Shown here: positions 1 through 64,000 of the stretch, in pieces
Position numbering within the stretch: position 1 is the stretch's first letter
How the letters are laid out: every line of letters begins with the position of its first letter
DNA from: an uncultured Acetobacteroides sp.
GTDB lineage: Bacteria; Bacteroidota; Bacteroidia; Bacteroidales; ZOR0009
DNA length: 64,000 nt
Assembly: GCF_963678165.1 (NCBI RefSeq)
Contig: NZ_OY782755.1
Location: forward strand, 2,666,001-2,730,000
Direction of reading: 5' to 3'
Notes under the pieces: model-generated
The model's database searches: none
What the model was told of the DNA's origin: nothing
What the model saw: the letters and a program-made list of their open reading frames with translations, nothing else
Translations under genes and position numbers: made by a program

Positions 1-45
1 ACCTCCAACAAATGGATATATTGAGACTAACTTTACAACCATCAC

Positions 46-1035
46 ATGAGCTACAACCCCACCCCTGAGCGCTACAGCAATATGCGCTACCGCCGTGCAG
101 GCAACAGCGGGCTGCTCCTTCCCGAGCTCTCGTTTGGATTCTGGCACAACTTCGGCGAAACCGACAGCTTCGCCGTTGCCCGCGATATGGTACGATTTGC
201 ATTCGATTCGGGAATCACCCACTTCGACCTGGCCAACAACTACGGGCCACCTCCCGGTGCTGCCGAGGAAACCTTTGGCCGTATCCTAAAAAAGGATTTC
301 GAGGGGCTACGCCACGAGATGGTTATCACCTCCAAGGCAGGCCATCTGATGTGGCCCGGGCCCTACGGCGATGGAGGTTCGCGCAAGTACGTCATTGAAA
401 GCTGCAACGAAAGCCTTAAGCGCATGGGGCTGGAGTACGTTGACATCTTCTACTCCCACCGCTACGATCCGAATACCCCTCTCGAAGAAACCGCATCGGC
501 ACTCGAAACCATCTACAAGCAGGGAAAGGCGCTGTACATCGGCATCTCCAAGTACCCCGCTGCGGCTGCCGAAGTCGTGCTCAGCTACCTGAAGGAGGCT
601 AGAGTTCCCGTAATCATCCATCAGCTGAAGTACTCGATGCTGGTTCGCGAACCCGAAAAGGAGATCTTGGGCTACAACAAGGAGCATGGACTGGGAACCA
701 TCTCCTTCTCGCCGCTGGCGCAGGGCCTACTAACCGACAAGTACATCGACGGAATTCCTGAGGATTCCAGAGCCGCCAAGGCCGAGGGATTTCTGAAGGT
801 TGAAGAGGTTGCCCCTAAGATGAACGAGGTGAAAGCGCTCCGCGAGATTGCCATCAAGCGTGGACAAACCATTGCCCAAATGGCCATCAGCTGGCAGCTG
901 CACAACGACAGGATCACCTCGGTACTTATTGGTGCCAGCCGCGTTCAGCAAATTGCCGAAAACCTAAAGGCGCTGGAGAATATCAGTTTCAGCCCTGAGG
1001 AGATTGAGGCCATTGATAGGATTACACTCGGCTAG
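46..1035 (+). CDS. Aldo/keto reductase, YghZ / L-glyceraldehyde 3-phosphate reductase-like
   Basis: Predicted cytoplasmic NAD(P)H-dependent carbonyl reductase with a TIM-barrel fold. The superfamily tetrad is visible: Asp61 and Tyr66 in FDLANNYG, Lys97 in TSKAG and His138 in YSHRYD; the late segment IGASRVQQIAENL is typical of the cofactor-binding end. Length (329 residues) and the N-terminal RRAGNSGLLLPELSFG resemble the bacterial YghZ branch that reduces L-glyceraldehyde 3-phosphate or methylglyoxal. The exact substrate is inference. The ATG start has no clear Shine-Dalgarno, as is usual in Bacteroidota. It stands alone on this strand and is closed by the strong hairpin at 1062-1091 shared with the convergent GH3 gene. 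Confidence 0.9.
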   Translation: MSYNPTPERYSNMRYRRAGNSGLLLPELSFGFWHNFGETDSFAVARDMVRFAFDSGITHFDLANNYGPPPGAAEETFGRILKKDFEGLRHEMVITSKAGHLMWPGPYGDGGSRKYVIESCNESLKRMGLEYVDIFYSHRYDPNTPLEETASALETIYKQGKALYIGISKYPAAAAEVVLSYLKEARVPVIIHQLKYSMLVREPEKEILGYNKEHGLGTISFSPLAQGLLTDKYIDGIPEDSRAAKAEGFLKVEEVAPKMNEVKALREIAIKRGQTIAQMAISWQLHNDRITSVLIGASRVQQIAENLKALENISFSPEEIEAIDRITLG

Positions 1036-1061
1036 CCGGATGCACCTCTAGGATATACGAT

Positions 1062-1091
1062 AAAGGCCATCTCCCAATAGAGATGGCCTTT
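1062..1091. terminator. Bidirectional terminator between AKR and GH3 genes
   Basis: A perfect 12-bp stem (AAAGGCCATCTC / GAGATGGCCTTT) with a 6-base loop, followed by a T-rich tract on the plus strand. It lies between two convergent genes. Confidence 0.85.
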
Positions 1092-1125
1092 GATTTTTCA
1101 ATCACCAAATATCAGCCACGAGTGG

Positions 1126-3258
1126 CTACTTAATGCTAACCACTTTTTCAATCTTAGCATCAGCCGAAGAGGCAGCAACCTGAAGGGTGTACTTTCCCTT
1201 CTCGACGGTATACGCATGCTTGGCAGCGTTCCAGTGGGCTAAATCCTTAACGGGAACAGTGAATGCCACCTGCTTCGATTCGCCCTTCTTCAGAAAGATC
1301 TTCTGGATGCCCTTAAGCGATTTAATCGGGCCATCAACCTTCGAATCCTTTACGTACAGCTGAGCCACCTCGTACCCATCACGGCTGCCCGAGTTGGTTA
1401 CCGTGCAGCTTAACTGAATGGTTTCATCTACCTTATACTGGGGTTTGCTGGTGTTGATGTCGGCATACGCAAAGGTGGTGTAGCTTAATCCGTAGCCAAA
1501 AGGATAGAGAGGCTTGCCCGTAAAATAGCGGTAGGTGCGCCCCTTCATGCTGTAATCTTCGAATGCGGGAAGATCGTTTACCGAACTGTAGAAGGTGATG
1601 GGCAGTCTTCCCGATGGATTAACATCGCCAAAGAGGATATCGGCTAGCGCATTTCCGCCCTGCTCGCCGGGATACCAGGCAAATACAACCGCATCGGCCA
1701 ACGAATCTACTTCGGGCATGGCAATAGCGCTACCGCCGGTTACCACCACAACAAGCGGTTTTCCTTCCGACTTCTTACGCAGATCTCTTAGGAACTTCAG
1801 TTGGCCTTCGGGCAGACCAATATTCCTGCGGTCGCCGTTGTTATCGGAAAGGTAGGCATCGCCCTCCTCGCCCTCCATTTGAGGGGTAATCCCCACACAG
1901 GCAATAGTAACATCGGCCTCCGAAGCCATTCCTGGGCAGTGGCCGTTATAAGCTTGCAGTTCGCTCCCCTTCTGGTATTCGATTGTGGTTCCGGGATTAA
2001 TCTTCTTTAGAATGCCATCGAGAAAGGTTACAGGCTCACTAGAGATGCCATTGTAGTTGCCGTACAGCAGGTCGACGTTGGCGGCTGTTGGACCTGTAAC
2101 GAGCACCTTTTTGTAACTATTCGTCAACGGAAGAACGTTATTCTTGTTTTTCAATAGCACCATACCCTCAGCAGCCGCTTGTCGTGCGATTGCTTTATGG
2201 CGATCGCAGCCAACAACCTCGGCAGGAATATCGGAGAATGGGCACTTCTCGTCTGGATTAAGCAACCCCAGCTTCAATCGAAGGAGAAGCGTAGGGCGAA
2301 GCGCCGAGTCGATATCAGCCTCGGTAAGCAGCTTGCTGGCCACGGCATCGTTCAGCTTGTAAAAGCTAGAGCCGCACTCCATGTTAATGCCTGCCTTAAT
2401 GGCGATGGCCGAAGCCTCGGTATCGTTCTTGGTAACCTTATGGCCGCCGGAAAAGTCGGAGATTGCCCAACAGTCGGTTACAATCTGGCCCTTAAATCCG
2501 AACTCCTTGCGCAGGATGGTTTGCAGCAATGTTTTGTTTCCGCACGAAGGCTCATCGTAAACGCGATTATATGCTCCCATTACAGACTGCACGCCATTTT
2601 CGACCAACACCTTGAAGGCAGGCAGATAGGTTTCCCTGAAATCAATTTCGCTTGGTTTGGCGTTAAACGAGTGGCGCACCGACTCTGGTCCGCTGTGAAC
2701 CGCGTAGTGCTTGGCACAAGCGCCCGTCTTTAGGTAGCTGGGATCGGTTCCCTGCAACCCTTTTACAAAGGCCACTCCCATTAGCGAAGTTAGGTAAGGA
2801 TCTTCACCGTAGGTCTCCTGACCACGGCCCCACCGTGGATCGCGGAAAATGTTGATGTTTGGCGTCCAAAACGACAGTCCGCTGTATTGTGCACGGCTTC
2901 CCAACTTAACGGCAGCATTGTGCTTTGCTCTTGCCTCATCCGAAATGGCATTGGCAACGTTCTGGATCAAGGCAGGGTTAAAGGTAGCCGCCATGCCAAT
3001 GGCCTGAGGGAAAACGGTAGCCTTTCCGCTACGTGCCACTCCATGCAGAGCCTCGTTCCACCAGTTGTACTCCGGAATCTGAAGTCGGTGAATCGCCGGG
3101 CTGTTGTAGAGCAGCAGCGATGTTTTTTCCGTTAGCGTTAATCGCGATAGTAAATCGTTAGCCCTATCGCTAAAGCTTAAAGCAGGATTCTGGAAGGGCA
3201 GCTGCGCCAAGCCATTCATGCTTATAGCCAAAAATGCTATGACTAGTTTTGATTTCAT
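1126..3258 (-). CDS. Glycoside hydrolase family 3 beta-glycosidase (xylosidase/glucosidase type), exported
   Basis: Predicted periplasmic exo-acting beta-glycosidase (710 residues). An N-terminal signal peptide (residues 1-18, ending GLAQ) is followed by the GH3 barrel with FRDPRWGRGQETYGEDP near residue 138, KHYAVHSG near 183 and the nucleophile Asp262 in IVTDCWA. Then comes the GH3 C-terminal alpha/beta sandwich (EGEEGDAYLS, AWYPGEQGGNALADILFG) and a C-terminal fibronectin III-like domain from about residue 600. NWWNEALHGVARSG near residue 65 is characteristic of the xylosidase/arabinosidase-like GH3 group, so a hemicellulose oligosaccharide is the likely substrate (inference). The next gene upstream on the same strand is a sulfatase-fold protein, but no SusC/D pair is present. 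Confidence 0.93.
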   Translation of the reverse strand: MKSKLVIAFLAISMNGLAQLPFQNPALSFSDRANDLLSRLTLTEKTSLLLYNSPAIHRLQIPEYNWWNEALHGVARSGKATVFPQAIGMAATFNPALIQNVANAISDEARAKHNAAVKLGSRAQYSGLSFWTPNINIFRDPRWGRGQETYGEDPYLTSLMGVAFVKGLQGTDPSYLKTGACAKHYAVHSGPESVRHSFNAKPSEIDFRETYLPAFKVLVENGVQSVMGAYNRVYDEPSCGNKTLLQTILRKEFGFKGQIVTDCWAISDFSGGHKVTKNDTEASAIAIKAGINMECGSSFYKLNDAVASKLLTEADIDSALRPTLLLRLKLGLLNPDEKCPFSDIPAEVVGCDRHKAIARQAAAEGMVLLKNKNNVLPLTNSYKKVLVTGPTAANVDLLYGNYNGISSEPVTFLDGILKKINPGTTIEYQKGSELQAYNGHCPGMASEADVTIACVGITPQMEGEEGDAYLSDNNGDRRNIGLPEGQLKFLRDLRKKSEGKPLVVVVTGGSAIAMPEVDSLADAVVFAWYPGEQGGNALADILFGDVNPSGRLPITFYSSVNDLPAFEDYSMKGRTYRYFTGKPLYPFGYGLSYTTFAYADINTSKPQYKVDETIQLSCTVTNSGSRDGYEVAQLYVKDSKVDGPIKSLKGIQKIFLKKGESKQVAFTVPVKDLAHWNAAKHAYTVEKGKYTLQVAASSADAKIEKVVSIK

Positions 3259-3650
3259 GTTAATTCATTTGTTAGCATCTTCTGAAATAAAGGAGATTGG
3301 TAAATATTAGGTTTATTCGAGAACGTAAAAATCAAAAAAAAAGGTCACATCGTAAAAAGATGTATTTTTTTACCCTTACTACCTATCGCTTAACGCTGAT
3401 TTCTATTACTGTATCAGTATCGGCACGGGATGCATTTGAGAGATTTATAGCACAACTATCATTCACCTTGGAGTATGCCACCTTGGCACCGTTTGCTCCA
3501 CGGAAAATACTACAACATCGCACTTAAAGGAAGGAATGAATGATGCCAATTCCCCCCATAGCATGGTGTGCTAGATATATTATGAAAGCAAAAAGCTGAA
3601 AAATCGACTCCTCTCCAAAATTTCAGCTTATACGTTAAGGTAAGCAAGCA
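3259..3650. other. Gene-free spacer between the GH3 and sulfatase-fold genes
   Basis: About 390 bases with no convincing gene. One 76-codon open frame on the plus strand (3297-3527) has no recognisable domain and sits head-on to the GH3 promoter region. No clear hairpin or repeat was seen. It presumably holds the GH3 promoter. Confidence 0.5.
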
Positions 3651-5195
3651 TTAATCCTCAAGGTACTTTATCCTAAAGCATGGGATGCTGGGTGATGTTC
3701 GTACCTTCAGGAGCATATCGACAAGCCTACAAACCACCTCTGGGTTCTGTTCAGACACATCGGTGCTCTCGGTTGGATCTGCCGAAAGATCGTAGAGCTC
3801 AAAGTAGGGTTCATCGTAGCTCATGTTGCGCCCTAAAAGTTTCCACTTCCCTTCACGAATAGCAACATGCATAAGGTTATCGGTATTCTCCCAGTAGAGA
3901 AACTCGTGCTGCTCCTGCTGCTGAGTTCCTCTAAGCGTGGGAAGCAGGCTAATCCCATCAGCAGAATCCTGTTTCTGAATGCCTGCTATTTGAGCAATGG
4001 TAGGTGCAATATCATATCCTACTGCCATCTGATCGGTTGTTTTGGGAGCGATTGTCGCTGGCCAAACCACAAAGAATGGCACCTTAATCCCCGATTCGAA
4101 AAGAGAACCATTGCCCCTACCCTTTCCTAAGGGATACTGTCCGGCGCTTTCGAAAAAATCCCCATCAACACCCGATGTTGTTGTAGCACCATTCGCCGAA
4201 GTAAAAATGATGATGGTATTATCGTATACGCCATCGTTCTTTAACTTCTCGACCAGTTTACCCACCTGCTCGTCGAGATACGACACCATAGCAGCGTAAG
4301 TAGCACGAGGCGTTCTATTGGGGTAGCCCCCCTTCAACCCAAGATATGGTTCCTCCTCGCCAAACTTTAGGCGATACCGCCTCACTAGTTCCGGTGGAAC
4401 CTGTAGCGGACTTTGAGGTAGTTGTGCAGAATAGAAGAGGAAAAAAGGCTTCGACTTGTTGGCATCAACAAACTTTAGCGCCTCGCTTAAAAGCGTATCT
4501 GGAGCATAATGCTCGAGCGTATAGGTCGAATAGGTTTCCTCCTTGTAAGGATCAGCATCCGAAGGAAGCTTCAGGTTCGGGAAGACTAGCGCATTGTCCA
4601 TCGACACCTTTCGGCGATCCTTCCAGAGATATTTGGGGTAGTAGGTTTGCGCCTGACGCAGGCATGAATAGCCATAAAACGTATCGAAGCCATGATTTAA
4701 CGGCGAACCTTCCGAGATGGCAGAGCCCAATCCCCACAGGCCAACAGCCCCTGTCGCATACCCCTCATTCTTTAGTGCGTTGGCAATGGTCTCCTCGCCC
4801 TTAGGCATCGGACGCTGACCTTCGAGAGTCGAGTCCATCAGCACCTTAACGTAGTTCATAACGCCACCCCGCTCGGCCCACTCGTCGGTACCACGAATTG
4901 CAGCCTTCCCGGCATGCTTCCCGGTTAGCAAAACGCATTGAGAAGGGGCAAACGAAGACGACCCGCTGTAGAAGTTGGTAAAACGAATACCTTGCGCTGC
5001 AAGCCGGTCAAGATTTGGAGTCTCAATCTTGGTCTGGCCATAAATGCCCAAATCTCCATAGCCAAGATCGCTGGCAAGAACAACAACAATATTTGGTTTA
5101 GCTACGCCTTCGCCATCGGTAGGCGTAACCGCAAAAAGCACCTGAGGAAAAATGATGATTGCAAATAGAAAGAACTCCCTTAGCTTATAATGCAT
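3651..5195 (-). CDS. Sulfatase-fold protein lacking the catalytic residues (predicted pseudosulfatase)
   Basis: The whole 514-residue protein follows the formylglycine-sulfatase plan: signal peptide (1-22), PNIVVVLASDLGYGDLG at the N terminus, the YSGSSSFAPSQCVLLTGKHAG block, the VGLWGLG block near residue 151, the FTSANG block near 331 and the C-terminal DLSADPTESTDV. Every position I recognise as catalytic or metal-binding is changed: the first of the usual Asp-Asp pair is Ser42, the formylglycine Cys/Ser is Phe82, the CxPxR Arg is Gln86, GKWHLG has become GLWGLG (Leu153, Gly155), the PH histidine is Gln261, the usual DN aspartate is Ala334, and a later Lys is Asn362. The frame is intact over full length, so it looks maintained rather than decaying. 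A binding or regulatory role is inference. Confidence 0.85.
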   Translation of the reverse strand: MHYKLREFFLFAIIIFPQVLFAVTPTDGEGVAKPNIVVVLASDLGYGDLGIYGQTKIETPNLDRLAAQGIRFTNFYSGSSSFAPSQCVLLTGKHAGKAAIRGTDEWAERGGVMNYVKVLMDSTLEGQRPMPKGEETIANALKNEGYATGAVGLWGLGSAISEGSPLNHGFDTFYGYSCLRQAQTYYPKYLWKDRRKVSMDNALVFPNLKLPSDADPYKEETYSTYTLEHYAPDTLLSEALKFVDANKSKPFFLFYSAQLPQSPLQVPPELVRRYRLKFGEEEPYLGLKGGYPNRTPRATYAAMVSYLDEQVGKLVEKLKNDGVYDNTIIIFTSANGATTTSGVDGDFFESAGQYPLGKGRGNGSLFESGIKVPFFVVWPATIAPKTTDQMAVGYDIAPTIAQIAGIQKQDSADGISLLPTLRGTQQQEQHEFLYWENTDNLMHVAIREGKWKLLGRNMSYDEPYFELYDLSADPTESTDVSEQNPEVVCRLVDMLLKVRTSPSIPCFRIKYLED

Positions 5196-5241
5196 GGCTG
5201 ATTTATTCTGGGAAGCGAACTCCGTTTCTCTAATTTGCCTG

Positions 5242-5249
5242 CAAAGCTA
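5242..5249 (-). promoter_or_regulatory. Candidate -7 box for the sulfatase-fold gene
   Basis: The minus strand reads TAGCTTTG, matching the Bacteroidota -7 consensus TAnnTTTG, about 47 bases before the ATG. No clear -33 TTG was found at the expected distance. Confidence 0.45.
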
Positions 5250-5311
5250 AGAAAACTTGATTAAATACCATGCTCACCATGCCCCAACAACAATAACATA
5301 CCGCTGCCCAC

Positions 5312-5848
5312 CTAAAGTACAAACGTGTAGCCAAGGCTAACGAGCACATACTTGAAGTCCACGGCAACAACATTGTACGCCACCCCAACGCTTAAGCACC
5401 CCCGGCGTACGCCAGCCTCAACGCCATATCCATAGTTATTATTGATTATGCAGGTGGAGGTCTCCTCACCGCCGTTCACCCGAAGACTCTTGCACACCCT
5501 CGTGCTGTAGAACCCCAGAAATAATGCCACATACGGGCGCAAGCGCTGCTCGGTAAAGGTAAAGTCCCCTTTTAGTAGAAGTGCCCGTATGCTGGTGTTG
5601 TCCAAATCTAGCGTGCCCCAAGTTTTGGCCCGTAGCGATGCATAGCCAAACTCTACGCCACCCCTAAACTTCTTCGAGAAACAAAACATTCCGGTTAAGC
5701 AGGCTCCAACCCCCATCTTGGTATAGTCGGCAGCATCGCCCACTGGAAAGGCAGCGCCACCACCAATTCCAATATTCCAATATTTTTCCTGTGCACTACC
5801 CGTAATTGCAATTGCCAGTAACGCTACGATTACAAAAATATTTTTCAT
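5312..5848 (-). CDS. Small outer-membrane beta-barrel protein, cysteine-bearing paralog
   Basis: A 178-residue exported protein with a signal peptide (MKNIFVIVALLAIAITGSAQ) followed by alternating strands typical of porin-like 8-stranded barrels, ending in an aromatic/hydrophobic strand (LVSLGYTFVL). It is a clear relative of the protein at 6750-7253: both share WNIG.GGG, P.GDA.D, F..GVE..Y..L, FTE...RPYV and Y.F endings. It differs in carrying several cysteines (GACLTGMFC, RVCKSL, TCIINN, RRGCLS), which is odd for a barrel strand region. Function unknown. First gene of three same-strand barrel genes reading right to left. Confidence 0.75.
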   Translation of the reverse strand: MKNIFVIVALLAIAITGSAQEKYWNIGIGGGAAFPVGDAADYTKMGVGACLTGMFCFSKKFRGGVEFGYASLRAKTWGTLDLDNTSIRALLLKGDFTFTEQRLRPYVALFLGFYSTRVCKSLRVNGGEETSTCIINNNYGYGVEAGVRRGCLSVGVAYNVVAVDFKYVLVSLGYTFVL

Positions 5849-5932
5849 GGCTAGCTTTGTTTATCAACCTAGAATCTAGCGTAGGGAATTTACGGCAGGT
5901 AGACCCAAATATCAAGAAGACATCCACAAAAA

Positions 5933-5955
5933 AAGAGCCCCTATGTGGGACTCTT
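5933..5955 (-). terminator. Terminator after the middle barrel gene
   Basis: AAGAGCCC pairs with GGGACTCTT (one bulge) around a 6-base loop, with A-rich sequence on the plus strand giving a U tract in the minus-strand transcript. It lies about 30 bases past the stop of the 5984-6577 gene. Confidence 0.65.
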
Positions 5956-5983
5956 CTCTGTATTTAAACACGCAACTTTTATA

Positions 5984-6577
5984 CTAGAACAGGTAAGCAG
6001 CCGTTAAGCTTAGCACGCCGTTCTTTGTAGTAAAATCGGAATCAGCATTCACATTTAGAAGTCCGAATCCATACTGAAGCGATATCTGAAAATTGTTATA
6101 CTCAACTCCACCACCAAGGTTAAGCCCCATATCAAATGGCCTAAAATCGTCCTCATCCTTGTCTGTTCCCCACTTTATATCCCTGTCTTTGGTTGCAAGA
6201 ATAAAGTCATTGGTTACTTTACCTCCAACACCATAGGCAAGATAAGGACCTGCCAAAAGGTTAAGGTTAGCGCCACCCAAATTTATTCTGTAACCAAAGT
6301 TTACAGGAACATCGATGTAGTTTGCTACTACTTTAGTGTCGGTGTTATCATACTTCGACCCCTTAGACGAAAAAAGGATGCTTGGTTGAATGAATACATT
6401 TGGAGCAATGTCTCCCTGAAAAACCATACCAACTTGGTATCCGGTACGCATTTTTGCGTCAACCCCATCCATCGACATGGTCGAAAAGTTAAGTCCCACC
6501 TTAGGCCCAAACTTAACCTGTGCATTGCCAGCCACAGCAGCAAGAATAGCCACTGCCACAAAAAAAACTTTCTTCAT
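5984..6577 (-). CDS. Porin-family outer-membrane beta-barrel protein (PorT/OmpX-like domain)
   Basis: A 197-residue exported protein. The signal peptide MKKVFFVAVAILAAVAGNAQ is followed by FGPKVGLNFSTM and YQVGMVFQG, the usual opening of the Bacteroidota 'outer membrane protein beta-barrel' domain; later strands include VPVNFGYRINL, LLAGPYLAYG and FDMGLNLGGGVEY. It ends on the strand VLSLTAAYLF. It differs clearly from its two neighbours at 5312 and 6750, which are related to each other. Function is unknown beyond an outer-membrane location. Confidence 0.85.
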   Translation of the reverse strand: MKKVFFVAVAILAAVAGNAQVKFGPKVGLNFSTMSMDGVDAKMRTGYQVGMVFQGDIAPNVFIQPSILFSSKGSKYDNTDTKVVANYIDVPVNFGYRINLGGANLNLLAGPYLAYGVGGKVTNDFILATKDRDIKWGTDKDEDDFRPFDMGLNLGGGVEYNNFQISLQYGFGLLNVNADSDFTTKNGVLSLTAAYLF

Positions 6578-6703
6578 AGTTACCTTTTAATTTGAATGAT
6601 TAAAAAACGCCCAAAGATAGCCGTTCTTCCCAACATTCCCCAAGGTAACGCTATCCTCAATTCATAGCTCGTAGAAGAAGCAGCAAAGCACAGAAAATAA
6701 AAA

Positions 6704-6725
6704 AGCCTCCTAAAAGAAGGAGGCT
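6704..6725 (-). terminator. Terminator after the 6750-7253 barrel gene
   Basis: AGCCTCC / GGAGGCT stem with an 8-base loop, followed on the minus strand by a run of Ts. Confidence 0.8.
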
Positions 6726-6749
6726 ATACTCGTACAGCGCTAGGCGCCA

Positions 6750-7253
6750 TTAGAAGCTAAAGGTATAGGTGAAGTTTAGCTGGATATACGAGAAGGTAAA
6801 ATCATTTTCTTCGCCTGCCATGTGGTAGGCAGCCCCTAGCCCAAACTGGTTATACTTAACACCTGCTTCAGCAGCAAGACCTGCTTTTGTGTCGCCACCT
6901 TTATGGGAGTAAAGACCAACTGCACCGCTAACATAAGGACGGAAGCCCTCTTCGGTAAAGGTATAGATACCTTTTGCAAGAAACGCGGTAACTTCGGCAT
7001 CGTCCAAGTCGAAACCGCCAATGCTTTTACCTGGCAGGTTGGTATAGTTAAGCTCTACGCCAGCCGAGAACTTAGGAGTAAAGCTGTAGGTGCCAAGCAC
7101 GAAACCGTTAACCCCAGTCTTAACCCAATCCGATGCATCGCCAGTGGGTATTGCCAAACCGCCACCTACGCCAATGTTCCACTTCTTGTCTTGTGCATTA
7201 CCTGCAACAGCAGCAACTAATACTACTGCTACGACCAATAAAAACTTTTTCAT
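6750..7253 (-). CDS. Small outer-membrane beta-barrel protein
   Basis: A 167-residue exported protein with signal peptide MKKFLLVVAVVLVAAVAGNA and then KKWNIGVGGGLAIPTGDASD, amphipathic strands about every 20 residues, and a C-terminal strand YIQLNFTYTFSF as in outer-membrane barrels. It is the closest relative in this window of the 5312-5848 protein. Own terminator at 6704-6725, so it is probably a single-gene unit. No specific function can be assigned. Confidence 0.8.
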   Translation of the reverse strand: MKKFLLVVAVVLVAAVAGNAQDKKWNIGVGGGLAIPTGDASDWVKTGVNGFVLGTYSFTPKFSAGVELNYTNLPGKSIGGFDLDDAEVTAFLAKGIYTFTEEGFRPYVSGAVGLYSHKGGDTKAGLAAEAGVKYNQFGLGAAYHMAGEENDFTFSYIQLNFTYTFSF

Positions 7254-7414
7254 GGTTCGAAATTGTTTGTTTAAAAAACTAGTTACTCTGTCCTTAACAT
7301 GATTTTAAAAATATTTGTTCAATTACAGCGCAACCTTCTTTCCCAAATCATTACCCAATAATGGATTCAAATGATCCATTTAACTCTACAGCGCTACTTA
7401 TTCGGATGTAGAAA

Positions 7415-10400
7415 GTGTTCTATCTTGCAAAAAAATGCTTCTTTTGGGGAAATTTTGCGAAGCTACCTTTATCGTTTTTAATCTTGAGTACCATCAGCAA
7501 GCATATCACCCCCATTGCCATTACAGGGATACTACTGCTCCTTGTATGTTTGTCGTACCCCAACCAGAAAGACAAGGCTGTACTCTCGGAGGAGTTTAAG
7601 GCATACCCGCTAGATGTCGCTAACAAGCTGGCAAATTATAAAAGCGAGGCAAACACCAAGTTCCTTGCCGACTTTGCCACGTTTTGGCAATCGACAGCCC
7701 TAAACGACGATCAGCGAAAAGCGATCATGGCCACTACCGCCCAGTTCGAAGGGCGCAACCTTACCGCCGACCCGTTTCTGACCTGCTACCTTAGGAGCAT
7801 GATGGTTTTCTTCGACTCGACCACGGCGGTGGTAAAGGGGTTCGAGGCCTGGAACAAGGGGGTAAACGCGCTGCTCGAACGCAAGAAGTTCCCCAAGGAC
7901 ATCGTCCTGTCCGTCTTTGAGAGCCCACTAAGCATCAGCAAGGAGAAGGCCTTCTTCACCTCGAACTACATCAAGTGGGGGCTTTCGGACAAGGAGATTA
8001 CATTTAAATTCGATACGACGCTCTACGTTGGCGTGTCCAACTCGCGCCTATGGTACATTGCCGAGCACGATACGGTAAGCATCTTTGGCACATCGGGCGT
8101 TGTGCTCCCGTTTACCAACCAGTACGTGGGCAAGGGGGGCAAGGTGTTCTGGAAGAAGGCGGGCTACGATACCACCAAGGTGTTTGCCGACCTTAAGAGC
8201 TACCGCCTAAGCTTCACTAGGTCGATCCAAAATTTCGACTCGGTGAACTTCTACTTTACCGACGTATTCAAGACTCCGCTGCTGGGCAACCTGAAACTCT
8301 CGCCCAACAGCGTTAGCACCAAGGAGCTGGTTTACTACCCGCACTTCTTCAGCTACAACAGGAACATCAGCCTTACCAACCTCTTCGACTCCATCAACTA
8401 CAAGGGCGGGATTGCCATTAAGGGGCACACGCTGCTGGGGTACGGGTCGAAGCAGGAGCCGGCAAAGGTTACCTTTATCCGGGGTAAAAAGCCCTTTATC
8501 ACCGCGCAGAGCCCCTCGTTTATCATCAGAAGCGACGGTTTTTCCTCCAACGGCGCATCGGTGGTTATCCGGCTGCTTGCCGACTCCATCGTCCATAACA
8601 GTAAGCTGCTCGACTTCGACAGCCAGGGGCGCGAGCTTCGCCTGACCTCCGAGAACCAGAACATGCTTACCAGGGCCCCCTACCTCGACTCGTACCACAA
8701 GATTGGGATCTACTCCGAGCAGCTGTACTGGAACATGAAGAAGGACATCATCAACTTTAACGCGCCGTTCGGGAGCTCGGAGAGCGAGGCGATCTTCGAA
8801 TCGATCAACTTCTTTAACCAGGATATGTTCGACGGATTGATGCGCCGCGACGACAAGCACCCCATCTCGCTCATCCGCCAGTACGAGAAGGAGCAGCAGA
8901 AGAAGAAGGCCTTCCCGCTAACCTGCGATGGCCTCAGCCGATTCGCCAAGCGGAGCAACGCCGACTGCGACATCCTGCTTAAGGAGATGGGCTTCCTAGG
9001 CTACGTAATATACGACTCGGAGAGCCGGGTATTCACCACCACGCCCAAGCTGCGCGAAGCCTTACGGGCGCGCAACGGGGCGCAGGACTACGACGCCATC
9101 CTCTTCAACTCCGAGAACAAGAAGAACCAGAACAACGCCATCCTCGACCTGAGCAACTTCAACCTTACCATCTACGGGATTCCGCAGATTAACCTCTCCG
9201 ACACCCAGAACGTGAAGGTTTACCCCAAGAACAACTCCATCATCCTTAAGAAGAATCGGGATATGGAGTTTGACGGCGAGATACGGGCCGGCTTGGTTAC
9301 GTTTAAGGGCGACGGCTTTAAGTTCGACTACGACAACTTCAACATCAACATGGACAAGGTGGTGTCCATGAACTTCGACTACCGCACCCAGAAGTACGAC
9401 AACACCGGCAAGCGCACCCTGAACAGCATCACCTCCACGATGGAGGACATCACCGGCGTGCTGAAGATCGACGAGCCTAACAACAAGTCGGGCCTGAAGC
9501 GCCGCCCCAACTACCCCAAGTTTGCCAGCAAGAAGGACTCCTACATCTACTACGACGACCCCTCGATCTTCGGCGGCATCTACAAGCGCGACAAGTTCTA
9601 CTTTAAGGTTTTCCCCTACGAGATTGACAGCCTGAACACCTTCGAGAAGGAGAACTTGGGCTTTAGGGGCGAGTTCAACTCGGCGGATATCTTCATCCCC
9701 TTCCAGGAGACGCTGGTGGTGCAGCCCGACCAGTCGCTGGGCTTTAGCCGCAAGGTGGACACCACGGGCGCGACGCTGTACAAGAGCAAGGGCAAGTTCT
9801 ACAACACCATCAAGCTGAGCAACGAGGGGCTCATCGGCAAGGGCTCGATAAGATACCTGAGCTCGTTGTCGAACTCCAACGCCTTCCTCTTCTTCCCCGA
9901 TAGCTGCGTTTCGATCCTGAAGTCGATGACCATCGAGCGCACGCTGCTGGGCATCGAGTACCCCAACGGAAACGCCAAGCAGCACCTGATGAAGTGGCGC
10001 CCCTACCAGAATACCATGAAGTTCTTTAAGGACGATACCCCCTTTAACCTCTACGACAACCAGGTTACCTTTAACGGCGACTTGGTGATTGAGCCGCTCG
10101 GGCTCAGGGGTAACGGCGTGCTCGACGTCAGCACGGCCACCATATCGTCGAGGAACTTCGACATGGCCGCCTACACCTTTAAGGGCGACACCTCCAACGT
10201 GGCCATCTACGACGATAAGCGGGAGAGCAAGCTCTTTGCCGCCGACCAGATCACCTCGCACATCGACCTAAAAAACTACCAGGGCAAGTTCGAGAAGAAG
10301 AACGACATCTTTAGGGCGAGCTACCCCGACCTGGCCTACCTCGCCTACGCCAAGCGCATCGGGTGGGACATGAACAACCAGCGCATGACCATCGGCACCG

Positions 10401-12016
10401 GCGACAGCCTACGGCTGCCGGCCAGCCTTACCGACCGCTACGCGCTGGCCTACGAGGGCAAAACGCCACCGGGAAGCGCGTTTGTCTCCACCGTAAAGGA
10501 GCAGGACTCGCTCTGCTTCGCCTCGCCGCTGGCCACCTACGACATGCGGAGCCGAACCCTTTCGGCCAACAAGGTGAAGCACCTGCTGGTTGCCGATGCC
10601 GCCCTGATCCTGAACCCCAAGCGCGACACGGTTACCGTACGCTCCAAGGGCGTGATGGATCGGCTCTACCAGGCCGACCTGTACGCCAACCGCCAGACCA
10701 AGAGCCACCACTTCTACGACGTGGGCATCAGCGTGGGGGGCCGCAACGGGTTTAACGGACAGGGGCTATACAGCTACATCGACAAGTACGGCAAGGTGGA
10801 CACCATCAGCTTTAACACCATCACCGTGGATAGGGAGTACAAAACCACCGCCTTTGCCACCATCATGGACGAGGACCGCTTCTTCCTGAGCCCCTACTTC
10901 CGGTTTAAGGGCAAGGTGACGGCCTTCTCGGAGAAGCGGCACCTGACCTTCGACGGCGGCGCGCGCCTAACCCACAAGTACGAGACGCTGCCCAAGAACT
11001 GGATGCGGTTTACCGCCGAGATTGCCCCCGACTCGGTGATGATTCCCCTGGCGCCACCCTACCAGACGGTGGACAAGATCCGGGTATTCGCCGGAACCTA
11101 CATCCGCAGGGACTCGCTGAGCCTGTACCCCACCTTCTTCACCGGGCGCAAGTACACCGAGGACTCGGCCTTTGTGCAGCCCCAGGGGTACCTCTTCTAC
11201 AACGATAACGGCGGCTTCTACCAGCTGAGCTCCATCGATAAGATCCGCAAGCCCAACACCGCCGGCGACATGGTGAGCCTCTACTCCGAGTTCGACCTGC
11301 TGGTGAACGAGGGCAAGCTGAAGCTGGGCGCCGACCTGGGCGAGGTGAAGGTGACCACCGCCGGAAAGGCCATCCAGAGCATCGGCACCAAGGAGGTGAG
11401 CTTTACGGGCGCCGCCACGCTCGACTTCCTGTTTAACACCGAGGCGCTTGGCGTGCTAACCGCCGACGTTACCACCGGCGCCAAAACCACCCTAGACTAC
11501 AGCCACCCCAACGTGAAGCTGGGGCTGCGCGAGCTCCTGGGCGATAAGCTGGCCGAAACCGTGACATCCAGCTACGCCAAGACGCCCACCCCCGAGAAGC
11601 TGCCCGAGGAGTTCCTCCACACGCTCACCCTGGCCGATGTGCTGCTGAAGTGGAACAAGAAGACGCGCTCGTACATCTCCAAGGGCGATATCGGCATCGC
11701 CAACATCGGCGGCAAGCAGGTGAACAAGCGGGTGAAGGGTTTCCTGGAGCTGATGCCCTACCAGGACCACCGCATGTACCTGCTCCTGGAGGCGGGCAAC
11801 GGCCAAACCTACATCTTCGTGTACACCTCGGCGGGCAACATGTTTGCCTCCTCCACCAACGAGGCCTTTAACACCCCCATCGCCAAAACCAAGGCCAAGA
11901 AGCGCAGCATCAAGCAGAACATGTGGCTCACCCTGTACAGCTACACCAACGCCGACGACCGCATGGTGGACATCGTAAACGCCCGCTACAAGCAGGTGAA
12001 GGCAATGGCGGAGTAG
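7415..12016 (+). CDS. Giant predicted envelope protein, beta-rich, unknown function
   Basis: An open frame of 1533 codons with no stop and strong G/C third positions. A hydrophobic segment (residues 31-48, ITPIAITGILLLLVCLSY) suggests export or membrane anchoring; the Cys45 context LLVC is not a good lipobox. The rest alternates short strands with repeated phrases such as F.GDL/F.GEI...V.FKGDGF, KVYPKNNSIILKKN and NGNAKQHLMKW, as in large beta-helical or jelly-roll surface proteins. I do not recognise a catalytic motif. Large proteins of this look occur in Bacteroidales. The first possible start is GTG 7415; a TTG at 7484 just before the hydrophobic segment is also plausible. Ends at the terminator 12052-12075. 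Confidence 0.8.
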   Translation: MFYLAKKCFFWGNFAKLPLSFLILSTISKHITPIAITGILLLLVCLSYPNQKDKAVLSEEFKAYPLDVANKLANYKSEANTKFLADFATFWQSTALNDDQRKAIMATTAQFEGRNLTADPFLTCYLRSMMVFFDSTTAVVKGFEAWNKGVNALLERKKFPKDIVLSVFESPLSISKEKAFFTSNYIKWGLSDKEITFKFDTTLYVGVSNSRLWYIAEHDTVSIFGTSGVVLPFTNQYVGKGGKVFWKKAGYDTTKVFADLKSYRLSFTRSIQNFDSVNFYFTDVFKTPLLGNLKLSPNSVSTKELVYYPHFFSYNRNISLTNLFDSINYKGGIAIKGHTLLGYGSKQEPAKVTFIRGKKPFITAQSPSFIIRSDGFSSNGASVVIRLLADSIVHNSKLLDFDSQGRELRLTSENQNMLTRAPYLDSYHKIGIYSEQLYWNMKKDIINFNAPFGSSESEAIFESINFFNQDMFDGLMRRDDKHPISLIRQYEKEQQKKKAFPLTCDGLSRFAKRSNADCDILLKEMGFLGYVIYDSESRVFTTTPKLREALRARNGAQDYDAILFNSENKKNQNNAILDLSNFNLTIYGIPQINLSDTQNVKVYPKNNSIILKKNRDMEFDGEIRAGLVTFKGDGFKFDYDNFNINMDKVVSMNFDYRTQKYDNTGKRTLNSITSTMEDITGVLKIDEPNNKSGLKRRPNYPKFASKKDSYIYYDDPSIFGGIYKRDKFYFKVFPYEIDSLNTFEKENLGFRGEFNSADIFIPFQETLVVQPDQSLGFSRKVDTTGATLYKSKGKFYNTIKLSNEGLIGKGSIRYLSSLSNSNAFLFFPDSCVSILKSMTIERTLLGIEYPNGNAKQHLMKWRPYQNTMKFFKDDTPFNLYDNQVTFNGDLVIEPLGLRGNGVLDVSTATISSRNFDMAAYTFKGDTSNVAIYDDKRESKLFAADQITSHIDLKNYQGKFEKKNDIFRASYPDLAYLAYAKRIGWDMNNQRMTIGTGDSLRLPASLTDRYALAYEGKTPPGSAFVSTVKEQDSLCFASPLATYDMRSRTLSANKVKHLLVADAALILNPKRDTVTVRSKGVMDRLYQADLYANRQTKSHHFYDVGISVGGRNGFNGQGLYSYIDKYGKVDTISFNTITVDREYKTTAFATIMDEDRFFLSPYFRFKGKVTAFSEKRHLTFDGGARLTHKYETLPKNWMRFTAEIAPDSVMIPLAPPYQTVDKIRVFAGTYIRRDSLSLYPTFFTGRKYTEDSAFVQPQGYLFYNDNGGFYQLSSIDKIRKPNTAGDMVSLYSEFDLLVNEGKLKLGADLGEVKVTTAGKAIQSIGTKEVSFTGAATLDFLFNTEALGVLTADVTTGAKTTLDYSHPNVKLGLRELLGDKLAETVTSSYAKTPTPEKLPEEFLHTLTLADVLLKWNKKTRSYISKGDIGIANIGGKQVNKRVKGFLELMPYQDHRMYLLLEAGNGQTYIFVYTSAGNMFASSTNEAFNTPIAKTKAKKRSIKQNMWLTLYSYTNADDRMVDIVNARYKQVKAMAE

Positions 12017-12051
12017 CGCACAGGCTTTGACAACTTACCATAGCAGCATAC

Positions 12052-12075
12052 GGCCGCCTCGAAACCGAGGCGGCC
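12052..12075 (+). terminator. Terminator of the giant gene
   Basis: A perfect 10-bp stem GGCCGCCTCG / CGAGGCGGCC with loop AAAC, followed by GC and then a run of seven Ts. It lies 36 bases after the stop codon. Confidence 0.9.
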
Positions 12076-12141
12076 GCTTTTTTTCTGGCCCTCCCCCTAA
12101 AAGCCGACGAACATCAAGGATGAAATTGGACTTGCACCCGA

Positions 12142-12729
12142 CGCAATCGCATCTCGGCACCTCGCAATCGAGCTTACGCATGACGCAATGACATCTCGTG
12201 GCTTCGCAATTGGGTTTACCCCTGACGCAATGACATGTGGCGCACTCGCAATCGGGTTTGACCATGACGCAATGGCATCTCGGTGCTCCGCAATTGAGTT
12301 TGGCCATGACGCAATGGCATTTCGGGCATCCGCAATCGGGTTTAGCCATGACGCAATGACATCTCAGTGCTCCGCAATCGGGTTTGCCCCTAACGCAACG
12401 GCATGTGGCGCACTCGCAATTGAGCTTAACCGTGACGCAATGGCATCTCGGTGCTCCGCAATTGGGTTTACCCCTATCGCAACCGCATGTGGCGCACTCG
12501 CAATTGAGCTTGGCGGCTCCGTAACTGGCTTTGCCTGCTTCGCAACCGGGTTTGGCGCTGACGCAATGGCATGTGGCGGCCTCGCAACCGCATCTGACGC
12601 GAACGCAATTGGCCTTGACCGTAACGCAATCACATCTCGGTGCTTCGCAATTGGGTTTGCCCCTATCGCAACCGCATCTGACGCAAGCGCAATCGACCTT
12701 GACCATAACGCAACCGCATGTATCACCTC
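12142..12729. repeat. 21-bp tandem array, 28 units, no length slippage
   Basis: The pentamer CGCAA (once CGTAA) recurs exactly every 21 bases from 12142 to 12709, 28 occurrences in perfect register, with alternate units more alike so that a 42-bp higher-order period is also visible (for example GACGCAATGGCATCTCGG followed by a TCCGCAATTGAGTTTGGC type). Because 21 is a multiple of three, several frames stay open on both strands (for example minus 12035-12706, Cys-rich; plus 12188-12811, Ala-rich heptads), but none has a recognisable domain and the minus frame runs through a terminator. I treat it as a non-coding array; a coding repeat protein cannot be excluded. Confidence 0.9.
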
Positions 12730-12840
12730 CGAGACCAGCACTGGCGATAAGGGAATTGGCCCCATCGCAGAAAAAAATGAGTGGTGGCGCTCCCTGATAT
12801 TTCGCCTTTAATATTTACACGACTCTATTTCGAAGGATAT

Positions 12841-12856
12841 CCCCCGCCGGCGGGGG
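12841..12856. repeat. Perfect 16-bp GC palindrome
   Basis: CCCCCGCCGGCGGGGG is fully self-complementary. It lies between the 21-bp array and the MITE-like element in otherwise gene-free DNA (12730-13398), and its role is unknown. Confidence 0.6.
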
Positions 12857-12933
12857 TTAGGGAGTGGATTTTTTAGGAGTGTATAGCAATCATTGGCATC
12901 AAGTTTTTACCTCTAACGTCTATTTTCCTCCCC

Positions 12934-13279
12934 CTTCCCCCTCCAGAGGCAATGTCGCTAACTTAAGGGCCAAACTGCTATACAATTGCATATTGTATAT
13001 CTCCTACGGAGAAAAAAGGAGTGGCGTAGGAATGATGCTACAAGTCTCTAACCGCTATGCGGTATTCTGGCCGTTATAAATTTGTCCGTAGGACATTACG
13101 ATTTGTAGAAACCATCCATCTCCTGCCTATTTACCTCGTAGAGGTTAAACTGGTAGTGACTATGGTTGTTTTCTTTATGGTATAGGACCTTCCGCTCTAG
13201 GTGGAGGTTTATGCCTCCATGGCATCAACTTAATAATCAACTTTTCTTAACTTAACGACATTGCCCTCCAGAGGGGGAT
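12934..13279. mobile_element. MITE-like element with terminal inverted repeats and internal hairpins
   Basis: The left end (12934-12967, CCTCCAGAGGCAATGTCGC then TAACTTAAG) is matched on the opposite strand by the right end (13246-13279, CCTCTGGAGGGCAATGTCG then TTAAGTTAAG), giving imperfect terminal inverted repeats of about 30 bases around about 280 bases. Inside is a series of small palindromes: CTCCTACGGAG at 13001, ACCGCTATGCGGT at 13051, GTCCGTAGGAC at 13084, ACCTCGTAGAGGT at 13133 and GGAGG/CCTCC at 13203-13218. No transposase frame is present, so it would be non-autonomous. No target duplication could be fixed. The structure is seen; mobility is inferred. Confidence 0.65.
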
Positions 13280-13385
13280 ACGCTTTGTGCTACGGCTTGC
13301 TGATTCCTCTACATCTACCTCCATTATGATCGATGTTTTTTTAAAAGCGATATCCCTACTCACCACTCCCTACTCCCTATTTTTC

Positions 13386-13393
13386 TATCTTTG
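13386..13393 (+). promoter_or_regulatory. -7 box abutting the RNA helicase start codon
   Basis: TATCTTTG matches TAnnTTTG and ends only 5 bases before the ATG at 13399. If used, transcription would begin at or next to the start codon, giving an almost leaderless message. Confidence 0.5.
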
Positions 13394-13398
13394 CCGCC

Positions 13399-14724
13399 AT
13401 GGAAAACCGTGAGCAAATTGTACGAGATGGGCTGGCCAACATGGGCATCGCCCGCCTGACGCCCATGCAGGAGGAGGTTATCGAGGCCGTAGAGGAGCAT
13501 CCCGAAGTGGTGGTGCTATCGCCCACTGGCTCGGGCAAGACGCTGGCCTTCCTGATCCCCATCGTGCACCACCTGCGCCCCAACGCGGGGTTCGTGCAGG
13601 CGCTGGTGCTCACGCCCACGCGCGAGCTGGCGCTGCAGATCGAGCAGGTTTTCCGCCACCTGAAGACGCCCTTTAAGGTGGTGTGCTGCTACGGCGGCCA
13701 CCCCTTTTGGATGGAGGCCAACAGCCTGAAGGAGGCGCCAGCGCTGCTCATCGGCACGCCCGGGCGCATCGCCGACCACCTCCGCCGCGGCACGGTAAGC
13801 CCGGATCTCATCGACTTTCTGGTGCTCGACGAGTTCGACAAAAGCCTGGAGCTGGGCTTCGACGAGGAGATGGTGCAGATCAGGGACAGCCTCGGCCGCC
13901 TCAGCAAAACCGTGCTCACCTCGGCCACCGACGCGCTCGAAATCCCCGCCTTCGTTGGCCTGAGCGCCCCGCTCAAGCTCTCGTACCTCGACCAGGCGGG
14001 CACCGCCGAGCGGCTGGAGGTTAAGCTCGTGCGCTCGGAGCACCACGACAAGTTTGGGGCGCTGGTAAACCTCATCTGCCAGCTGGGCGAGAGTACCATG
14101 CTCGTCTTCGTCAACCACCGCGACGCCGCCGACCGCCTCAGCAGCATGCTCCTGGAGGAGGGCATCATCTCCGACGTCTTCCACGGCGGGCTGGAGCAGC
14201 CCGAGCGCGAGCGCTCGCTCATCAAGTTCCGGAATGGAAGCATAAAGATACTGGTGGCTACCGACCTCGCCTCGCGCGGGCTCGACATCCCCGAGATCGG
14301 GCACGTGGTGCACTACCAGCTCCCCGAAACCGAGGAGGCATTCATCCACCGCAACGGCCGCACCGCCCGCATGAAGGCTAACGGATGCGCGGTGCTCGTG
14401 CTGGCCGAAGCCGAGGAGCTCCCCTACTACGCCAGCGCCGACATCGAGCCCCTACCGCTCGACAGGGAGTCCGAGCTGCCCAGCGCCCCCGAGTGGACCA
14501 CCGTTTATATCGGCGCCGGCAAGAAGGACAAGCTCAGCAAGGTGGATGTGGTCGGCTTCCTGATCCAGAAGGGAGGGATTGAAAAGGCAGACATTGGCAG
14601 AATAGACATCCTCGACAAGATGGCCTTCGTGGCCGTAAAGCGCCACCTAGCCCACGAGCTGGTACGCGCCGTGCGCAACCAGCCCGTAAAGAAGCTGAAG
14701 CCCACCATCGGGGTATCGTGGTAG
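13399..14724 (+). CDS. DEAD-box-family ATP-dependent RNA helicase with DbpA-type RNA-binding domain
   Basis: A 441-residue two-RecA-domain helicase. Motif I SPTGSGKT (41-48), Ia PTRELALQ, Ib GTPGR, motif II as DEFD (144-147) rather than DEAD, motif III SAT (175-177), IVATDLASRGLDIP and motif VI HRNGRTAR (317-324) are all present. From about residue 365, WTTVYIGAGKKDKLSKVD to the end matches the DbpA C-terminal RNA-binding domain, which in E. coli targets helicase action to 23S rRNA hairpin 92; a role in large-subunit assembly is therefore likely (inference). High G/C third positions resemble those of the giant gene upstream. It sits just downstream of the MITE-like element. Confidence 0.93.
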   Translation: MENREQIVRDGLANMGIARLTPMQEEVIEAVEEHPEVVVLSPTGSGKTLAFLIPIVHHLRPNAGFVQALVLTPTRELALQIEQVFRHLKTPFKVVCCYGGHPFWMEANSLKEAPALLIGTPGRIADHLRRGTVSPDLIDFLVLDEFDKSLELGFDEEMVQIRDSLGRLSKTVLTSATDALEIPAFVGLSAPLKLSYLDQAGTAERLEVKLVRSEHHDKFGALVNLICQLGESTMLVFVNHRDAADRLSSMLLEEGIISDVFHGGLEQPERERSLIKFRNGSIKILVATDLASRGLDIPEIGHVVHYQLPETEEAFIHRNGRTARMKANGCAVLVLAEAEELPYYASADIEPLPLDRESELPSAPEWTTVYIGAGKKDKLSKVDVVGFLIQKGGIEKADIGRIDILDKMAFVAVKRHLAHELVRAVRNQPVKKLKPTIGVSW

Positions 14725-14812
14725 CGCACCGGCCTTGCCGAAACCAAATCTCCAAATGCAGCTGTAATCTTTTTTGATGTCATTAAACATATTCAGTAGC
14801 CACATCGGCCCA

Positions 14813-14842
14813 TTGGCGAACAATTTTCCTCGATTACCTTTG
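14813..14842 (+). promoter_or_regulatory. Promoter of the YitT-family gene
   Basis: TTG at 14813-14815 and TACCTTTG at 14835-14842, separated by 19 bases, fit the Bacteroidota -33/-7 pattern; the ATG follows 35 bases later. Confidence 0.65.
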
Positions 14843-14877
14843 CGCTAGATTACAAACCGTAACTTAAATCTCTCAAT

Positions 14878-15759
14878 ATGGCACATATTCAACAGGAAAA
14901 GCTGTTTTCGGGCGAATGGTGGAAGTCCGTTGGCTACATTATGCTGGGCAGCTTCATCTTTACGATGGCTATCGTCATGCTCGTATCCCCATTCAAGATA
15001 GCCCCTGGAGGCACCTACGGCATCGGAATCGTACTTCACCACCTCTTCGGATGGAACATCAGCACGGCGGTATCCTGCCTCGACATCCCGCTCCTAATCA
15101 TCGGAACGCTCATCCTAGGCCCCATCTTTGGCTTTAAAACCGCCCTTGCCACCATAGCCGGGCTCGGCTTCACCTGGCTCTTCGAAACCCAGCTGTGGAC
15201 TAGCGGACAACCGCTCATCGACGACCCGCTCCTAGCCTCCATCTTCGCCGGCGTGCTCTACGGCATTGCCATGGGCATCATCTTTAAGTCGAAGGCCACC
15301 TCGGGCGGCAGCGACATCATCTCGATGATCCTGCACAAGTACACCCACATCTCGCTGGGCAAGCTGGTGCTCATCGTCGACTCGCTCATCACCCTCATTA
15401 CCATCCCCGCCTTTGGCGACTGGAAGCTGCCCTGCTACGCCTGGATCCTTATCTACATCCAGAGCAAGATCATCGACATGATCGTAACCCAGGAGGGCTT
15501 CAACAAAACGGTGATGATTATTTCTGATGAGTACGAAAAGATCCGCCAGGTGATCCTCAAGGACCTCGACCGCGGGGGTACGCTCATCAACGTAAAGGGA
15601 CTCTACCAGGAGCAGGATCGCAAGATGATCTACGTGGTGCTCAACCGCCGCGAGGTGGAAATCCTAAAGCAGGAAATCCGCAAGATCGACCCTAAGGCAT
15701 TCGTAAACGTAACAGGAGCCGGAGAAATTCTCGGAAACGGATTTAAGCCGCACGCGTAA
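14878..15759 (+). CDS. YitT family integral membrane protein (DUF161/DUF2179)
   Basis: A 293-residue protein with about five membrane helices in residues 15-205 (for example VGYIMLGSFIFTMAIVMLVS and IGTLILGPIFGFKTALATIA), the glycine-rich YitT signature FKSKATSGGSDIISMIL near residue 140, and a C-terminal cytoplasmic DUF2179 domain (KVMIISDEYEKIRQVIL to the end). The family is widespread and poorly characterised; a transporter role is often assumed but not shown by the sequence. It is a single transcription unit with its own promoter and a strong shared terminator at 15780-15815. Confidence 0.92.
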   Translation: MAHIQQEKLFSGEWWKSVGYIMLGSFIFTMAIVMLVSPFKIAPGGTYGIGIVLHHLFGWNISTAVSCLDIPLLIIGTLILGPIFGFKTALATIAGLGFTWLFETQLWTSGQPLIDDPLLASIFAGVLYGIAMGIIFKSKATSGGSDIISMILHKYTHISLGKLVLIVDSLITLITIPAFGDWKLPCYAWILIYIQSKIIDMIVTQEGFNKTVMIISDEYEKIRQVILKDLDRGGTLINVKGLYQEQDRKMIYVVLNRREVEILKQEIRKIDPKAFVNVTGAGEILGNGFKPHA

Positions 15760-15779
15760 AAACAGATATAACGGCCAAG

Positions 15780-15815
15780 AAAAAGGAGATACAGGGTAAC
15801 CTGCATCTCCTTTTT
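15780..15815. terminator. Bidirectional terminator, YitT / glycosyltransferase
   Basis: AAAAAGGAGAT-A-CAGG, loop GTAA, CCTG-C-ATCTCCTTTTT: 15 paired bases with a single mismatch between convergent genes, A tract on one side and T tract on the other. Confidence 0.9.
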
Positions 15816-15837
15816 CTTATTTCGCCAATCAAATTTG

Positions 15838-16830
15838 CTACGAATAGGCGGCAATAACCCCTTTTCGAATCCGATTCTGAAGAAATCTAACAATAAAGTT
15901 TGGAAGTAGCCCTCTTTCCTGCATAGCAATCTTGTGCATAAGATTGATCGATCGAAGAGATTTAGCGTATTCCAAATAGGCGTCAACGGCTCTTTCGACA
16001 TTAAAACTCTGCTCAGCATAGCGTCGAGCGATGTTGCCATCTTCGGGTCTATAACGTCCAATCTCGTGGGCCAAATCTTCAATGCTGAAATCTCGATGCA
16101 AAGCCCGCCCCGAACAGTTATTTTTCAGGCTCATTGGCATTACATCAAGAAAATAGCCATCGCCCATACTCGAGGCATAGGGGCGCTTGTCGTAGATAAC
16201 CACAGGGCGCCCACAAGCTAGCGCTTCGTAGGCCGATCTGCCCAATCCTACAACCAAGTCGTACTCGTTAATGGCACTCGAAACATCCCAGATGTTATCT
16301 ATCTTTTTGTCGAGTTTCCCGAACTCTGCGCCAACCAGCTTACATGCATCAAGCACCTGTTGGTGCCCCTCTTCCGATTGGCATAACGACAGGACCCTAA
16401 TATTGCTATTCCGTAATGGCTTCATCGGACGGAAACGCTCACAGTCAATCCCATTATGTATAATCGGAGAAAGGATGCCACTCTTTAGCAAAAGTTCCTG
16501 CACCTCCTGCGAAATTGAAATGTAGCCATCGGCATGCAACGAAGGACGTTCGGAATGAGGAAAAATGCCGTGGCATGTTTGAATTACGGGACCAAAACGA
16601 TACAAGAATTCTACCGTTTTTAAATGATTTGCAAAAATCAGATCGTACTTTGGTTTCGACATAAAGCCAACGCCAAAATCTTCCTCAATTTTACTAGCTA
16701 CTAATCCCCTTTTAAAGCAAAAATACTCGACGCTATGACCACGCTTAACCAACTCCCCAATTAGCGTATAGGTAAAAGTTTCACTTCCCCCGGTCTTCCC
16801 TAAATTACGATTCGAAACTAAAATGTTCAT
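15838..16830 (-). CDS. Glycosyltransferase family 4-like protein
   Basis: A GT-B fold sugar transferase, probably for a surface glycan. The acceptor-side Rossmann start MNILVSNRNLGKTGGSETF, the domain linker IIHNGIDCERFRP and the donor-side block VGLGRSAYEALACGRPVVIYD (the usual nucleotide-sugar-binding glutamate) are visible. ATG at 16830 is chosen because it opens directly on the first beta strand; 14 further in-frame codons upstream add a segment unlike the family. At 330 residues it is slightly short for the family. It is isolated rather than in a polysaccharide cluster. Specificity is unknown. Slightly lower G/C third positions than the preceding genes. Confidence 0.8.
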   Translation of the reverse strand: MNILVSNRNLGKTGGSETFTYTLIGELVKRGHSVEYFCFKRGLVASKIEEDFGVGFMSKPKYDLIFANHLKTVEFLYRFGPVIQTCHGIFPHSERPSLHADGYISISQEVQELLLKSGILSPIIHNGIDCERFRPMKPLRNSNIRVLSLCQSEEGHQQVLDACKLVGAEFGKLDKKIDNIWDVSSAINEYDLVVGLGRSAYEALACGRPVVIYDKRPYASSMGDGYFLDVMPMSLKNNCSGRALHRDFSIEDLAHEIGRYRPEDGNIARRYAEQSFNVERAVDAYLEYAKSLRSINLMHKIAMQERGLLPNFIVRFLQNRIRKGVIAAYS

Positions 16831-16972
16831 TGTAAAAGCAGCTAAGCCTTGGAATAAGAAATAACCAAACACACTACTAATACAACTAAGAATCCAAACA
16901 CCCTACCTCCCGAATAATAGTTTGTACCATAGAGATACCTCTATTGGTTAACCGATAAAGGAATGGCATAAT

Positions 16973-17527
16973 CTATAACCCTACCTGGTCGGCAACACCG
17001 CACATTGCCTCAATAGCCATCTCGGCAAACACGGCAATCGAAATACCAATCATCTCACACTCCATGATATTCTCGCGCTTAACCGATGCGGCAAAATTCT
17101 TCTCCTTCATTCGCTTCACCACCGACGATGGCTTAACGGATGCCACCTTCCTATCGGGATAGACCATTGCCGTTGCGGTAATAAGCCCCGTGATTGTTTC
17201 TCCAGCCGCAAGCGCATGATCGAACAAGGTAGTCCTAGGCTCAAGCGTAGCCCTTTCGTTGTGCCTACGAATGGCATCAACAGCTACCTGCGGAAAACCA
17301 TTCTCGGCAAGAAGATCGGCAGCTACGTTGCCATGCTGCTCGTGGTTTCCCTCAGTCTCCTCCACGTCTAAATCGTGCAGCAATCCGGCAAGCCCCCATA
17401 GCTCCACATCCTCGTTAAAATGCGCCGCCAGCCTTCGCATCACAGCCTCCGAAGAAAGACAGTGAGCAATCATCCTCGGATTCTTTATTCGGCTATTCAG
17501 CAATTCCAATGCTTGATTACGATCCAT
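16973..17527 (-). CDS. HD/HDIG domain hydrolase
   Basis: A 184-residue metal-dependent phosphohydrolase-fold protein. Metal-ligand motifs run in order: AHCLSSEAVMRRLA (His), GLLHDLDVEE (the HD pair), NHEQHGNVAADLL and later AIRRHNE. This pattern matches the small HDIG family that often hydrolyses nucleotides or (p)ppGpp-like compounds; the substrate here is unknown. ATG 17527 is preferred over an in-frame TTG nine codons upstream. It lies just downstream of apbE on the same strand (65 bases) and could share its transcript. Confidence 0.85.
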   Translation of the reverse strand: MDRNQALELLNSRIKNPRMIAHCLSSEAVMRRLAAHFNEDVELWGLAGLLHDLDVEETEGNHEQHGNVAADLLAENGFPQVAVDAIRRHNERATLEPRTTLFDHALAAGETITGLITATAMVYPDRKVASVKPSSVVKRMKEKNFAASVKRENIMECEMIGISIAVFAEMAIEAMCGVADQVGL

Positions 17528-17591
17528 AGCATTTATCTTTTGAAGTAGGTTCAACTCTTGTTTTTGATTTCTACAACGACCGATGCTCTGG

Positions 17592-18602
17592 CTACTCCTT
17601 TATCAACATCTTTTCGAAGCCTGGAGTTGCATAGGTTTCATAGGCGCCATTCTTCCCCGAGTAGATAAGGTAGGCATCCATTTCGGGATGCTTCTTCAGA
17701 AACGCCTTTGTTTTATCGAGCCCCCACACCATAAAAGCGGTATCGTAGCCATCGGCGTAGGTGCAATTTTTTGCCACCACCGAAACGCTCAGCAGCGTAT
17801 TCCTTGCAGGGTAACCAGTTTTAGGGTCTATTATATGCGAGTACTTAACCCCATTTTCGACGTAGAACTTGCGGTAGTTTCCAGCGGTTGTCAATGCCTT
17901 CCCGTTAGGCAACCTAACCTCTGCCTGCAAATCTGCGCCGGGAGCATCGTTACCATCCGAGGGCCTATCAATACCAATAGTCCAAGATTTGCCGTGGGCG
18001 TTTAGGCCTTTGCCGTAGGTCTCGCCCCCAATCTCAACAAGGTATTCGCTGATGCCCATACGCTCTAGGTAGCGCGCCACCACATCAACCGAGTAGCCCT
18101 GCGCAATGGCGTTAGCATCGATAAACACCCAAGGGTCCTTCTTCCTCAGCTTGCCGTTTACCAGAGCAACCTTGTCCATCCCCACCAAGCGCAGAAGGCT
18201 ATCCACATGCTCCTTGGTCATTTTGTCCTTATTCTTTAGGCCAAACCCCCAAGCACGCACAAGCGGCCCAACGGTAATATCGAAAGCCCCGTCGGTAGCG
18301 TTGCACACCTCTGCTGAATACCTGTAGCACTCGGTAAAGTAGCCATCAGCGGTAGCCGAAGTATCGTTGCTGTTCATCTTCGATATAATGCTCTTCTCAT
18401 TATAGATGGATAGCGAGTTGTCAAAATCGCGGAGGATCGAATCTACCTGTGGTTTCAGGTTCCGGAGTTCCGCATCGCGGTACGAAATGCTGTAGGTTGT
18501 ACCCTGCGCAAATCCGCCGAACTTCACGTACTCCTTTTCGCGGCTGCTGCACGAGGTTATCATGACTATGGCAGCAATTGCAAGAATCGTATTTTGCTTC
18601 AT
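17592..18602 (-). CDS. apbE: FAD:protein FMN transferase ApbE, lipoprotein
   Basis: Transfers FMN from FAD to a threonine of flavoproteins such as the NqrB/RnfG subunits of membrane redox pumps; acts outside the inner membrane. The N terminus MKQNTILAIAAIVMITSCSS is a lipoprotein signal with lipobox ITSC (Cys18). The ApbE core follows: FAQGTTYSISYR, GPLVRAWGFG, WVFIDANAIAQGYSVD, the GGETYGKG block and YSHIIDPKTGYPA, the last being a flavin/metal-binding signature. Full family length (336 residues). The nqr or rnf partners are not in this window. Confidence 0.95.
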   Translation of the reverse strand: MKQNTILAIAAIVMITSCSSREKEYVKFGGFAQGTTYSISYRDAELRNLKPQVDSILRDFDNSLSIYNEKSIISKMNSNDTSATADGYFTECYRYSAEVCNATDGAFDITVGPLVRAWGFGLKNKDKMTKEHVDSLLRLVGMDKVALVNGKLRKKDPWVFIDANAIAQGYSVDVVARYLERMGISEYLVEIGGETYGKGLNAHGKSWTIGIDRPSDGNDAPGADLQAEVRLPNGKALTTAGNYRKFYVENGVKYSHIIDPKTGYPARNTLLSVSVVAKNCTYADGYDTAFMVWGLDKTKAFLKKHPEMDAYLIYSGKNGAYETYATPGFEKMLIKE

Positions 18603-18737
18603 GCCAAAATTTCTTAAGTAAGTATGATGATTTTATGAATCTCTATTCCGAGGTCCTAAATATAGGTAAGATGCTTTGCTTTTAGGCAGATTGTCGCTAT
18701 AATTGTTTCGTTCGAATTACAATACACCCAAAGCCTG

Positions 18738-20012
18738 ATGATCTATCGTACCTTTATACTCAGCATCCTGTTCGTTGCGCTGTCAATGGGCACCGCTCAC
18801 GCACAACATCGTGTGGATATCATCGATCCCGATATAAAAAGCGTACAGGCTTTTGCAAACCAAGATGTGACCTCGTTCCCTAGCATATATCTCAACAATG
18901 GCGAATACGTTACCATCAAGTTCGACGATCTTAATGCAAAGGCGCCACGCAATCTAACGTACAAAATTGTCCACTGCGACGAGAATTGGAAGGATGAGGA
19001 GCTATTCCAATCGGCATACCTTGATGGCTTTCAGGAGCAGCCCCTAAACAGCTACAGCTATTCCAACAATACGACAACCAAGTATGTCCACTACGACATT
19101 ACGTTTCCAAACAACGATGTAAAGCCAAAAATATCCGGCAACTACATGATGGTTATTCTTGATGCTGACACCCAACAGCCGCTGCTTAAGGTCGGGTTCC
19201 TTGTTGCCGAAAAGTTTGCAACCCACATTGCATCAATAGCAATTCCGACAAGCAGTGACAGCTACCAAACATCGCATCAGCTAAACCTAACCGTTCAATA
19301 CCAGCTGCCGAACGTCACCAATCCTTCCCGCGAGATAAAAACCAAAGTTTTTCAAAACTACGTTCTCCTTCCCGATTCGCTTCAACCACAACCGGTAAAC
19401 CTTGGCGTGAATTCGATTGTATACAGCCGCCCCGATAAAAACATATACCCCGCAGGCAACGAATTCAGGACTTTGGACATTCGCGATGCGCACTATATCT
19501 CCACCAATGCAAGCTCTATAAAGCAGGTGCAAGGCCAGTACTACATACTTCTGCAGCCCGACAAATCGCGCAGCAACATCCCCTACTCTCAGAACTACGA
19601 TTACGATGGGAAACTGATCGTTGCTGGTCTAAACCTTAACAATCCCGACACCGACTGCGACTACTACAGCGTGATGTTCTCGCTAAACTCCCCCTATTTA
19701 GGCGATAAATACGATGTTTACCTCGAAGGTGAACTTACGGGCTGGGGACCATCGAACTACTCAAAAATGATCTATAACAACACAACTAGCTGCTACGAAG
19801 TTCCGCTTCTTCTAAAACAGGGATTTTACAGCTACCAGTATGTTGTAAGAAATCAAAAAGGCAATGCAGCTATGCATCTCTCGCCCGAAGGGAACTTCAG
19901 CCAAACGGAGAACTCATATCAAATCTGCACCTACTACAAAGGCATTCGCGACACCTACACCCGCCTCGTTGCATCTACATGCATCGAACGAAGTAAAAAA
20001 ATCACAAAATAA
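18738..20012 (+). CDS. DUF5103 family exported protein
   Basis: A 424-residue protein with signal peptide (MIYRTFILSILFVALSMGTAHA). It then matches from memory the Bacteroidota DUF5103 family: DPDIKSVQAF near residue 33, YKIVHCDENW near 80, a run of beta strands, and a late immunoglobulin-like segment (FSLNSPYLGDKYDVYLEGELTGW) resembling a carbohydrate-binding/E-set fold. Family function is unknown; the location is periplasm or cell surface. It has an ATG start 135 bases from the divergent apbE, so both promoters lie between them. A 116-base gap separates it from the DUF4251 gene. Confidence 0.88.
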   Translation: MIYRTFILSILFVALSMGTAHAQHRVDIIDPDIKSVQAFANQDVTSFPSIYLNNGEYVTIKFDDLNAKAPRNLTYKIVHCDENWKDEELFQSAYLDGFQEQPLNSYSYSNNTTTKYVHYDITFPNNDVKPKISGNYMMVILDADTQQPLLKVGFLVAEKFATHIASIAIPTSSDSYQTSHQLNLTVQYQLPNVTNPSREIKTKVFQNYVLLPDSLQPQPVNLGVNSIVYSRPDKNIYPAGNEFRTLDIRDAHYISTNASSIKQVQGQYYILLQPDKSRSNIPYSQNYDYDGKLIVAGLNLNNPDTDCDYYSVMFSLNSPYLGDKYDVYLEGELTGWGPSNYSKMIYNNTTSCYEVPLLLKQGFYSYQYVVRNQKGNAAMHLSPEGNFSQTENSYQICTYYKGIRDTYTRLVASTCIERSKKITK

Positions 20013-20128
20013 GCCCCATCCCCTTAGCCACATGAAGCAAAATTTGGTTATTACTTATACGTAGATTGCCTAATCAATAGGTTCTAAATACAAATCGTAA
20101 CGTAAAGTCGTAAACAAAAAATAGCGGT

Positions 20129-20626
20129 ATGAAAAGTATCTTGATCATTTCTGGGTTGATGCTAACTTCTGCACTCTTGCTTACAGCAAACATCAACAAG
20201 GAGGTTTTTCTAGGTTCTAGCAAACAAGAAAAAGAGGTCGCCCTTAAAACTGCAATCGAAGCCCCAAACTATACCTTTGTAGCTAACATCGCTATCCCCA
20301 TGAGGGGAAGCGCACGAAACCTCACCTCCACGTACGACCTCAGAGTAACCAATGATACCATAGTTGCATATCTTCCATTCTTCGGAAGAGCCTACACAGC
20401 ACCAATTTCTCCCGAAGAAGCAGGAATCATGTTTACAAGCACCAAGTTTACCTATACAAAAAAGATAACCAAACACGAAGGATGGGAAATAACAATTAAG
20501 ACCAAAGACACTAAGGTTAAATACGAGTTATTCCTCTCTATTAGCAAGAATGGCTACGGAACGCTTACGGTGCAATCCGTCAACCGTGAAAGCATATCCT
20601 TCTCAGGCACTATAAGACAACCTTAA
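20129..20626 (+). CDS. DUF4251 family exported protein
   Basis: A 165-residue protein. The signal sequence MKSILIISGLMLTSALLLTANI is followed by the DUF4251 pattern: FVANIAIPMRGSARNLTSTYDLRV, IVAYLPFFGRAYTAP, then FTSTKFTYTKK...GWEITIKTKD and a C-terminal YGTLTVQSVNRESISFSGTI. The family is a small periplasmic beta-rich domain of unknown function, common in Bacteroidales. It may be co-transcribed with the DUF5103 gene upstream, though the gap is large enough for its own promoter. Confidence 0.9.
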   Translation: MKSILIISGLMLTSALLLTANINKEVFLGSSKQEKEVALKTAIEAPNYTFVANIAIPMRGSARNLTSTYDLRVTNDTIVAYLPFFGRAYTAPISPEEAGIMFTSTKFTYTKKITKHEGWEITIKTKDTKVKYELFLSISKNGYGTLTVQSVNRESISFSGTIRQP

Positions 20627-20677
20627 AAAATGTAATGATTTCTAGAAGTAAGTGAACTTATTATACTTCAGGTTTTC

Positions 20678-20685
20678 TATATTTG
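20678..20685 (+). promoter_or_regulatory. Candidate -7 box for the YgjV-like gene
   Basis: TATATTTG matches TAnnTTTG and lies 22 bases before the ATG at 20708. No clear -33 element was seen. Confidence 0.5.
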
Positions 20686-20707
20686 CACCCCTAAAATTTT
20701 TTAAAAC

Positions 20708-21331
20708 ATGCAAAACATAGAATTACTAACCTGGATCGGATACCTAGCATCTGTGGTAACCGCCATTTCATTACTAATGAGCGCCCCCTTAAAGCTAAGG
20801 TGGTTCAATCTAGTAGGTTCTGCAATCTTTGCCACATACGGATTCTTAATCGGAGCCTATCCAGTTGGCATATTCAATAGCCTAATAATAGCAATTGATG
20901 CTTACTACCTCGTACAGATCTACAAATCAACAAGTGCATTTCATGTCCTTCTTGTAAATTCTAACGAACGTATTCTTAAGCTTTTCCTTTCAAAGTATTC
21001 TGAGGACATTTCGGCGACTTTCCCTAAATACCTAGAGACCATAAACAACTGCAATATCGTAGCTCTACAAACTCGAGACATGGAGGTAATTGGAATCGTT
21101 GCCGGCAACAGAAAAGACACTAATGAACTTGAGATTGAGATTGATTATACGTCCCCACATAATCGAGACTACAAACCCGGTAAATACCTATTTACCAAAT
21201 CTAGCATTCTCAAGGATTTGGGCATAAGCAAGGCATGGACCAGAGCATTTACTCCAGCCCATGAAAAGTATCTTTTAAAGATGGGATTCGCCCCAAATGG
21301 TTCATCTTCTTATAGCATCAATGTACAATAG
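20708..21331 (+). CDS. YgjV-like membrane protein with soluble C-terminal domain
   Basis: The first about 75 residues form three hydrophobic helices (LLTWIGYLASVVTAISLLM, FNLVGSAIFATYGFLIGAY, FNSLIIAIDAYYLV), the layout of the YgjV/inner-membrane family. The remaining about 130 residues are soluble and end AFTPAHEKYLLKMGFAPNGSSSY, which resembles the last helix-strand of GNAT acetyltransferases; the acetyl-CoA loop is not recognisable, so this part may be degenerate. Function unknown. Its stop lies 22 bases from the stop of the convergent fRMsr gene. Confidence 0.75.
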   Translation: MQNIELLTWIGYLASVVTAISLLMSAPLKLRWFNLVGSAIFATYGFLIGAYPVGIFNSLIIAIDAYYLVQIYKSTSAFHVLLVNSNERILKLFLSKYSEDISATFPKYLETINNCNIVALQTRDMEVIGIVAGNRKDTNELEIEIDYTSPHNRDYKPGKYLFTKSSILKDLGISKAWTRAFTPAHEKYLLKMGFAPNGSSSYSINVQ

Positions 21332-21353
21332 TATTACTGGCACCAACCATCCG

Positions 21354-21836
21354 CTAAAGTTTCTTCTGAACCATTAGTGCCAGCTCATTGAGGTATCTCT
21401 CATCGATTTCATCAAACGATGAGAGATGCTCACTATCAACATCGAGCACCAGAAGCACTTCGTCATCCTTCATTATTGGAATAACGATTTCTGACTTAGA
21501 AAGCGAACTGCAAGCAATATGTCCAGGGTATTTATCGACGTCATCTACAATTACAGTCCTCTTCTGCGTATACGAAGCACCACATACTCCTTTATTTGAA
21601 GCTATTCTTGTACAAGCAACAGGTCCCTGAAAAGGTCCCAAAATCAGCCCTCCATCCTTCACTCTGTAAAACCCCACCCAAAAAAAGTTGAGCCCATATT
21701 TAAGAGCGGCAGCTATGTTCGCAAGATTTGCAGTAAGGTCATCTTCATAATCAATAAGAGCAGCAATTTGTGGTAGTAGTTCTTTGTAACACTCCTCTTT
21801 TGTTACATTATCCGAGATCAAAATATCCTCTGCCAT
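21354..21836 (-). CDS. GAF-domain free methionine-(R)-sulfoxide reductase
   Basis: Reduces free methionine-R-sulfoxide in the cytoplasm. A single GAF domain of 160 residues with LNFFWVGFYRVKDGGLILGPFQG and the three family cysteines in their usual places: GPVACTRI, KGVCGASY and GHIACSSLS. DEVLLVLDVDSEHLSSFDEID is the typical closing block. Full length for the family (fRMsr/MsrC). The catalytic assignment follows from cysteine conservation. Single gene; the long AT-rich stretch upstream (21837-22000) separates it from the divergent peptidase gene. Confidence 0.92.
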   Translation of the reverse strand: MAEDILISDNVTKEECYKELLPQIAALIDYEDDLTANLANIAAALKYGLNFFWVGFYRVKDGGLILGPFQGPVACTRIASNKGVCGASYTQKRTVIVDDVDKYPGHIACSSLSKSEIVIPIMKDDEVLLVLDVDSEHLSSFDEIDERYLNELALMVQKKL

Positions 21837-21969
21837 AAATATTTAACATTTCATTAACATCACATCTAAACTTCTAAACTTCAACGTTCAGTCTTCAAAA
21901 GTAGCAATCATATTCAAAACGAGATTATCATTAATATCCCAAATAATTAGATTATCTAAAATAAACTTC

Positions 21970-21977
21970 TATTTTTG
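21970..21977 (+). promoter_or_regulatory. Candidate -7 box for the NlpC/P60 gene
   Basis: TATTTTTG matches TAnnTTTG, 23 bases before the ATG at 22001, in an AT-rich leader. Confidence 0.5.
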
Positions 21978-22000
21978 CAGAAAACGAGAGTAATAGGTCT

Positions 22001-22576
22001 ATGTTAAAATCAACTATAATCACGCTGGCTGTAACTTTTTTGTTGTTGTTATCTTTTGATTCAACGGCGAAACGTCCACATAGGCGTCATGTAGTGCACA
22101 AAGCCGATTCAACTTCAATTCAAAAAGAAAGGTTCATCCTCGAAAAAGCGATAACCAATGTTGCTGATACTGTTGTTGAGAACATCATATCCTTCTCAAA
22201 GCAATACTTAGGGACACCTTATCGCTATAGCGGGACAACCTCTTCAGGTTTTGACTGTTCCGGTTTTGTTGGTCACCTCTTCAAATCAAAAGGTGTCGAA
22301 CTTCCCCGAAATAGTTCGGCGATGGCAAAAGTTGGAGAAGCAGTTGACAAGAGTAGTCTACAACCAGGGGATCTTGTATTCTTTAAGGGCAGAGGAAGAA
22401 GAAGTGGCGTAGGGCATGTTGGCATGGTTGTTCAAGCTAACGATAGTAGCGTACTGATGGTGCACTCCTCAACCTCTAGAGGTGTCGTTGTTGAAGATAT
22501 TACCAAATCGGCTTACTTTAAGAGACGGTTTATTAAGGCAAAACGAATAATGCCAAATCCAAATTCAAAGAACTAG
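22001..22576 (+). CDS. NlpC/P60 (C40) peptidoglycan endopeptidase
   Basis: A periplasmic cysteine peptidase that cuts stem-peptide bonds in peptidoglycan. The signal segment (residues 7-21) is followed by a basic linker and the C40 domain: catalytic Cys86 in SSGFDCSGFV, His139 in GVGHVGMVV and a third polar residue around His155 in MVHSS. LGTPYRYSGTTSSGFDCSG and LQPGDLVFFKG are hallmark family blocks. Length (191 residues) is that of the single-domain Spr/NlpC type. The conserved active site suggests a functional enzyme. Confidence 0.93.
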   Translation: MLKSTIITLAVTFLLLLSFDSTAKRPHRRHVVHKADSTSIQKERFILEKAITNVADTVVENIISFSKQYLGTPYRYSGTTSSGFDCSGFVGHLFKSKGVELPRNSSAMAKVGEAVDKSSLQPGDLVFFKGRGRRSGVGHVGMVVQANDSSVLMVHSSTSRGVVVEDITKSAYFKRRFIKAKRIMPNPNSKN

Positions 22577-22592
22577 ATTAACAACCAATAAT

Positions 22593-22628
22593 AAACAAGA
22601 AAGGCGCTTTAAAGCGCCTTTCTTGTTT
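22593..22628. terminator. 36-bp perfect palindrome, bidirectional terminator
   Basis: AAACAAGAAAGGCGCTTT followed directly by its exact reverse complement; it ends in T-rich DNA on both strands and lies between convergent genes. Confidence 0.9.
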
Positions 22629-22653
22629 TATTTCCGCAATAGCAAAGAGAAGA

Positions 22654-25173
22654 CTACATGTCGCTTTCTCTTTCTCTTTCTCTTAGGTAAGCCTTAACCA
22701 TTCTTATTTCACTATAAGAGCAATCGGCTCCTATCATATTCTTAGCATCGGACAAACCTTGTTCTGTATGGTTTTCAAAGTAGTTTAAAATCTTACCTAC
22801 TTTATCAGAACTTATAATCTGGTAAATATCCAATTCCCCGGAAGCAACAAAATGAGAAAGATGCCCTTCTACTGTCGATACAACAATTCCCCGTTTACTT
22901 GCAATCTGCTCTACACTCAATCCCTCCTTAAAAAGTTCGAGGGAAACTCTTTTTGTATCAACCTTTTCAGCATTCTTCTGTTTTTTATCATTTGTTACAG
23001 AATATTCAATCTCGTACAATTTTTCATACGCCATTCCATTATCCTCACAATAGTCGGCAATAATATCGATTACCTCAGCACCAAATTGCTTAAGTTTCTT
23101 ATCTCCAAAACCTCTTACTCCCTTTAAGTCAGCCATTTTTGTCGGCAACTTAAGAAGCAAGTCGTAAAGAGCCTTTTGAGAAAATATCATATAAATAGGT
23201 ACATCAAGTTCTTCAGCCTTGCTCTCTCGCCACGACTTAAGTGCAAGATAAAGCATGGGATTAACAATGTTGGCAGGAGTCTTCGATTCAAAAGATTTTC
23301 TTTCAGTCCTGCTTGTCCCCTTATCAATTGAAGCCTTTGCACGAGCCTCCAAATAATTCTTAACCACAAACCCCGATTCTGAAACATTCAAGCATTGCAA
23401 TTTAATTCGTGTTTCATCCTCCACCCGACGTATTGAATCCGTGAATGACTTTCTCACTACCTTATTATCTATATCAATTGATAAATCTCCAACCCCCTTT
23501 TGAACAATTCCCTTTACTTTCTCAGCAAAGTAGGCACACCCCTTCTTTACTCTTTCTTGTAGAACTTTATTATTCTCTATATCAACAGGCTGTTCAGCCA
23601 ATAAAATCAACTGATTTTTAAACTTATCTGATATATCTACCACATCTCCCCTAAAACTATTGATAATACTAGAGAGAGAAGATCTCACCATCTCATGAAT
23701 AGAATCGGAATGCTCCATTGATAGTTTTTTGCAGTAGTTCAATGGACGAGAAATAGAGTCAAACTCAAAAAGTTCTAGCAGCAACTGCTTCTGGTATTCA
23801 CGTTTACCCGACTCAAGCTGTTGAAGCGTTGGCGCATTTTCCTCCACCTCTTGAGTAAAAGACTTAACAGTAAGGTCAGTCTTGATATTACTTGATGAAA
23901 TTGGAGAACTAAGAACCAAACCTTCCAACGTCTTACAACGACTAAGTGCTACATACACTTGCCCACTAGCAAATGCAGCCTTTGCATCAACAACAGCCTT
24001 TTCAAAAGTCAATCCTTGACTTTTATGTATGGTAATTGCCCAGGCTAATTTCAAGGGATACTGTTCGAAACTACCTACAACCTCTTCTACAATAGCATCA
24101 TTTTTAGGATCGATGCTATACTTTGTATTATCCCAACGGGCAAGTGTTACATTTATTGGATTTTCATCATCAGCACATTGAACCCAAACACCATCATCAT
24201 CAATATCAACCACAACACCTATCTTACCATTGTAGAATAGTTTTTCGGGTGATGAGTCGTTCTTTACAAACATCACCTGAGCGCCTACCTTTAGTTCCAA
24301 CTCCAACTCCGTTGGATAAGAATACTCAGGGAAATTACCCGTTACTGTAGCCTGGTGTTTGAAACTCTCCTTGTCAATCTTTGCTAGTTGCTCATTATTT
24401 ATCGCCTGAGCTTGACTATTATGAGTTGTAAGTGTTATGTAACCATCGCCATCACTTCTTTTGAAGTTAGGAATATGCCGCTTATTCAGTTCTGCAAGAG
24501 TTGCCTCATCAATACGATTTTCTCGAACCCTATTCAGAATATCAATAAAAGCAGTATCACTTTGCCTGTAGATGTGCTTTAGCTCTATAGAAACTAATTC
24601 GGTTTGCTTAAGTGCACGGCTACTAAAGAAAAATACCGTCTCGTAATACTTGCTAAGCAACGACCATTCATCTTCCTTTACAACAGGAGTAAGCTGCTGT
24701 AGATCGCCAATCATCAGGAGTTGCACACCTCCAAACGGTTTATAGCGGTTACGGTAGCGACGCAATACCTCATCAATGCCATCTAGCAAATCGGCACGCA
24801 CCATACTTATCTCATCAATAACCAGCAGGTCAAGGCTACGGATGATATTAATCTTATCCCGACTGAACTTTTGATATGAGGGTTGATTATCTGTTTGGGC
24901 AGGACTCCCGATTCCGTTATCAACCTCGTTTTTTTTTGGTATTTGAGGACCAAAAGGCAACTGAAAGAAGGAGTGAATGGTAACCCCTCCTGCATTTATT
25001 GCGGCAACTCCTGTAGGAGCAACCACAATCATACGCTTAGCAGAAGTCTTCGTCAAGTTGTGAAGGAAAGTAGTTTTACCTGTTCCTGCTTTACCCGTTA
25101 AGAAAACGTTCTTATTAGTAAAATTAACGTACTCGAATGCTAGATTCAGCGGTTGATTTTCTTCTACTTTCAT
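22654..25173 (-). CDS. Pif1/RecD-like helicase with HRDC and helix-turn-helix domains
   Basis: An 839-residue SF1 DNA helicase of the Bacteroidota 'AAA family ATPase / helix-turn-helix' type. Walker A GKAGTGKTTFL near residue 28, Walker B LLVIDEISMVRADLLDG near 112 and a RecD-like C-terminal motor block (LAWAITIHKSQGLTFEKAVVD, GQVYVALSRCKTLEGLVL) near 385-420. An HRDC-like domain (IYMIFSQKALYDLL to GDKKLKQFG) and an HTH (KEGLSVEQIASKRGIVVSTV) follow. Likely acts in DNA repair or replication-fork processing (inference). The first in-frame start is TTG four codons upstream; ATG 25173 is preferred. AT-richer than the 7-15 kb region. Confidence 0.9.
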   Translation of the reverse strand: MKVEENQPLNLAFEYVNFTNKNVFLTGKAGTGKTTFLHNLTKTSAKRMIVVAPTGVAAINAGGVTIHSFFQLPFGPQIPKKNEVDNGIGSPAQTDNQPSYQKFSRDKINIIRSLDLLVIDEISMVRADLLDGIDEVLRRYRNRYKPFGGVQLLMIGDLQQLTPVVKEDEWSLLSKYYETVFFFSSRALKQTELVSIELKHIYRQSDTAFIDILNRVRENRIDEATLAELNKRHIPNFKRSDGDGYITLTTHNSQAQAINNEQLAKIDKESFKHQATVTGNFPEYSYPTELELELKVGAQVMFVKNDSSPEKLFYNGKIGVVVDIDDDGVWVQCADDENPINVTLARWDNTKYSIDPKNDAIVEEVVGSFEQYPLKLAWAITIHKSQGLTFEKAVVDAKAAFASGQVYVALSRCKTLEGLVLSSPISSSNIKTDLTVKSFTQEVEENAPTLQQLESGKREYQKQLLLELFEFDSISRPLNYCKKLSMEHSDSIHEMVRSSLSSIINSFRGDVVDISDKFKNQLILLAEQPVDIENNKVLQERVKKGCAYFAEKVKGIVQKGVGDLSIDIDNKVVRKSFTDSIRRVEDETRIKLQCLNVSESGFVVKNYLEARAKASIDKGTSRTERKSFESKTPANIVNPMLYLALKSWRESKAEELDVPIYMIFSQKALYDLLLKLPTKMADLKGVRGFGDKKLKQFGAEVIDIIADYCEDNGMAYEKLYEIEYSVTNDKKQKNAEKVDTKRVSLELFKEGLSVEQIASKRGIVVSTVEGHLSHFVASGELDIYQIISSDKVGKILNYFENHTEQGLSDAKNMIGADCSYSEIRMVKAYLRERERESDM

Positions 25174-25249
25174 ATTATTCAACAATAAAACTCACACCAA
25201 AGAGCATAAATTTATCAATTAAATATCAATCACACCTATAAAGCAATAA

Positions 25250-25279
25250 AAAAGGCCACCGCAATTGCGGTGACCTTTT
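25250..25279 (-). terminator. Terminator of the rpsF-rpsR-rplI operon
   Basis: AAAAGGCCACCGC, loop AATT, GCGGTGACCTTTT: a 13-bp stem with one mismatch and a U tract in the minus transcript, 20 bases after the rplI stop. Confidence 0.85.
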
Positions 25280-25298
25280 CGTATTTTCAATGTTCTGC

Positions 25299-25739
25299 TT
25301 ACTCAGCAACAACAGTAAAGTTTACTTTAACTTTCACCTCGCGGTGTAACTTAACGTCTGCGGTATAGTTTCCAACTTCTTTAACATCGCTAACAACAAT
25401 CATCTTACGGTCGATGCTGAAACCTTGTGCTTCAAGAGCCTCTGCAATCTGAATATTGTTAACAGATCCAAAGATCTTACCTGTGTTAGAAACCTTAGCC
25501 CCAATAGTAAGGGTTATCGCCTCGATTTTCTTACCTAACTCAACCGCATCGTTCTTGATCTTAGCCTCTTTGTGAGCACGTTGTCTAAGATTTTCAGCGT
25601 GCATCTTCTTTGCAGAAGGAGTGGCAACGATAGCTTGACCTGTAGGAATTAGGAAGTTATTTGCATAACCATCACGAACCACTACTATCTCATCCTTGTG
25701 ACCAAGGTTCTCTACATCTTGCTTTAGTATGATTTCCAT
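25299..25739 (-). CDS. rplI: 50S ribosomal protein L9
   Basis: Binds 23S rRNA near the L1 stalk. The first residues MEIILKQDVENLGHKDEIVVVRDGYANNFLIP are the L9 signature, followed by the long connecting helix (AKKMHAENLRQRAHKEAKIK) and the C-terminal domain (ITLTIGAKVSNTGKIFGSVN). 146 residues, normal length. Last gene of the operon, 21 bases after rpsR. Confidence 0.98.
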   Translation of the reverse strand: MEIILKQDVENLGHKDEIVVVRDGYANNFLIPTGQAIVATPSAKKMHAENLRQRAHKEAKIKNDAVELGKKIEAITLTIGAKVSNTGKIFGSVNNIQIAEALEAQGFSIDRKMIVVSDVKEVGNYTADVKLHREVKVKVNFTVVAE

Positions 25740-25760
25740 TTCTTCTAATCCTCCTGGTTA

Positions 25761-26030
25761 TTACTTCAACATGTCGGTTACAAATGGAAGCAGCGCAAGA
25801 TGACGTGCTCTTTTAACTGCTTGAGAAACCCTACGTTGGAACTTTAGAGAAGTTCCAGTGATACGACGAGGAAGAATTCTACCTTGCTCGTTCAAGAACT
25901 TCTTAAGGAATTCTGGATCCTTATAGTCTACATACTTAATGCCATTCTTTTTGAAACGACAGTACTTCTTCTTCTTAACGTCTACTGTAGGTGGGTTAAG
26001 ATATCTGATTTCGCTTTGTCCTTGAGCCAT
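25761..26030 (-). CDS. rpsR: 30S ribosomal protein S18
   Basis: Forms a dimer with S6 on the 30S platform. [60 protein letters not shown] is typical S18 throughout, quoted here by its landmarks [16 protein letters not shown] and [10 protein letters not shown]. 89 residues. Middle gene of the operon, with only 3 bases between it and rpsF. Confidence 0.98.
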
Positions 26031-26033
26031 GGC

Positions 26034-26387
26034 TTATTCCTCCACTTTTTTTTCTACAGATTTATTACTTCTTCTCTTAATTGCGTATTCAGCAGCAAAC
26101 TTATCAAGTTTGAAAGTCAAGAAGCGAATTACGCGCTCGTCACGACGATACTGAGTTTCTAGTTTGTCAATGGTTTCACCATTAGCCTTAAACTCAATAA
26201 GGTAATAAAAACCTGTAGTTTTCTTGTTGATAGGGTAAGCTAATTTCTTAAGACCCCAATCTTCTTCGTAAACGATTTCGCCACCATTTTCGGCGATCAC
26301 GTTTTTAAATTTGGTTACCGCTTCCTTTACCTGTGTATCAGATAAAACGGGAGTAAGGATGAAAACGGTTTCGTACTGATTTAACAT
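26034..26387 (-). CDS. rpsF: 30S ribosomal protein S6
   Basis: Partner of S18 on the 30S platform. [17 protein letters not shown] at the start, [19 protein letters not shown] in the middle and [17 protein letters not shown] near the end are the S6 landmarks. 117 residues with a charged C-terminal tail ([14 protein letters not shown]). First gene of the operon, under the promoter at 26423-26453. Confidence 0.98.
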
Positions 26388-26422
26388 ACGACGTTGTTTT
26401 ATTGTTTTGTTAAAATAGGTCG

Positions 26423-26453
26423 CAAAGTTACGCGTTTTTGCTTAATTCGCAAA
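26423..26453 (-). promoter_or_regulatory. Promoter of the rpsF operon, full -33/-7 consensus
   Basis: On the minus strand TTTG (26450-26453) and TAACTTTG (26423-26430) are separated by exactly 19 bases, the full Bacteroidota vegetative promoter. The start codon follows 35 bases later. Confidence 0.8.
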
Positions 26454-26481
26454 TTATTTCACCTTCAGTTAACCTTTTTCT

Positions 26482-26688
26482 ATGATTATTTGCAACTGTA
26501 AAGGCGTCACCAAAAGGGAGATTCTTACTGCGATAAAAAATGGTACTCAAACAATCACAGATATTCAAATTATCACCAAGGCATCTACTGGCTGTGGTAG
26601 GTGTAAGGCTACCATTAGTAGCATCCTTGATAAGGAGCGGGTTAAAGCGCTCAAGAAAGGGACTCAGCTACGAATAAACTTCGACTAA
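26482..26688 (+). CDS. Bfd-like [2Fe-2S]-binding protein
   Basis: A 68-residue cytoplasmic protein consisting only of the BFD-like fold. MIICNCKGVTKREI supplies the first two cysteines (C4, C6) and TGCGRCKATI the second pair, in the CxC...CxxC spacing of bacterioferritin-associated ferredoxin-type domains. In E. coli, Bfd passes electrons to bacterioferritin for iron release; whether this one does is inference, as no ferritin gene is nearby. It may equally deliver Fe-S clusters. Its stop overlaps by four bases the end of the convergent SirB1-like gene. Confidence 0.88.
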   Translation: MIICNCKGVTKREILTAIKNGTQTITDIQIITKASTGCGRCKATISSILDKERVKALKKGTQLRINFD

Positions 26689-27551
26689 GCGAGCCTATTG
26701 ATGATTAAATCGATTCGATGTACCTGTACTTCGTTCTTGGCTTGCTCGTAAACCAGCTTAAGATTCTCCAGCACCTTCACGATTGATGTTCTATTGTCGC
26801 AAGGCAAGTAGTACGATTCTTGTGGTGCTTCCTTAATCTGGTTAAGGTAGTAGTCTATCTCCTTTTTGCTAAGAACGCTTCCCCGATTAAAGGGATTGAT
26901 GTAAAAGAGCACTCGCTGCGATACAGGAAGACCCTCATCATCTCCATGATAAGGGTCTTTGTATGCCAAAATAAAGTTACGAGGCAAGCTTATCCCATAA
27001 ATAGGCATTCCGAGCTGCTGCCCAATCGCCATGTATAGCAGCGAAAGGCTTAACGGATTCCCTTTTTGGGTAAGAATCACATGGTTTAGGGCAAAGTAGT
27101 GAGGCGCAAAAAGATTTAACGGATCGGGTGAGAAATGGTACTTCTCGTACAAAACACGATTGATAATCTTCACCTTTTCGAAAGCGGTAAGGTTGCTGCT
27201 AATCTCAAGCCAAACCTCCTTTGCTATCTTTTCAACCTGCTCTTTTAGATCGTCCAATTGCAGCTCAGGAAAAAGCAGCTGAGCCACCAAATGGGCACCT
27301 TCTATGACGCTTGAGCATCCGTTATCGATCCATCGCTGTACCTCATCGCCCATCAGGTTGTCGTTGATGCGCTGAAGTACGCTTTCGATAAGCTTTTGCT
27401 GCTGCTCGGTGGCCGAATGCGCCCAGAACTCCTCGAGGCTAGGAATGGCATCGCGCCCAAGCTCGTACAAGCGTTGGGATACCGCCTCGAAAACATCCGG
27501 AGAGGGATCATCTATAAGAGCAATTAACGCCTTTACTTCCTCGTTTACCAT
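26685..27551 (-). CDS. SirB1/transglutaminase-like family protein
   Basis: A cytoplasmic protein of the SirB1_N family (transglutaminase-fold, no known activity). MVNEEVKALIALIDDPSPDVFEAV forms the N-terminal helical repeat, followed by LFPELQLDDLKEQVEKIAKEVW, the core FAPHYFALNHVILTQKGNPLSLSLLYMAIGQQLGMPIYGISLPRNFILAY, seen through its landmarks QKGNPLSLS and YGISLPRNF, and a late FYINPFNRGSVLSKKEID. An upstream ATG at 27572 would overlap the previous gene; 27551 is preferred. It follows the nucleoside phosphorylase by 5 bases and is probably co-transcribed with it. Confidence 0.85.
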   Translation of the reverse strand: MVNEEVKALIALIDDPSPDVFEAVSQRLYELGRDAIPSLEEFWAHSATEQQQKLIESVLQRINDNLMGDEVQRWIDNGCSSVIEGAHLVAQLLFPELQLDDLKEQVEKIAKEVWLEISSNLTAFEKVKIINRVLYEKYHFSPDPLNLFAPHYFALNHVILTQKGNPLSLSLLYMAIGQQLGMPIYGISLPRNFILAYKDPYHGDDEGLPVSQRVLFYINPFNRGSVLSKKEIDYYLNQIKEAPQESYYLPCDNRTSIVKVLENLKLVYEQAKNEVQVHRIDLIINRLA

Positions 27552-27556
27552 AGATC

Positions 27557-28429
27557 TTACGGCAGTAAGCATTTTAGGGTCTTTTCAATCATTTCGTTTA
27601 CTGCTTGCGAGTAATCGGAAAGAGCCGTTTTATTTACCCTGTTGGCAATGATGGTGCAAATTGTGGTAGCATCGTGGCCTAGGAGCTTGGCTAATCCGGC
27701 AAGCGCAGAGCTTTCCATTTCGAAGTTGGTTATTTTTACGCCATTATGCTCGAAGGCTTCGATCTTGTCGTTGATGCTAGGATCGGCTAATGGTAGGCGC
27801 AACACCCTACCCTGAGGGCCATAAAATCCGGGGGCCGAAATGGTTGCTCCGGTTATGGTAAAACCAGCAAAGAGGTCTAAAAGTTCTTTTGATGACGAAA
27901 CAAAATAGGGGCTGGTTAACTTAGCGCCCCATCCTACCTGCGATTTGAATGCCGCTTCGAGCGCTAGGTCGCAGACAGAGTCGCGGTTGCCATAGAAGTT
28001 TAGCAGGCCATCGAAACCGACGGAGATGGCAGACAGCAGATGGGATCCTAACGGGATGTTACCCTGAATGGCGCCAGAGGTGCCTAGGCGTACCAGGGTT
28101 AACTTCTTGCGCTCGGGCTTAACGGTGCGTGTGGCAAAGTCGATATTTACTAGAGCATCGAGCTCGTTAACGACGATGTCGATGTTATCGGTGCCAATGC
28201 CGGTTGATACTACAGATACGCGCTTGTGGTTGTAGGTTCCGGTGATGGTGCAGAATTCGCGGTTGGAAACCTTGCATTCGATTTCGCTAAAGTACGAGGC
28301 CACCGTCTCCACCCTTCCAGGGTCGCCAACAAGGATTACTACATCGGCTAGCTGCTCGGGACGAAGATGCAGGTGGTAAATACTTCCATCCTCTCTAATT
28401 AATAGTTCTGAGGGTTCAATTACTCGCAT
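27557..28429 (-). CDS. Nucleoside phosphorylase (uridine/purine nucleoside phosphorylase family)
   Basis: Cleaves a nucleoside with phosphate to base and ribose-1-phosphate (nucleoside salvage). Residues VILVGDPGRVETVASYF (phosphate-binding GDPGR), SVVSTGIGTDNIDIVVNEL, LTLVRLGTSGAIQGNIPLGS and ITNFEMESSALAGLA, whose FEMES binds ribose, define the NP-I family. The 290-residue length and the extended 200s insertion resemble Bacteroidota uridine phosphorylase-like enzymes; base preference is not certain. ATG 28429 is chosen; the frame extends upstream only to a GTG near the tRNA gene. Confidence 0.9.
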   Translation of the reverse strand: MRVIEPSELLIREDGSIYHLHLRPEQLADVVILVGDPGRVETVASYFSEIECKVSNREFCTITGTYNHKRVSVVSTGIGTDNIDIVVNELDALVNIDFATRTVKPERKKLTLVRLGTSGAIQGNIPLGSHLLSAISVGFDGLLNFYGNRDSVCDLALEAAFKSQVGWGAKLTSPYFVSSSKELLDLFAGFTITGATISAPGFYGPQGRVLRLPLADPSINDKIEAFEHNGVKITNFEMESSALAGLAKLLGHDATTICTIIANRVNKTALSDYSQAVNEMIEKTLKCLLP

Positions 28430-28497
28430 AATATGTCTATTTTGATTAGGAATTAAAGGTAATAAACTTCGAACCGTTGCCAAATAGTTCGAAAACA

Positions 28498-28523
28498 AAA
28501 AGGCCACCTTGCGGTAGCCTTTT
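28498..28523 (-). terminator. Terminator of tRNA-Glu
   Basis: AAAAGGCCACC, loop TTGC, GGTAGCCTTTT: an 11-bp stem with one mismatch starting directly after the tRNA 3' end, with a T tract on the minus strand. Confidence 0.75.
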
Positions 28524-28524
28524 G

Positions 28525-28596
28525 TAGTCCATAGGGGAATCGAACCCCTGTTACAAGAATGAAAATCTTGCGTCCTAACCCCTAGACGAATGGACC
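28525..28596 (-). tRNA. tRNA-Glu (anticodon TTC)
   Basis: Read on the minus strand: acceptor GGTCCAT / ATGGACT (G1:U72), D arm TCGTCTAGGGGTTAGGAC, anticodon stem CAAGA/TCTTG around loop TTTTCAT with anticodon TTC, T arm CAGGGGTTCGATTCCCCT. Discriminator A, no encoded CCA. Close to the canonical bacterial tRNA-Glu. Confidence 0.95.
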
Positions 28597-29090
28597 ATCT
28601 TTTGGTACAATCCTTATTTCCGATTGCGAGTGCAAATATAGGTCAATTTTCCGAACCTACAAGGCTTGCAATATTTTTTGGGGCACGAGAGGACGCCTTT
28701 AAGTACCTATCGGATAACTCATCACCCCAACAAAACCTGAGGATGAACCCTTTGCGCAAGCAAATACCTATAGGTTAAAAAAGTCAAACCAGCACGGTTT
28801 GGCACGGGAAAATGGCGTAACCGAGCGGCTCTTCAACCAACAGGCGACGCCTCCTCGGGGCTTTTCCGCACCTCTTTCCCTCTTTTAGCCGACCAGCACC
28901 ATCCCCAAATGCCATTTGGCTGAGATGTTGATACTTTTTGGCAGATATTTTTTGGTGACTTCAACTACTTTGTTAATTTTATGGCCGATTCGATGTGCTA
29001 CCAACCTGCACTCTAGCGCTCTTTGGATGTTTGGTGTATTAAATGCGGCAACAGCAGCAGCCCCTCTACTAGGCAATAGCCGTTGTTGTC
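28597..29090. other. Gene-free region left of the 42-bp array
   Basis: About 490 bases without a supportable gene. Short frames (for example minus 28885-29076) show no domain. The last 40 bases (29049-29090) contain decayed pieces of the array unit, such as GGCAATAG and CGTTGTTGTC. Confidence 0.5.
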
Positions 29091-29468
29091 GCTCAATAGT
29101 AGATCCTCTAAGGAAAATCTACCATTGTTGCCGCTCAATAGTAGATCCTCTAAGGGAAATCTACCATTGTTGTCGCTCAATAGGAGATTCTCTAAAGGAA
29201 ATCTACCATTGTTGTTGCTCAATAGGAGATCCTCTAAGGTAAATCTACCATTGTTGTCGCTCAATAGGAGATCCTCTAAGGTAAATCTACCGTTGTTGCC
29301 GCTCAATAGTAGATCCTCTAAGGGAAATCTACCATTGTTGTCGCACAGTAGTAGATTCTCTAAAGAAAATCTATCGTTGTTGTCGCTCAATAGTAGATCC
29401 TCTAAGGGAAATCTACCATTGTTGTCGCTCAATAGCAGATTCTCCAAGGTAAATCTACCGTTGTTGTT
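29091..29468. repeat. 42-bp hairpin repeat array upstream of a DUF6261 gene (nine units)
   Basis: Nine direct repeats start at 29091, 29133, 29175, 29217, 29259, 29301, 29343, 29385 and 29427, exactly 42 bases apart; a decayed piece follows at 29469. Each unit contains an inverted repeat, CAATAGTAGAT and ATCTACCATTG (one mismatch), around the loop CCTCTAAGGGAA, then a TTGTCGCT linker. Units differ at a few fixed positions. Simple 108-137-codon frames read through it on both strands only because 42 is divisible by three. The array ends 113 bases before the DUF6261 start codon. Confidence 0.93.
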
Positions 29469-29581
29469 GCAACATGGGGCCGAGAGGCTACTGTAGGCAC
29501 TGCAAACACTCCAACCTCGCACTAGGGCATCGGCGGTGGCATCATCATCATAACTTATATCTAACTTAAATTTTTACAGCC

Positions 29582-30334
29582 ATGAATGAACTAAGTCTGT
29601 ACCGTTTTTCGGTAGCTTCAACCAGCAACGTATGCCTAATGATTCTCGAAGAGGCCGGCAAGTGCACCATCGCCGAGGCCACCACCCACCCCACCTACAT
29701 CGCCCTAAAGAGCTGCTACAGGGCGTACCAGGATAGCATCGACCGCACGAAGAAGAGCGAGAGCAGCCCTCCGCTGCTGGCCGCCGAGCGGCGCCGGGAT
29801 GACGCCCTGACGGGGGGCCGATCGATTACTAGCGGCCTGATGTGCTCGCCCGATGCCGGGGTTCGGGCCAAGGCGCAGCGGGTATTCGTCCAGTTCGACA
29901 AGTTTGGGGCGGGCGTGGAGAAGCTCAAGAACGAGGAGGAGACCACCAAGCTGCTGAGCATCCTCGATGGGCTCGACCAGCCCGAGATCAAGACACTGGT
30001 GGTAGAACTGGCCATCGGCCCCTACGTGGAGGAGCTGCGCGCGGCCAACGCGGAGTACCTGCGCCTATGGGATTCCCGCGAGGACGACGTGGAGGCATTC
30101 CGCAACAGCACCTCGGCCTCCAACCTTACGCGCAGCGTACAGGAGGCGATAAACGGCTACTACGACTACGTGGTGGCGATGTCGAAGTACAGCGAGAAGA
30201 AGGCGGAGTGGGCCCTGCTGGCCAGCGCCATCCACAGCCGCTACCTCACCCTGAAGCAGAAGCAGCAGCAGGAGAAAAAGGACAAGAAGGACGACAAGCC
30301 TACCCCCAACACGCCCCCTACCGATAAGAAGTAG
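29582..30334 (+). CDS. DUF6261 family protein, copy A
   Basis: A 250-residue, mainly helical cytoplasmic-looking protein with no signal peptide. The DUF6261 layout is visible: N-terminal LYRFSVASTSN, the ERRRDDALTGGRSI segment near residue 73 (family-typical basic RRD), then SPDAGVRAKAQRVFVQFDKFGAG.VEKLKNEEETTKLLSILDGL and a long helix EELRAANAEYLRLWDSRED. The end is a low-complexity charged tail (KQKQQQEKKDKKDDKP). Paralogous to 49343-50107. Function unknown. It is preceded by the 42-bp hairpin array and closed by a GC-rich terminator, so array and gene form a self-contained unit. High G/C third positions. Confidence 0.82.
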   Translation: MNELSLYRFSVASTSNVCLMILEEAGKCTIAEATTHPTYIALKSCYRAYQDSIDRTKKSESSPPLLAAERRRDDALTGGRSITSGLMCSPDAGVRAKAQRVFVQFDKFGAGVEKLKNEEETTKLLSILDGLDQPEIKTLVVELAIGPYVEELRAANAEYLRLWDSREDDVEAFRNSTSASNLTRSVQEAINGYYDYVVAMSKYSEKKAEWALLASAIHSRYLTLKQKQQQEKKDKKDDKPTPNTPPTDKK

Positions 30335-30354
30335 CATCGGCCACACCCCATAGC

Positions 30355-30384
30355 GGCCCGCACCACCCGGCGCGGGCCTTTTTT
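30355..30384 (+). terminator. Terminator of DUF6261 copy A
   Basis: GGCCCGC / GCGGGCC stem with a 10-base loop, followed by six Ts; 20 bases after the stop codon. Confidence 0.85.
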
Positions 30385-30520
30385 GTAGCCCCCCAGCAGG
30401 CCAAATCGCCCCAGCGCCCCCGCCCCACAGCGCATCGGCCACCTACAGCTTATTTTACCACTAAATATTTGATTACAGCGCCAAAACTCGCAAATTTGCA
30501 GGCACCAAAATCAACGTACC

Positions 30521-30697
30521 ATGGAAAATAAAGAGAAGATGGTTCAGGCCTTTACCCAAGCCGGGAAGGCGCTAAAGGCCGGAGAGGCTGCCGAGTTGGC
30601 CAGCATCGACAAGAAGGAGGCCGACAAGCTCATCAAGGAGCTGGTTAAGGAGGGCACCCTGGTATCGCCCAAGCGCTGCTACTACGAGCTGAAGTAG
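30521..30697 (+). CDS. 58-residue winged-helix-like protein
   Basis: A short gene beginning ATGGAAAATAAAG. The protein opens MENKEKMVQAFTQAGKALKA, continues through GEAAELASIDKKEADKLIKE and ends LVKEGTLVSPKRCYYELK. Helix-helix-turn-helix (GEAAELASIDKKEADKLIKE) plus a basic wing strand ending YELK is the minimal winged-helix DNA-binding layout seen in small MarR-like regulators of Bacteroidota. G/C-rich third positions match its neighbours, supporting coding. It lies between a terminator and the GroES-like gene (48 bases downstream) and may be co-transcribed with it. Target unknown. Confidence 0.75.
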   Translation: MENKEKMVQAFTQAGKALKAGEAAELASIDKKEADKLIKELVKEGTLVSPKRCYYELK

Positions 30698-30745
30698 CCG
30701 CCAGCAGCGGATTCACCTTATACTATACGTAACGATTACAGACTG

Positions 30746-31129
30746 ATGCCCCTTTCGATCGACAACATCAACCTCGCCAGCGTAACCCTAGTTGGCGACC
30801 GCGTGCTCGTGAAGCCCAAAAGCGAGCAGGACCGCACCAAAACCGGCCTCTTCCTGCCTCCTGGAGTGCAGGAGAAGGAGTACGCCCAAGCCGGCTACGT
30901 GGTAAAGGTCGGCCCCGGCTACCCCATACCCGCCATCACCGACCCCGACGAGCCCTGGAAGGACAACAAGGAGCAGGTGAAGTACGTGCCCCTGCAACCC
31001 CAGGAGGGCGATATGGTGGTATACCTGCAAAACAGCGCCTGGGAGGTTGAGCTCAACGGCGAAAAGTTCTTCATTGTGCCCCACAACGCCATCCTGCTAA
31101 TCGTGGGCAACCAAGACCTCTTCCGCTAG
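30746..31129 (+). CDS. GroES-like co-chaperonin family protein
   Basis: A 127-residue single-domain protein of the Cpn10 fold. VTLVGDRVLVKPKSEQDRTKTGLFLPPG matches the GroES N-terminal barrel and KVGPGYPIP, EGDMVVYLQNSAWEVELNGEKFFIVPHNAILLIV the C-terminal half (landmarks GDMVVY and FFIVPHNAILLI). It is longer than canonical GroES (about 95) because of an insert after GPG (PIPAITDPDEPWKDNKEQVKYVPLQ region), and no groEL follows, so it is a stand-alone family member whose partner is uncertain. Two bases separate it from tatD-like. Confidence 0.88.
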   Translation: MPLSIDNINLASVTLVGDRVLVKPKSEQDRTKTGLFLPPGVQEKEYAQAGYVVKVGPGYPIPAITDPDEPWKDNKEQVKYVPLQPQEGDMVVYLQNSAWEVELNGEKFFIVPHNAILLIVGNQDLFR

Positions 31130-31131
31130 CG

Positions 31132-31770
31132 ATGAAGGCCCCATTCGTCGACATCCACACGCACAACCCAAGCCGGAGCAGCCACATCAGCGTTGTTTCG
31201 GCCTTTTTAGGTGATGATGTTGCAGATGCAGAAGGCCCCTTCAGCGTTGGGGTGCATCCGTGGCATTCCGACACCCCGATAGCCGAACTGGAGCGCCGAT
31301 TTGCCCCGTACCTCGACAGAGCCGTAGCCATCGGCGAAGTTGGGCTCGATAGGGCCATCAGCATTCCCATAGAGCAGCAGGCAGCGCTCCTGGCCGCGCA
31401 GCTCGACATCGCCCAGAAGCACCAGCTGCCCGTGGTGGTCCACTGCGTAAGGGCCTACTCCGACCTGCTGCCCATCATCAAACGATACAAAGAGGTAGCG
31501 TACATCCTCCACGGCTTCTACGCCAACCCCAAGCAGCTGGCCGACCTGCTGCCGTACCGCACCTACTTTTCGATGGGGATACGCGAGCTGCAACGCCCCA
31601 ACGGCACCGCCATCGTGAGGAGCATTCCAGCCCACCGGCTGTTTTTGGAGACCGACGATGGCCCCGCCAGCATTGCAGAGGTGTACGATGCCGCCGCTAA
31701 GGCCATCGGAACTGATATTACAAAACTTCGAGAGCTGCTCTACCGCAGCTACACAAACCTATTTAAATGA
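31132..31770 (+). CDS. TatD family metal-dependent hydrolase
   Basis: A 212-residue TIM-barrel hydrolase, probably a DNase or similar phosphoesterase. Metal ligands are visible: FVDIHTHNP (HxH) at the N terminus, AIGEVGLD (Glu), PVVVHCVRA (His), ILHGFY (His) and FLETDDGPAS (Asp). It is shorter than the usual 255-265 residues, as in several Bacteroidota TatD-like proteins. Starts 2 bases after the GroES-like stop and overlaps tcdA by four bases, so the three are one operon. Confidence 0.88.
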   Translation: MKAPFVDIHTHNPSRSSHISVVSAFLGDDVADAEGPFSVGVHPWHSDTPIAELERRFAPYLDRAVAIGEVGLDRAISIPIEQQAALLAAQLDIAQKHQLPVVVHCVRAYSDLLPIIKRYKEVAYILHGFYANPKQLADLLPYRTYFSMGIRELQRPNGTAIVRSIPAHRLFLETDDGPASIAEVYDAAAKAIGTDITKLRELLYRSYTNLFK

Positions 31771-32507
31771 GCAACTGGAACGAACGCACCCTTCTCCTAG
31801 TTGGCGAAGAACGCTACAAGAAGCTGGAGCAAGCCCACGTACTGGTGGTAGGCCTTGGCGGCGTTGGCGCCTATGCCGCCGAAATGATTTGCCGCGCAGG
31901 CGTTGGCACGATGACCATTGTTGATGCCGATACGGTGTCGCCATCCAACCGCAACCGCCAGCTGCCCGCACTGGAGTCCACCCACGGGCGGCTAAAGTCG
32001 GAGGTGATGCGCGATCGCCTGCAGGACATCAACCCCAAGGTTAAGCTAAACGTCATCTCCAAGTACATCAAGGGCGACGAAACCGACCTCCTACTCGACA
32101 CCGCAACGTTCGACTTTGTGGTCGACTGCATCGACACGCTTGCCCCCAAGGTTAACCTCATTCAGAAAACTCTAGAGCGCAAGATACCGCTCGTAAGCAG
32201 CATGGGCGCCGGCGCAAAAACCGACCCTACGAAGATTGAGATAAATGATATTTCGAAATCGCACCACTGCCCACTTGCCCATATGCTCCGCAAGCGGTTA
32301 GGCAAGCTGGGGATAAAGAAGGGGTTTCAGGTGGTATTCTCCTCGGAATTGACGCGTCCGGAAGCCGTTGTTCTGGTGGAAAACGAGCAGAATAAGAAAT
32401 CGACAGTAGGCACCATCTCGTACATGCCGCCGCTATTCGGGTGCCACTGCGCCTCGGTAGCCATACGAGGCCTGCTTGGCGAACTAGAAATAAAAAAGGA
32501 GGACTAA
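31767..32507 (+). CDS. tcdA: tRNA threonylcarbamoyladenosine dehydratase (ThiF/E1-like)
   Basis: Cyclises t6A37 of tRNA to ct6A using ATP. The E1-like nucleotide site is visible: HVLVVGLGGVGAYAAE near residue 23, the metal/ATP block MTIVDADTVSPSNRNRQLPA, and FVVDCIDTLAPKVNLI. The C-terminal crossover SSMGAGAKTDPTKIEINDISKSHHCPLA and the ending FGCHCASVAIRGLLG are characteristic of TcdA rather than ThiF or MoeB. 246 residues. The last gene of the operon; its stop codon lies within the loop of the terminator. Confidence 0.93.
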   Translation: MSNWNERTLLLVGEERYKKLEQAHVLVVGLGGVGAYAAEMICRAGVGTMTIVDADTVSPSNRNRQLPALESTHGRLKSEVMRDRLQDINPKVKLNVISKYIKGDETDLLLDTATFDFVVDCIDTLAPKVNLIQKTLERKIPLVSSMGAGAKTDPTKIEINDISKSHHCPLAHMLRKRLGKLGIKKGFQVVFSSELTRPEAVVLVENEQNKKSTVGTISYMPPLFGCHCASVAIRGLLGELEIKKED

Positions 32508-32520
32508 CGTCCTCCTTTTT
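32493..32520. terminator. Bidirectional terminator, tcdA / fmt
   Basis: AAAAAGGAGGAC, loop TAAC, GTCCTCCTTTTT: a perfect 12-bp stem. The tcdA stop TAA sits in the loop and the stem reaches to within two bases of the fmt stop. Confidence 0.92.
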
Positions 32521-32521
32521 C

Positions 32522-33484
32522 TTACCGTGCAGCGTAGCTGCTAATATCTTTAAAGCCTAATAGGAAATCCTTTACCGCCATTCGCTTTTTGCCTGCCAGC
32601 TGCAGTTCCAGAATGGAAATATAGCCATTGGCGCAGGCAACCTTCACGAAGGTTTTACCATCGGACACCATCGTTCCTACAGGATCAGCGTGCGATGCCT
32701 CCTCCTTCTGCGATCGGTACACCTTCATACTCACCGCCTGTCCATCCTTTACCATCTCGAACCAAGCGGCAGGGTATGGCGATAATCCCCGAATGTGGTT
32801 GTGAATGGCATCAATGCCCTTCGACCAATCAATGCAGCAATCATCCTTAAATATCTTTGGGGCATGAATGGGTTCGTATCCGCGCTGGATGAGCTCATCC
32901 TGGCTCATAAACGTTACGTTGCCATCTGCAATGGTATTGGCCGTTTTTACCACAAGGCGAGCGCCCACCTCCATCAGGTTATCGTGAAGGATACCCGCGT
33001 TATCGTCGGGTGCAATCACAACCTCTTCCTGAAAGATGATGTTACCGGTATCGATCTCGTGCTTTAAAAAGAATGTAGTAACGCCCGATTTACTATCGCC
33101 GTTAATGATTGCCCAGTTTATGGGAGCAGCACCACGGTAGCGTGGCAGCAAAGAGCCATGCAGGTTAAACGTCCCCATTGAAGGCATCTGCCAAACCACC
33201 TCGGGAAGCATTCGGAAGGCAACCACCACGAATAAATCGGCAGCATACCCCTCTAGTTCCTTCAAAAAGTCTTCGTTGCGCAGTTTCTCGGGTTGAAGTA
33301 CAGGAAGCCCCTTGCCCACCGCAAACTGCTTTACCGCCGACTGCTGTAGCTTTTGCCCACGACCCGCAGGCTTATCGGGAACGGTAACAACGGCAACCAC
33401 CTCGTGTTCGCTATGGAGCAGCGCATCAAGCGATGCCACAGCAAACTCGGGAGTCCCCATAAATATAATGCGTAGCCTCTTCAT
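32522..33484 (-). CDS. fmt: Methionyl-tRNA formyltransferase
   Basis: Formylates initiator Met-tRNA with 10-formyl-tetrahydrofolate. MKRLRIIFMGTPEFAVASLDALL opens the Rossmann-like domain. The catalytic block FNLHGSLLPRYRGAAPINWAIINGD (landmark HGSLLPRYRGAAP, with Asn and His) and the following TTFFLKHEIDTGNII are diagnostic; the C-terminal OB-like domain runs from IRGLSPYPAAW. 320 residues, full length. It lies 5 bases downstream of ribBA on the same strand and is probably co-transcribed. Confidence 0.97.
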   Translation of the reverse strand: MKRLRIIFMGTPEFAVASLDALLHSEHEVVAVVTVPDKPAGRGQKLQQSAVKQFAVGKGLPVLQPEKLRNEDFLKELEGYAADLFVVVAFRMLPEVVWQMPSMGTFNLHGSLLPRYRGAAPINWAIINGDSKSGVTTFFLKHEIDTGNIIFQEEVVIAPDDNAGILHDNLMEVGARLVVKTANTIADGNVTFMSQDELIQRGYEPIHAPKIFKDDCCIDWSKGIDAIHNHIRGLSPYPAAWFEMVKDGQAVSMKVYRSQKEEASHADPVGTMVSDGKTFVKVACANGYISILELQLAGKKRMAVKDFLLGFKDISSYAAR

Positions 33485-33489
33485 CAGCT

Positions 33490-34749
33490 CTACTTATTAT
33501 GCTCTGTCTTTGTTTTAAAAAGCCCCAACCAGTGTCCCATCTTTTCCTCCTTAGTTTTAAGGTAGAATTCGTTATGCTCGTTAGGCTCAATAACTATAGG
33601 TACATTCTCAATAATTTCCAATCCGTATCCCTCTAGGCCAATCCTCTTTGTAGGGTTGTTGGTCATAAGGCGCATCTTTTTAATGCCTAACTCGCGAAGA
33701 ATTGCAGCACCTACCCCGTAGTCGCGCTCGTCGGAAGCAAAGCCTAGCATAAGGTTTGCCTCTACGGTATCGTACCCCTCTTCTTGAAGTTTATAGGCAT
33801 GTATCTTATTGAAAAGACCGATTCCGCGTCCCTCTTGGTTCATGTAAACAACGGCACCTTTGCCCTCCTTGTCAACCATGCGAAGCGCCTCGTGTAGCTG
33901 AGGTCCACAATCGCAACGGTACGAGCCAAAGATATCGCCCGTTACGCACGACGAGTGAACGCGCACCAGCACATCCTCATCCTCGGTCCACTCGCCTTTG
34001 ATAAGGGCTACGTGTTCGAGTCCGTTACTTTTTTGGCGGAATGGGATAAGCGAAAAGGTACCAAACTCGGTTGGCATCATCACCTTTTCACCCTTTTCGA
34101 TGAGGCTCTCCTGCTCAAGGCGAAGCTTTATAAGGTCGGCAATGGAAACAATTTTAAGGTCGAACTTCTTGGCTATTTCAACCAGCTGAGGTAGACGAGC
34201 CATTGTTCCATCCTCGTTCATGATCTCGACAAGTGCACCTCCGGGGCATAATCCTGCCATTCGGGTGAGATCGACAACCGCCTCGGTATGCCCCGGACGA
34301 CGAAGAACGCCCTTCTCCTTTGCCTTTAGAGGGAAGATATGCCCTGGTCGACCTAAATCTTCGGGCTTTGTATTCTGATCAACTAATGCCTTAATGGTCT
34401 TAGCCCTATCACTTGCAGATATACCAGTTGTACAACCGTCGCCAAGTAGATCGACAGAAACGGTAAATGCAGTTTCGTGGAGTGACGAGTTGCGCCCAAC
34501 CATCATTTCGAGATCGAGCTCATCGCAACGCTGCTCGGTAAGCGCCACGCAGATTAGACCACGACCGTGAGTTGCCATAAAATTAACCAACTCAGGAGTG
34601 ATCGTTTCGGCGGCTACCACAAAATCGCCTTCATTCTCTCGATCCTCGTTATCGACCACAATAATTGGTCGTCCACCTCTTAACTCTACCAAAGCCTCAG
34701 CAATGGTGTTCAATTTAAAACGATTGGGGTTATCTTGAATTTCAGACAT
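33490..34749 (-). CDS. ribBA: Bifunctional 3,4-DHBP synthase / GTP cyclohydrolase II
   Basis: Two early steps of riboflavin synthesis. Residues about 15-215 are the RibB half ([45 protein letters not shown]). Residues about 225-410 are the RibA half, with the zinc cysteines in [20 protein letters not shown] and the catalytic region [18 protein letters not shown]. 419 residues, standard fusion length. No FMN riboswitch is evident in the 130 bases upstream. It heads a two-gene unit with fmt. Confidence 0.97.
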
Positions 34750-34846
34750 TCTCTCCGACTTTTACTTGCTGATTAAATGATTTCCAAGGCAAAAGTAGCT
34801 CTTTTTCTTGCATCTAATAAAGCCGTAGAACCATTAAAAAAACTTC

Positions 34847-34872
34847 AAAAGCTGCCTTTTCAGACAGCTTTT
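34847..34872 (-). terminator. Terminator of the LptF/G-family gene
   Basis: AAAAGCTG / CAGCTTTT stem with a 10-base loop; the minus transcript runs into a long T tract (34835-34841). Confidence 0.75.
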
Positions 34873-34879
34873 GCTTTTA

Positions 34880-36325
34880 TTATCCTCGTTTAAACTTAGT
34901 GATGCGCTTAAAGAACTGAACGTACGCATCGAGGCTCAACATCTGCGATTCGTTCATCGACTTATATGATAGGAATATCCCAATAACTAACAAGATAATA
35001 GAAGAGAACCAAGTCCCTGCAAATATCGACCACACCCCTTCTCGAGCAAACTTTTCTCCTGTTATTGAGAGAATATAGTAGGCAATAAAGAACAGCACCG
35101 AAACTACAATTGGCATTCCGAAGCCTCCCTTACGAATGATCGCGCCAAGTGGTGCACCAATAAAGAAGAATAGAAGCGCAGCAAGCGAAAGAGTGAACTT
35201 CTTGTTCATTTCTACTCCCATTCGGTTTATCTGCTCGGTGTTTGTCTGCAAGTCCCAACTATTGGCTGTAATGTACTGCTGTGCCGATTGGGCACTCGAA
35301 AGCGCATTATCGATAGTTTGCATTTTCTTTTGATTATCGAATGCATGGTATATCGAGTCAGACTCAAACACAGCCAACTTCTCCAACTTCTTTGTTGTAA
35401 AGGTGGTGTCAATCTCGTTTGCCTTTCTAAAGTACCCGGTATGAAGGAATCCACTTAGGTACATATTCACCTTATACTGGCGCTGCTTGTCGAGCGAATC
35501 GCGACTTTTAACAAGCTGATTAATGTTTTGCATCCTCTCGCTATCCTTAAACAAGCTCTCGTTGGTTCTATCGAACTTGTAGTTGTTTATTTCAACAACA
35601 ATTTGATTCTTAGCAAAATAAGTATGTCTAAATGGTTTTAGTTCATAAGCCTGAGGATTACTGGAGCCCTTATCATCCTGGTAGGTATTCCCATTATAAA
35701 GGGTTACTACAAGGTAGCGCTGGTCATCGGTAATCTTCATGTAGCCAGAGTCTGCATAGGTTACATCAGTGTTTCCACTTGCCTGCTTATGGTTATATAT
35801 AAGAATTCGCTTTAGCAGATTAGTTTTCTCGTCCTTAGAGCCAATTTTAAGGCTGATATTGGGGATGCCATTATAGAAGACTCCCTCGCGGATTTGCAGT
35901 TCAGGGCGCTTCTGCTGCACGTCGTAGAGCAGCGAGTATGCCTTTAGATTTACATAGGGAACTACATTATTGGAAAGGAAGAATGCCCCAACGGTAAGGA
36001 GAACCACCGCAAAGAAGAGCGGAGTCATAATACGAACCAGCGAAACACCGGCAGCCTTAAGGGCGAGCGTTTCGTTATTTTCGCCCATGTTACCCATTGC
36101 CATAAGGGTGGAAAGTAACATTGCTAGCGGTAGCGCAAGCGGCATTAGGCTAATACCAATATAGGTCATCAGCTCCGCAATAACGGTCCAGTCCAGACCC
36201 TTACCTACCAGAACATCTACCCACTTCCACAAGAACTGCATCAGCAATACAAACATCACCAGCACGAAGCTAAGCGTAAATGGACCCAAAAAGTGTTTTA
36301 GGACGAACCTATCTAATGCCTTCAT
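34880..36325 (-). CDS. LptF/LptG family permease (YjgP/YjgQ)
   Basis: Inner-membrane half of the lipopolysaccharide export ABC transporter. MKALDRFVLKHFLGPFTLSFVLVMFV is the typical LptF/G start; three N-terminal membrane helices, a long periplasmic beta-rich domain (about residues 125-370) and three C-terminal helices (FTLSLAALLFFFIGAPLGAII, MPIVVSVLFFIAYYILSI, WFSSIILLVIGIFLSY). NMGENNETLALKAAGVS near residue 92 is the cytoplasmic coupling motif that contacts LptB. 481 residues. Bacteroidota often have a single family protein of this type; LptF and LptG cannot be told apart here. Confidence 0.92.
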   Translation of the reverse strand: MKALDRFVLKHFLGPFTLSFVLVMFVLLMQFLWKWVDVLVGKGLDWTVIAELMTYIGISLMPLALPLAMLLSTLMAMGNMGENNETLALKAAGVSLVRIMTPLFFAVVLLTVGAFFLSNNVVPYVNLKAYSLLYDVQQKRPELQIREGVFYNGIPNISLKIGSKDEKTNLLKRILIYNHKQASGNTDVTYADSGYMKITDDQRYLVVTLYNGNTYQDDKGSSNPQAYELKPFRHTYFAKNQIVVEINNYKFDRTNESLFKDSERMQNINQLVKSRDSLDKQRQYKVNMYLSGFLHTGYFRKANEIDTTFTTKKLEKLAVFESDSIYHAFDNQKKMQTIDNALSSAQSAQQYITANSWDLQTNTEQINRMGVEMNKKFTLSLAALLFFFIGAPLGAIIRKGGFGMPIVVSVLFFIAYYILSITGEKFAREGVWSIFAGTWFSSIILLVIGIFLSYKSMNESQMLSLDAYVQFFKRITKFKRG

Positions 36326-36375
36326 CGACGAATAGTATGTTATGTCGTAATTTTTACCAAAAATGGATTGATGCG

Positions 36376-36383
36376 CAAAGTTA
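36376..36383 (-). promoter_or_regulatory. Candidate -7 box for the LptF/G-family gene
   Basis: The minus strand reads TAACTTTG (TAnnTTTG), about 50 bases before the ATG. Confidence 0.5.
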
Positions 36384-36663
36384 AACGATTTTTCAAAGCG
36401 CTGCTGCCTTTAATTCTATTTAATGATTACGGGAAGACCTGTGGGATATCCCCAACCATACAATGAGGATGGCCGATAATTCAGTTTCATTTTTCGATAT
36501 TTTTTCACCCCAACTAAACTCCTCAAAACCTTTAAAATGCACCGCCAAACCTAGCCTATTGAAGTTTTCTTTACCAACTTTTTTTCGCAGCACCTCTTGC
36601 AGGAATAGAAAATATGCCTACATTTGCATCCGCAATCGAGAGGGTAACACCTCAACAAAAGAT

Positions 36664-36737
36664 GGCGAGGTAGCTCAGCTGGTTAGAGCGCATGATTCAT
36701 AATCATGAGGTCGCCGGATCATCCCCGGCTCTCGCTA
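36664..36737 (+). tRNA. tRNA-Met (anticodon CAT)
   Basis: Acceptor GGCGAGG / TCTCGCT, D arm GCTCAGCTGGTTAGAGC, anticodon stem CATGA/TCATG around loop TTCATAA (anticodon CAT), T stem GCCGG/CCGGC. The T loop reads ATCATCC instead of TTCRANY. Discriminator A, no CCA. Elongator Met is most likely; a lysidine-modified Ile-CAT gene cannot be fully ruled out. Confidence 0.9.
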
Positions 36738-36797
36738 CGACTCCTGTCACGGCAGGGTTTCTTTTAGTTATTAGTTAATAGTTAGTTTTGGGGAAAA

Positions 36798-36826
36798 AGG
36801 TACTTCTTTACGAAGTGCCTTTTTTT
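36798..36826 (+). terminator. Terminator after tRNA-Met, copy 1
   Basis: AGGTACTTC / GAAGTGCCT stem (one G-T pair), loop TTTAC, then seven Ts; about 60 bases past the tRNA. Confidence 0.8.
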
Positions 36827-37459
36827 ATTGTTCCTACTTGTAAGATCGATGTGCAAACAATTTGCAAACAAGTTCGGGATAATCCTTCTTAGTGGCAGTT
36901 TTATCTGCTATAGATTACAATCACCTTGCTTAAATCAACCTCACCTAGTCACATTCAAACACCTAGCAAAAGTTAAGTTCTTTACAAATCAATACTTGAT
37001 TCGACTAATTAATACTTAATCTTAAGAACTGTACAATAAAGGGTACTTCTTTATGAAGTGCTTTTTTATTCCCTCTATTTTAGATCTTCTGCAAAAAGAT
37101 TCCAATTCCAGACTAACAGCATTTTGCACTTCTCAGCCCTGCAATTCTATAATTAAGCCCACGAAAGCAGAAAAAAGTTGGAGAACCTTACACACTACAG
37201 GCAACCTCCTCAATCTTTACGCTTATTAGCTCCATCCCTTGGAAAATTGGAGCTGATCAGCAACATATCATTCCTATAAGTCAAAAAAATTCCTTTTCTC
37301 TTCCAAAGAACTAACTCTGTAAATATCAAAGAACAACTACGCATTTAGCGTAATATCAACAAAAATATGAGGAAAATGCTTTGCGTATCTTTTTTTCTTG
37401 CTAAATTCAGCGCCATTTTTACCTCAATTACAAATCAAATGTTAACGAACAATACGAAT
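36827..37459. other. Gene-free region before the nucleoside transporter
   Basis: About 630 AT-rich bases without a supportable gene. It contains a second copy of the tRNA terminator hairpin (37041-37068). The 63-codon plus frame at 36828 has no domain. The last part must contain the promoter of the transporter; no convincing consensus box was found. Confidence 0.5.
37041..37068 (+). terminator. Terminator-like hairpin, copy 2 of the tRNA-Met terminator
   Basis: GGGTACTTC, loop TTTAT, GAAGTGCTT and then Ts. Nearly the same sequence as the hairpin at 36798-36826, 243 bases further on, with no recognised gene between them. Confidence 0.65.
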
Positions 37460-38761
37460 ATGGGAATAAAAAGTCGTCTTACGTTAATGAGCTTCCTCCA
37501 ATTCTTCGTTTGGGGTGCGTGGCTTATAACCATCGGCACGTACTGCTTTGCCACAAAGCACTGGAGCGGAGCCGAATTTGGTGCGATATTTTCCACTATG
37601 GGAATCGCCTCTCTATTCATGCCTGCTCTGATAGGAATTATTGCCGACCGCTGGGTAAATGCAGAGAAACTATACGGCATCATCCACCTGCTAAGTGGTG
37701 CATTTATCTTTAGCCTCTCGCTTGTTGGCAACCCCAATGACTTGTTTTGGGTAATGCTTGGCGCCATGCTCTTCTACATGCCCACCATTGCCCTATCCAA
37801 CTCCATTGCCTACAACGCGCTCAAGAGCAACGGCTACGATGTTGTTAAGGACTTTCCGCCCATCCGCGTTTGGGGAACTGTGGGCTTTATTGTGGCCATG
37901 TGGGTAACCAACCTTACCGGCAACAAGGCCACAGAATTCCAGTTCTACATCTCGTCGACCGCGTCACTTGTCCTCTTCCTTTACTCATTCACATTGCCCA
38001 AGTGCCCTCCACAAAAGGATGCATCAGCAAGCAAGACGTGGGTAGAGACCTTTGGGCTCAACGCCTTTAAGCTATTTGCCAACTACAAGATGGCGCTGTT
38101 CTTTATTTTTTCGATGTTTCTGGGAGCCGCCTTGCAGCTGACCAACGCCTACGGAGACACCTTCCTCAACGACTTTAAGGAGATTCCGGCATACGCGAAC
38201 TCGTTCGTAGTGAAGTACTCCACCATCATCATGTCCATCTCGCAGATGTCGGAAACGCTGTTTATCCTAGCCATTCCATTCTTCCTAAAGCGATTTGGGA
38301 TTAAAAACGTAATGCTCATCAGCATGCTGGCATGGGTGCTCCGCTTCGGGCTATTCGCCTTTGGCGACCCACAAGGCGGCCTTTGGATGATCATCCTCTC
38401 GTGCATCGTTTACGGAATGGCGTTCGACTTCTTTAATATTTCGGGTTCTCTTTTTGTTGAAACCACCACCGACTCTAAGATTCGCTCCAGCGCACAAGGC
38501 CTGTTTATGATGATGACCAACGGCTTTGGTGCTGTAATGGGCAGCTTGTCGAGTGGATTTATCATCGACAGGTTCTTTACCAGCAATGGGCATAAGGATT
38601 GGCACGGGATCTGGCTTACATTTGCCATCTATGCGCTTGTGGTAGCCATTTTATTCTCCATCTTCTTTAAGCATAAGCACAAGCCAGAAGCTGCAAATCA
38701 AGATGTAGAAGTTTCCAAAAGATCAGAAAAAGACTTGAAACCATCCACGTCCGAGATTTAA
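37460..38761 (+). CDS. Nucleoside:H+ symporter, NupG/XapB-type MFS transporter
   Basis: A 433-residue inner-membrane importer with 12 predicted helices. MGIKSRLTLMSFLQFFVWGAWLITIGTYCF is the hallmark start of the NHS family, and VWGTVGFIVAMWVTNL and the loop after helix 6 also fit. The frame is open 31 codons further upstream, but those residues are unlike the family, so ATG 37460 is preferred. A long hydrophilic C-terminal tail (HKHKPEAANQDVEVSKRSEKD) is present. Probably takes up purine or pyrimidine nucleosides, consistent with nucleoside phosphorylase and cytidine deaminase elsewhere in the window (inference). Confidence 0.9.
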   Translation: MGIKSRLTLMSFLQFFVWGAWLITIGTYCFATKHWSGAEFGAIFSTMGIASLFMPALIGIIADRWVNAEKLYGIIHLLSGAFIFSLSLVGNPNDLFWVMLGAMLFYMPTIALSNSIAYNALKSNGYDVVKDFPPIRVWGTVGFIVAMWVTNLTGNKATEFQFYISSTASLVLFLYSFTLPKCPPQKDASASKTWVETFGLNAFKLFANYKMALFFIFSMFLGAALQLTNAYGDTFLNDFKEIPAYANSFVVKYSTIIMSISQMSETLFILAIPFFLKRFGIKNVMLISMLAWVLRFGLFAFGDPQGGLWMIILSCIVYGMAFDFFNISGSLFVETTTDSKIRSSAQGLFMMMTNGFGAVMGSLSSGFIIDRFFTSNGHKDWHGIWLTFAIYALVVAILFSIFFKHKHKPEAANQDVEVSKRSEKDLKPSTSEI

Positions 38762-38780
38762 CGACGTACACCAAATAAAC

Positions 38781-38819
38781 GGGAGGGACATGAAGTTTTA
38801 ATTCCCTCATGTCCCTCCC
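38781..38819 (+). terminator. Long hairpin after the nucleoside transporter
   Basis: GGGAGGGACATGA and TCATGTCCCTCCC form a perfect 13-bp stem with a 13-base loop, 20 bases after the stop. No strong T run follows, so it may be a stability hairpin rather than a classic terminator. Confidence 0.65.
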
Positions 38820-39002
38820 ATACCACCACACGTGCGATTCCTAGCCTTAGTCCATTCCTGCATATGCGATGTGCCGTTCCTCTTTTCCGACGAGAAACAG
38901 CCCCCTTCCCCACTCTTCCTATCCCGCCCTACTCTTGCGGTAAGGAACCTCGATTTCATATGAAAGAATAGCCTTTTCCTCCCCCCAGGCAACTCCTTCC
39001 AT

Positions 39003-39475
39003 ACCAGGGATAGCATCTCCAACAGCACAGAAAACTCTTACCAGAGCACGGATAACTCCTTTCCCTGCATAGGAAACTCTTTACATGGCATAGAAAGTTC
39101 CTCCCTTGGCACAGAAGGCTCCTCCCTTGGCACAGATAACTCCTCCGATGGCACGGCAAACTCTTTCTATGGCACAGGAAACTCTTTTCTTGGCACGAAA
39201 AAACTCCTCCGACGGCACGGAAGGCTCCTCCGATGGCACGAATGACTCCTCCAATGGCACAGATAACTCCTCTTATGGCACGAAAAGATCCTCCCTTGGC
39301 ACCGAAAGTTCCTTCGACGGCACGAGAAACTCTTCCCGCTGCATCAGCAACAGCTTTCAGAGCTCGGAAATGTGCAGCTATCGGAGAAAAGAAGCAGGTG
39401 CTTGGGTAGACAAGGATATGGCTCTACCAAATTCTGGGGATAAATCCCTTCTTTCGACTCTCCATTCAACAGTTT
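39003..39475. repeat. 21-bp tandem array with conserved flank, copy 1 (inverted partner at 62.46-62.90 kb)
   Basis: A GGCAC-type anchor (GGCAC, AGCAC or TGCAT) recurs every 21 bases from about 39003 to 39340, about 17 units of the form GGCACAGATAACTCCTCCGA plus one base, with a single 22-base exception (39192 to 39214). The extra base breaks any reading frame through the array, arguing against coding. From 39341 to about 39460 follows a non-repetitive flank. Both array and flank reappear as the reverse complement at 62460-62895, with about 95 percent identity by eye in the flank. The rest of 38820-39699 contains no supportable gene. Confidence 0.88.
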
Positions 39476-39699
39476 TGGAGTTGAATTCTTACGGAACTCC
39501 GTTCACCTGCATTGTATGCGGGGTAAATTGTATTCAATCCTTTCGGACTACGGCTCAGCGACCAGCATTCGACACCTGTCAGGGACGAGCACAGAACAAG
39601 TTGCCTCTATTACGGAAAAACTCGACAAGAACTTCAACTGAAATTGCTCCGAAAGAAGGGTGAGAGACTAGGAATTTCGCGGCAATTCAACGACAATAA

Positions 39700-39733
39700 A
39701 AAACCGGAAGGCCTTTGATGGACATCCCGGTTT
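39700..39733 (-). terminator. Terminator of the DedA/ATP-grasp gene
   Basis: AAAACCGG and CCGGTTT pair across a loop of about 19 bases that can itself fold; the minus transcript then runs into Ts. About 30 bases after the stop. Confidence 0.6.
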
Positions 39734-39762
39734 ATTTCCCCGTACTGCCGAAAAAGCAATAT

Positions 39763-41496
39763 TTAGCAGGCTGCAGGGTAACGCTTGATTAGCTTATTCT
39801 GACGCATCGCTGCCTTTAGGAAACGTTTTACCCCAATTGGCTTATATCCGCGCGATCGGTTAAGCGCACCAACTTTGAACAGCAGGCTTTGCGTTCGAAA
39901 TAACTCGCGGTATAATCCAATCAAAGAAACCTCAGGATCCCACGCATGAATTGCCTCTGCCCCTGCCCCATTAATCTCTATTATAGAAAATCCGCTGCCG
40001 GCTTTAAGCTGCTCGGTAGACTCAAATCGAATGTCAAATCGTCCGAAGTAGAATTCGGGCATGCTGCGTGCAATTTCATCAAAACGAGAGTTTAACTCGT
40101 CTGTAATCAAGTGGCTCGCATCCCTGTATAGTCCACCAACACGAATGCTCCCTATAAAAGAAAGCCTTACCAACTCGCCTGCATCAGGAACTTGGTTGAG
40201 GTGCCTATCATCGAAGCCTAAATGCTCTGAGCATTGCCCCATATAGTACTTAGACCGAAGCTTCGAGCGAGGATTACTCTTGATTAGCTCCCGAATGGTC
40301 GATTCTCCATCACCAACAACGTAGGGAAAGTAACGTAAAGCAACTGCAGTAATGCGTCCCTTTTCCTTCCCTGGCTCCCGAACGTAGAAAACGCCAGCTT
40401 CCCCGTCGAAAGCAACAAGCCGTTGGATCAGCATCCTTTCGCCAGCAGGATAGGCAGAAACATAGTCGAAAAGGTGATCGTAATCAGCAACCAACCGCAC
40501 TCCATACCCCTGCCATCCAACATCAGGCTTAACCACTACAGGGAATTTGATGTCATTCTCCTCCATAAGCAGGAGGGCTTTCTTGACATCATTTTCTGGG
40601 GATTCACAAGTGCGCTCGATAGTCACGAATTCGGCTAGCCATAGTTGCTGTTCGGCACCAACCTGCTGCATGGTATCGCTCTTCGACTCGCCCCAATACC
40701 CCCCTGTTTCGATCAGGGGATTAGAAATAGTAGGAAGCGTAAGGCTACGATAGCGAATCGAAAGAAGCATCCATCGTAAACCTATAGGAATATAGAATAG
40801 CCCATTGGGGAGCTGCTCGGCAAATGAAACCACGCGCTTAATCCCTTCGAGCGAAGGCATTCCCATATGCTTGCTTATTAGCATCGGAATAAATTTACCT
40901 CGGCTTAACGCAGCAAGCAACGAAGGTGGCACATCGCCCAACACCTGCTTCGACGTTTTGCTCCATTTTGGTTTTAGGGTATTTCGCATGGCCAACAGCA
41001 CCACGACTGCCAGCACAACACCCCAAGACCATACGCCCAAGTGCTCCAACACGAGCTTCCCAAAAAAGATAACAATAGTTAGTACGATGGAGGAGTATAT
41101 GGCACCAGATAGTATTGAAACTACTGCAAAACGCTTGAACGAAAGCTTAAACCATCCACATGCAACAAAAGTAGGGAATAATAAACCTGGCGTAATTCGA
41201 CAAATAACAAGCACATGAACCATATTCGATTCAAGCCACATCCTCAACTTCTCAACCTTTGGTCCAATTATTTTCGATTTCAGCCAAGCATTCCGCTGTG
41301 CAACATGTCCGAGTCCATAGATAAGCAAGTCTCCTACCACAATGCCCAAGTAAACGCTTAAGTAGGCCATTAGAAGGGGTAGCTGATGCTCAACTCGAGA
41401 AAACGCAGCTGCTAGAATTGCCGCATCCTCATGAATAAATGTCAAGAAAAAAATGGCGATGCAGTGCTTGAACCAAACTAAAGTAAAGGAATTCAT
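39763..41496 (-). CDS. DedA-family membrane protein fused to an ATP-grasp domain
   Basis: A 577-residue fusion. Residues 1-170 are a DedA/VTT (SNARE-associated) membrane domain: FIHEDAAILAAAF, LGIVVGDLLIYGLGHVAQRN and CRITPGLLFPTFVACGW carry the usual Glu, GD and R..PG motifs. From about residue 245, LIETGGYWGESKSDTM leads into an ATP-grasp fold: KFPVVVKPDVGWQGYGVRLV (ATP-binding Lys), ERMLIQRLVAFDGEAGVFYV, RFDIRFES and the metal-binding IIEINGAGAEAIH. DedA proteins are lipid flippases or scramblases, and ATP-grasp enzymes ligate a carboxylate to an amine or similar. Joined function (lipid or cell-wall precursor modification at the membrane) is inference. Confidence 0.85.
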   Translation of the reverse strand: MNSFTLVWFKHCIAIFFLTFIHEDAAILAAAFSRVEHQLPLLMAYLSVYLGIVVGDLLIYGLGHVAQRNAWLKSKIIGPKVEKLRMWLESNMVHVLVICRITPGLLFPTFVACGWFKLSFKRFAVVSILSGAIYSSIVLTIVIFFGKLVLEHLGVWSWGVVLAVVVLLAMRNTLKPKWSKTSKQVLGDVPPSLLAALSRGKFIPMLISKHMGMPSLEGIKRVVSFAEQLPNGLFYIPIGLRWMLLSIRYRSLTLPTISNPLIETGGYWGESKSDTMQQVGAEQQLWLAEFVTIERTCESPENDVKKALLLMEENDIKFPVVVKPDVGWQGYGVRLVADYDHLFDYVSAYPAGERMLIQRLVAFDGEAGVFYVREPGKEKGRITAVALRYFPYVVGDGESTIRELIKSNPRSKLRSKYYMGQCSEHLGFDDRHLNQVPDAGELVRLSFIGSIRVGGLYRDASHLITDELNSRFDEIARSMPEFYFGRFDIRFESTEQLKAGSGFSIIEINGAGAEAIHAWDPEVSLIGLYRELFRTQSLLFKVGALNRSRGYKPIGVKRFLKAAMRQNKLIKRYPAAC

Positions 41497-41633
41497 GTAT
41501 GTATGCTTTACAGTAATCTAAACGCCCTGAATCTACAAAATTTTATTTACTTAACATTTATTTAACCTAACAAATCGCCATTAAAAAAAAAGAGAAGCCA
41601 AAATCGCATTGTCCAATACGCTTTCGGCTTGGT

Positions 41634-41849
41634 CTACTTCACATAAATCCTATAATCGAGCACCTCTACCACGTCTCCAACACGAATCTTTGCGCGCTTA
41701 CGGCTTTCTAGTGCACCATTCAGCCTTACAACACCATCGTCTACCATAATTCCTGCTTCAGCCCCATTAGCGGCAACATTTACAACTTTTAAGAGTTGGC
41801 TTAGCTGTATGAAATCTCCTTTGGTCAGGGCAAATTCTACTGTCTTCAT
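41634..41849 (-). CDS. S4 RNA-binding domain protein (YbcJ-like)
   Basis: A 71-residue protein consisting of one S4 domain: MKTVEFALTKGDFIQLSQLLKV, then NGAEAGIMVDDGVVRLNG (the RNA-binding turn) and RVGDVVEVLDYRIYVK. Stand-alone S4 proteins of this kind associate with ribosomes or stalled subunits; the precise role is not known. ATG 41849 is chosen; the in-frame TTG 12 codons upstream lies inside the terminator of the peptide transporter. Confidence 0.9.
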   Translation of the reverse strand: MKTVEFALTKGDFIQLSQLLKVVNVAANGAEAGIMVDDGVVRLNGALESRKRAKIRVGDVVEVLDYRIYVK

Positions 41850-41869
41850 TTGTTTAACTTGATGTAAAA

Positions 41870-41899
41870 AGAAAAGGCCACCCAAAGGTAGCCTTTTCT
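41870..41899 (-). terminator. Terminator of the peptide transporter gene
   Basis: AGAAAAGGCCACC, loop CAAA, GGTAGCCTTTTCT: 13-bp stem with one mismatch, placed between the transporter stop and the S4 gene start. Confidence 0.8.
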
Positions 41900-41918
41900 A
41901 AGTATTGTAATTAATGGT

Positions 41919-43493
41919 TTATGCTTTTGATGCACTTAGCGTAACCCGCTCAAGCCACCTTACCATTGAAAGCATTACGATCATTGAAGCCGCAGTAGCA
42001 CCCACAAACACCAACCAACAAGCCCAGATTGGCACTGTTGTGTAAAGAATACCTCCTATAAATAGGAGAGAGTTTCCTACAGCAGTAGCAGCCAACCAAG
42101 CACCTTGCATTAAGCCCTGCAGATGAGGAGGAGCAACCTTCGAAACAAAGGAAAGCCCAAGCGGAGAAATAAACAGTTCGGCTACCGTTAGGATAAAGTA
42201 AAGGATAACCATAATCCAAGGAGTAACGCGTATTGCACTAATCTGAGTCTCAGACATGGTATTAAGAACCTCCTTTGAAGGTAGTACAAAAGAGAAAATC
42301 ATTAGGAAAATGTATGCTAAAGCAGCAATCCCCATACCAATAGCAATCTTCATTGGAGTTGATGGCTCGATACGCTTACGCTTCAATGTGCCAAAGAACC
42401 ACATGATAAATGGAGTTAGGGTTACCACAAAGAATGGGTTAACGCTTTGGAAAATCTCCGCACCCTTTATGCTTGTAAACCCTAGGTCAATGTTGATTAC
42501 GCTCAAATCCACATAATCACGGGCAAATAAGGTTAGCGAGTAACCATTTTGGTGGAACGAAAGCCAGAAGAAAATAACCACACCGAAAACTGCAAATAGA
42601 GCATAAATGCGCTGTTTGATCTCATTTGCGCTCATTTGAACCTCTTCTCTGGTAATCTTATGCTCCTCACCTTTCGCTACAGCCTTCTTTGAAGGATCTG
42701 GGAACTTATTCTTATTAACCAAGAAAATAACCAACGAAATAACCATTGCTACAATAGCAGCCATGAAAGCGTATTGGAATCCACGATTGAAGACATCAAG
42801 ATAGTTGTTAACAAAAGCAGAAAGATCGGTTACAGGCACTTTATTTAGCACTGCAGCATTGGCATAATCTTGAAGGCGAGCAAGCGATTCCGAGTTCATA
42901 TTAGCCCCCTCAGCAAGGTACTTATGGCAAAGTTCAGGAAGACTAGCATTGTAGTCAAAGTTATTAACCTTCAACCACCAGTTTCTTACACCAATTGCAA
43001 TAAATGGAGCAAAGAAGCCACCTATATTAATGAACATGTAGAATATCTGAAATCCGAAATCTCTCCTATCGCTAAACTCGTTGTTGTCGTACATCTGACC
43101 AACAAGCGCTTGAAGATTCCCCTTGAAAAGACCATTACCAAAAGCAATGACAAGAAGCCCTAAGCAGGTTAGCGTTAAGTATAACCCAAAATTTGGAACA
43201 GGAGTAGGCGTTGGAATTGAGATCAAAAGATATCCAACAGCCATCAATATCAACCCAAATAGGATTGTCCCCTTGTAATTCTTAGTTCTGTCTGCAATAA
43301 CCCCTCCAACCAATGCTAACAAATAGATTGAAGCGTAAAATGCTGAATAAATATATCCAGTTGTAGTTTCGGATAGGCCAAACTTAGCAGATATAAACAG
43401 CGTTAATATCGCCATCATGATGTAGAACCCGAAGCGCTCCCCCATGTTGGCCATGGCAGCGGCTAAGAGTCCTTTGGGATGTTGTTTAAACAT
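41919..43493 (-). CDS. POT/PTR2-family proton-dependent oligopeptide transporter
   Basis: Imports di- and tripeptides with protons. 524 residues with 12-14 hydrophobic helices. MANMGERFGFYIMMAILTLF contains the ERFGFY form of the ExxERFxYY motif in helix 1, ALVGGVIADRTKNYKGTI the loop 2 motif, and FYMFINIGGFFAPFIA the PTR2 signature (usually FYxxINxGSL). A large central loop with charged residues (KAVAKGEEHKITREE) is typical of Bacteroidota members. It has its own promoter (43540-43569) and terminator. Confidence 0.93.
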   Translation of the reverse strand: MFKQHPKGLLAAAMANMGERFGFYIMMAILTLFISAKFGLSETTTGYIYSAFYASIYLLALVGGVIADRTKNYKGTILFGLILMAVGYLLISIPTPTPVPNFGLYLTLTCLGLLVIAFGNGLFKGNLQALVGQMYDNNEFSDRRDFGFQIFYMFINIGGFFAPFIAIGVRNWWLKVNNFDYNASLPELCHKYLAEGANMNSESLARLQDYANAAVLNKVPVTDLSAFVNNYLDVFNRGFQYAFMAAIVAMVISLVIFLVNKNKFPDPSKKAVAKGEEHKITREEVQMSANEIKQRIYALFAVFGVVIFFWLSFHQNGYSLTLFARDYVDLSVINIDLGFTSIKGAEIFQSVNPFFVVTLTPFIMWFFGTLKRKRIEPSTPMKIAIGMGIAALAYIFLMIFSFVLPSKEVLNTMSETQISAIRVTPWIMVILYFILTVAELFISPLGLSFVSKVAPPHLQGLMQGAWLAATAVGNSLLFIGGILYTTVPIWACWLVFVGATAASMIVMLSMVRWLERVTLSASKA

Positions 43494-43539
43494 ATCGATT
43501 GTTGTTTTTAATTAGTGTTAACGTCTGTAAGCGTGCAGG

Positions 43540-43569
43540 CAAAGATATCAATAAACCTCGTTCGTACAA
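43540..43569 (-). promoter_or_regulatory. Promoter of the peptide transporter
   Basis: Minus strand: TTG (43567-43569), 19 bases, TATCTTTG (43540-43547). About 47 bases before the ATG. Confidence 0.65.
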
Positions 43570-43794
43570 GAGCGCTGCTTTCATTTATAACGAATAATTA
43601 TTTACAATGCTTACATATTTTAACCAAAACAGAACAAACAGCAATGCTGTCGGCTTTTTTATCACTACAACACCTACAAATCGAAGCTGACAACAATCAT
43701 CTAGCGACGAACTTGGCAGATAAACCTTCCATTACATGATTGTAGAATAGCAGGAAATCATCAACAAACTCTAACAAGACTACTTTCTGTTGTC

Positions 43795-43802
43795 TATATT
43801 TG
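43795..43802 (+). promoter_or_regulatory. Candidate -7 box of the NAD(P)HX repair gene
   Basis: TATATTTG matches TAnnTTTG, 34 bases before the ATG at 43837. The 343-base divergent spacer 43494-43836 contains only this and the transporter promoter. Confidence 0.55.
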
Positions 43803-43836
43803 TTTCGCTAGATAATAATGCTGAAAAAACATCATC

Positions 43837-45366
43837 ATGAAGATATTTCCGGCCGAACTAGTTAAGGCTATAGACCAGTATACGATTGCCAATGAGCCAA
43901 TAGCATCCACAGATTTAATGGAGCGAGCATCGATAGCCATTGTAGCAAGGATTATGGAGCTATACCCCGATACCAACCAAGAGTTTGCCATTTTCGCAGG
44001 CTCGGGGAATAATGGTGGCGACGGGTTGGCTGTTGCCCGAATCCTTTCGCATCAAGGATATCGTATACAAATCTATTTCATTCAAACCACGCCAAACACA
44101 ACTTCTGACACAACCATCAACTTCGCCCGTATTGAGCCATCAGAAAGTCTTACCCTCGAGACGTTGAAGCCAGAAGCGGTTATTCCGTTCATCACCCCAG
44201 AAACGGTAATCATTGATGCCCTCTTTGGTTCTGGAATCAATCGTCCTCTTGATGGGTTTAACCGGCATATGGTGGAGTTTATAAACGACAGCGGCTGCAC
44301 GATAGTCTCTGTTGATCTGCCTTCCGGTCTTATGGCAGAAGATAACTCGACAAATGATACAAATGCCATCATCAGGGCTGACTATACGATAACTTTAGAA
44401 CTTCCTAAGCTTGCACTGCTGCTGCCCGAAAACGACCAGTACGTTGGGGAGCTAAGCATTGTACCAATTGGCCTACACCCAAAGGCTCTTGATGGATTTC
44501 CTAGCAGCATGCATTTTGTTACCAACGAAATGGCATCGAAGATGCTCTACAAAAGACGTAAGTTTGCACATAAAGGAACGTTTGGGCACTGCTACCTTAT
44601 TGCAGGGTCGCAAAAAATGCTCGGAGCATCCATTCTATCGTCTAAAGCCTGTATGAAAACGGGAACAGGGCTGCTTACTACGCATATTCCTGCCGGATTG
44701 CAAACCGCTTTAAACATTGCCGTTCCCGAAGTCATTATCGACCAGGATAGCAATTCGGCATATTTCACCCAGTATTCGAGCATCACCAGCTTCGATGCTA
44801 TTGGTATTGGTCCGGGATTAGGAACTAATGCAGCAACGGTGGCTACGCTAGCGCAGCTGCTTGCCGATGCCCGCAGGATGCCCATGGTGATTGATGCCGA
44901 TGGACTTAACAACATCGCCTATAATAAGGATCTACTTAAAGTACTTCCTAAATTTGCCATACTAACCCCTCACCCCAAGGAGTTCGAGCGCCTTGCCGGA
45001 AGCTGGAACAACGATATAGAGAAGCTGCAGCTGCTTAATCAATTTGCCAAAGAGCATAGCGCCTACATCGTGCTAAAAGGAGCACATACCATTGTAGCCT
45101 CACCCGATGGGCGACTTTGGTTTGCTTCGGTGGGTAACCCAGGAATGGCAACAGCAGGCAGCGGCGATGTGCTTACCGGTATCATTTTAAGTTTACTTGG
45201 ACAAGGATACTCTCCCGAAGAGGCTTCAATTCTAGGAGTTCATCTGCACGGATTGGCAGGAGATATTGCTGCAAAGGAAGAGAGTCAGGAAGCGCTTATC
45301 GCATCTAGCATTGTCGACTGCATTGGTAAAGCATTTAAATTCCTTTGGGAAATCAGAAATTTGTAA
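43837..45366 (+). CDS. nnr: Bifunctional NAD(P)H-hydrate epimerase / ADP-dependent dehydratase
   Basis: Repairs hydrated NADH and NADPH. Residues 1-220 are the YjeF N-terminal epimerase domain, with IFAGSGNNGGDGLAVAR and VIIDALFGSGINRPLDG. Residues about 225-505 are the ribokinase-like dehydratase: KGTFGHCYLIAGSQKMLGA, AIGIGPGLGTN, VIDADGLNN, LTPHPKEFERL and the closing GNPGMATAGSGDVLTGI (phosphate-binding). 509 residues, full bifunctional length. A single gene or leader of a unit with DUF4831 74 bases later. Confidence 0.96.
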   Translation: MKIFPAELVKAIDQYTIANEPIASTDLMERASIAIVARIMELYPDTNQEFAIFAGSGNNGGDGLAVARILSHQGYRIQIYFIQTTPNTTSDTTINFARIEPSESLTLETLKPEAVIPFITPETVIIDALFGSGINRPLDGFNRHMVEFINDSGCTIVSVDLPSGLMAEDNSTNDTNAIIRADYTITLELPKLALLLPENDQYVGELSIVPIGLHPKALDGFPSSMHFVTNEMASKMLYKRRKFAHKGTFGHCYLIAGSQKMLGASILSSKACMKTGTGLLTTHIPAGLQTALNIAVPEVIIDQDSNSAYFTQYSSITSFDAIGIGPGLGTNAATVATLAQLLADARRMPMVIDADGLNNIAYNKDLLKVLPKFAILTPHPKEFERLAGSWNNDIEKLQLLNQFAKEHSAYIVLKGAHTIVASPDGRLWFASVGNPGMATAGSGDVLTGIILSLLGQGYSPEEASILGVHLHGLAGDIAAKEESQEALIASSIVDCIGKAFKFLWEIRNL

Positions 45367-45439
45367 GTTTGTAATGCCAAACTCAACGAGATCCCTCACT
45401 TGCTTGCAATAGGGTTCATCTATCATTTAAAACTAAAGT

Positions 45440-46531
45440 ATGATGACAAAAAGATACTGCTTAACTGCTGCTTTACTTTTAGGAGCAGCAGCTGGAATGG
45501 CTCAAAAGACAGTGAATTCATATCCTGTATCAGACGGCATTAAGCCTGGTGGCTACATTTACTCGCTACCACTTACTACAATCAACTTTAAAGTTAAGGT
45601 AGCGCATCTGTCGTTTAAGAGCGGACCATACGCCCAATTTGCCCAGAAGTACTTAGGTATAACCGATGCTGAACAATCGGATAAGGAGTACCACCGCTTG
45701 TTGAGCATTGGTAGCGGAACCAGCGAAGAGGCTGATTCCCAAAACACCTACGTTGCTGAAGCGGCATCTGGCACCGACATGACGTTTCTTGAGCTCACCA
45801 ATCAGGGATTGATTGTGCCTACTGCGTTTGTCACCCAAATTCCTGCACAGCCAATTCCGGCCAAGGGGCTTAAGATAGCGCCTCCATTTACCGATCTTGG
45901 AGCCGATCCCTCAATCTACAAAGAGAAAGCCACCTTCTTCTCTGATGTGAAAATGGACACCGCATTCGTAAAGGTTCCCGTTCAGAAAAGCATGCTGGTA
46001 GAGAAGAGCCCAGAATCCAGAGCATCCGACGCTGCAAACTTCATCTTTAACCTTCGCAAGCGCAGAGTAGACCTCGTTTCGGGAGACATCGAAAACGTGT
46101 TCAACAATGGCGAAGCGCTTAAGGTTGCCCTTAAAGAGATAAACCGCCTTGAGCAAGAATACCTATCGCTCTTCATCGGGAAAACGTACGTAGATTCATT
46201 AACCTACAGCTTCGACTATACGCCCAAGAATGGAAGCGGTAAATCGTCGGCTATCCTATTCCGTTTCTCGGAGAATAAGGGGGTTGTTGCCGAAAACGAC
46301 CTGTCTGGTAAGCCTGTAATGGTAGAAGTTACCCCTACCAACGCCACACAACAGGTGCCTAGCAACATCAGCGACAAGGGCAAAGATGCCGTTATAATGG
46401 CTCGCTACCCCGAGGTTTGCACCGTGAAAGTTATTGATGGTAAAGAGCTCCTATTCTCATCGAAGGCAGCCATATCGCAAGCCGGGAAAGTTGTTCGCAT
46501 GCCCATTTCGTTCCCTTCTTCTAAGAGGTAA
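45440..46531 (+). CDS. DUF4831 family exported protein
   Basis: A 363-residue protein with a signal peptide (MMTKRYCLTAALLLGAAAGMAQ). The mature part contains YSLPLTTINFKVKV, AQFAQKYLGI and the block SRASDAANFIFNLRKRRVDLVSGDIENVFNNGEALKVALKEINRLEQEYLSLFIGK, recognised by RASDAANFIFNLRKRR and EQEYLSLFIGK, which is characteristic of the Bacteroidota DUF4831 family. Unknown function, probably periplasmic. A second ATG one codon later is an equal start. It ends at a perfect bidirectional hairpin. Confidence 0.9.
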   Translation: MMTKRYCLTAALLLGAAAGMAQKTVNSYPVSDGIKPGGYIYSLPLTTINFKVKVAHLSFKSGPYAQFAQKYLGITDAEQSDKEYHRLLSIGSGTSEEADSQNTYVAEAASGTDMTFLELTNQGLIVPTAFVTQIPAQPIPAKGLKIAPPFTDLGADPSIYKEKATFFSDVKMDTAFVKVPVQKSMLVEKSPESRASDAANFIFNLRKRRVDLVSGDIENVFNNGEALKVALKEINRLEQEYLSLFIGKTYVDSLTYSFDYTPKNGSGKSSAILFRFSENKGVVAENDLSGKPVMVEVTPTNATQQVPSNISDKGKDAVIMARYPEVCTVKVIDGKELLFSSKAAISQAGKVVRMPISFPSSKR

Positions 46532-46548
46532 TCAAATATAAAAGCACC

Positions 46549-46582
46549 AAAAAAGCCTGACAGGTAGCTGTCAGGCTTTTTT
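46549..46582. terminator. Bidirectional terminator, DUF4831 / DUF202
   Basis: AAAAAAGCCTGACAG, loop GTAG, CTGTCAGGCTTTTTT: a perfect 15-bp stem between convergent genes. Confidence 0.93.
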
Positions 46583-46600
46583 TATGAATCAATGATTTGC

Positions 46601-46915
46601 TCATTTATGTTTTGACTTCCTTATTCGCTCTACTAGGCGGTAGTACTGCTTTTTCACCTTTCGGTAAACAGCAATATAGCGCCAGATTCCTACTGCAAGA
46701 ATTACGGGAGCTCCCCAAAGAAGAAAATAGCCAAGTTCTTCGATCTGTCCAAGAGCAGCCAACCTAACAATGGTAAATCCGGCACTGGCAAAAACTACCG
46801 AGGTTCGGAAGTAGGCTAAAAAGGTTCGCTCGACCGCTAAGTTGGTACGCTCAACCGCCAATGCATCGTTAAGGTTTAGCTCCTCCAGTATCTCTTCTTC
46901 GACTTTTAGTCTCAT
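46601..46915 (-). CDS. DUF202 (YidH) family membrane protein
   Basis: A 104-residue inner-membrane protein. ALAVERTNLAVERTFLAYFRTSVVFASAGFTIVRL is the DUF202 signature (ERT.LAY.RTS..F...G), followed by a second helix (LGYFLLWGAPVILAVGIWRYIAVYR) and a basic tail. It seems to carry a duplicated AVERT phrase just before the first helix. Function unknown; related domains occur in the vacuolar VTC complex and in YidH. Confidence 0.88.
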   Translation of the reverse strand: MRLKVEEEILEELNLNDALAVERTNLAVERTFLAYFRTSVVFASAGFTIVRLAALGQIEELGYFLLWGAPVILAVGIWRYIAVYRKVKKQYYRLVERIRKSKHK

Positions 46916-46984
46916 AAATGCGCTAATAACATGGTACTATAAAAACGTCAGGCCACATCAATTGTTTCTGCTGAATCAGAAAAC

Positions 46985-47022
46985 AAAATCCTTGCAACCA
47001 CAGAATGCGCTACAAGGATTTT
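46985..47022 (-). terminator. Terminator of the glucosaminidase gene
   Basis: AAAATCCTTG and CAAGGATTTT, a perfect 10-bp stem with an 18-base loop, 28 bases after the stop on the minus strand. Confidence 0.65.
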
Positions 47023-47049
47023 GAAGTTTATCTTGACAACCTACGACTG

Positions 47050-48057
47050 CTAGCTTCCGCTAAATAGTCGTTCGAGCCAGTTTTTCCCAGACTTGAAGCT
47101 GCGCAGGTAGATCTTTTGCCCTACAGCAAGCGTATCACCTGGCTTCATCTCGTTCTTCTTGTAGAGAGCCTTTAGCTTCATACCGTAGCTTTGGGCTATT
47201 TGGTACATGGTGTCGCCATCTTTTACGGTGTAGAACTCGTTGCCCTTTGATGCCTTATTGCGCTTGGGCTGGATGTAGATTCGCTGCCCTGATCTGATCA
47301 CAGAATCAGCCGTTAGGTCGTTATACTTGTTCAGCTGCCAGCGCATCAGCCCATACTGGTCGGCTAGCTTATCAACCGAATCGCCATCCTTGGCAACAAC
47401 AAACTTAACGCCATTGCACTCCGAGGCGTTGCGCCTGTTGTAGATGTCGACCACAAAGTTGTCGTCGCTCGATACCTTAGAGCCGTTGCGCTTCTTTTTA
47501 TTACCTGTTGTTGCAGCAGGCTTATTGGCAAAGGTGATATCTACCCCCTTATCGAGCAGGAAGAGCTGGTCGTCCTCGATCTCCTTTATCAGGATTTCGG
47601 CGTAGCGTGGATTGGTGGCGTAGCCCGCCTTTTTTAGGCCATACGCCCACGACCTGTAATCGGTGGTGGGCAGCTCGAAAAGGAATGCGTACCGCCTGTT
47701 CGAGAGCAGGTACTTCGAGTGGTCCTCGAACGACTGGCGCACGTCATCGTACTTGCGGAAGCACTCCTGTGGGGCATCGTCGTCGTGGTGGATGGTGGCA
47801 CCGGCCCAGTCCTTATGGCACTTGATGCCAAAGTGGTTGTTGGCCTCGGTGGCAAGGCGGCCATTGCCGTTGGCCGATTCGATAAGCGCCTGAGCCATGA
47901 TGATGGAGGCGGGAACGCCATTCTTCTTCATCTGCTCGATGGCAATGTCCTTATACTTCTCGATGTACTGCTCTTTGGTCATTCGATCGGCGAAAGCCAG
48001 AGAGGATAACAGGCACAGCACAAGCCCTAACACTAATGGTCGCATACTTTTCAACAT
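47050..48057 (-). CDS. Glucosaminidase (GH73) with two LysM domains
   Basis: An exported peptidoglycan hydrolase of 335 residues. Signal peptide (residues 1-23), GH73 domain about 28-165 with AIEQMKKNGVPASIIMAQALIESANGNGRLA (catalytic Glu in ALIESANG) and NNHFGIKCH, and C-terminal LysM repeats FVVAKDGDSVDKLADQYGL (about 217-265) and YTVKDGDTMYQIAQSYGM (about 277-325). The LysM modules tether it to peptidoglycan. FlgJ-like in the catalytic part, but without any flagellar context, so a general cell-wall remodelling role is expected. Confidence 0.94.
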   Translation of the reverse strand: MLKSMRPLVLGLVLCLLSSLAFADRMTKEQYIEKYKDIAIEQMKKNGVPASIIMAQALIESANGNGRLATEANNHFGIKCHKDWAGATIHHDDDAPQECFRKYDDVRQSFEDHSKYLLSNRRYAFLFELPTTDYRSWAYGLKKAGYATNPRYAEILIKEIEDDQLFLLDKGVDITFANKPAATTGNKKKRNGSKVSSDDNFVVDIYNRRNASECNGVKFVVAKDGDSVDKLADQYGLMRWQLNKYNDLTADSVIRSGQRIYIQPKRNKASKGNEFYTVKDGDTMYQIAQSYGMKLKALYKKNEMKPGDTLAVGQKIYLRSFKSGKNWLERLFSGS

Positions 48058-48149
48058 AAAAAAAACGGGGTTTGCAGGTGCTAAAGTAATTTCAAAGGGT
48101 TACTTTTACAAATCGGAATACAAAATAAAATCAACTATAATCCGTCCAA

Positions 48150-48623
48150 ATGGAAAAAACCTTCATCTTTAACTATAAAGAGTATGCATCGCAGGATGAG
48201 CTGGCCAGCATCGATAAGGAGCTAATTGCACGTGCGCTCGACGCCCAAAAAAAGGCGTACGCACCCTACTCCAACTTTCAGGTGGGAGCGGCAATTCTTT
48301 TTGAAGATGGTACAATTGTTACCGGCAGCAACCAGGAAAATGCGGCATACCCATCGGGGCTATGCGCCGAGCGTACGGCCATGTTCTACGCGCAGGCCAC
48401 CTACCCCGAAAAGACGATCGCGGCCATTGCCATTACCTCGGCTACCGCGCACGTGGCCAACCGCAAGCCGGTGTTCCCCTGCGGCTCGTGCCGCCAGGTG
48501 CTGCTCGAGAGCGAGCAGCGCAACGGCAAGCCCATCCGGGTGATCTGCTACGGAGCCGACGACATCATTGAGGTTGGTTCGGCGGCAAGCCTGCTTCCGC
48601 TCCACTTCATCTTCGAGAAATAA
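48150..48623 (+). CDS. cdd: Cytidine deaminase
   Basis: Deaminates cytidine/deoxycytidine to uridine in salvage. A 157-residue homotetrameric-type enzyme with AYAPYSNFQVGAAILFEDG, NQENAAYPSGLCAERTAMFYA (the zinc CAE motif with catalytic Glu) and PVFPCGSCRQVLLE (PCxxC). The two extra leading segments (residues 1-30) are typical of Bacteroidota. Composition shifts to high G/C third positions in its second half. Complements the nucleoside transporter and phosphorylase in the window. Confidence 0.96.
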   Translation: MEKTFIFNYKEYASQDELASIDKELIARALDAQKKAYAPYSNFQVGAAILFEDGTIVTGSNQENAAYPSGLCAERTAMFYAQATYPEKTIAAIAITSATAHVANRKPVFPCGSCRQVLLESEQRNGKPIRVICYGADDIIEVGSAASLLPLHFIFEK

Positions 48624-48659
48624 AAAAAGAGCCTAACCGAAACGTTAGGCTCTTTTTTT
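48622..48659. terminator. Bidirectional terminator, cdd / CCC-motif gene
   Basis: AAAAAAAGAGCCTAAC, loop CGAAAC, GTTAGGCTCTTTTTTT: a perfect 16-bp stem that begins inside the cdd stop codon. Confidence 0.93.
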
Positions 48660-48670
48660 TGCGGGCTGCC

Positions 48671-49012
48671 CTACCAGAGGTCGACCTGATCGAGCCAGCT
48701 GTTCATAAACGCGAAGGGCAGCAGAATGGCAAAGAATATCTTCAGCATCATCAAAATCATCATTCCAGAGTTTAGCACCAGGGAGATGATTGCCAGAATG
48801 CGCCCCGTGGAGAGGTTGCTGTAGGAGCTGGGCAGGAACTGATCGGGGTGATTCATGTAGAGCCGGAGGTCCTTATTGGCCAGCACAAGGGCAATGGCGG
48901 CAAGGATGAAGCCCGTGAGGCCGAAGCAGCAGCAGGTTGCCAGCGAAATAATTGAGAGCGTTAACACCAGGTTGGCGTTAGGGAGCGGTTGCTGAAAGCG
49001 AATCTCTTCCAT
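48671..49012 (-). CDS. CCC-motif small membrane protein
   Basis: A 113-residue protein with two or three helices. IISLATCCCFGLTGFILAAIALVLANKDLRLY contains the defining triple cysteine at the end of helix 1, followed by YSNLSTGRILAIISLVLNSGMMILMML. This is the Bacteroidota CCC-motif family, distantly like DUF4190/CD225 proteins; function unknown. It lies 15 bases after the DUF2752 gene, and the two commonly occur together. Confidence 0.85.
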   Translation of the reverse strand: MEEIRFQQPLPNANLVLTLSIISLATCCCFGLTGFILAAIALVLANKDLRLYMNHPDQFLPSSYSNLSTGRILAIISLVLNSGMMILMMLKIFFAILLPFAFMNSWLDQVDLW

Positions 49013-49027
49013 AGGTTTAGCGTTACG

Positions 49028-49318
49028 TTAGTTGAAAATATAGTTTAGTATGATGGCGGCGACATCGATCCCAAAGAGGATTTTGATGACCACCGTTCCA
49101 TGCTTAAAGCCAAAGATGAGGTGCAGCACCAGAAAGGCGAAGAGCAGCAGCATCGGGATTAATGCCCAGTGGTAGCCGAGGCTGGCCGATAGGTTTCCCT
49201 TTAGCAGCTCGATGAACGCCCGCTGCATGCCGCAGGTGGGGCAGTCGACCCCGAAGCACTGCTTAAAGAAGCAGGGGAGCAGATGTTGCTGAAGCCAGCT
49301 GGCAAGGTTTACGAGCAT
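49028..49318 (-). CDS. DUF2752 family membrane protein
   Basis: A 96-residue protein with CFGVDCPTCGMQRAFIELLKGN, the family signature CPxCGxxRA, followed by two hydrophobic helices (ALIPMLLLFAFLVLHLIF and IKILFGIDVAAIILNYIF). Function unknown. It lies between the DUF6261 gene (24 bases upstream) and the CCC-motif gene, all on the minus strand; tight spacing suggests one operon. Confidence 0.9.
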   Translation of the reverse strand: MLVNLASWLQQHLLPCFFKQCFGVDCPTCGMQRAFIELLKGNLSASLGYHWALIPMLLLFAFLVLHLIFGFKHGTVVIKILFGIDVAAIILNYIFN

Positions 49319-49342
49319 ACCGCCGCGTTTTTCCGTTTTGGG

Positions 49343-50107
49343 TTATAGTACGTCCTTTTTACCGGCACCATCCTCGCCGTGCTTCTTCTTGGCCTTCGCG
49401 GCAAGGGTTTGGCGCGCGCGCACCTGCTGCCTCAGCGTGTCTATCTCGCGGTTGAGGTGGGCCACCAGCCCGTCGTACTCGGGGCGAGGGTCGACTAGGT
49501 TGAGCGCGTTGAGCATCTCGAAGAGGGCGGCGCACTGCCTGCAGGCCACCTTTGCGAGCGTGTAGGCCGATACCGGCTCGGCCTCCTTCACCTTTACCTC
49601 GCTGAGCAGCCGGCTGTCCTCCTCGTACTCGGCCTGCGCCGCCATTACCACCTCCCACTGCGCGGTGGCGCTAAGCGCCTTCAGGGCGGCAACGTACCGC
49701 TCGTTGGTGGTGAAGAGGCTGTTCAGCCCGTAGAGCGCCGAGCTCTCCTTGTCGAGCTTCAGGCGCTGCACGCTTCCGGCATCCTTCAGCGCCCGGTAAA
49801 CGAGGTTGGCCGCCTCGTTGACGGCCGGGTTGGTGCTGTGGACAAAGGCCTCGGCAAGGCTCTTGAAGCAGAGGTACTCGCTATCGCGCTTGGAGTCCAT
49901 CGCCCTCTTATTCTTGATTTCGACGATGTAGGCAGCCCGCGCCAGCACCCGCTCCAGCACGGCGATGGTTGCTTCGAGCCGCTCCACCAGCTCCGCTAGC
50001 TTAGGGGTAAGGTTGGCGCTCGACCGAAAGAGGGCAGCGACCTGCCGGGAGAAACTGAACGCCTCGCCAATCTGTAGTGCAGCAAAATGGATGGATTTCG
50101 TTTTCAT
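49343..50107 (-). CDS. DUF6261 family protein, copy B
   Basis: A 254-residue helical protein without signal peptide. It fits DUF6261 well: HFAALQIGEAFSFSRQVAALF at the start, MDSKRDSEYLCFKSLAEAFVHSTNPAVNEAANLVYRALKDAG (landmark DSKRDSEYLCFKSL), LKLDKESSALYGLNSLF, then QWEVVMAAQAEYEEDSRLLSEVKVKE. The end is a basic low-complexity tail (AKAKKKHGEDGAGKKDVL), as in copy A at 29582-30334. Identity between the copies is low by eye. Function unknown. A 41-bp repeat array begins 85 bases upstream of its start codon; DUF2752 and CCC-motif genes follow closely. Confidence 0.87.
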   Translation of the reverse strand: MKTKSIHFAALQIGEAFSFSRQVAALFRSSANLTPKLAELVERLEATIAVLERVLARAAYIVEIKNKRAMDSKRDSEYLCFKSLAEAFVHSTNPAVNEAANLVYRALKDAGSVQRLKLDKESSALYGLNSLFTTNERYVAALKALSATAQWEVVMAAQAEYEEDSRLLSEVKVKEAEPVSAYTLAKVACRQCAALFEMLNALNLVDPRPEYDGLVAHLNREIDTLRQQVRARQTLAAKAKKKHGEDGAGKKDVL

Positions 50108-50191
50108 GCTGACATCGGGTTCTCGAATAATTAATCGTTAAATAAACTCAAAAGCACTAATAAAAACAAGGAAAAGCTAAAATAGATGTTC

Positions 50192-50519
50192 AACCTCCGC
50201 CCGAGGATGATGGCTGCCCAAGAGAAGCACCAAAACTCAGCTTGAGGATGAAGACCTCCTTGTCGATAGGGAAAAACTCAGTTTGAGGATGGAGGGGTCT
50301 CTAGCAAAGCATCGAAACTCAGCCTGAGGATGGAGGTATGGCTGGAAAAACGGGGAAACTCAACCTGAGGATGGAGGCTTTGGGCAAAAACCACCAAAAC
50401 TCAGCCTGAGGATCGAGGCCTACGGATGGGCACATAAAAACTCAAGCTGAGGATTGAGGCCTCTGGAGGAAACCGCAAAAACTCAGCTTGAGGATGGATA
50501 ATCCATTATAAAAAACAGC
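50192..50519. repeat. 41-bp interspersed repeat array upstream of a DUF6261 gene (eight units)
   Basis: Units begin at 50192 (decayed), 50233, 50274, 50315, 50356, 50397, 50438 and 50479, always 41 bases apart. Each begins AAACTCAGCCTGAGGATG followed in most by GAGG; the following about 19 bases differ from unit to unit. The constant part holds a small palindrome CTCAG-C-CTGAG, with G-T or mismatch variants in some units. The layout resembles CRISPR (constant plus unique) but repeats and spacers are too short and there are no cas genes. It lies upstream of, and in fixed orientation to, the DUF6261 gene. Remaining bases 50520-50579 hold no feature. Confidence 0.93.
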
Positions 50520-50579
50520 AATACACAGTCCGTATATGCCCTTGGGGGCAGCCAACGAAGGCCGCCTCCGCCGAAAGGG

Positions 50580-52049
50580 CTAAGCCTTGGCTCGCTTAAG
50601 GCTTCCCATCCCGATGCTAGCGGCCAGCAGCCCAACAAAAACAACGGCTCCGTTAAGGATGAGTAGCTCGAAGCCGAACTCGTAGCCGTTAAACCAGCGC
50701 GCCGAATTTACGCTTAGGATGTAGCAGATTATGGGCGAAGCAACGGCAATATAGGGCACCCAACGGTCGCGAACGCAGCGCTTGGTGAAGAGCCCAAAGG
50801 CGTACAGCCCCAGCAGCGGCCCGTAGGTGTAGCCCGCAATGGTGTATATGGCGGTAATCACCGCCTCGCTATTGATGCTCTTAAAGGCGAGGATTACGAT
50901 GATGGTGGCCACCGACATGCCTATGTGCGTGATGGTACGGATGCGCTTCATCCGGGAGGCCTCGAAGCGGTTGGCCCCCATGATGTCGATGGTAAACGAG
51001 GTGGTGAGCGCCGCTAGCGCCGAGTCGGCGCTGGCGTAGGCAGCGGCAATGATGCCAATGATGAAGATAACCCCCAGCGACGCGTTGAAGTATCCGCCCG
51101 TTGCCAGCATGGGGAACAGCTTATCGGTGTTACCCGGAATGGCGATGCCGTTCTTTACCGCGTAAATCCCCAACAGAGCCCCCAAGGCAAGGAAGAGCAG
51201 GTTGATGGGCAGGAACAGGAAGCCGTACGAGTACATATTCTTCTGCGCATCCTTAATATTCTTGCACGCGAGGTTCTTCTGCATCATATCCTGGTCGAGC
51301 CCCGTCATCACGATGGTGGTGAAGAAGCCGCCCAGGAACTGCTTCCAGAAGTAGGTCTTGGCGTACGGATCGTCGAAGAACCAGATGCGCGCATACTTGC
51401 TGTTTGCCACCGTAGACACCAAATCGTGGAATGAGTAGTTGAACGAATCCTTGATAAGGAAAAGCGACAGCACCAGCGCCGACAGCATGGCAATGGTTTG
51501 GATCAGGTCGGTCCAGATGATGGTCTTGATCCCGCCCTTAAACGTGTAGAGCCAGATCAGCCCAATGGTGCCGATAACGGTAACCCAAAACGGAACCCCC
51601 AGCGCATTAAACACCAGCGTCTGAAGCACCATCGAAACCAGGAAAAGGCGAACCGAAGAGCCCAGCAGGCGGCTTATCAGAAAGAACGAAGCCCCCGTCT
51701 TGTACGACCAGAAGCCGAATCGCCCCTCGAGGTAGGTGTAAATCGAGGTGAGGTTAAGCCGGTAGTAGAGCGGCAGCAGCACGTTGGCAATAAAGAAGTA
51801 GCCGCACAGAAACCCCAGCACCATCTGCAGGTACGAGAACTGGCTGGTCATTACGTAACCGGGCACCGAAATAAACGTTACCCCCGAAATGGACGTTCCG
51901 ATCATCCCAATGGCAATGATATACCAGGGCGATTTGCGGTTGCCGTTAAAGAAGCTTTGGCTGTCGACCTTACGGGTAGTCAGGTACGAGATCAGCACCA
52001 ATCCGGCAAAGTAGATGACAATAATTAGCGCAATAACAAGTGGTGACAT
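50580..52049 (-). CDS. Sodium:solute symporter (SSS family)
   Basis: A 489-residue inner-membrane Na+-coupled importer with 13 predicted helices. GNRKSPWYIIAIGMIGTSISGVTFISVPG is the typical helix 1-2 region of the SSS family, and GIIAAAYASADSALAALTTSFTIDIMG (landmark ASADSALAAL) is the conserved SSF block in helix 8 that lines the sodium site. The substrate (sugar, amino acid, sialate or other) cannot be told. Single gene; high G/C third positions. Confidence 0.93.
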   Translation of the reverse strand: MSPLVIALIIVIYFAGLVLISYLTTRKVDSQSFFNGNRKSPWYIIAIGMIGTSISGVTFISVPGYVMTSQFSYLQMVLGFLCGYFFIANVLLPLYYRLNLTSIYTYLEGRFGFWSYKTGASFFLISRLLGSSVRLFLVSMVLQTLVFNALGVPFWVTVIGTIGLIWLYTFKGGIKTIIWTDLIQTIAMLSALVLSLFLIKDSFNYSFHDLVSTVANSKYARIWFFDDPYAKTYFWKQFLGGFFTTIVMTGLDQDMMQKNLACKNIKDAQKNMYSYGFLFLPINLLFLALGALLGIYAVKNGIAIPGNTDKLFPMLATGGYFNASLGVIFIIGIIAAAYASADSALAALTTSFTIDIMGANRFEASRMKRIRTITHIGMSVATIIVILAFKSINSEAVITAIYTIAGYTYGPLLGLYAFGLFTKRCVRDRWVPYIAVASPIICYILSVNSARWFNGYEFGFELLILNGAVVFVGLLAASIGMGSLKRAKA

Positions 52050-52402
52050 TCTTCCTAAATTTGGGCAGCAAGTTTAGCAAAAGATTAGGCAACGGTCAAG
52101 CTAGCAGCCCCTCTCGCAACCACCAGGTGCCATTTTTCTGGAAGCGAACCCCAACCGCCGCTAGATATACCCATGAGTACAAACGGCATAGCTCGATTGC
52201 AACTTCTTTCACAGGAGCCGAATGTTTTCCAACAAAGGCCACGCTCGCCCTACTCAACTAGAGCAAAGCGAAGGTCTAAGCCCTGCATTAGCTAAGCCTT
52301 AAGGATTCCCATAAAGAGTACGAAATGCCAAAACCCGAGAAATTGCCCACAATCATTTTGCTACTTTTGGCGTTATATCCTAAATCGATAACAAAAGTTA
52401 GA
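52050..52402. other. Divergent spacer between the symporter and Sel1 genes
   Basis: About 350 bases with no gene. It contains the Sel1 promoter at 52343-52369; nothing else recognisable was seen. Confidence 0.5.
52343..52369 (+). promoter_or_regulatory. Promoter of the Sel1-repeat gene
   Basis: TTG (52343-52345) and TACTTTTG (52362-52369), a consensus -7 box with a slightly short 16-base spacer, 33 bases before the ATG. Confidence 0.5.
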
Positions 52403-53473
52403 ATGAGTAGCAAACGAACTATCATACTGCTGGCACTTGCCATCTCCTCGCTATCCCTTTTCGCCCAAAAGCCAAGCAACGCCACGCGAGACTTTCGCGA
52501 AGGGCTTCGAATGTACATGAAGAAGGACTACACCACCGCCTTCGAATACTTTAAAAGGGCATCAAACGATGGCGAATCGAATGGCGACCTATATATAGGA
52601 ACCATGTACTTTAACGGCTACGGCGTAGCAAAGGACTACAACAAGGCGTTCGAGTGGTACATGCAGGCGGCAAGCCGCTTCAACAGCCAGGGGCAGTTTC
52701 AGGTCGGGCTCATGTACTACGAAGGAATTGTGGTGAAGAAGAGCGCCGAGAAGGCGGCAGAATGGATAGCGCGCTCCGCCCAACAGGGCAACTCCGATGC
52801 GCAGTACTTCTACGGCTGCATGCTAAAGAATGGCGATGGCGTGGCAAAAGATTACGCCAAGGCAGCCGAGTACCTGCAGCTGTCGGTGGGCAGCGGCAAC
52901 ACCGATGCGCAGGTTGCCCTCGGCGAACTTTACCTTAAAGGATCAGGCGTTACGCAGGATAACCTTAAGGCGTTGGAACTGTTTACCAACGCCGCCAACA
53001 GCAAGAATCCCGAAGCATACCTTTGCCTAAGCCAGATGTACCAAAAAGGCGATGGCGTAGCAAAGGACAAGAAAAAGTCGATCGACTACCTTACCATGGC
53101 AGCCAACCTCGACTATCCCAAAGCGCAGTTCGAGCTCGCCTTACAGTATATTAATGAGGTAAACGACAACCACACCGGATCAACCTGGCTGCTAAAGGCC
53201 GGAGCCAACGACTACCCCCCAGCCGAATTCTACATCGGGCAGCTGCTCGAAAAAGGATCCATCCTCCCCAAAGACATCCGCCAGGCCGAGGTCTGGTACA
53301 GCAAAGCCGCCGAGCATGGCCATGTAGAAGCGCAATACAGCCTTGGCATGCTCTACCTAAACGGGAAAGGAATTGAGCCCAATACGGCAAAAGCAAAAAG
53401 TTGGTTCGAAAAGGCAGCCGCCAACGGCTACCAACCCGCCATAGAAATGCTAAAAGAGTTCGAAAAAAAGTAG
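52403..53473 (+). CDS. Exported Sel1-like repeat protein
   Basis: A 356-residue protein with signal peptide MSSKRTIILLALAISSLSLFA and then about nine 36-residue Sel1 repeats, recognised by phrases such as AQVALGELYLKGSGVTQDNLKALELF and AQYSLGMLYLNGKGIEPNTAKAKSWFEKAA. These alpha-alpha solenoids bind other proteins; family members often act in cell-wall or secretion assemblies. The frame extends 26 codons upstream but ATG 52403 opens directly on the signal peptide and follows the promoter box. Partner unknown. Confidence 0.92.
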   Translation: MSSKRTIILLALAISSLSLFAQKPSNATRDFREGLRMYMKKDYTTAFEYFKRASNDGESNGDLYIGTMYFNGYGVAKDYNKAFEWYMQAASRFNSQGQFQVGLMYYEGIVVKKSAEKAAEWIARSAQQGNSDAQYFYGCMLKNGDGVAKDYAKAAEYLQLSVGSGNTDAQVALGELYLKGSGVTQDNLKALELFTNAANSKNPEAYLCLSQMYQKGDGVAKDKKKSIDYLTMAANLDYPKAQFELALQYINEVNDNHTGSTWLLKAGANDYPPAEFYIGQLLEKGSILPKDIRQAEVWYSKAAEHGHVEAQYSLGMLYLNGKGIEPNTAKAKSWFEKAAANGYQPAIEMLKEFEKK

Positions 53474-53535
53474 CACCAGCTTACCAGCAGCTCATTTTAT
53501 TCAAGCAGCCGCATCAATCGTTGTTGCATTAAATG

Positions 53536-53543
53536 TACATTTG
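53536..53543 (+). promoter_or_regulatory. Candidate -7 box of recR
   Basis: TACATTTG matches TAnnTTTG, 17 bases before the recR ATG. Confidence 0.5.
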
Positions 53544-53560
53544 CTCAATAAAATGAATGC

Positions 53561-54193
53561 ATGAATACCCAAGAATACCCATCCAAGCTACTAGAGAACG
53601 CCATAAACGAGCTAGCTAAGCTCCCCGGGGTCGGCAAAAAAACAGCCCTGCGCCTAGTGCTCCACATGCTTAAATGGTCGAACGAAGAGGTCGAACAATT
53701 TGGCAGCTCCTTTATCACCCTAAAGAACGAGGTAAAGAGATGCAAGGTATGCCACAACATTTCGGATAACGAAACCTGCGACATCTGCTCGAACACCTCG
53801 CGGGATAGTGGGATAATCTGCGTGGTAGAGAACATCCGCGATGTGATGTCAATCGAGCACACGCATCAGTTCAACGGGCTCTACCACGTACTTGGTGGGC
53901 TCATCTCGCCAATGGATGGCATTGGTCCTGCCGATTTAACCATCGCGAGCCTGATCGAACGCATCGGTACCGAAGACATCCGCGAGGTGGTCCTTGCCCT
54001 TAGCACCAACATGGAGGGTGAGACAACCAACTTTTACATCTACCGAAAAATTAAAGATTTCCCGATAAGCATATCCACCATAGCGCGCGGTGTTGGCTTT
54101 GGCGACGAGCTCGAGTACACTGATGAGATAACCCTTGGTCGCTCCATAAAAAATAGGATGCCCTTCGAAAAGACATTTGGCGATCATCAGTAA
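53561..54193 (+). CDS. recR: Recombination mediator RecR
   Basis: Works with RecO/RecF to load RecA on gapped [31 protein letters not shown] is the N-terminal HhH region, [16 protein letters not shown] the zinc finger (four cysteines) and [17 protein letters not shown] the Toprim start, with the closing [25 protein letters not shown] the Walker-B-like C-terminal part (landmark [12 protein letters not shown]). 210 residues, normal length. Single gene. Confidence 0.97.
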
Positions 54194-54395
54194 CCAGCAA
54201 AATCAGCGCATTCAAGACATTTAAAATCAAGTTTCTTCCATCTAAAAGCAAATAATCTTCAGCAGAAAACTGGGTACGTTTGCTATTTTAGCTATATTAG
54301 TCGAGACTTATGGGCAAAGGTTTATTCGCATACCAAACCTCCACTAGTTGATTATTAGAACCATTAAAGCAGTTACTCCATTAAAACAAGGGAAT

Positions 54396-55124
54396 ATGAA
54401 ACAACTCCTAGCAATAATTTCGTTTTGCATATTTGCAGGCATCGGTGCATTTGCACAGCAACCTTCTGATATAAAAACAAAGCTAGAAAGTGGCAACAAG
54501 CAGCTCAGCAACAAACAATACGCTGATGCCTTAAATACCTTTACCGAAATACTTAAAACGTCTCCAGCAAACGAAGATGCCCTCTCGGGAGCAGTTGTAG
54601 CCTATTCTAAGTTAGATCGGCTAAAAGAAGCTCAAGAAGTTGTAGACAACGCCATTAAAACGAAGCCAAACGATGCGAATCTCCTAATAATAAGCGGCAA
54701 AGTATACGGCTTAAGATACCTATACGACATGGCTGTAAAGGAGTTCGAGAAGGCACTTCCTCTCGCCTCCGATTCCCTAAAATCTTCGATTTACAGCAAC
54801 ATCTCCTCTATGAAGAATCAGCAGGACGATTTAGAAAATGCAAAAGCAGACGCGCGAAAGGCAATCGCGCTAAACGATAAAAACGAAAGCGCGTATGTAA
54901 ACCTTGGCTACGCCCAATACCAGCTTAAAGAGTACAGCGATGCGCTCGACAGCTACTCAATGGCAATCAACATTAATCCTAGTAACCCCGAAGCATACTT
55001 TAGTCGCGGAATGGCATACCTTAAAGCCAACGACAAACGAAACGGCTGCGCCGATTTCCAACGAGCCTGTAAGTTAGGCAACAAGAACGGCTGCATTCAG
55101 TATGGTGCAGAGTGCGCAAAGTAG
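54396..55124 (+). CDS. Exported tetratricopeptide-repeat protein
   Basis: A 242-residue protein with signal peptide MKQLLAIISFCIFAGIGAFA, then about five TPRs: KLESGNKQLSNKQYADALNTF, EDALSGAVVAYSKLDRLKEA, KVYGLRYLYDMAVKEFEKAL, AYVNLGYAQYQLKEYSDALD and AYFSRGMAYLKANDKRNGC. The end CADFQRACKLGNKNGCIQYGAECAK is the Cys-containing tail common in Bacteroidota TPR proteins. The upstream TTG at 54348 is rejected in favour of ATG 54396 at the signal peptide. It probably scaffolds an envelope complex. Confidence 0.9.
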   Translation: MKQLLAIISFCIFAGIGAFAQQPSDIKTKLESGNKQLSNKQYADALNTFTEILKTSPANEDALSGAVVAYSKLDRLKEAQEVVDNAIKTKPNDANLLIISGKVYGLRYLYDMAVKEFEKALPLASDSLKSSIYSNISSMKNQQDDLENAKADARKAIALNDKNESAYVNLGYAQYQLKEYSDALDSYSMAININPSNPEAYFSRGMAYLKANDKRNGCADFQRACKLGNKNGCIQYGAECAK

Positions 55125-55150
55125 ATCAAGATACTTTCCTTTTTGAAAAT

Positions 55151-55185
55151 AAAGAAGGTGTGGCAGTAGTTGCCACACCTTCTTT
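55151..55185 (+). terminator. Terminator of the TPR gene
   Basis: AAAGAAGGTGTGGCA, loop GTAGT, TGCCACACCTTCTTT: a perfect 15-bp stem, then GTTTTC; 26 bases after the stop. Confidence 0.9.
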
Positions 55186-55380
55186 GTTTTCAACGCATTC
55201 TCCCAACTGTCGATTGAATACAATCCCAATGCATCCTCCAAACACCAAGATGATAATTTTGTCATAAATAAATATGTTTAAAAAAAATTCATAAACATAT
55301 ATTGATATTTAGATTACATTTTTTAATATTGTGCCCAGATTAAGTTATACAATAACACTTTTACAGCCGATATCGTTTAA

Positions 55381-56658
55381 ATGAGTAAGCGAACACCGCT
55401 TGTTGAAGTTCAAAATACAGCAATTATGGTAAACGAACTAGAAAGCTTCTTTTCTCACAATATAAAAGGAATGAAGCGCTCGGCGATAAGGGAGATACTC
55501 AAGTTAACCCAACGCCCTGAAATCATATCTTTTGCAGGGGGACTACCTGACCCCACCTTGTTTCCTATTGCAGAGTTGTCTGAAGTAACAGCTGCGGTTT
55601 TGCAAAACGAAGCAACGCTGGCGCTACAGTACGGTACAACCGAGGGTGATGCACTTCTTCGCAAGCTACTCGTTGAGCGCTATCAAAAGCAAGGAGTCAA
55701 CATTCAGGAGAAAAATTTAATTATTACAACGGCTTCGCAACAAGGGCTCGACCTCACCGCAAAGATATTCGTTAACCCTAACGATACCGTAATTTGCGGA
55801 CTACCATCGTACCTTGGGGCATTAAGCGCCTTTGTATCATATGGAGCCAATATCGAAGGTGTTTGCCTTGACGAACACGGAATGCGTAGCGACCTATTAG
55901 AGGCAAAAATAATCGAACTCCAAGAGAAGGGGATTCATCCAAAATTCATCTATACCATCCCCGACTTCCAAAACCCAACAGGCATTTCAATGCCCGAATG
56001 GCGAAGGGTGGAGATACTAGCCATCGCAGAGAAGTATAACATTATTATCCTCGAGGATGCCCCCTACCGCGAAGTGCGCTTTGCTGGTGTACCTCAAAAG
56101 TCGATGCTGGAACTTGACAAATCAGGAAGGGTTATTCAGTTAGGAACCTTCTCGAAGGTATTCGTACCCGGCTTCCGCATTGGTTGGGTTGTAGCAGATG
56201 AAGAAATCATCGACAAGTTTGTAGTTGCTAAACAAGCAACCGACCTATGTACACCTGCTTTCGTTCAGCGAATATCTGCCCGCTTTATGGAGAAAGGATA
56301 TCTCGATAAAAACATTGCCGTAGTTATTAGCGCATATAAGCAAAAGCAGGAGCACTTTATTAAATGCTTACAGGAATATATGCCTAAAGATGTTACATGG
56401 ACAACTCCTGAAGGTGGGCTTTTCATATTCCTAACCCTTCCCGAATACATCGATGCTACCGAATTCTTCCAAACAGCCATCGAGCAAAAAGTTGCCTACG
56501 TTCCAGGCTCTGCCTTCTACTGCAACGGCGAAGGTAAAAATACTATGCGACTTAACTTCTCGTTTATGAATATCGAGAAGAATGAGGAAGGCATCAAACG
56601 TCTTGCCAAAGCAATCAGCGTAGAGATAAACGCAAAAAAGACCACACCGACTTTCTAA
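55381..56658 (+). CDS. PLP-dependent aminotransferase, 2-aminoadipate/MocR-like class
   Basis: A fold-type I aminotransferase of 425 residues. EIISFAGGLPDPTLFP opens the small domain, LQYGTTEGDALLRKLLVERYQKQG the substrate loop, YTIPDFQNPTGISM the NPTG motif, ILEDAPYREVRF the Asp that holds PLP, and LGTFSKVFVPGFRIGWVVA the Schiff-base lysine. The pattern matches LysN/aromatic or branched-chain aminotransferases of the MocR-like class without the DNA-binding domain. The substrate is not certain. ATG 55381 adds about 15 residues before the family start at MVNELESFF. Single gene. Confidence 0.92.
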   Translation: MSKRTPLVEVQNTAIMVNELESFFSHNIKGMKRSAIREILKLTQRPEIISFAGGLPDPTLFPIAELSEVTAAVLQNEATLALQYGTTEGDALLRKLLVERYQKQGVNIQEKNLIITTASQQGLDLTAKIFVNPNDTVICGLPSYLGALSAFVSYGANIEGVCLDEHGMRSDLLEAKIIELQEKGIHPKFIYTIPDFQNPTGISMPEWRRVEILAIAEKYNIIILEDAPYREVRFAGVPQKSMLELDKSGRVIQLGTFSKVFVPGFRIGWVVADEEIIDKFVVAKQATDLCTPAFVQRISARFMEKGYLDKNIAVVISAYKQKQEHFIKCLQEYMPKDVTWTTPEGGLFIFLTLPEYIDATEFFQTAIEQKVAYVPGSAFYCNGEGKNTMRLNFSFMNIEKNEEGIKRLAKAISVEINAKKTTPTF

Positions 56659-56709
56659 ACCACATTTTCGGACATTTTATCATTATTATAATCTACTACA
56701 CACAAATCG

Positions 56710-56742
56710 AAAAGGGAGCCTGCAGGCGCAGCCCTCCCTTTT
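56710..56742 (+). terminator. Terminator of the aminotransferase gene
   Basis: AAAAGGGAG / CTCCCTTTT stem around a loop of about 15 bases, continuing into more Ts. Confidence 0.8.
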
Positions 56743-56820
56743 TTTATTGGCTATAACCTAACCGATACGAACACAATTAACAAAGCAATGGGAGGCTGAA
56801 AAACTATCCGTCCGATTGTT

Positions 56821-56828
56821 TATATTTG
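56821..56828 (+). promoter_or_regulatory. Candidate -7 box of the GNAT gene
   Basis: TATATTTG matches TAnnTTTG, 40 bases before the ATG. Confidence 0.55.
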
Positions 56829-56868
56829 ACGATAGCAATCATTCACTACAGCAAGCACCCCAGCAGCC

Positions 56869-57429
56869 ATGATTAAACTTGAAAATGAAATAGTAAAACT
56901 CCGCGCACCAGAGTTATCGGATGTCGATCTCCTCTACGCATGGGAAAACAATATGGAGATTTGGCGAGTAAGCAATACCCTCGCTCCCTTTTCGAAGCAC
57001 TCACTCATAAAGTATATCGAGAACTATAAGCTTGACCTATTCCAGACCAAACAGCTCCGCCTCATGGTTGAAGCAAAGGATCAATCATCGCTCATGAACT
57101 ACCCTGTAGGAATTATCGATCTTTTCGATTATGACCCATTCCACCAGCGAGCTGGCGTGGGTATCCTGATTCATAACACCGAGAATAGAGGCAAAGGTTA
57201 CGCTACTGAAGCACTAAAACTTCTAACTGCATACGCATTTGAGTACCTGCATCTACATCAGCTTTACTGCAACATCGCAAGCAACAACGAGCCAAGCATG
57301 AAGTTGTTTACGAATCAGGAATTCGAAATAGTAGGACTAAAAAAAGATTGGATCAGAACCAAGAGCGGTTGGCTAGGAGAATATGCTCTGCAAAAGATCA
57401 ACCCACTGGCATTGATTTCGAAGTGCTAA
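56869..57429 (+). CDS. GNAT family N-acetyltransferase
   Basis: A 186-residue acetyltransferase of the RimJ/L-like group. VKLRAPELSDVDLLYAWENN is the usual start, GVGILIHNTENRGKGYATEALKLL contains the acetyl-CoA loop (RGKGYA), and FEYLHLHQLYCNIASNNEPSMKLF the late N..S..L. motif. Such enzymes acetylate protein N termini, small amines or antibiotics; the substrate is unknown. Its stop overlaps the stop of the convergent HsdR_N gene by four bases. Confidence 0.92.
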   Translation: MIKLENEIVKLRAPELSDVDLLYAWENNMEIWRVSNTLAPFSKHSLIKYIENYKLDLFQTKQLRLMVEAKDQSSLMNYPVGIIDLFDYDPFHQRAGVGILIHNTENRGKGYATEALKLLTAYAFEYLHLHQLYCNIASNNEPSMKLFTNQEFEIVGLKKDWIRTKSGWLGEYALQKINPLALISKC

Positions 57430-57875
57430 AGCATCTCAAAAGGAGGGATATCCGGCATAAACGTATAGGTTCCATTCTCTTTGTCTATCTGACAGCAGTA
57501 ATGCGCCAACCCGTTTGTAACAACCAAATAGCTAACATTTAGAACCATATTGTAACGAGCAAGCTGGTCGAAAACCTTCTGGTCTATTTTTACATGGCTA
57601 GCCTTACACTCTACAGCCAAAGAAGGTTGTCCCATGCGGTCGAATACAACAATATCGCTTCGCTTTGAAAGACCATTATACTTGAGAGAAACCTCGACGC
57701 CAATTAGCATTGCAGGCACATGACGTTCGTTCATCAAGAACTGTACGAAATGCTGCCGGACCCACTCCTCAGGAGTTAGCGCCACAAACCGTTTACGTAC
57801 TGGATCGAATATTTCCTTCTTTACGCCATTACGACGAACCTTAATGTCACAGGTTGGCAGATTTAACACTTCCAT
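57426..57875 (-). CDS. Stand-alone HsdR N-terminal (PD-(D/E)xK) nuclease-fold protein
   Basis: A 149-residue protein corresponding to only the N-terminal nuclease domain of type I restriction R subunits. KKEIFDPVRKRFVALTPEEWVRQHFVQFL leads to the nuclease core: the acidic RSDIVVFD, then PSLAVECKASHVKID, giving intact D...ExK residues. No helicase half, HsdM or HsdS is nearby. Such orphans are common in Bacteroidota next to holA/amn-type genes, so a chromosomal repair or processing role is more likely than restriction (inference). ATG 57875 is chosen over a TTG 8 codons upstream. Confidence 0.88.
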   Translation of the reverse strand: MEVLNLPTCDIKVRRNGVKKEIFDPVRKRFVALTPEEWVRQHFVQFLMNERHVPAMLIGVEVSLKYNGLSKRSDIVVFDRMGQPSLAVECKASHVKIDQKVFDQLARYNMVLNVSYLVVTNGLAHYCCQIDKENGTYTFMPDIPPFEML

Positions 57876-58048
57876 GGTATAATCCTTTATTTTGTGCAAG
57901 ATAAATCAGACTTATTAGTTTGTCAATGTTTATTAACAAAAAACTATTTGTATTTTAACGTGCTGAATAGGTTTTCGGTATCCGCATCTTTGTTGTATGT
58001 GGCTCCATTGCCCATTTAAATGCAATATCCACCCTAATTTAAATAACA

Positions 58049-58819
58049 ATGATTACCAAACATGAAATTGTAAGCGACTGGCTCGAACGCTATACAGGAC
58101 AAAGGAACGAGGATTTTGGGAAATACATACTTCTTACCAACTTTAATCGATACGTGCGCATTTTCTGCGAAATGATGAATACGCAGATTGTTGATCCCAC
58201 TGCAAATATGCTCACCGCAACTGCAGAAGGTATTACCATCATCAACTTTGGAATGGGAAGCCCCAATGCGGCACTAATCATGGACTTGCTGAGTGCCATT
58301 CATCCTCAAGCCGTTCTCTTCCTTGGAAAATGTGGGGGGCTTAAAAAGAAAAATGCACTAGGCGACTTCATTCTTCCTATCGCAGCCATTAGAAACGAAG
58401 GAACATCGGACTCGTACATGCCACCCGAAATCCCAGCCCTTCCAGCATTTAACCTTCAACGATCGGTCTCTTCCATCATCCGCAATCACCAGAAGGACTA
58501 CTGGACAGGAACCGTGTATACAACCAACCGACGCGTATGGGAGCACGATGAGGACTTTAAGGAGTACCTCGCAAAAACACGAGCTATGGCAATAGATATG
58601 GAAACAGCTACTATCTTTACCGTAGGATTTGCCAACGAGATTTCGACCGGAGCGCTACTGCTGGTATCCGACCAACCAATGATTTCGAGTGGAATTAAAA
58701 CCAAGCAGAGCGACCTTTTGGTTACCGACAAATATGTAAACGAGCATGTAAGTATTGGAATTGAATCGCTAAGGGAACTAATCAACGACGGCAAATCGGT
58801 TAAGCACTTAAGATTCTAA
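58049..58819 (+). CDS. amn: AMP nucleosidase
   Basis: Hydrolyses AMP to adenine and ribose-5-phosphate. A 256-residue member of the NP-I family corresponding to the catalytic domain only, the usual Bacteroidota form (E. coli Amn is nearly twice as long). NFGMGSPNAALIMDLLSAIHP and AVLFLGKCGGLKKKNALGDFILP form the phosphate/base pocket, and ARTRAMAIDMETATIFTVGFAN contains the ribose-binding MET. Only 1 base separates its stop from the holA start, so the two are one operon. Confidence 0.93.
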   Translation: MITKHEIVSDWLERYTGQRNEDFGKYILLTNFNRYVRIFCEMMNTQIVDPTANMLTATAEGITIINFGMGSPNAALIMDLLSAIHPQAVLFLGKCGGLKKKNALGDFILPIAAIRNEGTSDSYMPPEIPALPAFNLQRSVSSIIRNHQKDYWTGTVYTTNRRVWEHDEDFKEYLAKTRAMAIDMETATIFTVGFANEISTGALLLVSDQPMISSGIKTKQSDLLVTDKYVNEHVSIGIESLRELINDGKSVKHLRF

Positions 58820-58820
58820 A

Positions 58821-59885
58821 ATGGCAAAGAAACCAAAGGCAAAAGATATCATTGCAGACTACCAGCGCATCTTATCGGACATAAAAAGTCGAAAGTTTAA
58901 GCCCATATACCTGCTGATGGGCGACGAACCTTTGTTTATTGATAAGATTGCCACCGCGCTGGCGAACGATGTTCTATCGGAATCGGAGAAAGCGTTTAAC
59001 CTTACATTGCTGTATGGCAAAGACACAAAGGTTGACGCTGCCATTACGGCTTGCCGCCGCTTTCCGATGATGTCGGACTACCAGGTTATCGTTATCCGTG
59101 AGGCGCAAGACTTAGCGAACATCAACCAAATGGAGGTTTACTTTAGGTCTCCCCTTAAATCGACCATTTTGGTGATCTGCATGAAGGGAAAAACGATGGA
59201 TAAGCGCTCGGTTGCCTACAAGGAGGCTGCCAAGCATGCTGAAGTGTTTGAAACCTATACCTTCTACGACAACGAAATTCCCGAATGGATAAACCTTGAG
59301 GCCAAATCGAAGGGCATAACCATCAACGATAAGGCGGCTATCCTCCTAACCGACTTTCTGGGGAACGACCTCAGCAAGATTAGCCACGAAATAGAGAAAC
59401 TTAAAACCGTACTCCCTGCCGATCGCAAGCAGATAACGGTTGACGACATAGAACGAAATGTGGGTGTAAGCAAGGAGTACAACGTATTTGAACTCTGCAA
59501 CGCGATGGGGAAACGCGATTTTGCAAAGTCGTACAAAATAGCCGACTACTTTGCGCAATCGCCCAAAGATCACCCGTTTGTTGTAACTATTGGCCAGCTA
59601 TACACCTACTTTGCCAAGATACTAAAGCTGCAAATGCTCATATTCAACAGCAAGAAGCAAAGCGGTAAAGCGCCGTCGGAGGCGGAGAAATTGTCAACAA
59701 CAGGCATTAGCTCTTCCTACATCTTGCGGGATTACGAAGATGCGGCCAAGCGCTATAGCCCAGGGCAATCGGTTAAGGCTATTGAGTATATGAGGGAGTA
59801 CGACCTGAAAAGCAAGGGTATTGGCAACGTAACCCTCGGCGACGACGACCTCCTGAAGGAGCTTATCTTTAAAATAATGCACTAG
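58821..59885 (+). CDS. holA: DNA polymerase III, delta subunit
   Basis: Opens the beta clamp within the clamp loader. A 354-residue protein with KPIYLLMGDEPLFIDKIATAL at the start (the clamp-binding domain), VIVIREAQDL, LLTDFLGNDLSKISHEIEKL and DIERNVGVSKEYNVFELCNAMGKRD as the usual HolA markers. No ATPase P loop, as expected of delta. Follows amn directly and precedes the rhomboid gene by 12 bases. Confidence 0.94.
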   Translation: MAKKPKAKDIIADYQRILSDIKSRKFKPIYLLMGDEPLFIDKIATALANDVLSESEKAFNLTLLYGKDTKVDAAITACRRFPMMSDYQVIVIREAQDLANINQMEVYFRSPLKSTILVICMKGKTMDKRSVAYKEAAKHAEVFETYTFYDNEIPEWINLEAKSKGITINDKAAILLTDFLGNDLSKISHEIEKLKTVLPADRKQITVDDIERNVGVSKEYNVFELCNAMGKRDFAKSYKIADYFAQSPKDHPFVVTIGQLYTYFAKILKLQMLIFNSKKQSGKAPSEAEKLSTTGISSSYILRDYEDAAKRYSPGQSVKAIEYMREYDLKSKGIGNVTLGDDDLLKELIFKIMH

Positions 59886-59897
59886 ACACACATTCCC

Positions 59898-60524
59898 ATG
59901 ATAACCCTAATAATAATAGCCGTGACCTGCGCCATATCCATTATGGCTTTCAACAACACTCAACTATTCGAGAAGTTACTGCTCTCTCCCTACAAGGTGA
60001 TGCACAAGAAGGAGTACTACCGCATCCTTACACATGGCTTTCTGCATGCCGACTGGACACACCTTTTGGTGAACATGTTCGTGCTATGGTCGTTTGGAAT
60101 GGGGCTTCAGAGCTGGTTCGACCAGCTGTACTACGGAGAATACATAGCGTCGCCCACCCAGCATTTCCTGACGATATACCTTGGAGGAATCGTTATCTCC
60201 TCACTAAGTTCCATCGTCAAGAATAAGAATAGCTACTACTATTCGTCGGTAGGGGCATCGGGGGCCGTATCGGCAGTGGTGTTTGCCACTATATTTTTTG
60301 AGCCTTGGCAACCGCTCTACTTTTTTGGGATTATCCCTATACCTGGCATCCTATTTGGTGCGGCCTACCTGTTCTACTCGCAGTACATGAGCAGGAAAGG
60401 GGGCGACAACATTAACCACGATGCGCACTTTTACGGCGCGGTGTTCGGGTTTATTTACCCCATTCTGATTGACCCCAGCTTGGCGCTGCACTTCTTCAAC
60501 CAGCTCGTATCGTTCAACAAATAA
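59898..60524 (+). CDS. Rhomboid family intramembrane serine protease
   Basis: A 208-residue protein with six membrane helices. EYYRILTHGFLHADWTHLLVNMFVLWSFG is the rhomboid helix 1-2 region (WTHLLVNM), SVGASGAVSAVVFA contains the catalytic Ser121 in GASGA, and NHDAHFYGAVFGF the catalytic His177 with the preceding His174. All catalytic residues are present. It probably cleaves membrane proteins; the substrate is unknown. It is within the amn-holA operon and is followed by the class IV aminotransferase. Confidence 0.93.
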   Translation: MITLIIIAVTCAISIMAFNNTQLFEKLLLSPYKVMHKKEYYRILTHGFLHADWTHLLVNMFVLWSFGMGLQSWFDQLYYGEYIASPTQHFLTIYLGGIVISSLSSIVKNKNSYYYSSVGASGAVSAVVFATIFFEPWQPLYFFGIIPIPGILFGAAYLFYSQYMSRKGGDNINHDAHFYGAVFGFIYPILIDPSLALHFFNQLVSFNK

Positions 60525-60539
60525 ATTTTGGCAGGACGG

Positions 60540-61385
60540 ATGGACCACTTCCTTTGCTTTAATGGCGAATTTATAAAGGAGCAAGATTTTTTGCTGCCCA
60601 GCAACAACAGGGCCTTCTACTTCGGCGACTCGCTCTTCGAGAGCATGCACGCCTACTCGACGCAAATCCCCCTCTTTAAGCTTCACTTCGACCGGCTGCT
60701 GCAGGGCATGGAGGTGCTGGGCTACGAGCAGCCCGCATCGTTTACTTCGGCATCTATTTCGGCAAGCATAACACGGCTGCTGAACCGGAATAAGCAGTTT
60801 AAAAGCACCCGCGTACGGCTGACCGTGTTTCGGAACCCGGGCGGGCTGTACCTCCCCACCAACAACTCGGTGAGCTACCTCGTACAAGCATCGACGCTCG
60901 ACTTCGATCGCCTTTCGCATAAGCTCCCCAGCATGATTGTGGACATATTCCCTAATCAGATAAAGTGTGCGGGAGAGCTTTCGCCGTTTAAGACGGGCAA
61001 CGCGCTGCTGTATGTGATGGCGGCCCGGTACGCAAAGCTAAATCGGCTTCATGACAGCATCATCGTAAACCAGCACGGGCGCTTTGTGGAGCTGTCGTCG
61101 TCTAACATCTTTGGGATAAGGGAGGATACGCTGGTTACGCCTCCGCTGCAGGAGGGTTGCGTTGCCGGGGTGATGCGGAACTTTATCGTACACCAGCTGG
61201 CACCGAAGGCGGGGTATCATGTCGAGATTAGGCCCATCACCCAGAAAGATTTTGCGGAGTTTGAGGAGGCATTTGCCACCAATGCCGTTTCGGGCATCCG
61301 CAATATTGTGGGAATTGGCAACCGCCGATTCTACAGCACCCAGTACCGAAGCCTGCAGCAGCAGCTCGAGAAGCTCCTGTTTTGA
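60540..61385 (+). CDS. Class IV aminotransferase (4-amino-4-deoxychorismate lyase-like)
   Basis: A 281-residue fold-type IV PLP enzyme. MDHFLCFNGEFIKEQDFLLPSNNRAFYFGDSLFESMHAY is the family start (GDSLFE), followed by TRVRLTVFRN, FKTGNALLYVMAARYAK with the likely PLP lysine in FKTGN, and HGRFVELSSSNIFGI near residue 188, with late EAFATNAVSGI. It resembles PabC-like lyases for folate more than branched-chain aminotransferases, but substrate is not certain. A TTG four codons upstream is rejected. Last gene of the amn-holA-rhomboid run. Confidence 0.87.
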   Translation: MDHFLCFNGEFIKEQDFLLPSNNRAFYFGDSLFESMHAYSTQIPLFKLHFDRLLQGMEVLGYEQPASFTSASISASITRLLNRNKQFKSTRVRLTVFRNPGGLYLPTNNSVSYLVQASTLDFDRLSHKLPSMIVDIFPNQIKCAGELSPFKTGNALLYVMAARYAKLNRLHDSIIVNQHGRFVELSSSNIFGIREDTLVTPPLQEGCVAGVMRNFIVHQLAPKAGYHVEIRPITQKDFAEFEEAFATNAVSGIRNIVGIGNRRFYSTQYRSLQQQLEKLLF

Positions 61386-61438
61386 GCCATCGGCAGGGGA
61401 TACTTGGCGAAATCGCCGATTCCCACTCTATACTTGCG

Positions 61439-62032
61439 CTAGTTGAGAATAGGATCAACCGGGAAGTTGAGCCACTCCTTAAACTTTCCGCCCAAGCTTT
61501 CGAGGCAGGATCTCCACATATCCTCGGGGGGCAGGTTGAAGATCTCTTCGGGCGTAAGGGTGGTAACGACCCACGACTTAACCTTAATTTCGGCATCCAA
61601 CTGGTTGGACATCCACCCCGAGTAGCCAATAAAGAACTTTACCGCTTGAGGATCGAGGTTTCCGTTTGCGGCAAGCGTTCGTAGGTACTCAATATCTCCA
61701 CCCCAGAACAGCTTTTCGCTAATCAGAACCGAACCCGGAACCTGCGGCCCGATGGTGTGGATCACGTGAAGGGTGTCGAGATCGACAGGCCCTCCAGAGT
61801 ATAGGGGGATTGGCACCTCACCAAAACCCTCAACAACATCCGAAAGATTTTTACCCAGCGGTCGGTTAAGGATGAGGCCGAACGAGCCTTTTTCGTTGTG
61901 CTCGTTGATAAGGATAACCGTGCGGCTAAAGTTATCGTCGTGCAAGAATGGCTCCGAGATAAGCACGCTGCCCGATTTTACCTGACGGTTCTTAAATTCC
62001 TCTTCTAAAAAGTTGTAGTCGCTGCTGGTCAT
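61439..62032 (-). CDS. YqgE/AlgH family protein
   Basis: A 197-residue single-domain protein. VKSGSVLISEPFLHDDNFSRTVILI and NEKGSFGLILNRPLGKNLSDVV, followed by VPLYSGGPVD-like IPLYSGGPVDLDTLHVIH and FFIGYSGWMSNQLDAEI, are diagnostic. The family is conserved but poorly understood (in other bacteria it affects alginate or transcription). The frame continues 34 codons upstream, but those residues are unlike the family; ATG 62032 is preferred. Confidence 0.93.
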   Translation of the reverse strand: MTSSDYNFLEEEFKNRQVKSGSVLISEPFLHDDNFSRTVILINEHNEKGSFGLILNRPLGKNLSDVVEGFGEVPIPLYSGGPVDLDTLHVIHTIGPQVPGSVLISEKLFWGGDIEYLRTLAANGNLDPQAVKFFIGYSGWMSNQLDAEIKVKSWVVTTLTPEEIFNLPPEDMWRSCLESLGGKFKEWLNFPVDPILN

Positions 62033-62332
62033 AGTCAATTCGTTAGCCACTACAAAGGTAGCATCTTTTACACCAACGTGCGCAAATTTATACGAAAGAG
62101 TATGTACCAACAGCAGCATCTGCGGTAACGACAAGCCGATGACCGTCTTCTGGGGGATGATGGATACTTGGGGCTAATCGACGATACGTTTGGGCACCCA
62201 ACCAAGACCAACCACCTCCGAGGCCCAACACTTCATCGATTCATTGCTCGTTCGCTTTTAGGATTTACCCATCGTTGATTATAGGTTTTGTGGACAACCA
62301 TTGGGGTGAAATCCATTCATAAACTTGTTCCA

Positions 62333-62401
62333 AGACGCGAGCATCGCGCCTCTACCAGCCACAATCAGCGTCGCTGGGGTAGAAACGCATTGCATACGTC
62401 T
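62333..62401. repeat. Imperfect inverted repeat with AGACGC/GCGTCT-type ends
   Basis: The left arm 62333-62356 (AGACGCGAGCATCGCGCC then TCTACC) matches the reverse complement of the right arm 62377-62401 at most positions; TCTACC/GGGTAGA closes the inner stem. Each arm also holds a small palindrome of its own. Short palindromes of this general type are dispersed in many Bacteroidota genomes. Gene-free surroundings (62033-62459). Confidence 0.5.
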
Positions 62402-62459
62402 CGTTGTAGTAACGAAATTGGATTTAAATCGAAATTTCGGAAGAAAGAAGGGCTGTATC

Positions 62460-62895
62460 CCCAGAATTTGGTAGAGCCATATCCTTGTCTAGCCAAGCAC
62501 CAGCTTCTTTTCTCCGATAGCTGCACATTCCCGAGCTCTGAAAGCTGTTGCTGATGCGGCAGAAAGAGTTTTTCGTGCCATCGAAGGAACTTTCGGTGCC
62601 AAGGGAGGAGCCTTTCGTGCCAAGAGAGGAGCTTCTCGTGCCAAGAGAGGAGTTATCTGTGCCATCAGAGGAGCCTCCCGTGCCAAGAAAAGAGTTTCCA
62701 ATGCCATAGAAAGAGTTTGCCGTGCCATCGGAGGAGTTATCTGTACCAAGGGAGGAGTTTTCCGTGCCAATAGAGGAACTATCCGTGCCGTCGGAGGAGT
62801 CTTCTATGCCATGGAAAGAGTTTTCTATGCAGGAAAAGGAGTTACCCGTGCTCTGGTAAGAATTTCCTATGCTGTCGGAGATGCTATCTGTGGCA
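62460..62895. repeat. 21-bp tandem array with conserved flank, copy 2 (inverted)
   Basis: A GTGCC-type anchor recurs at 62575, 62596, 62617 and onward to 62890, every 21 bases without exception (16 units). The units are the reverse complement of those at 39.0-39.3 kb. The left flank 62460-62574 is the reverse complement of 39341-39460, with about 95 percent identity by eye, including AATGTGCAGCTATCGGAG. Unit order inside the two arrays differs, suggesting internal shuffling. The remaining 62896-63081 has no feature. Confidence 0.88.
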
Positions 62896-63081
62896 TGGAA
62901 GGAGTTGTCTAGGGTAGGTAAAGGGATTATTCACGGAACTGTGTCTGCAAGAAGATAACGATAGCTTTGCAGACCATGGAAGAGAAAGAAACAGCAGCGA
63001 GCTTCAGCTATGGAGAATCCCCAAACCCACCGATACGAACGTTGACGGAGAACAAGCGCTGAAACCCGCAGGACGCGGGGA

Positions 63082-63807
63082 CTAGTGGGCCCCATTCATG
63101 GGAATTTCCACCACCAGCAGCTTCGAATCCCGATGTGCGCGCAGCTCCACCTCCTCCACTGCGCTAACACCAACGGCATCCCTCCTCTCCAGCGTCACAC
63201 CGCCAGCATCGGCCTTCCCCTCGATAAGGAAGAGAAAAACGCCGCTTTTTCGGGGCCTACACAGCTGGTACACCAGCGAGCCTCCCTCGGCTAAATCGAG
63301 CAGGTAGAGCCACGCATCCTGGTTAACCCAAGTCCTCAACGCCTTCCTGTCGGGGCCAGCGATCTGCTGGAGGCGGCCCTGCCGCTGGGCTGGATCGAAC
63401 TCCTGAATGCCGTACCTTGGCTCCAGATCGTTCGCCCGCGGATGTATCCAAAGCTGAAGGATGGCTACTGGCTCGTCGGCGCTCGCGTTATACTCGCTAT
63501 GAAAGATGCCCGTCCCGGCGCTCATCACCTGAACCTCGTTGGCCCCGATGAGCTGCGCATGCCCCAAGCTATCGCGATGCTCGAGCGTGCCCGACAGCGG
63601 AATGGTGACAATCTCCATGTTCAGGTGCGAGTGCATGCCAAACCCCATCGAAGGCTGAATGGTATCGTCGTTAAGCACGCGGAGCGCCCCAAAGCCCATC
63701 CTGTCGGGGTTGTAATAGCTGGCAAAGCTAAAAGAATGGTAGGTGTCGAGCCACCCCTGGTTGGCGTGGCCTCGCTCGTTGGCTGCAAAGTATATAAAAT
63801 TGGCCAT
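63082..63807 (-). CDS. Pirin family protein (quercetin 2,3-dioxygenase-like)
   Basis: A 241-residue bicupin of the YhhW type. FGMHSHLNMEIVTIPLSGTLEHRDSLG has the metal-binding residues (HSH...E...H; landmarks GMHSHLNMEIVT and EHRDSLGH), NEVQVMSAGTGIFHSEYNAS the second part, and LQLWIHPRANDLEPRYG is typical. E. coli YhhW degrades quercetin, but the physiological role is uncertain. The start codon lies within a perfect 16-bp hairpin (63797-63843) shared with the terminator of the upstream gene. Confidence 0.94.
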   Translation of the reverse strand: MANFIYFAANERGHANQGWLDTYHSFSFASYYNPDRMGFGALRVLNDDTIQPSMGFGMHSHLNMEIVTIPLSGTLEHRDSLGHAQLIGANEVQVMSAGTGIFHSEYNASADEPVAILQLWIHPRANDLEPRYGIQEFDPAQRQGRLQQIAGPDRKALRTWVNQDAWLYLLDLAEGGSLVYQLCRPRKSGVFLFLIEGKADAGGVTLERRDAVGVSAVEEVELRAHRDSKLLVVEIPMNGAH

Positions 63808-63843
63808 TGGCTTTTTCTTTTAAGAACAGCCAATGGCCAATTT
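63797..63843 (-). terminator. Perfect 16-bp hairpin overlapping the pirin start codon
   Basis: AAATTGGCCATTGGCT and AGCCAATGGCCAATTT pair perfectly around a 15-base loop. In the minus direction it lies 25 bases after the stop of the upstream gene and is followed by a short TATA/T-rich stretch, so it can terminate that transcript. Its second arm contains the pirin ATG and the next three codons. Confidence 0.85.
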
Positions 63844-63867
63844 GGTTGATAAAAAATACAACCCGCG

Positions 63868-63999
63868 CTAAAACTTGGAGCCAAGCCCCAGTTCAACCGC
63901 TATCTTTTCGAGGGAGTTCTTATCACACTTAAAGTACGACGTTGCAACAACAACCGTAGCATTTACCTTCGACGACAGAATAAAAAGCATTGAAGATGA
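63868..63999 (-). CDS. C-terminal end of an unidentified gene (cut by window edge)
   Basis: An open frame entering from beyond the window and ending at TAG 63868-63870. The visible 43 residues read KVNATVVVATSYFKCDK near the middle and end LEKIAVELGLGSKF; no domain can be named. The frame lies upstream of pirin on the same strand and ends at the hairpin 63797-63843, supporting a real gene end. Confidence 0.45.
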   Translation of the reverse strand, partial: SSSMLFILSSKVNATVVVATSYFKCDKNSLEKIAVELGLGSKF

Positions 64000-64000
64000 T

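Follow-up and report, generated by a model that had tools for sequence, protein, structure and literature searches.

Two DUF6261 genes and their upstream repeat arrays

The window analyzed here is a stretch of 64,000 nucleotides, positions 2666001-2730000 of the host contig, and it contains two genes of the DUF6261 family, each preceded by a tandem repeat array. Gene A (29582-30334, plus strand) encodes a protein of 250 amino acids with a lysine-rich C-terminus that matches the PF19775 profile at 72.3 bits (E = 5.4e-20). Gene B (49343-50107, minus strand) encodes a protein of 254 amino acids that matches the same profile at 60.2 bits (E = 2.9e-16); the gathering cut-off is 27 bits. Array A, as delimited by TRF, spans 29083-29467 with a period of 42 bp, 9.2 copies and 89% matches, and ends 114 bases before the ATG of gene A. 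A walk from unit to unit extends it to 29064-29483 (plus strand), with ten 42-bp units of which the outer two are degenerate. The original prediction had placed nine 42-bp units directly before a DUF6261 gene at this locus; TRF and the PF19775 profile confirm the array, the gene and their positions, and the period stands. A tRNA gene is located at 28525-28596 on the minus strand, approximately 470 bp 5' of array A.

Array B (50174-50501, minus strand) lies sense-upstream of gene B and consists of eight 41-bp units, as had been proposed and as both TRF and the unit walk find; the core around CTCAGGCTGAG is conserved and the other half of the unit is variable. The inverted repeats that had been expected in both arrays are present in both consensus units, one in that of array A with the arms GTAGAT/ATCTAC and one in that of array B with the arms CTCAG/CTGAG. 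Neither array, the two in which this was checked, shows the identical repeats and unique spacers of a CRISPR: the units of array A are alike along their entire length (89% matches), and those of array B combine a conserved core with a degenerate half. The units of A and B are indeed unlike each other, with a local alignment score of 6.0 against a null mean of about 6.2. The hexamer ATCCTC, which had been offered as a link between the two, is shared at chance level, because hexamer sharing is frequent among unit pairs: at least one sense hexamer is common to 219 of 561 pairs of host-genome array units and to 2654 of 6903 pairs overall. The ATCCTC argument for kinship of A and B was rejected on these counts.

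The layout was also thought to be unique in the window. That part did not hold, as there are three more arrays with periods of 21/42/63/84 bp; what did hold is that no DUF6261 gene adjoins any of the three. These arrays, none with an assigned strand, are of the dispersed type described below. The first (12140-12719) shows periods of 21/42/63/84/126/168 bp and has a related array at positions 2176-2569 of locus L061. The second (39025-39337, period 21/42/84) belongs to a family of four members in the genome including itself, none adjoining DUF6261, and the third (62562-62851) is its inverted relative with 77% identity. By eye, the regions 39025-39480 and 62430-62872 hold inverted arrays of the 21-bp type and share more than 100 bp outside the array, around gagctctgaaagctgttgctgatg; the pair represents an inverted duplicated element without DUF6261.

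Arrays upstream of DUF6261 genes in the host and other genomes

The host chromosome, a single contig of 4298710 bp, carries 38 DUF6261 genes, all 38 of them above the PF19775 cut-off, and every locus was examined with 6 kb on either side (less at the contig start). In 30/38 loci the sense-upstream 502 bp contain an array that TRF calls at a length of 80 bp or more, with units of 40-43 bp or twice that size; downstream, TRF reports no such array within 1.5 kb of any of the 38 genes. By autocorrelation, a 40-43-bp-period array was found within 700 bp sense-upstream in 34/38 loci and downstream in 0/38, at a threshold of 0.55 that misses weak arrays visible by eye (for example at L101). As a background we used ORFs of at least 150 amino acids from 20 other 20-kb host stretches, hand-placed at round coordinates and not randomly drawn, and these had an array upstream in 17/225 cases and downstream in 21/225. 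From 34/38 versus 17/225 it follows that arrays are common in host DNA and that DUF6261 genes are strongly enriched for them upstream.

The four host loci under the threshold are L014, L016, L032 and L034. L014 scored negative within 700 bp, its array being situated 1.6-1.8 kb upstream, and there seems to be an insertion between this gene and its array. In a sister species, locus L079 has a unit related to that of L014 directly upstream of the gene. Another host copy, L021 (G000:C1:673292-673729), has one in-frame TAG and has kept its upstream array; a sister array of it is present as well.

In other genomes an upstream array was present at 83 of 94 deduplicated DUF6261 loci (85/96 usable loci before two duplicate records were removed, with 5/97 downstream), a set that consists mostly of best matches and hence is no random sample. 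The deduplicated counts are 32/33 within the genus and 51/61 outside it, where 31/35 genomes have at least one array-bearing locus. The original prediction had asked whether 40-44-bp arrays are enriched in the sense-upstream position of DUF6261 genes, and they are: an array is present at 34/38 loci of the host and 83/94 elsewhere versus 17/225 in the host background. Under the array threshold were 11 of the 96 non-host loci (L088, L097, L099, L101, L121, L128, L130, L136, L171, L177 and L179). L080, L160 and L174 were dropped for having less than 400 bp upstream (L160 is array-positive), as were L086, with an N-gap upstream, and L117, an unverified record that is positive at 0.58. The duplicates L120 and L167 were removed from the counts of 94 loci and 118 arrays and kept among the 121 positives used for periods; these 121 also include L117 and L160, and without the four there are 117 with a mean period of 41.56 bp.

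With the host counted, DUF6261 is carried by 6/41 genomes of relatives, 45/393 of the order, 7/395 of the class and 12/395 of the phylum (11 above the cut-off). The phylum search, in class- and phylum-level genomes, yielded nine loci, eight of them with an HMM hit, and 5/8 were array-positive; in another class of the phylum an array was found at 3/3 loci, one with its gene broken by an assembly gap. For A-type subfamily queries the search of genome contigs confirmed nothing, and another search gave eight loci. At L086 (G031) we noticed by eye a second DUF6261-like gene fragment upstream, cut by the assembly gap.

A tblastn search of a plasmid collection with one DUF6261 query gave no match, and one two-sequence query of IMG/VR gave no confirmed relative. 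The phage collection contained one DUF6261 record, the unverified, phage-labelled 6.3-kb fragment L117 (MT837725.1), in which DUF6261 appears by eye beside restriction-modification-like and HU-like genes. The upstream score of 0.58 in this record is reached at lag 41 and comes from two degenerate copies.

Helical phasing and dyads of the arrays

With lags of 36-48 allowed, the best lag in the 121 positives was 42 in 65 cases, 41 in 49, 40 in four and 43 in three. The mean period is 41.55 bp, or 4 x 10.39 bp, and thus approximately four turns of B-DNA. The 118 upstream arrays have a mean of 5.8 units and a median end 126 bp before the ATG. In the 400 kb of other host DNA all 26 arrays peaked at lag 21, 22, 41, 42, 43, 62 or 63 (15-70 allowed), as did 10/15 arrays in other sampled genomes; TRF additionally reported four longer repeats in the host background stretches, with periods of 99, 126, 327 and 378 that lie outside this lag range. 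The promoter motif TAnnTTTG occurs before the array in 17 and after it in 11 of 118 loci.

Dyad arms of at least 5 bp are present in 98 of the 118 consensus units, and the stem comprises 6.5 bp per unit compared with 2.25 in shuffled units. Where a unit has two dyads, the second is exactly half a unit off in 14/20 cases. The reflection symmetry of the whole unit is reached by no more than 5 of 100 shuffles in 57/118 units. Antipodal arms of at least 4 bp occur in 27/67 units, whereas controls that kept the main stem and shuffled the remaining positions give an expectation of 11.4 and never more than 17. Conservation within 69 arrays peaks 2-7 bp off the main dyad, a peak partly favored by the choice of dyad, with a lower peak 13-19 bp off, around the antipode, that was not picked in this way; the better conserved half is the one around the main dyad in 46/69 arrays. 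The array looks like a row with one site per two helical turns.

Sister arrays dispersed in the chromosome

Array A has two relatives elsewhere in the host chromosome, at 3562025-3562317 and 109789-110020, which are 88 and 90% identical to it and lie in gene gaps; the three have the array alone in common and their flanks differ. We searched for such sister arrays with B's own array and with dimers of the unit consensus from 33 linked families, one of them A. At least one dispersed array was found for 23/34 families, 41 arrays in all as hand-counted from listings, with several of the 23 families, B's among them, resting on one weak match. A reversed control query gave 0 matches versus 84, and none of the 41 arrays lies within 5 kb of any of the 38 DUF6261 genes. 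In the converse comparison, 10/33 dispersed arrays scored above the largest null score against linked arrays of the host and 5/33 against those of other genera also, and many have no match to any of the linked arrays (33 compared).

The gaps holding dispersed arrays are convergent, divergent and tandem. The adjoining proteins, of which 43/58 were scanned, belong to ordinary families, none with more than two proteins among the best 25 of 104 matches; the 15 left out comprise ten beside window arrays, one ORF inside an array and four small ORFs. The quarter of the chromosome at 1.60-2.69 Mb contains only 2 of the 38 DUF6261 genes, near a GC-skew change at about 2.4 Mb. This unevenness is weak, being equaled in 26/500 random placements, and dispersed arrays are not depleted there (10/41).

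Array density rises roughly with the number of DUF6261 copies, in small samples. The 38-copy host has 26 arrays in 400 sampled kb; there are 3 in 80 kb at 33 copies, 2 in 80 kb at 18, 3 in 80 kb at nine or more copies (20 candidates, nine scored), 1 in 80 kb at seven and 0 in 80 kb at one copy. Twenty genomes that lack DUF6261, with some very short contigs in the sample, have 1 in 244 kb.

Evolution of the units and properties of the protein

In 18 ortholog pairs from two species of the genus, the identity of aligned arrays is 0.765, and that of the flanks is 0.747 and 0.753; 3/18 pairs have no alignable array. A first impression that the arrays outpace their flanks in change was not borne out by this better comparison of identities. 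Judged from these alignments, the arrays are not specially conserved in their letters, and it is the period and the dyads that persist. Units are held in common, in the same direction, by 20/28 pairs of loci with protein identity above 60%, and at 45-60% protein identity by 2/48 pairs in the same direction and three reversed. Units of different loci are mostly unrelated. DUF6261 is not unusually fast, because its median identity at paired loci is 77% and that of neighbor proteins 81% (17 proteins).

Among 60 DUF6261 members, DUF6261 is the sole family with more than two members matched in the best 25 of 45 Pfam families. No DNA-binding domain was clearly recognized within the same 25, the E2F/DP winged helix being matched weakly in 2/60 (best E = 0.014), and nuclease, transposase and polymerase families were matched by at most one or two of the 60, all weakly, among the matches listed. 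Comparison with solved structures gave no convincing relative; the best was BibA (E = 0.002 over 64 residues). The mean net charge is -1.5 and that of the last 30 residues +2; the overall charge is slightly negative and does not favor DNA binding, whereas the C-terminal tail is on average basic. At L095, L098 and L100 (G147), RPGIL is the C-terminal end of all three DUF6261 proteins matched.

PADLOC defence profiles matched seven families in one member each of the 60 (best E = 5.8e-5, ZorA) and protein A in none, and PHROGs gave isolated weak matches, again one member each. A defence or phage origin was rejected, given these isolated and weak matches and the single IMG/VR and plasmid queries without a confirmed relative. 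We also looked for a recurring neighbor gene in flanks of mostly 1.5 kb (6 kb in the host genome); no family occurs in more than 5/137 loci, and a conserved partner gene was rejected on that count.

A putative DNA-binding module and its alternatives

The idea that the array and the DUF6261 protein form one functional system is supported, through a link that is statistical and comparative. The gene-array pairing suggests a protein-on-DNA system that is undescribed. Pairing, phasing, dyads and sister arrays, like the orientation of the arrays and the rough copy-number trend, are direct observations, and from the first four we infer that DUF6261 is the binder. A DUF6261 gene and the array directly upstream would constitute one module. 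In the array, sites in double-stranded DNA would line up along a single face of the helix, with dyads every 20.8 bp or so (two turns) and units of about 41.6 bp (four turns). Most likely, the DUF6261 protein would bind cooperatively to the sites in its own array and would also bind the sister arrays of that unit family at other places in the chromosome. The resulting nucleoprotein cluster would probably regulate the gene of its own module and might hold loci together that lie far apart. We put the probability of a phased array of DNA sites bound by the DUF6261 protein, on its own and sister arrays, at about 50%. A broader version, in which one bacterial chromosome holds dozens of orthogonal protein-satellite pairs and each paralog clusters its own and sister arrays, organizing the chromosome, is more speculative and in our view doubtful.

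The arrays could instead be transcribed, each unit folding into a hairpin in the RNA, with DUF6261 binding or processing these hairpins. For units with two dyads one can draw a fold whose inner and outer stems are separated by an internal loop, 4 nt is the most frequent loop length (21/108), and the sense-upstream location of the arrays also fits. However, if the stems were RNA, from whichever strand, the ratio of G-U to A-C would be expected to shift clearly, and this ratio is 250:219 (1.14) in stems versus 1225:785, or 1.26 by rate, in unpaired columns; an RNA product is therefore disfavored. Double changes that preserve pairing number 69 compared with 50.8 in shuffles (sd 5.7), a weak excess, and 50/108 dyads have loops of 0-2 nt, although the inner pairs could open in RNA. 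The dispersed arrays occupy convergent, divergent and tandem gaps alike, Rfam has no match at the window arrays (the two Rfam hits that the window does have are both tRNAs), and the hairpin leaves the multiples of approximately 10.4 bp unaccounted for. We consider this reading improbable, and of the examples given in the original prediction, the protein-binding array is favored and the RNA-producing array disfavored, in view of the missing stem G-U excess and the mixed gene contexts. An unlikely alternative of another kind is that the array is a cis-control region for a different host factor and DUF6261 merely the regulated gene. The position agrees with this, the median array end being 126 bp before the ATG and the host arrays being upstream in 34/38 loci and downstream in 0/38. 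A single factor, however, would not explain mostly unrelated units across loci, and sister arrays in varied gene contexts, convergent gaps included, speak against it, as does an array density that roughly increases with DUF6261 copy number.

DUF6261 might also drive the growth or spread of arrays that are useless to the host, as in a selfish satellite. Array A and its sister arrays share the array and not the flanks, DUF6261 was amplified to 18-38 copies within one genus, and the distribution is patchy (45/393 genomes of the order), which counts in favor of this reading. Against this, the weak matches to nucleases, transposases and polymerases are confined to at most one or two of the 60 members among the matches listed, no conserved partner gene is present in the flanks examined, and phasing and dyads suggest a constraint from DNA binding; we give this explanation little credence. 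That the arrays encode repeated peptides is hardly credible. Some 42-bp arrays are open throughout, as in the frames at 29013-29522 and 29083-29496, but periods of 40, 41 and 43 break the frame in 56/121 positives (4 + 49 + 3), and with such non-triplet periods a peptide-coding role was disfavored.

On the preferred reading of DUF6261 as the protein that binds the arrays, a family without assigned function gains a specific and testable partner, the adjoining DNA array. If binding is true, up to 38 protein-site pairs in one chromosome would provide a natural set for the study of DNA recognition and chromosome clustering; if the pairs also prove orthogonal, this would be a chromosome-organizing system without a described counterpart.

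Comparison with known systems

Each repeat of sopC, the centromere of the F plasmid, has an inverted repeat. In passages of PMC9178275, sopC is described as twelve tandem 43-bp repeats adjoining the gene for its binding protein SopB (ParB). This is the nearest system in architecture: DUF6261 loci likewise have a tandem array with a palindromic unit, here with a period of 40-43 bp and dyads in 98/118 units. They differ in that no ParB family is among the Pfam matches listed, neither an ATPase nor any other gene family recurs beside DUF6261 in the flanks examined, the array is upstream of the gene whereas sopC is downstream, and one chromosome carries as many as 38 loci, whose units are for the most part unrelated, plus sister arrays. 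Nearest in phasing are plasmid iterons, direct repeats in helical phase with a length of about 21-22 bp, which precede the gene for the Rep initiator that binds them. Phased direct repeats upstream of a gene for a (here putative) binding protein are common to both, but DUF6261 is chromosomal (on a 4.3 Mb contig) and present in tens of copies, no Rep family is among the Pfam matches listed, and the one plasmid tblastn query had no match. DUF6261 shares the architecture but not the protein family nor, in the flanks examined, the partner gene, and we file it under neither sopC/ParB nor iteron/Rep.

In REP/BIME palindromes with RAYT transposases, a gene has palindromic repeats on both sides, and more of these repeats are scattered through the genome. 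DUF6261 loci resemble them in having palindromic repeats beside the gene and scattered over the genome, and differ in that the transposase match of DUF6261 is one weak TnpV in 1/60 members and that the dispersed units are phased arrays. In ParR/parC and TubR/tubC the array lies upstream of the gene of its binding adaptor. Both are treated as components of partition systems in passages of PMC9178275. A repeat array upstream of a (here putative) adaptor gene is the shared trait, whereas DUF6261 flanks have no recurring partner gene and neither adaptor family is among the Pfam matches listed.

Within the part of the PMC literature covered, a scope outside which preprints and most subscription papers lie, the term DUF6261 occurs in one paper, a streptococcal daptomycin study, and the papers on such arrays gave nothing on the DUF6261 system. 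Protein-bound arrays are already known; what appears to be new is the combination of this protein family, one array per gene, a phased period and sister arrays.
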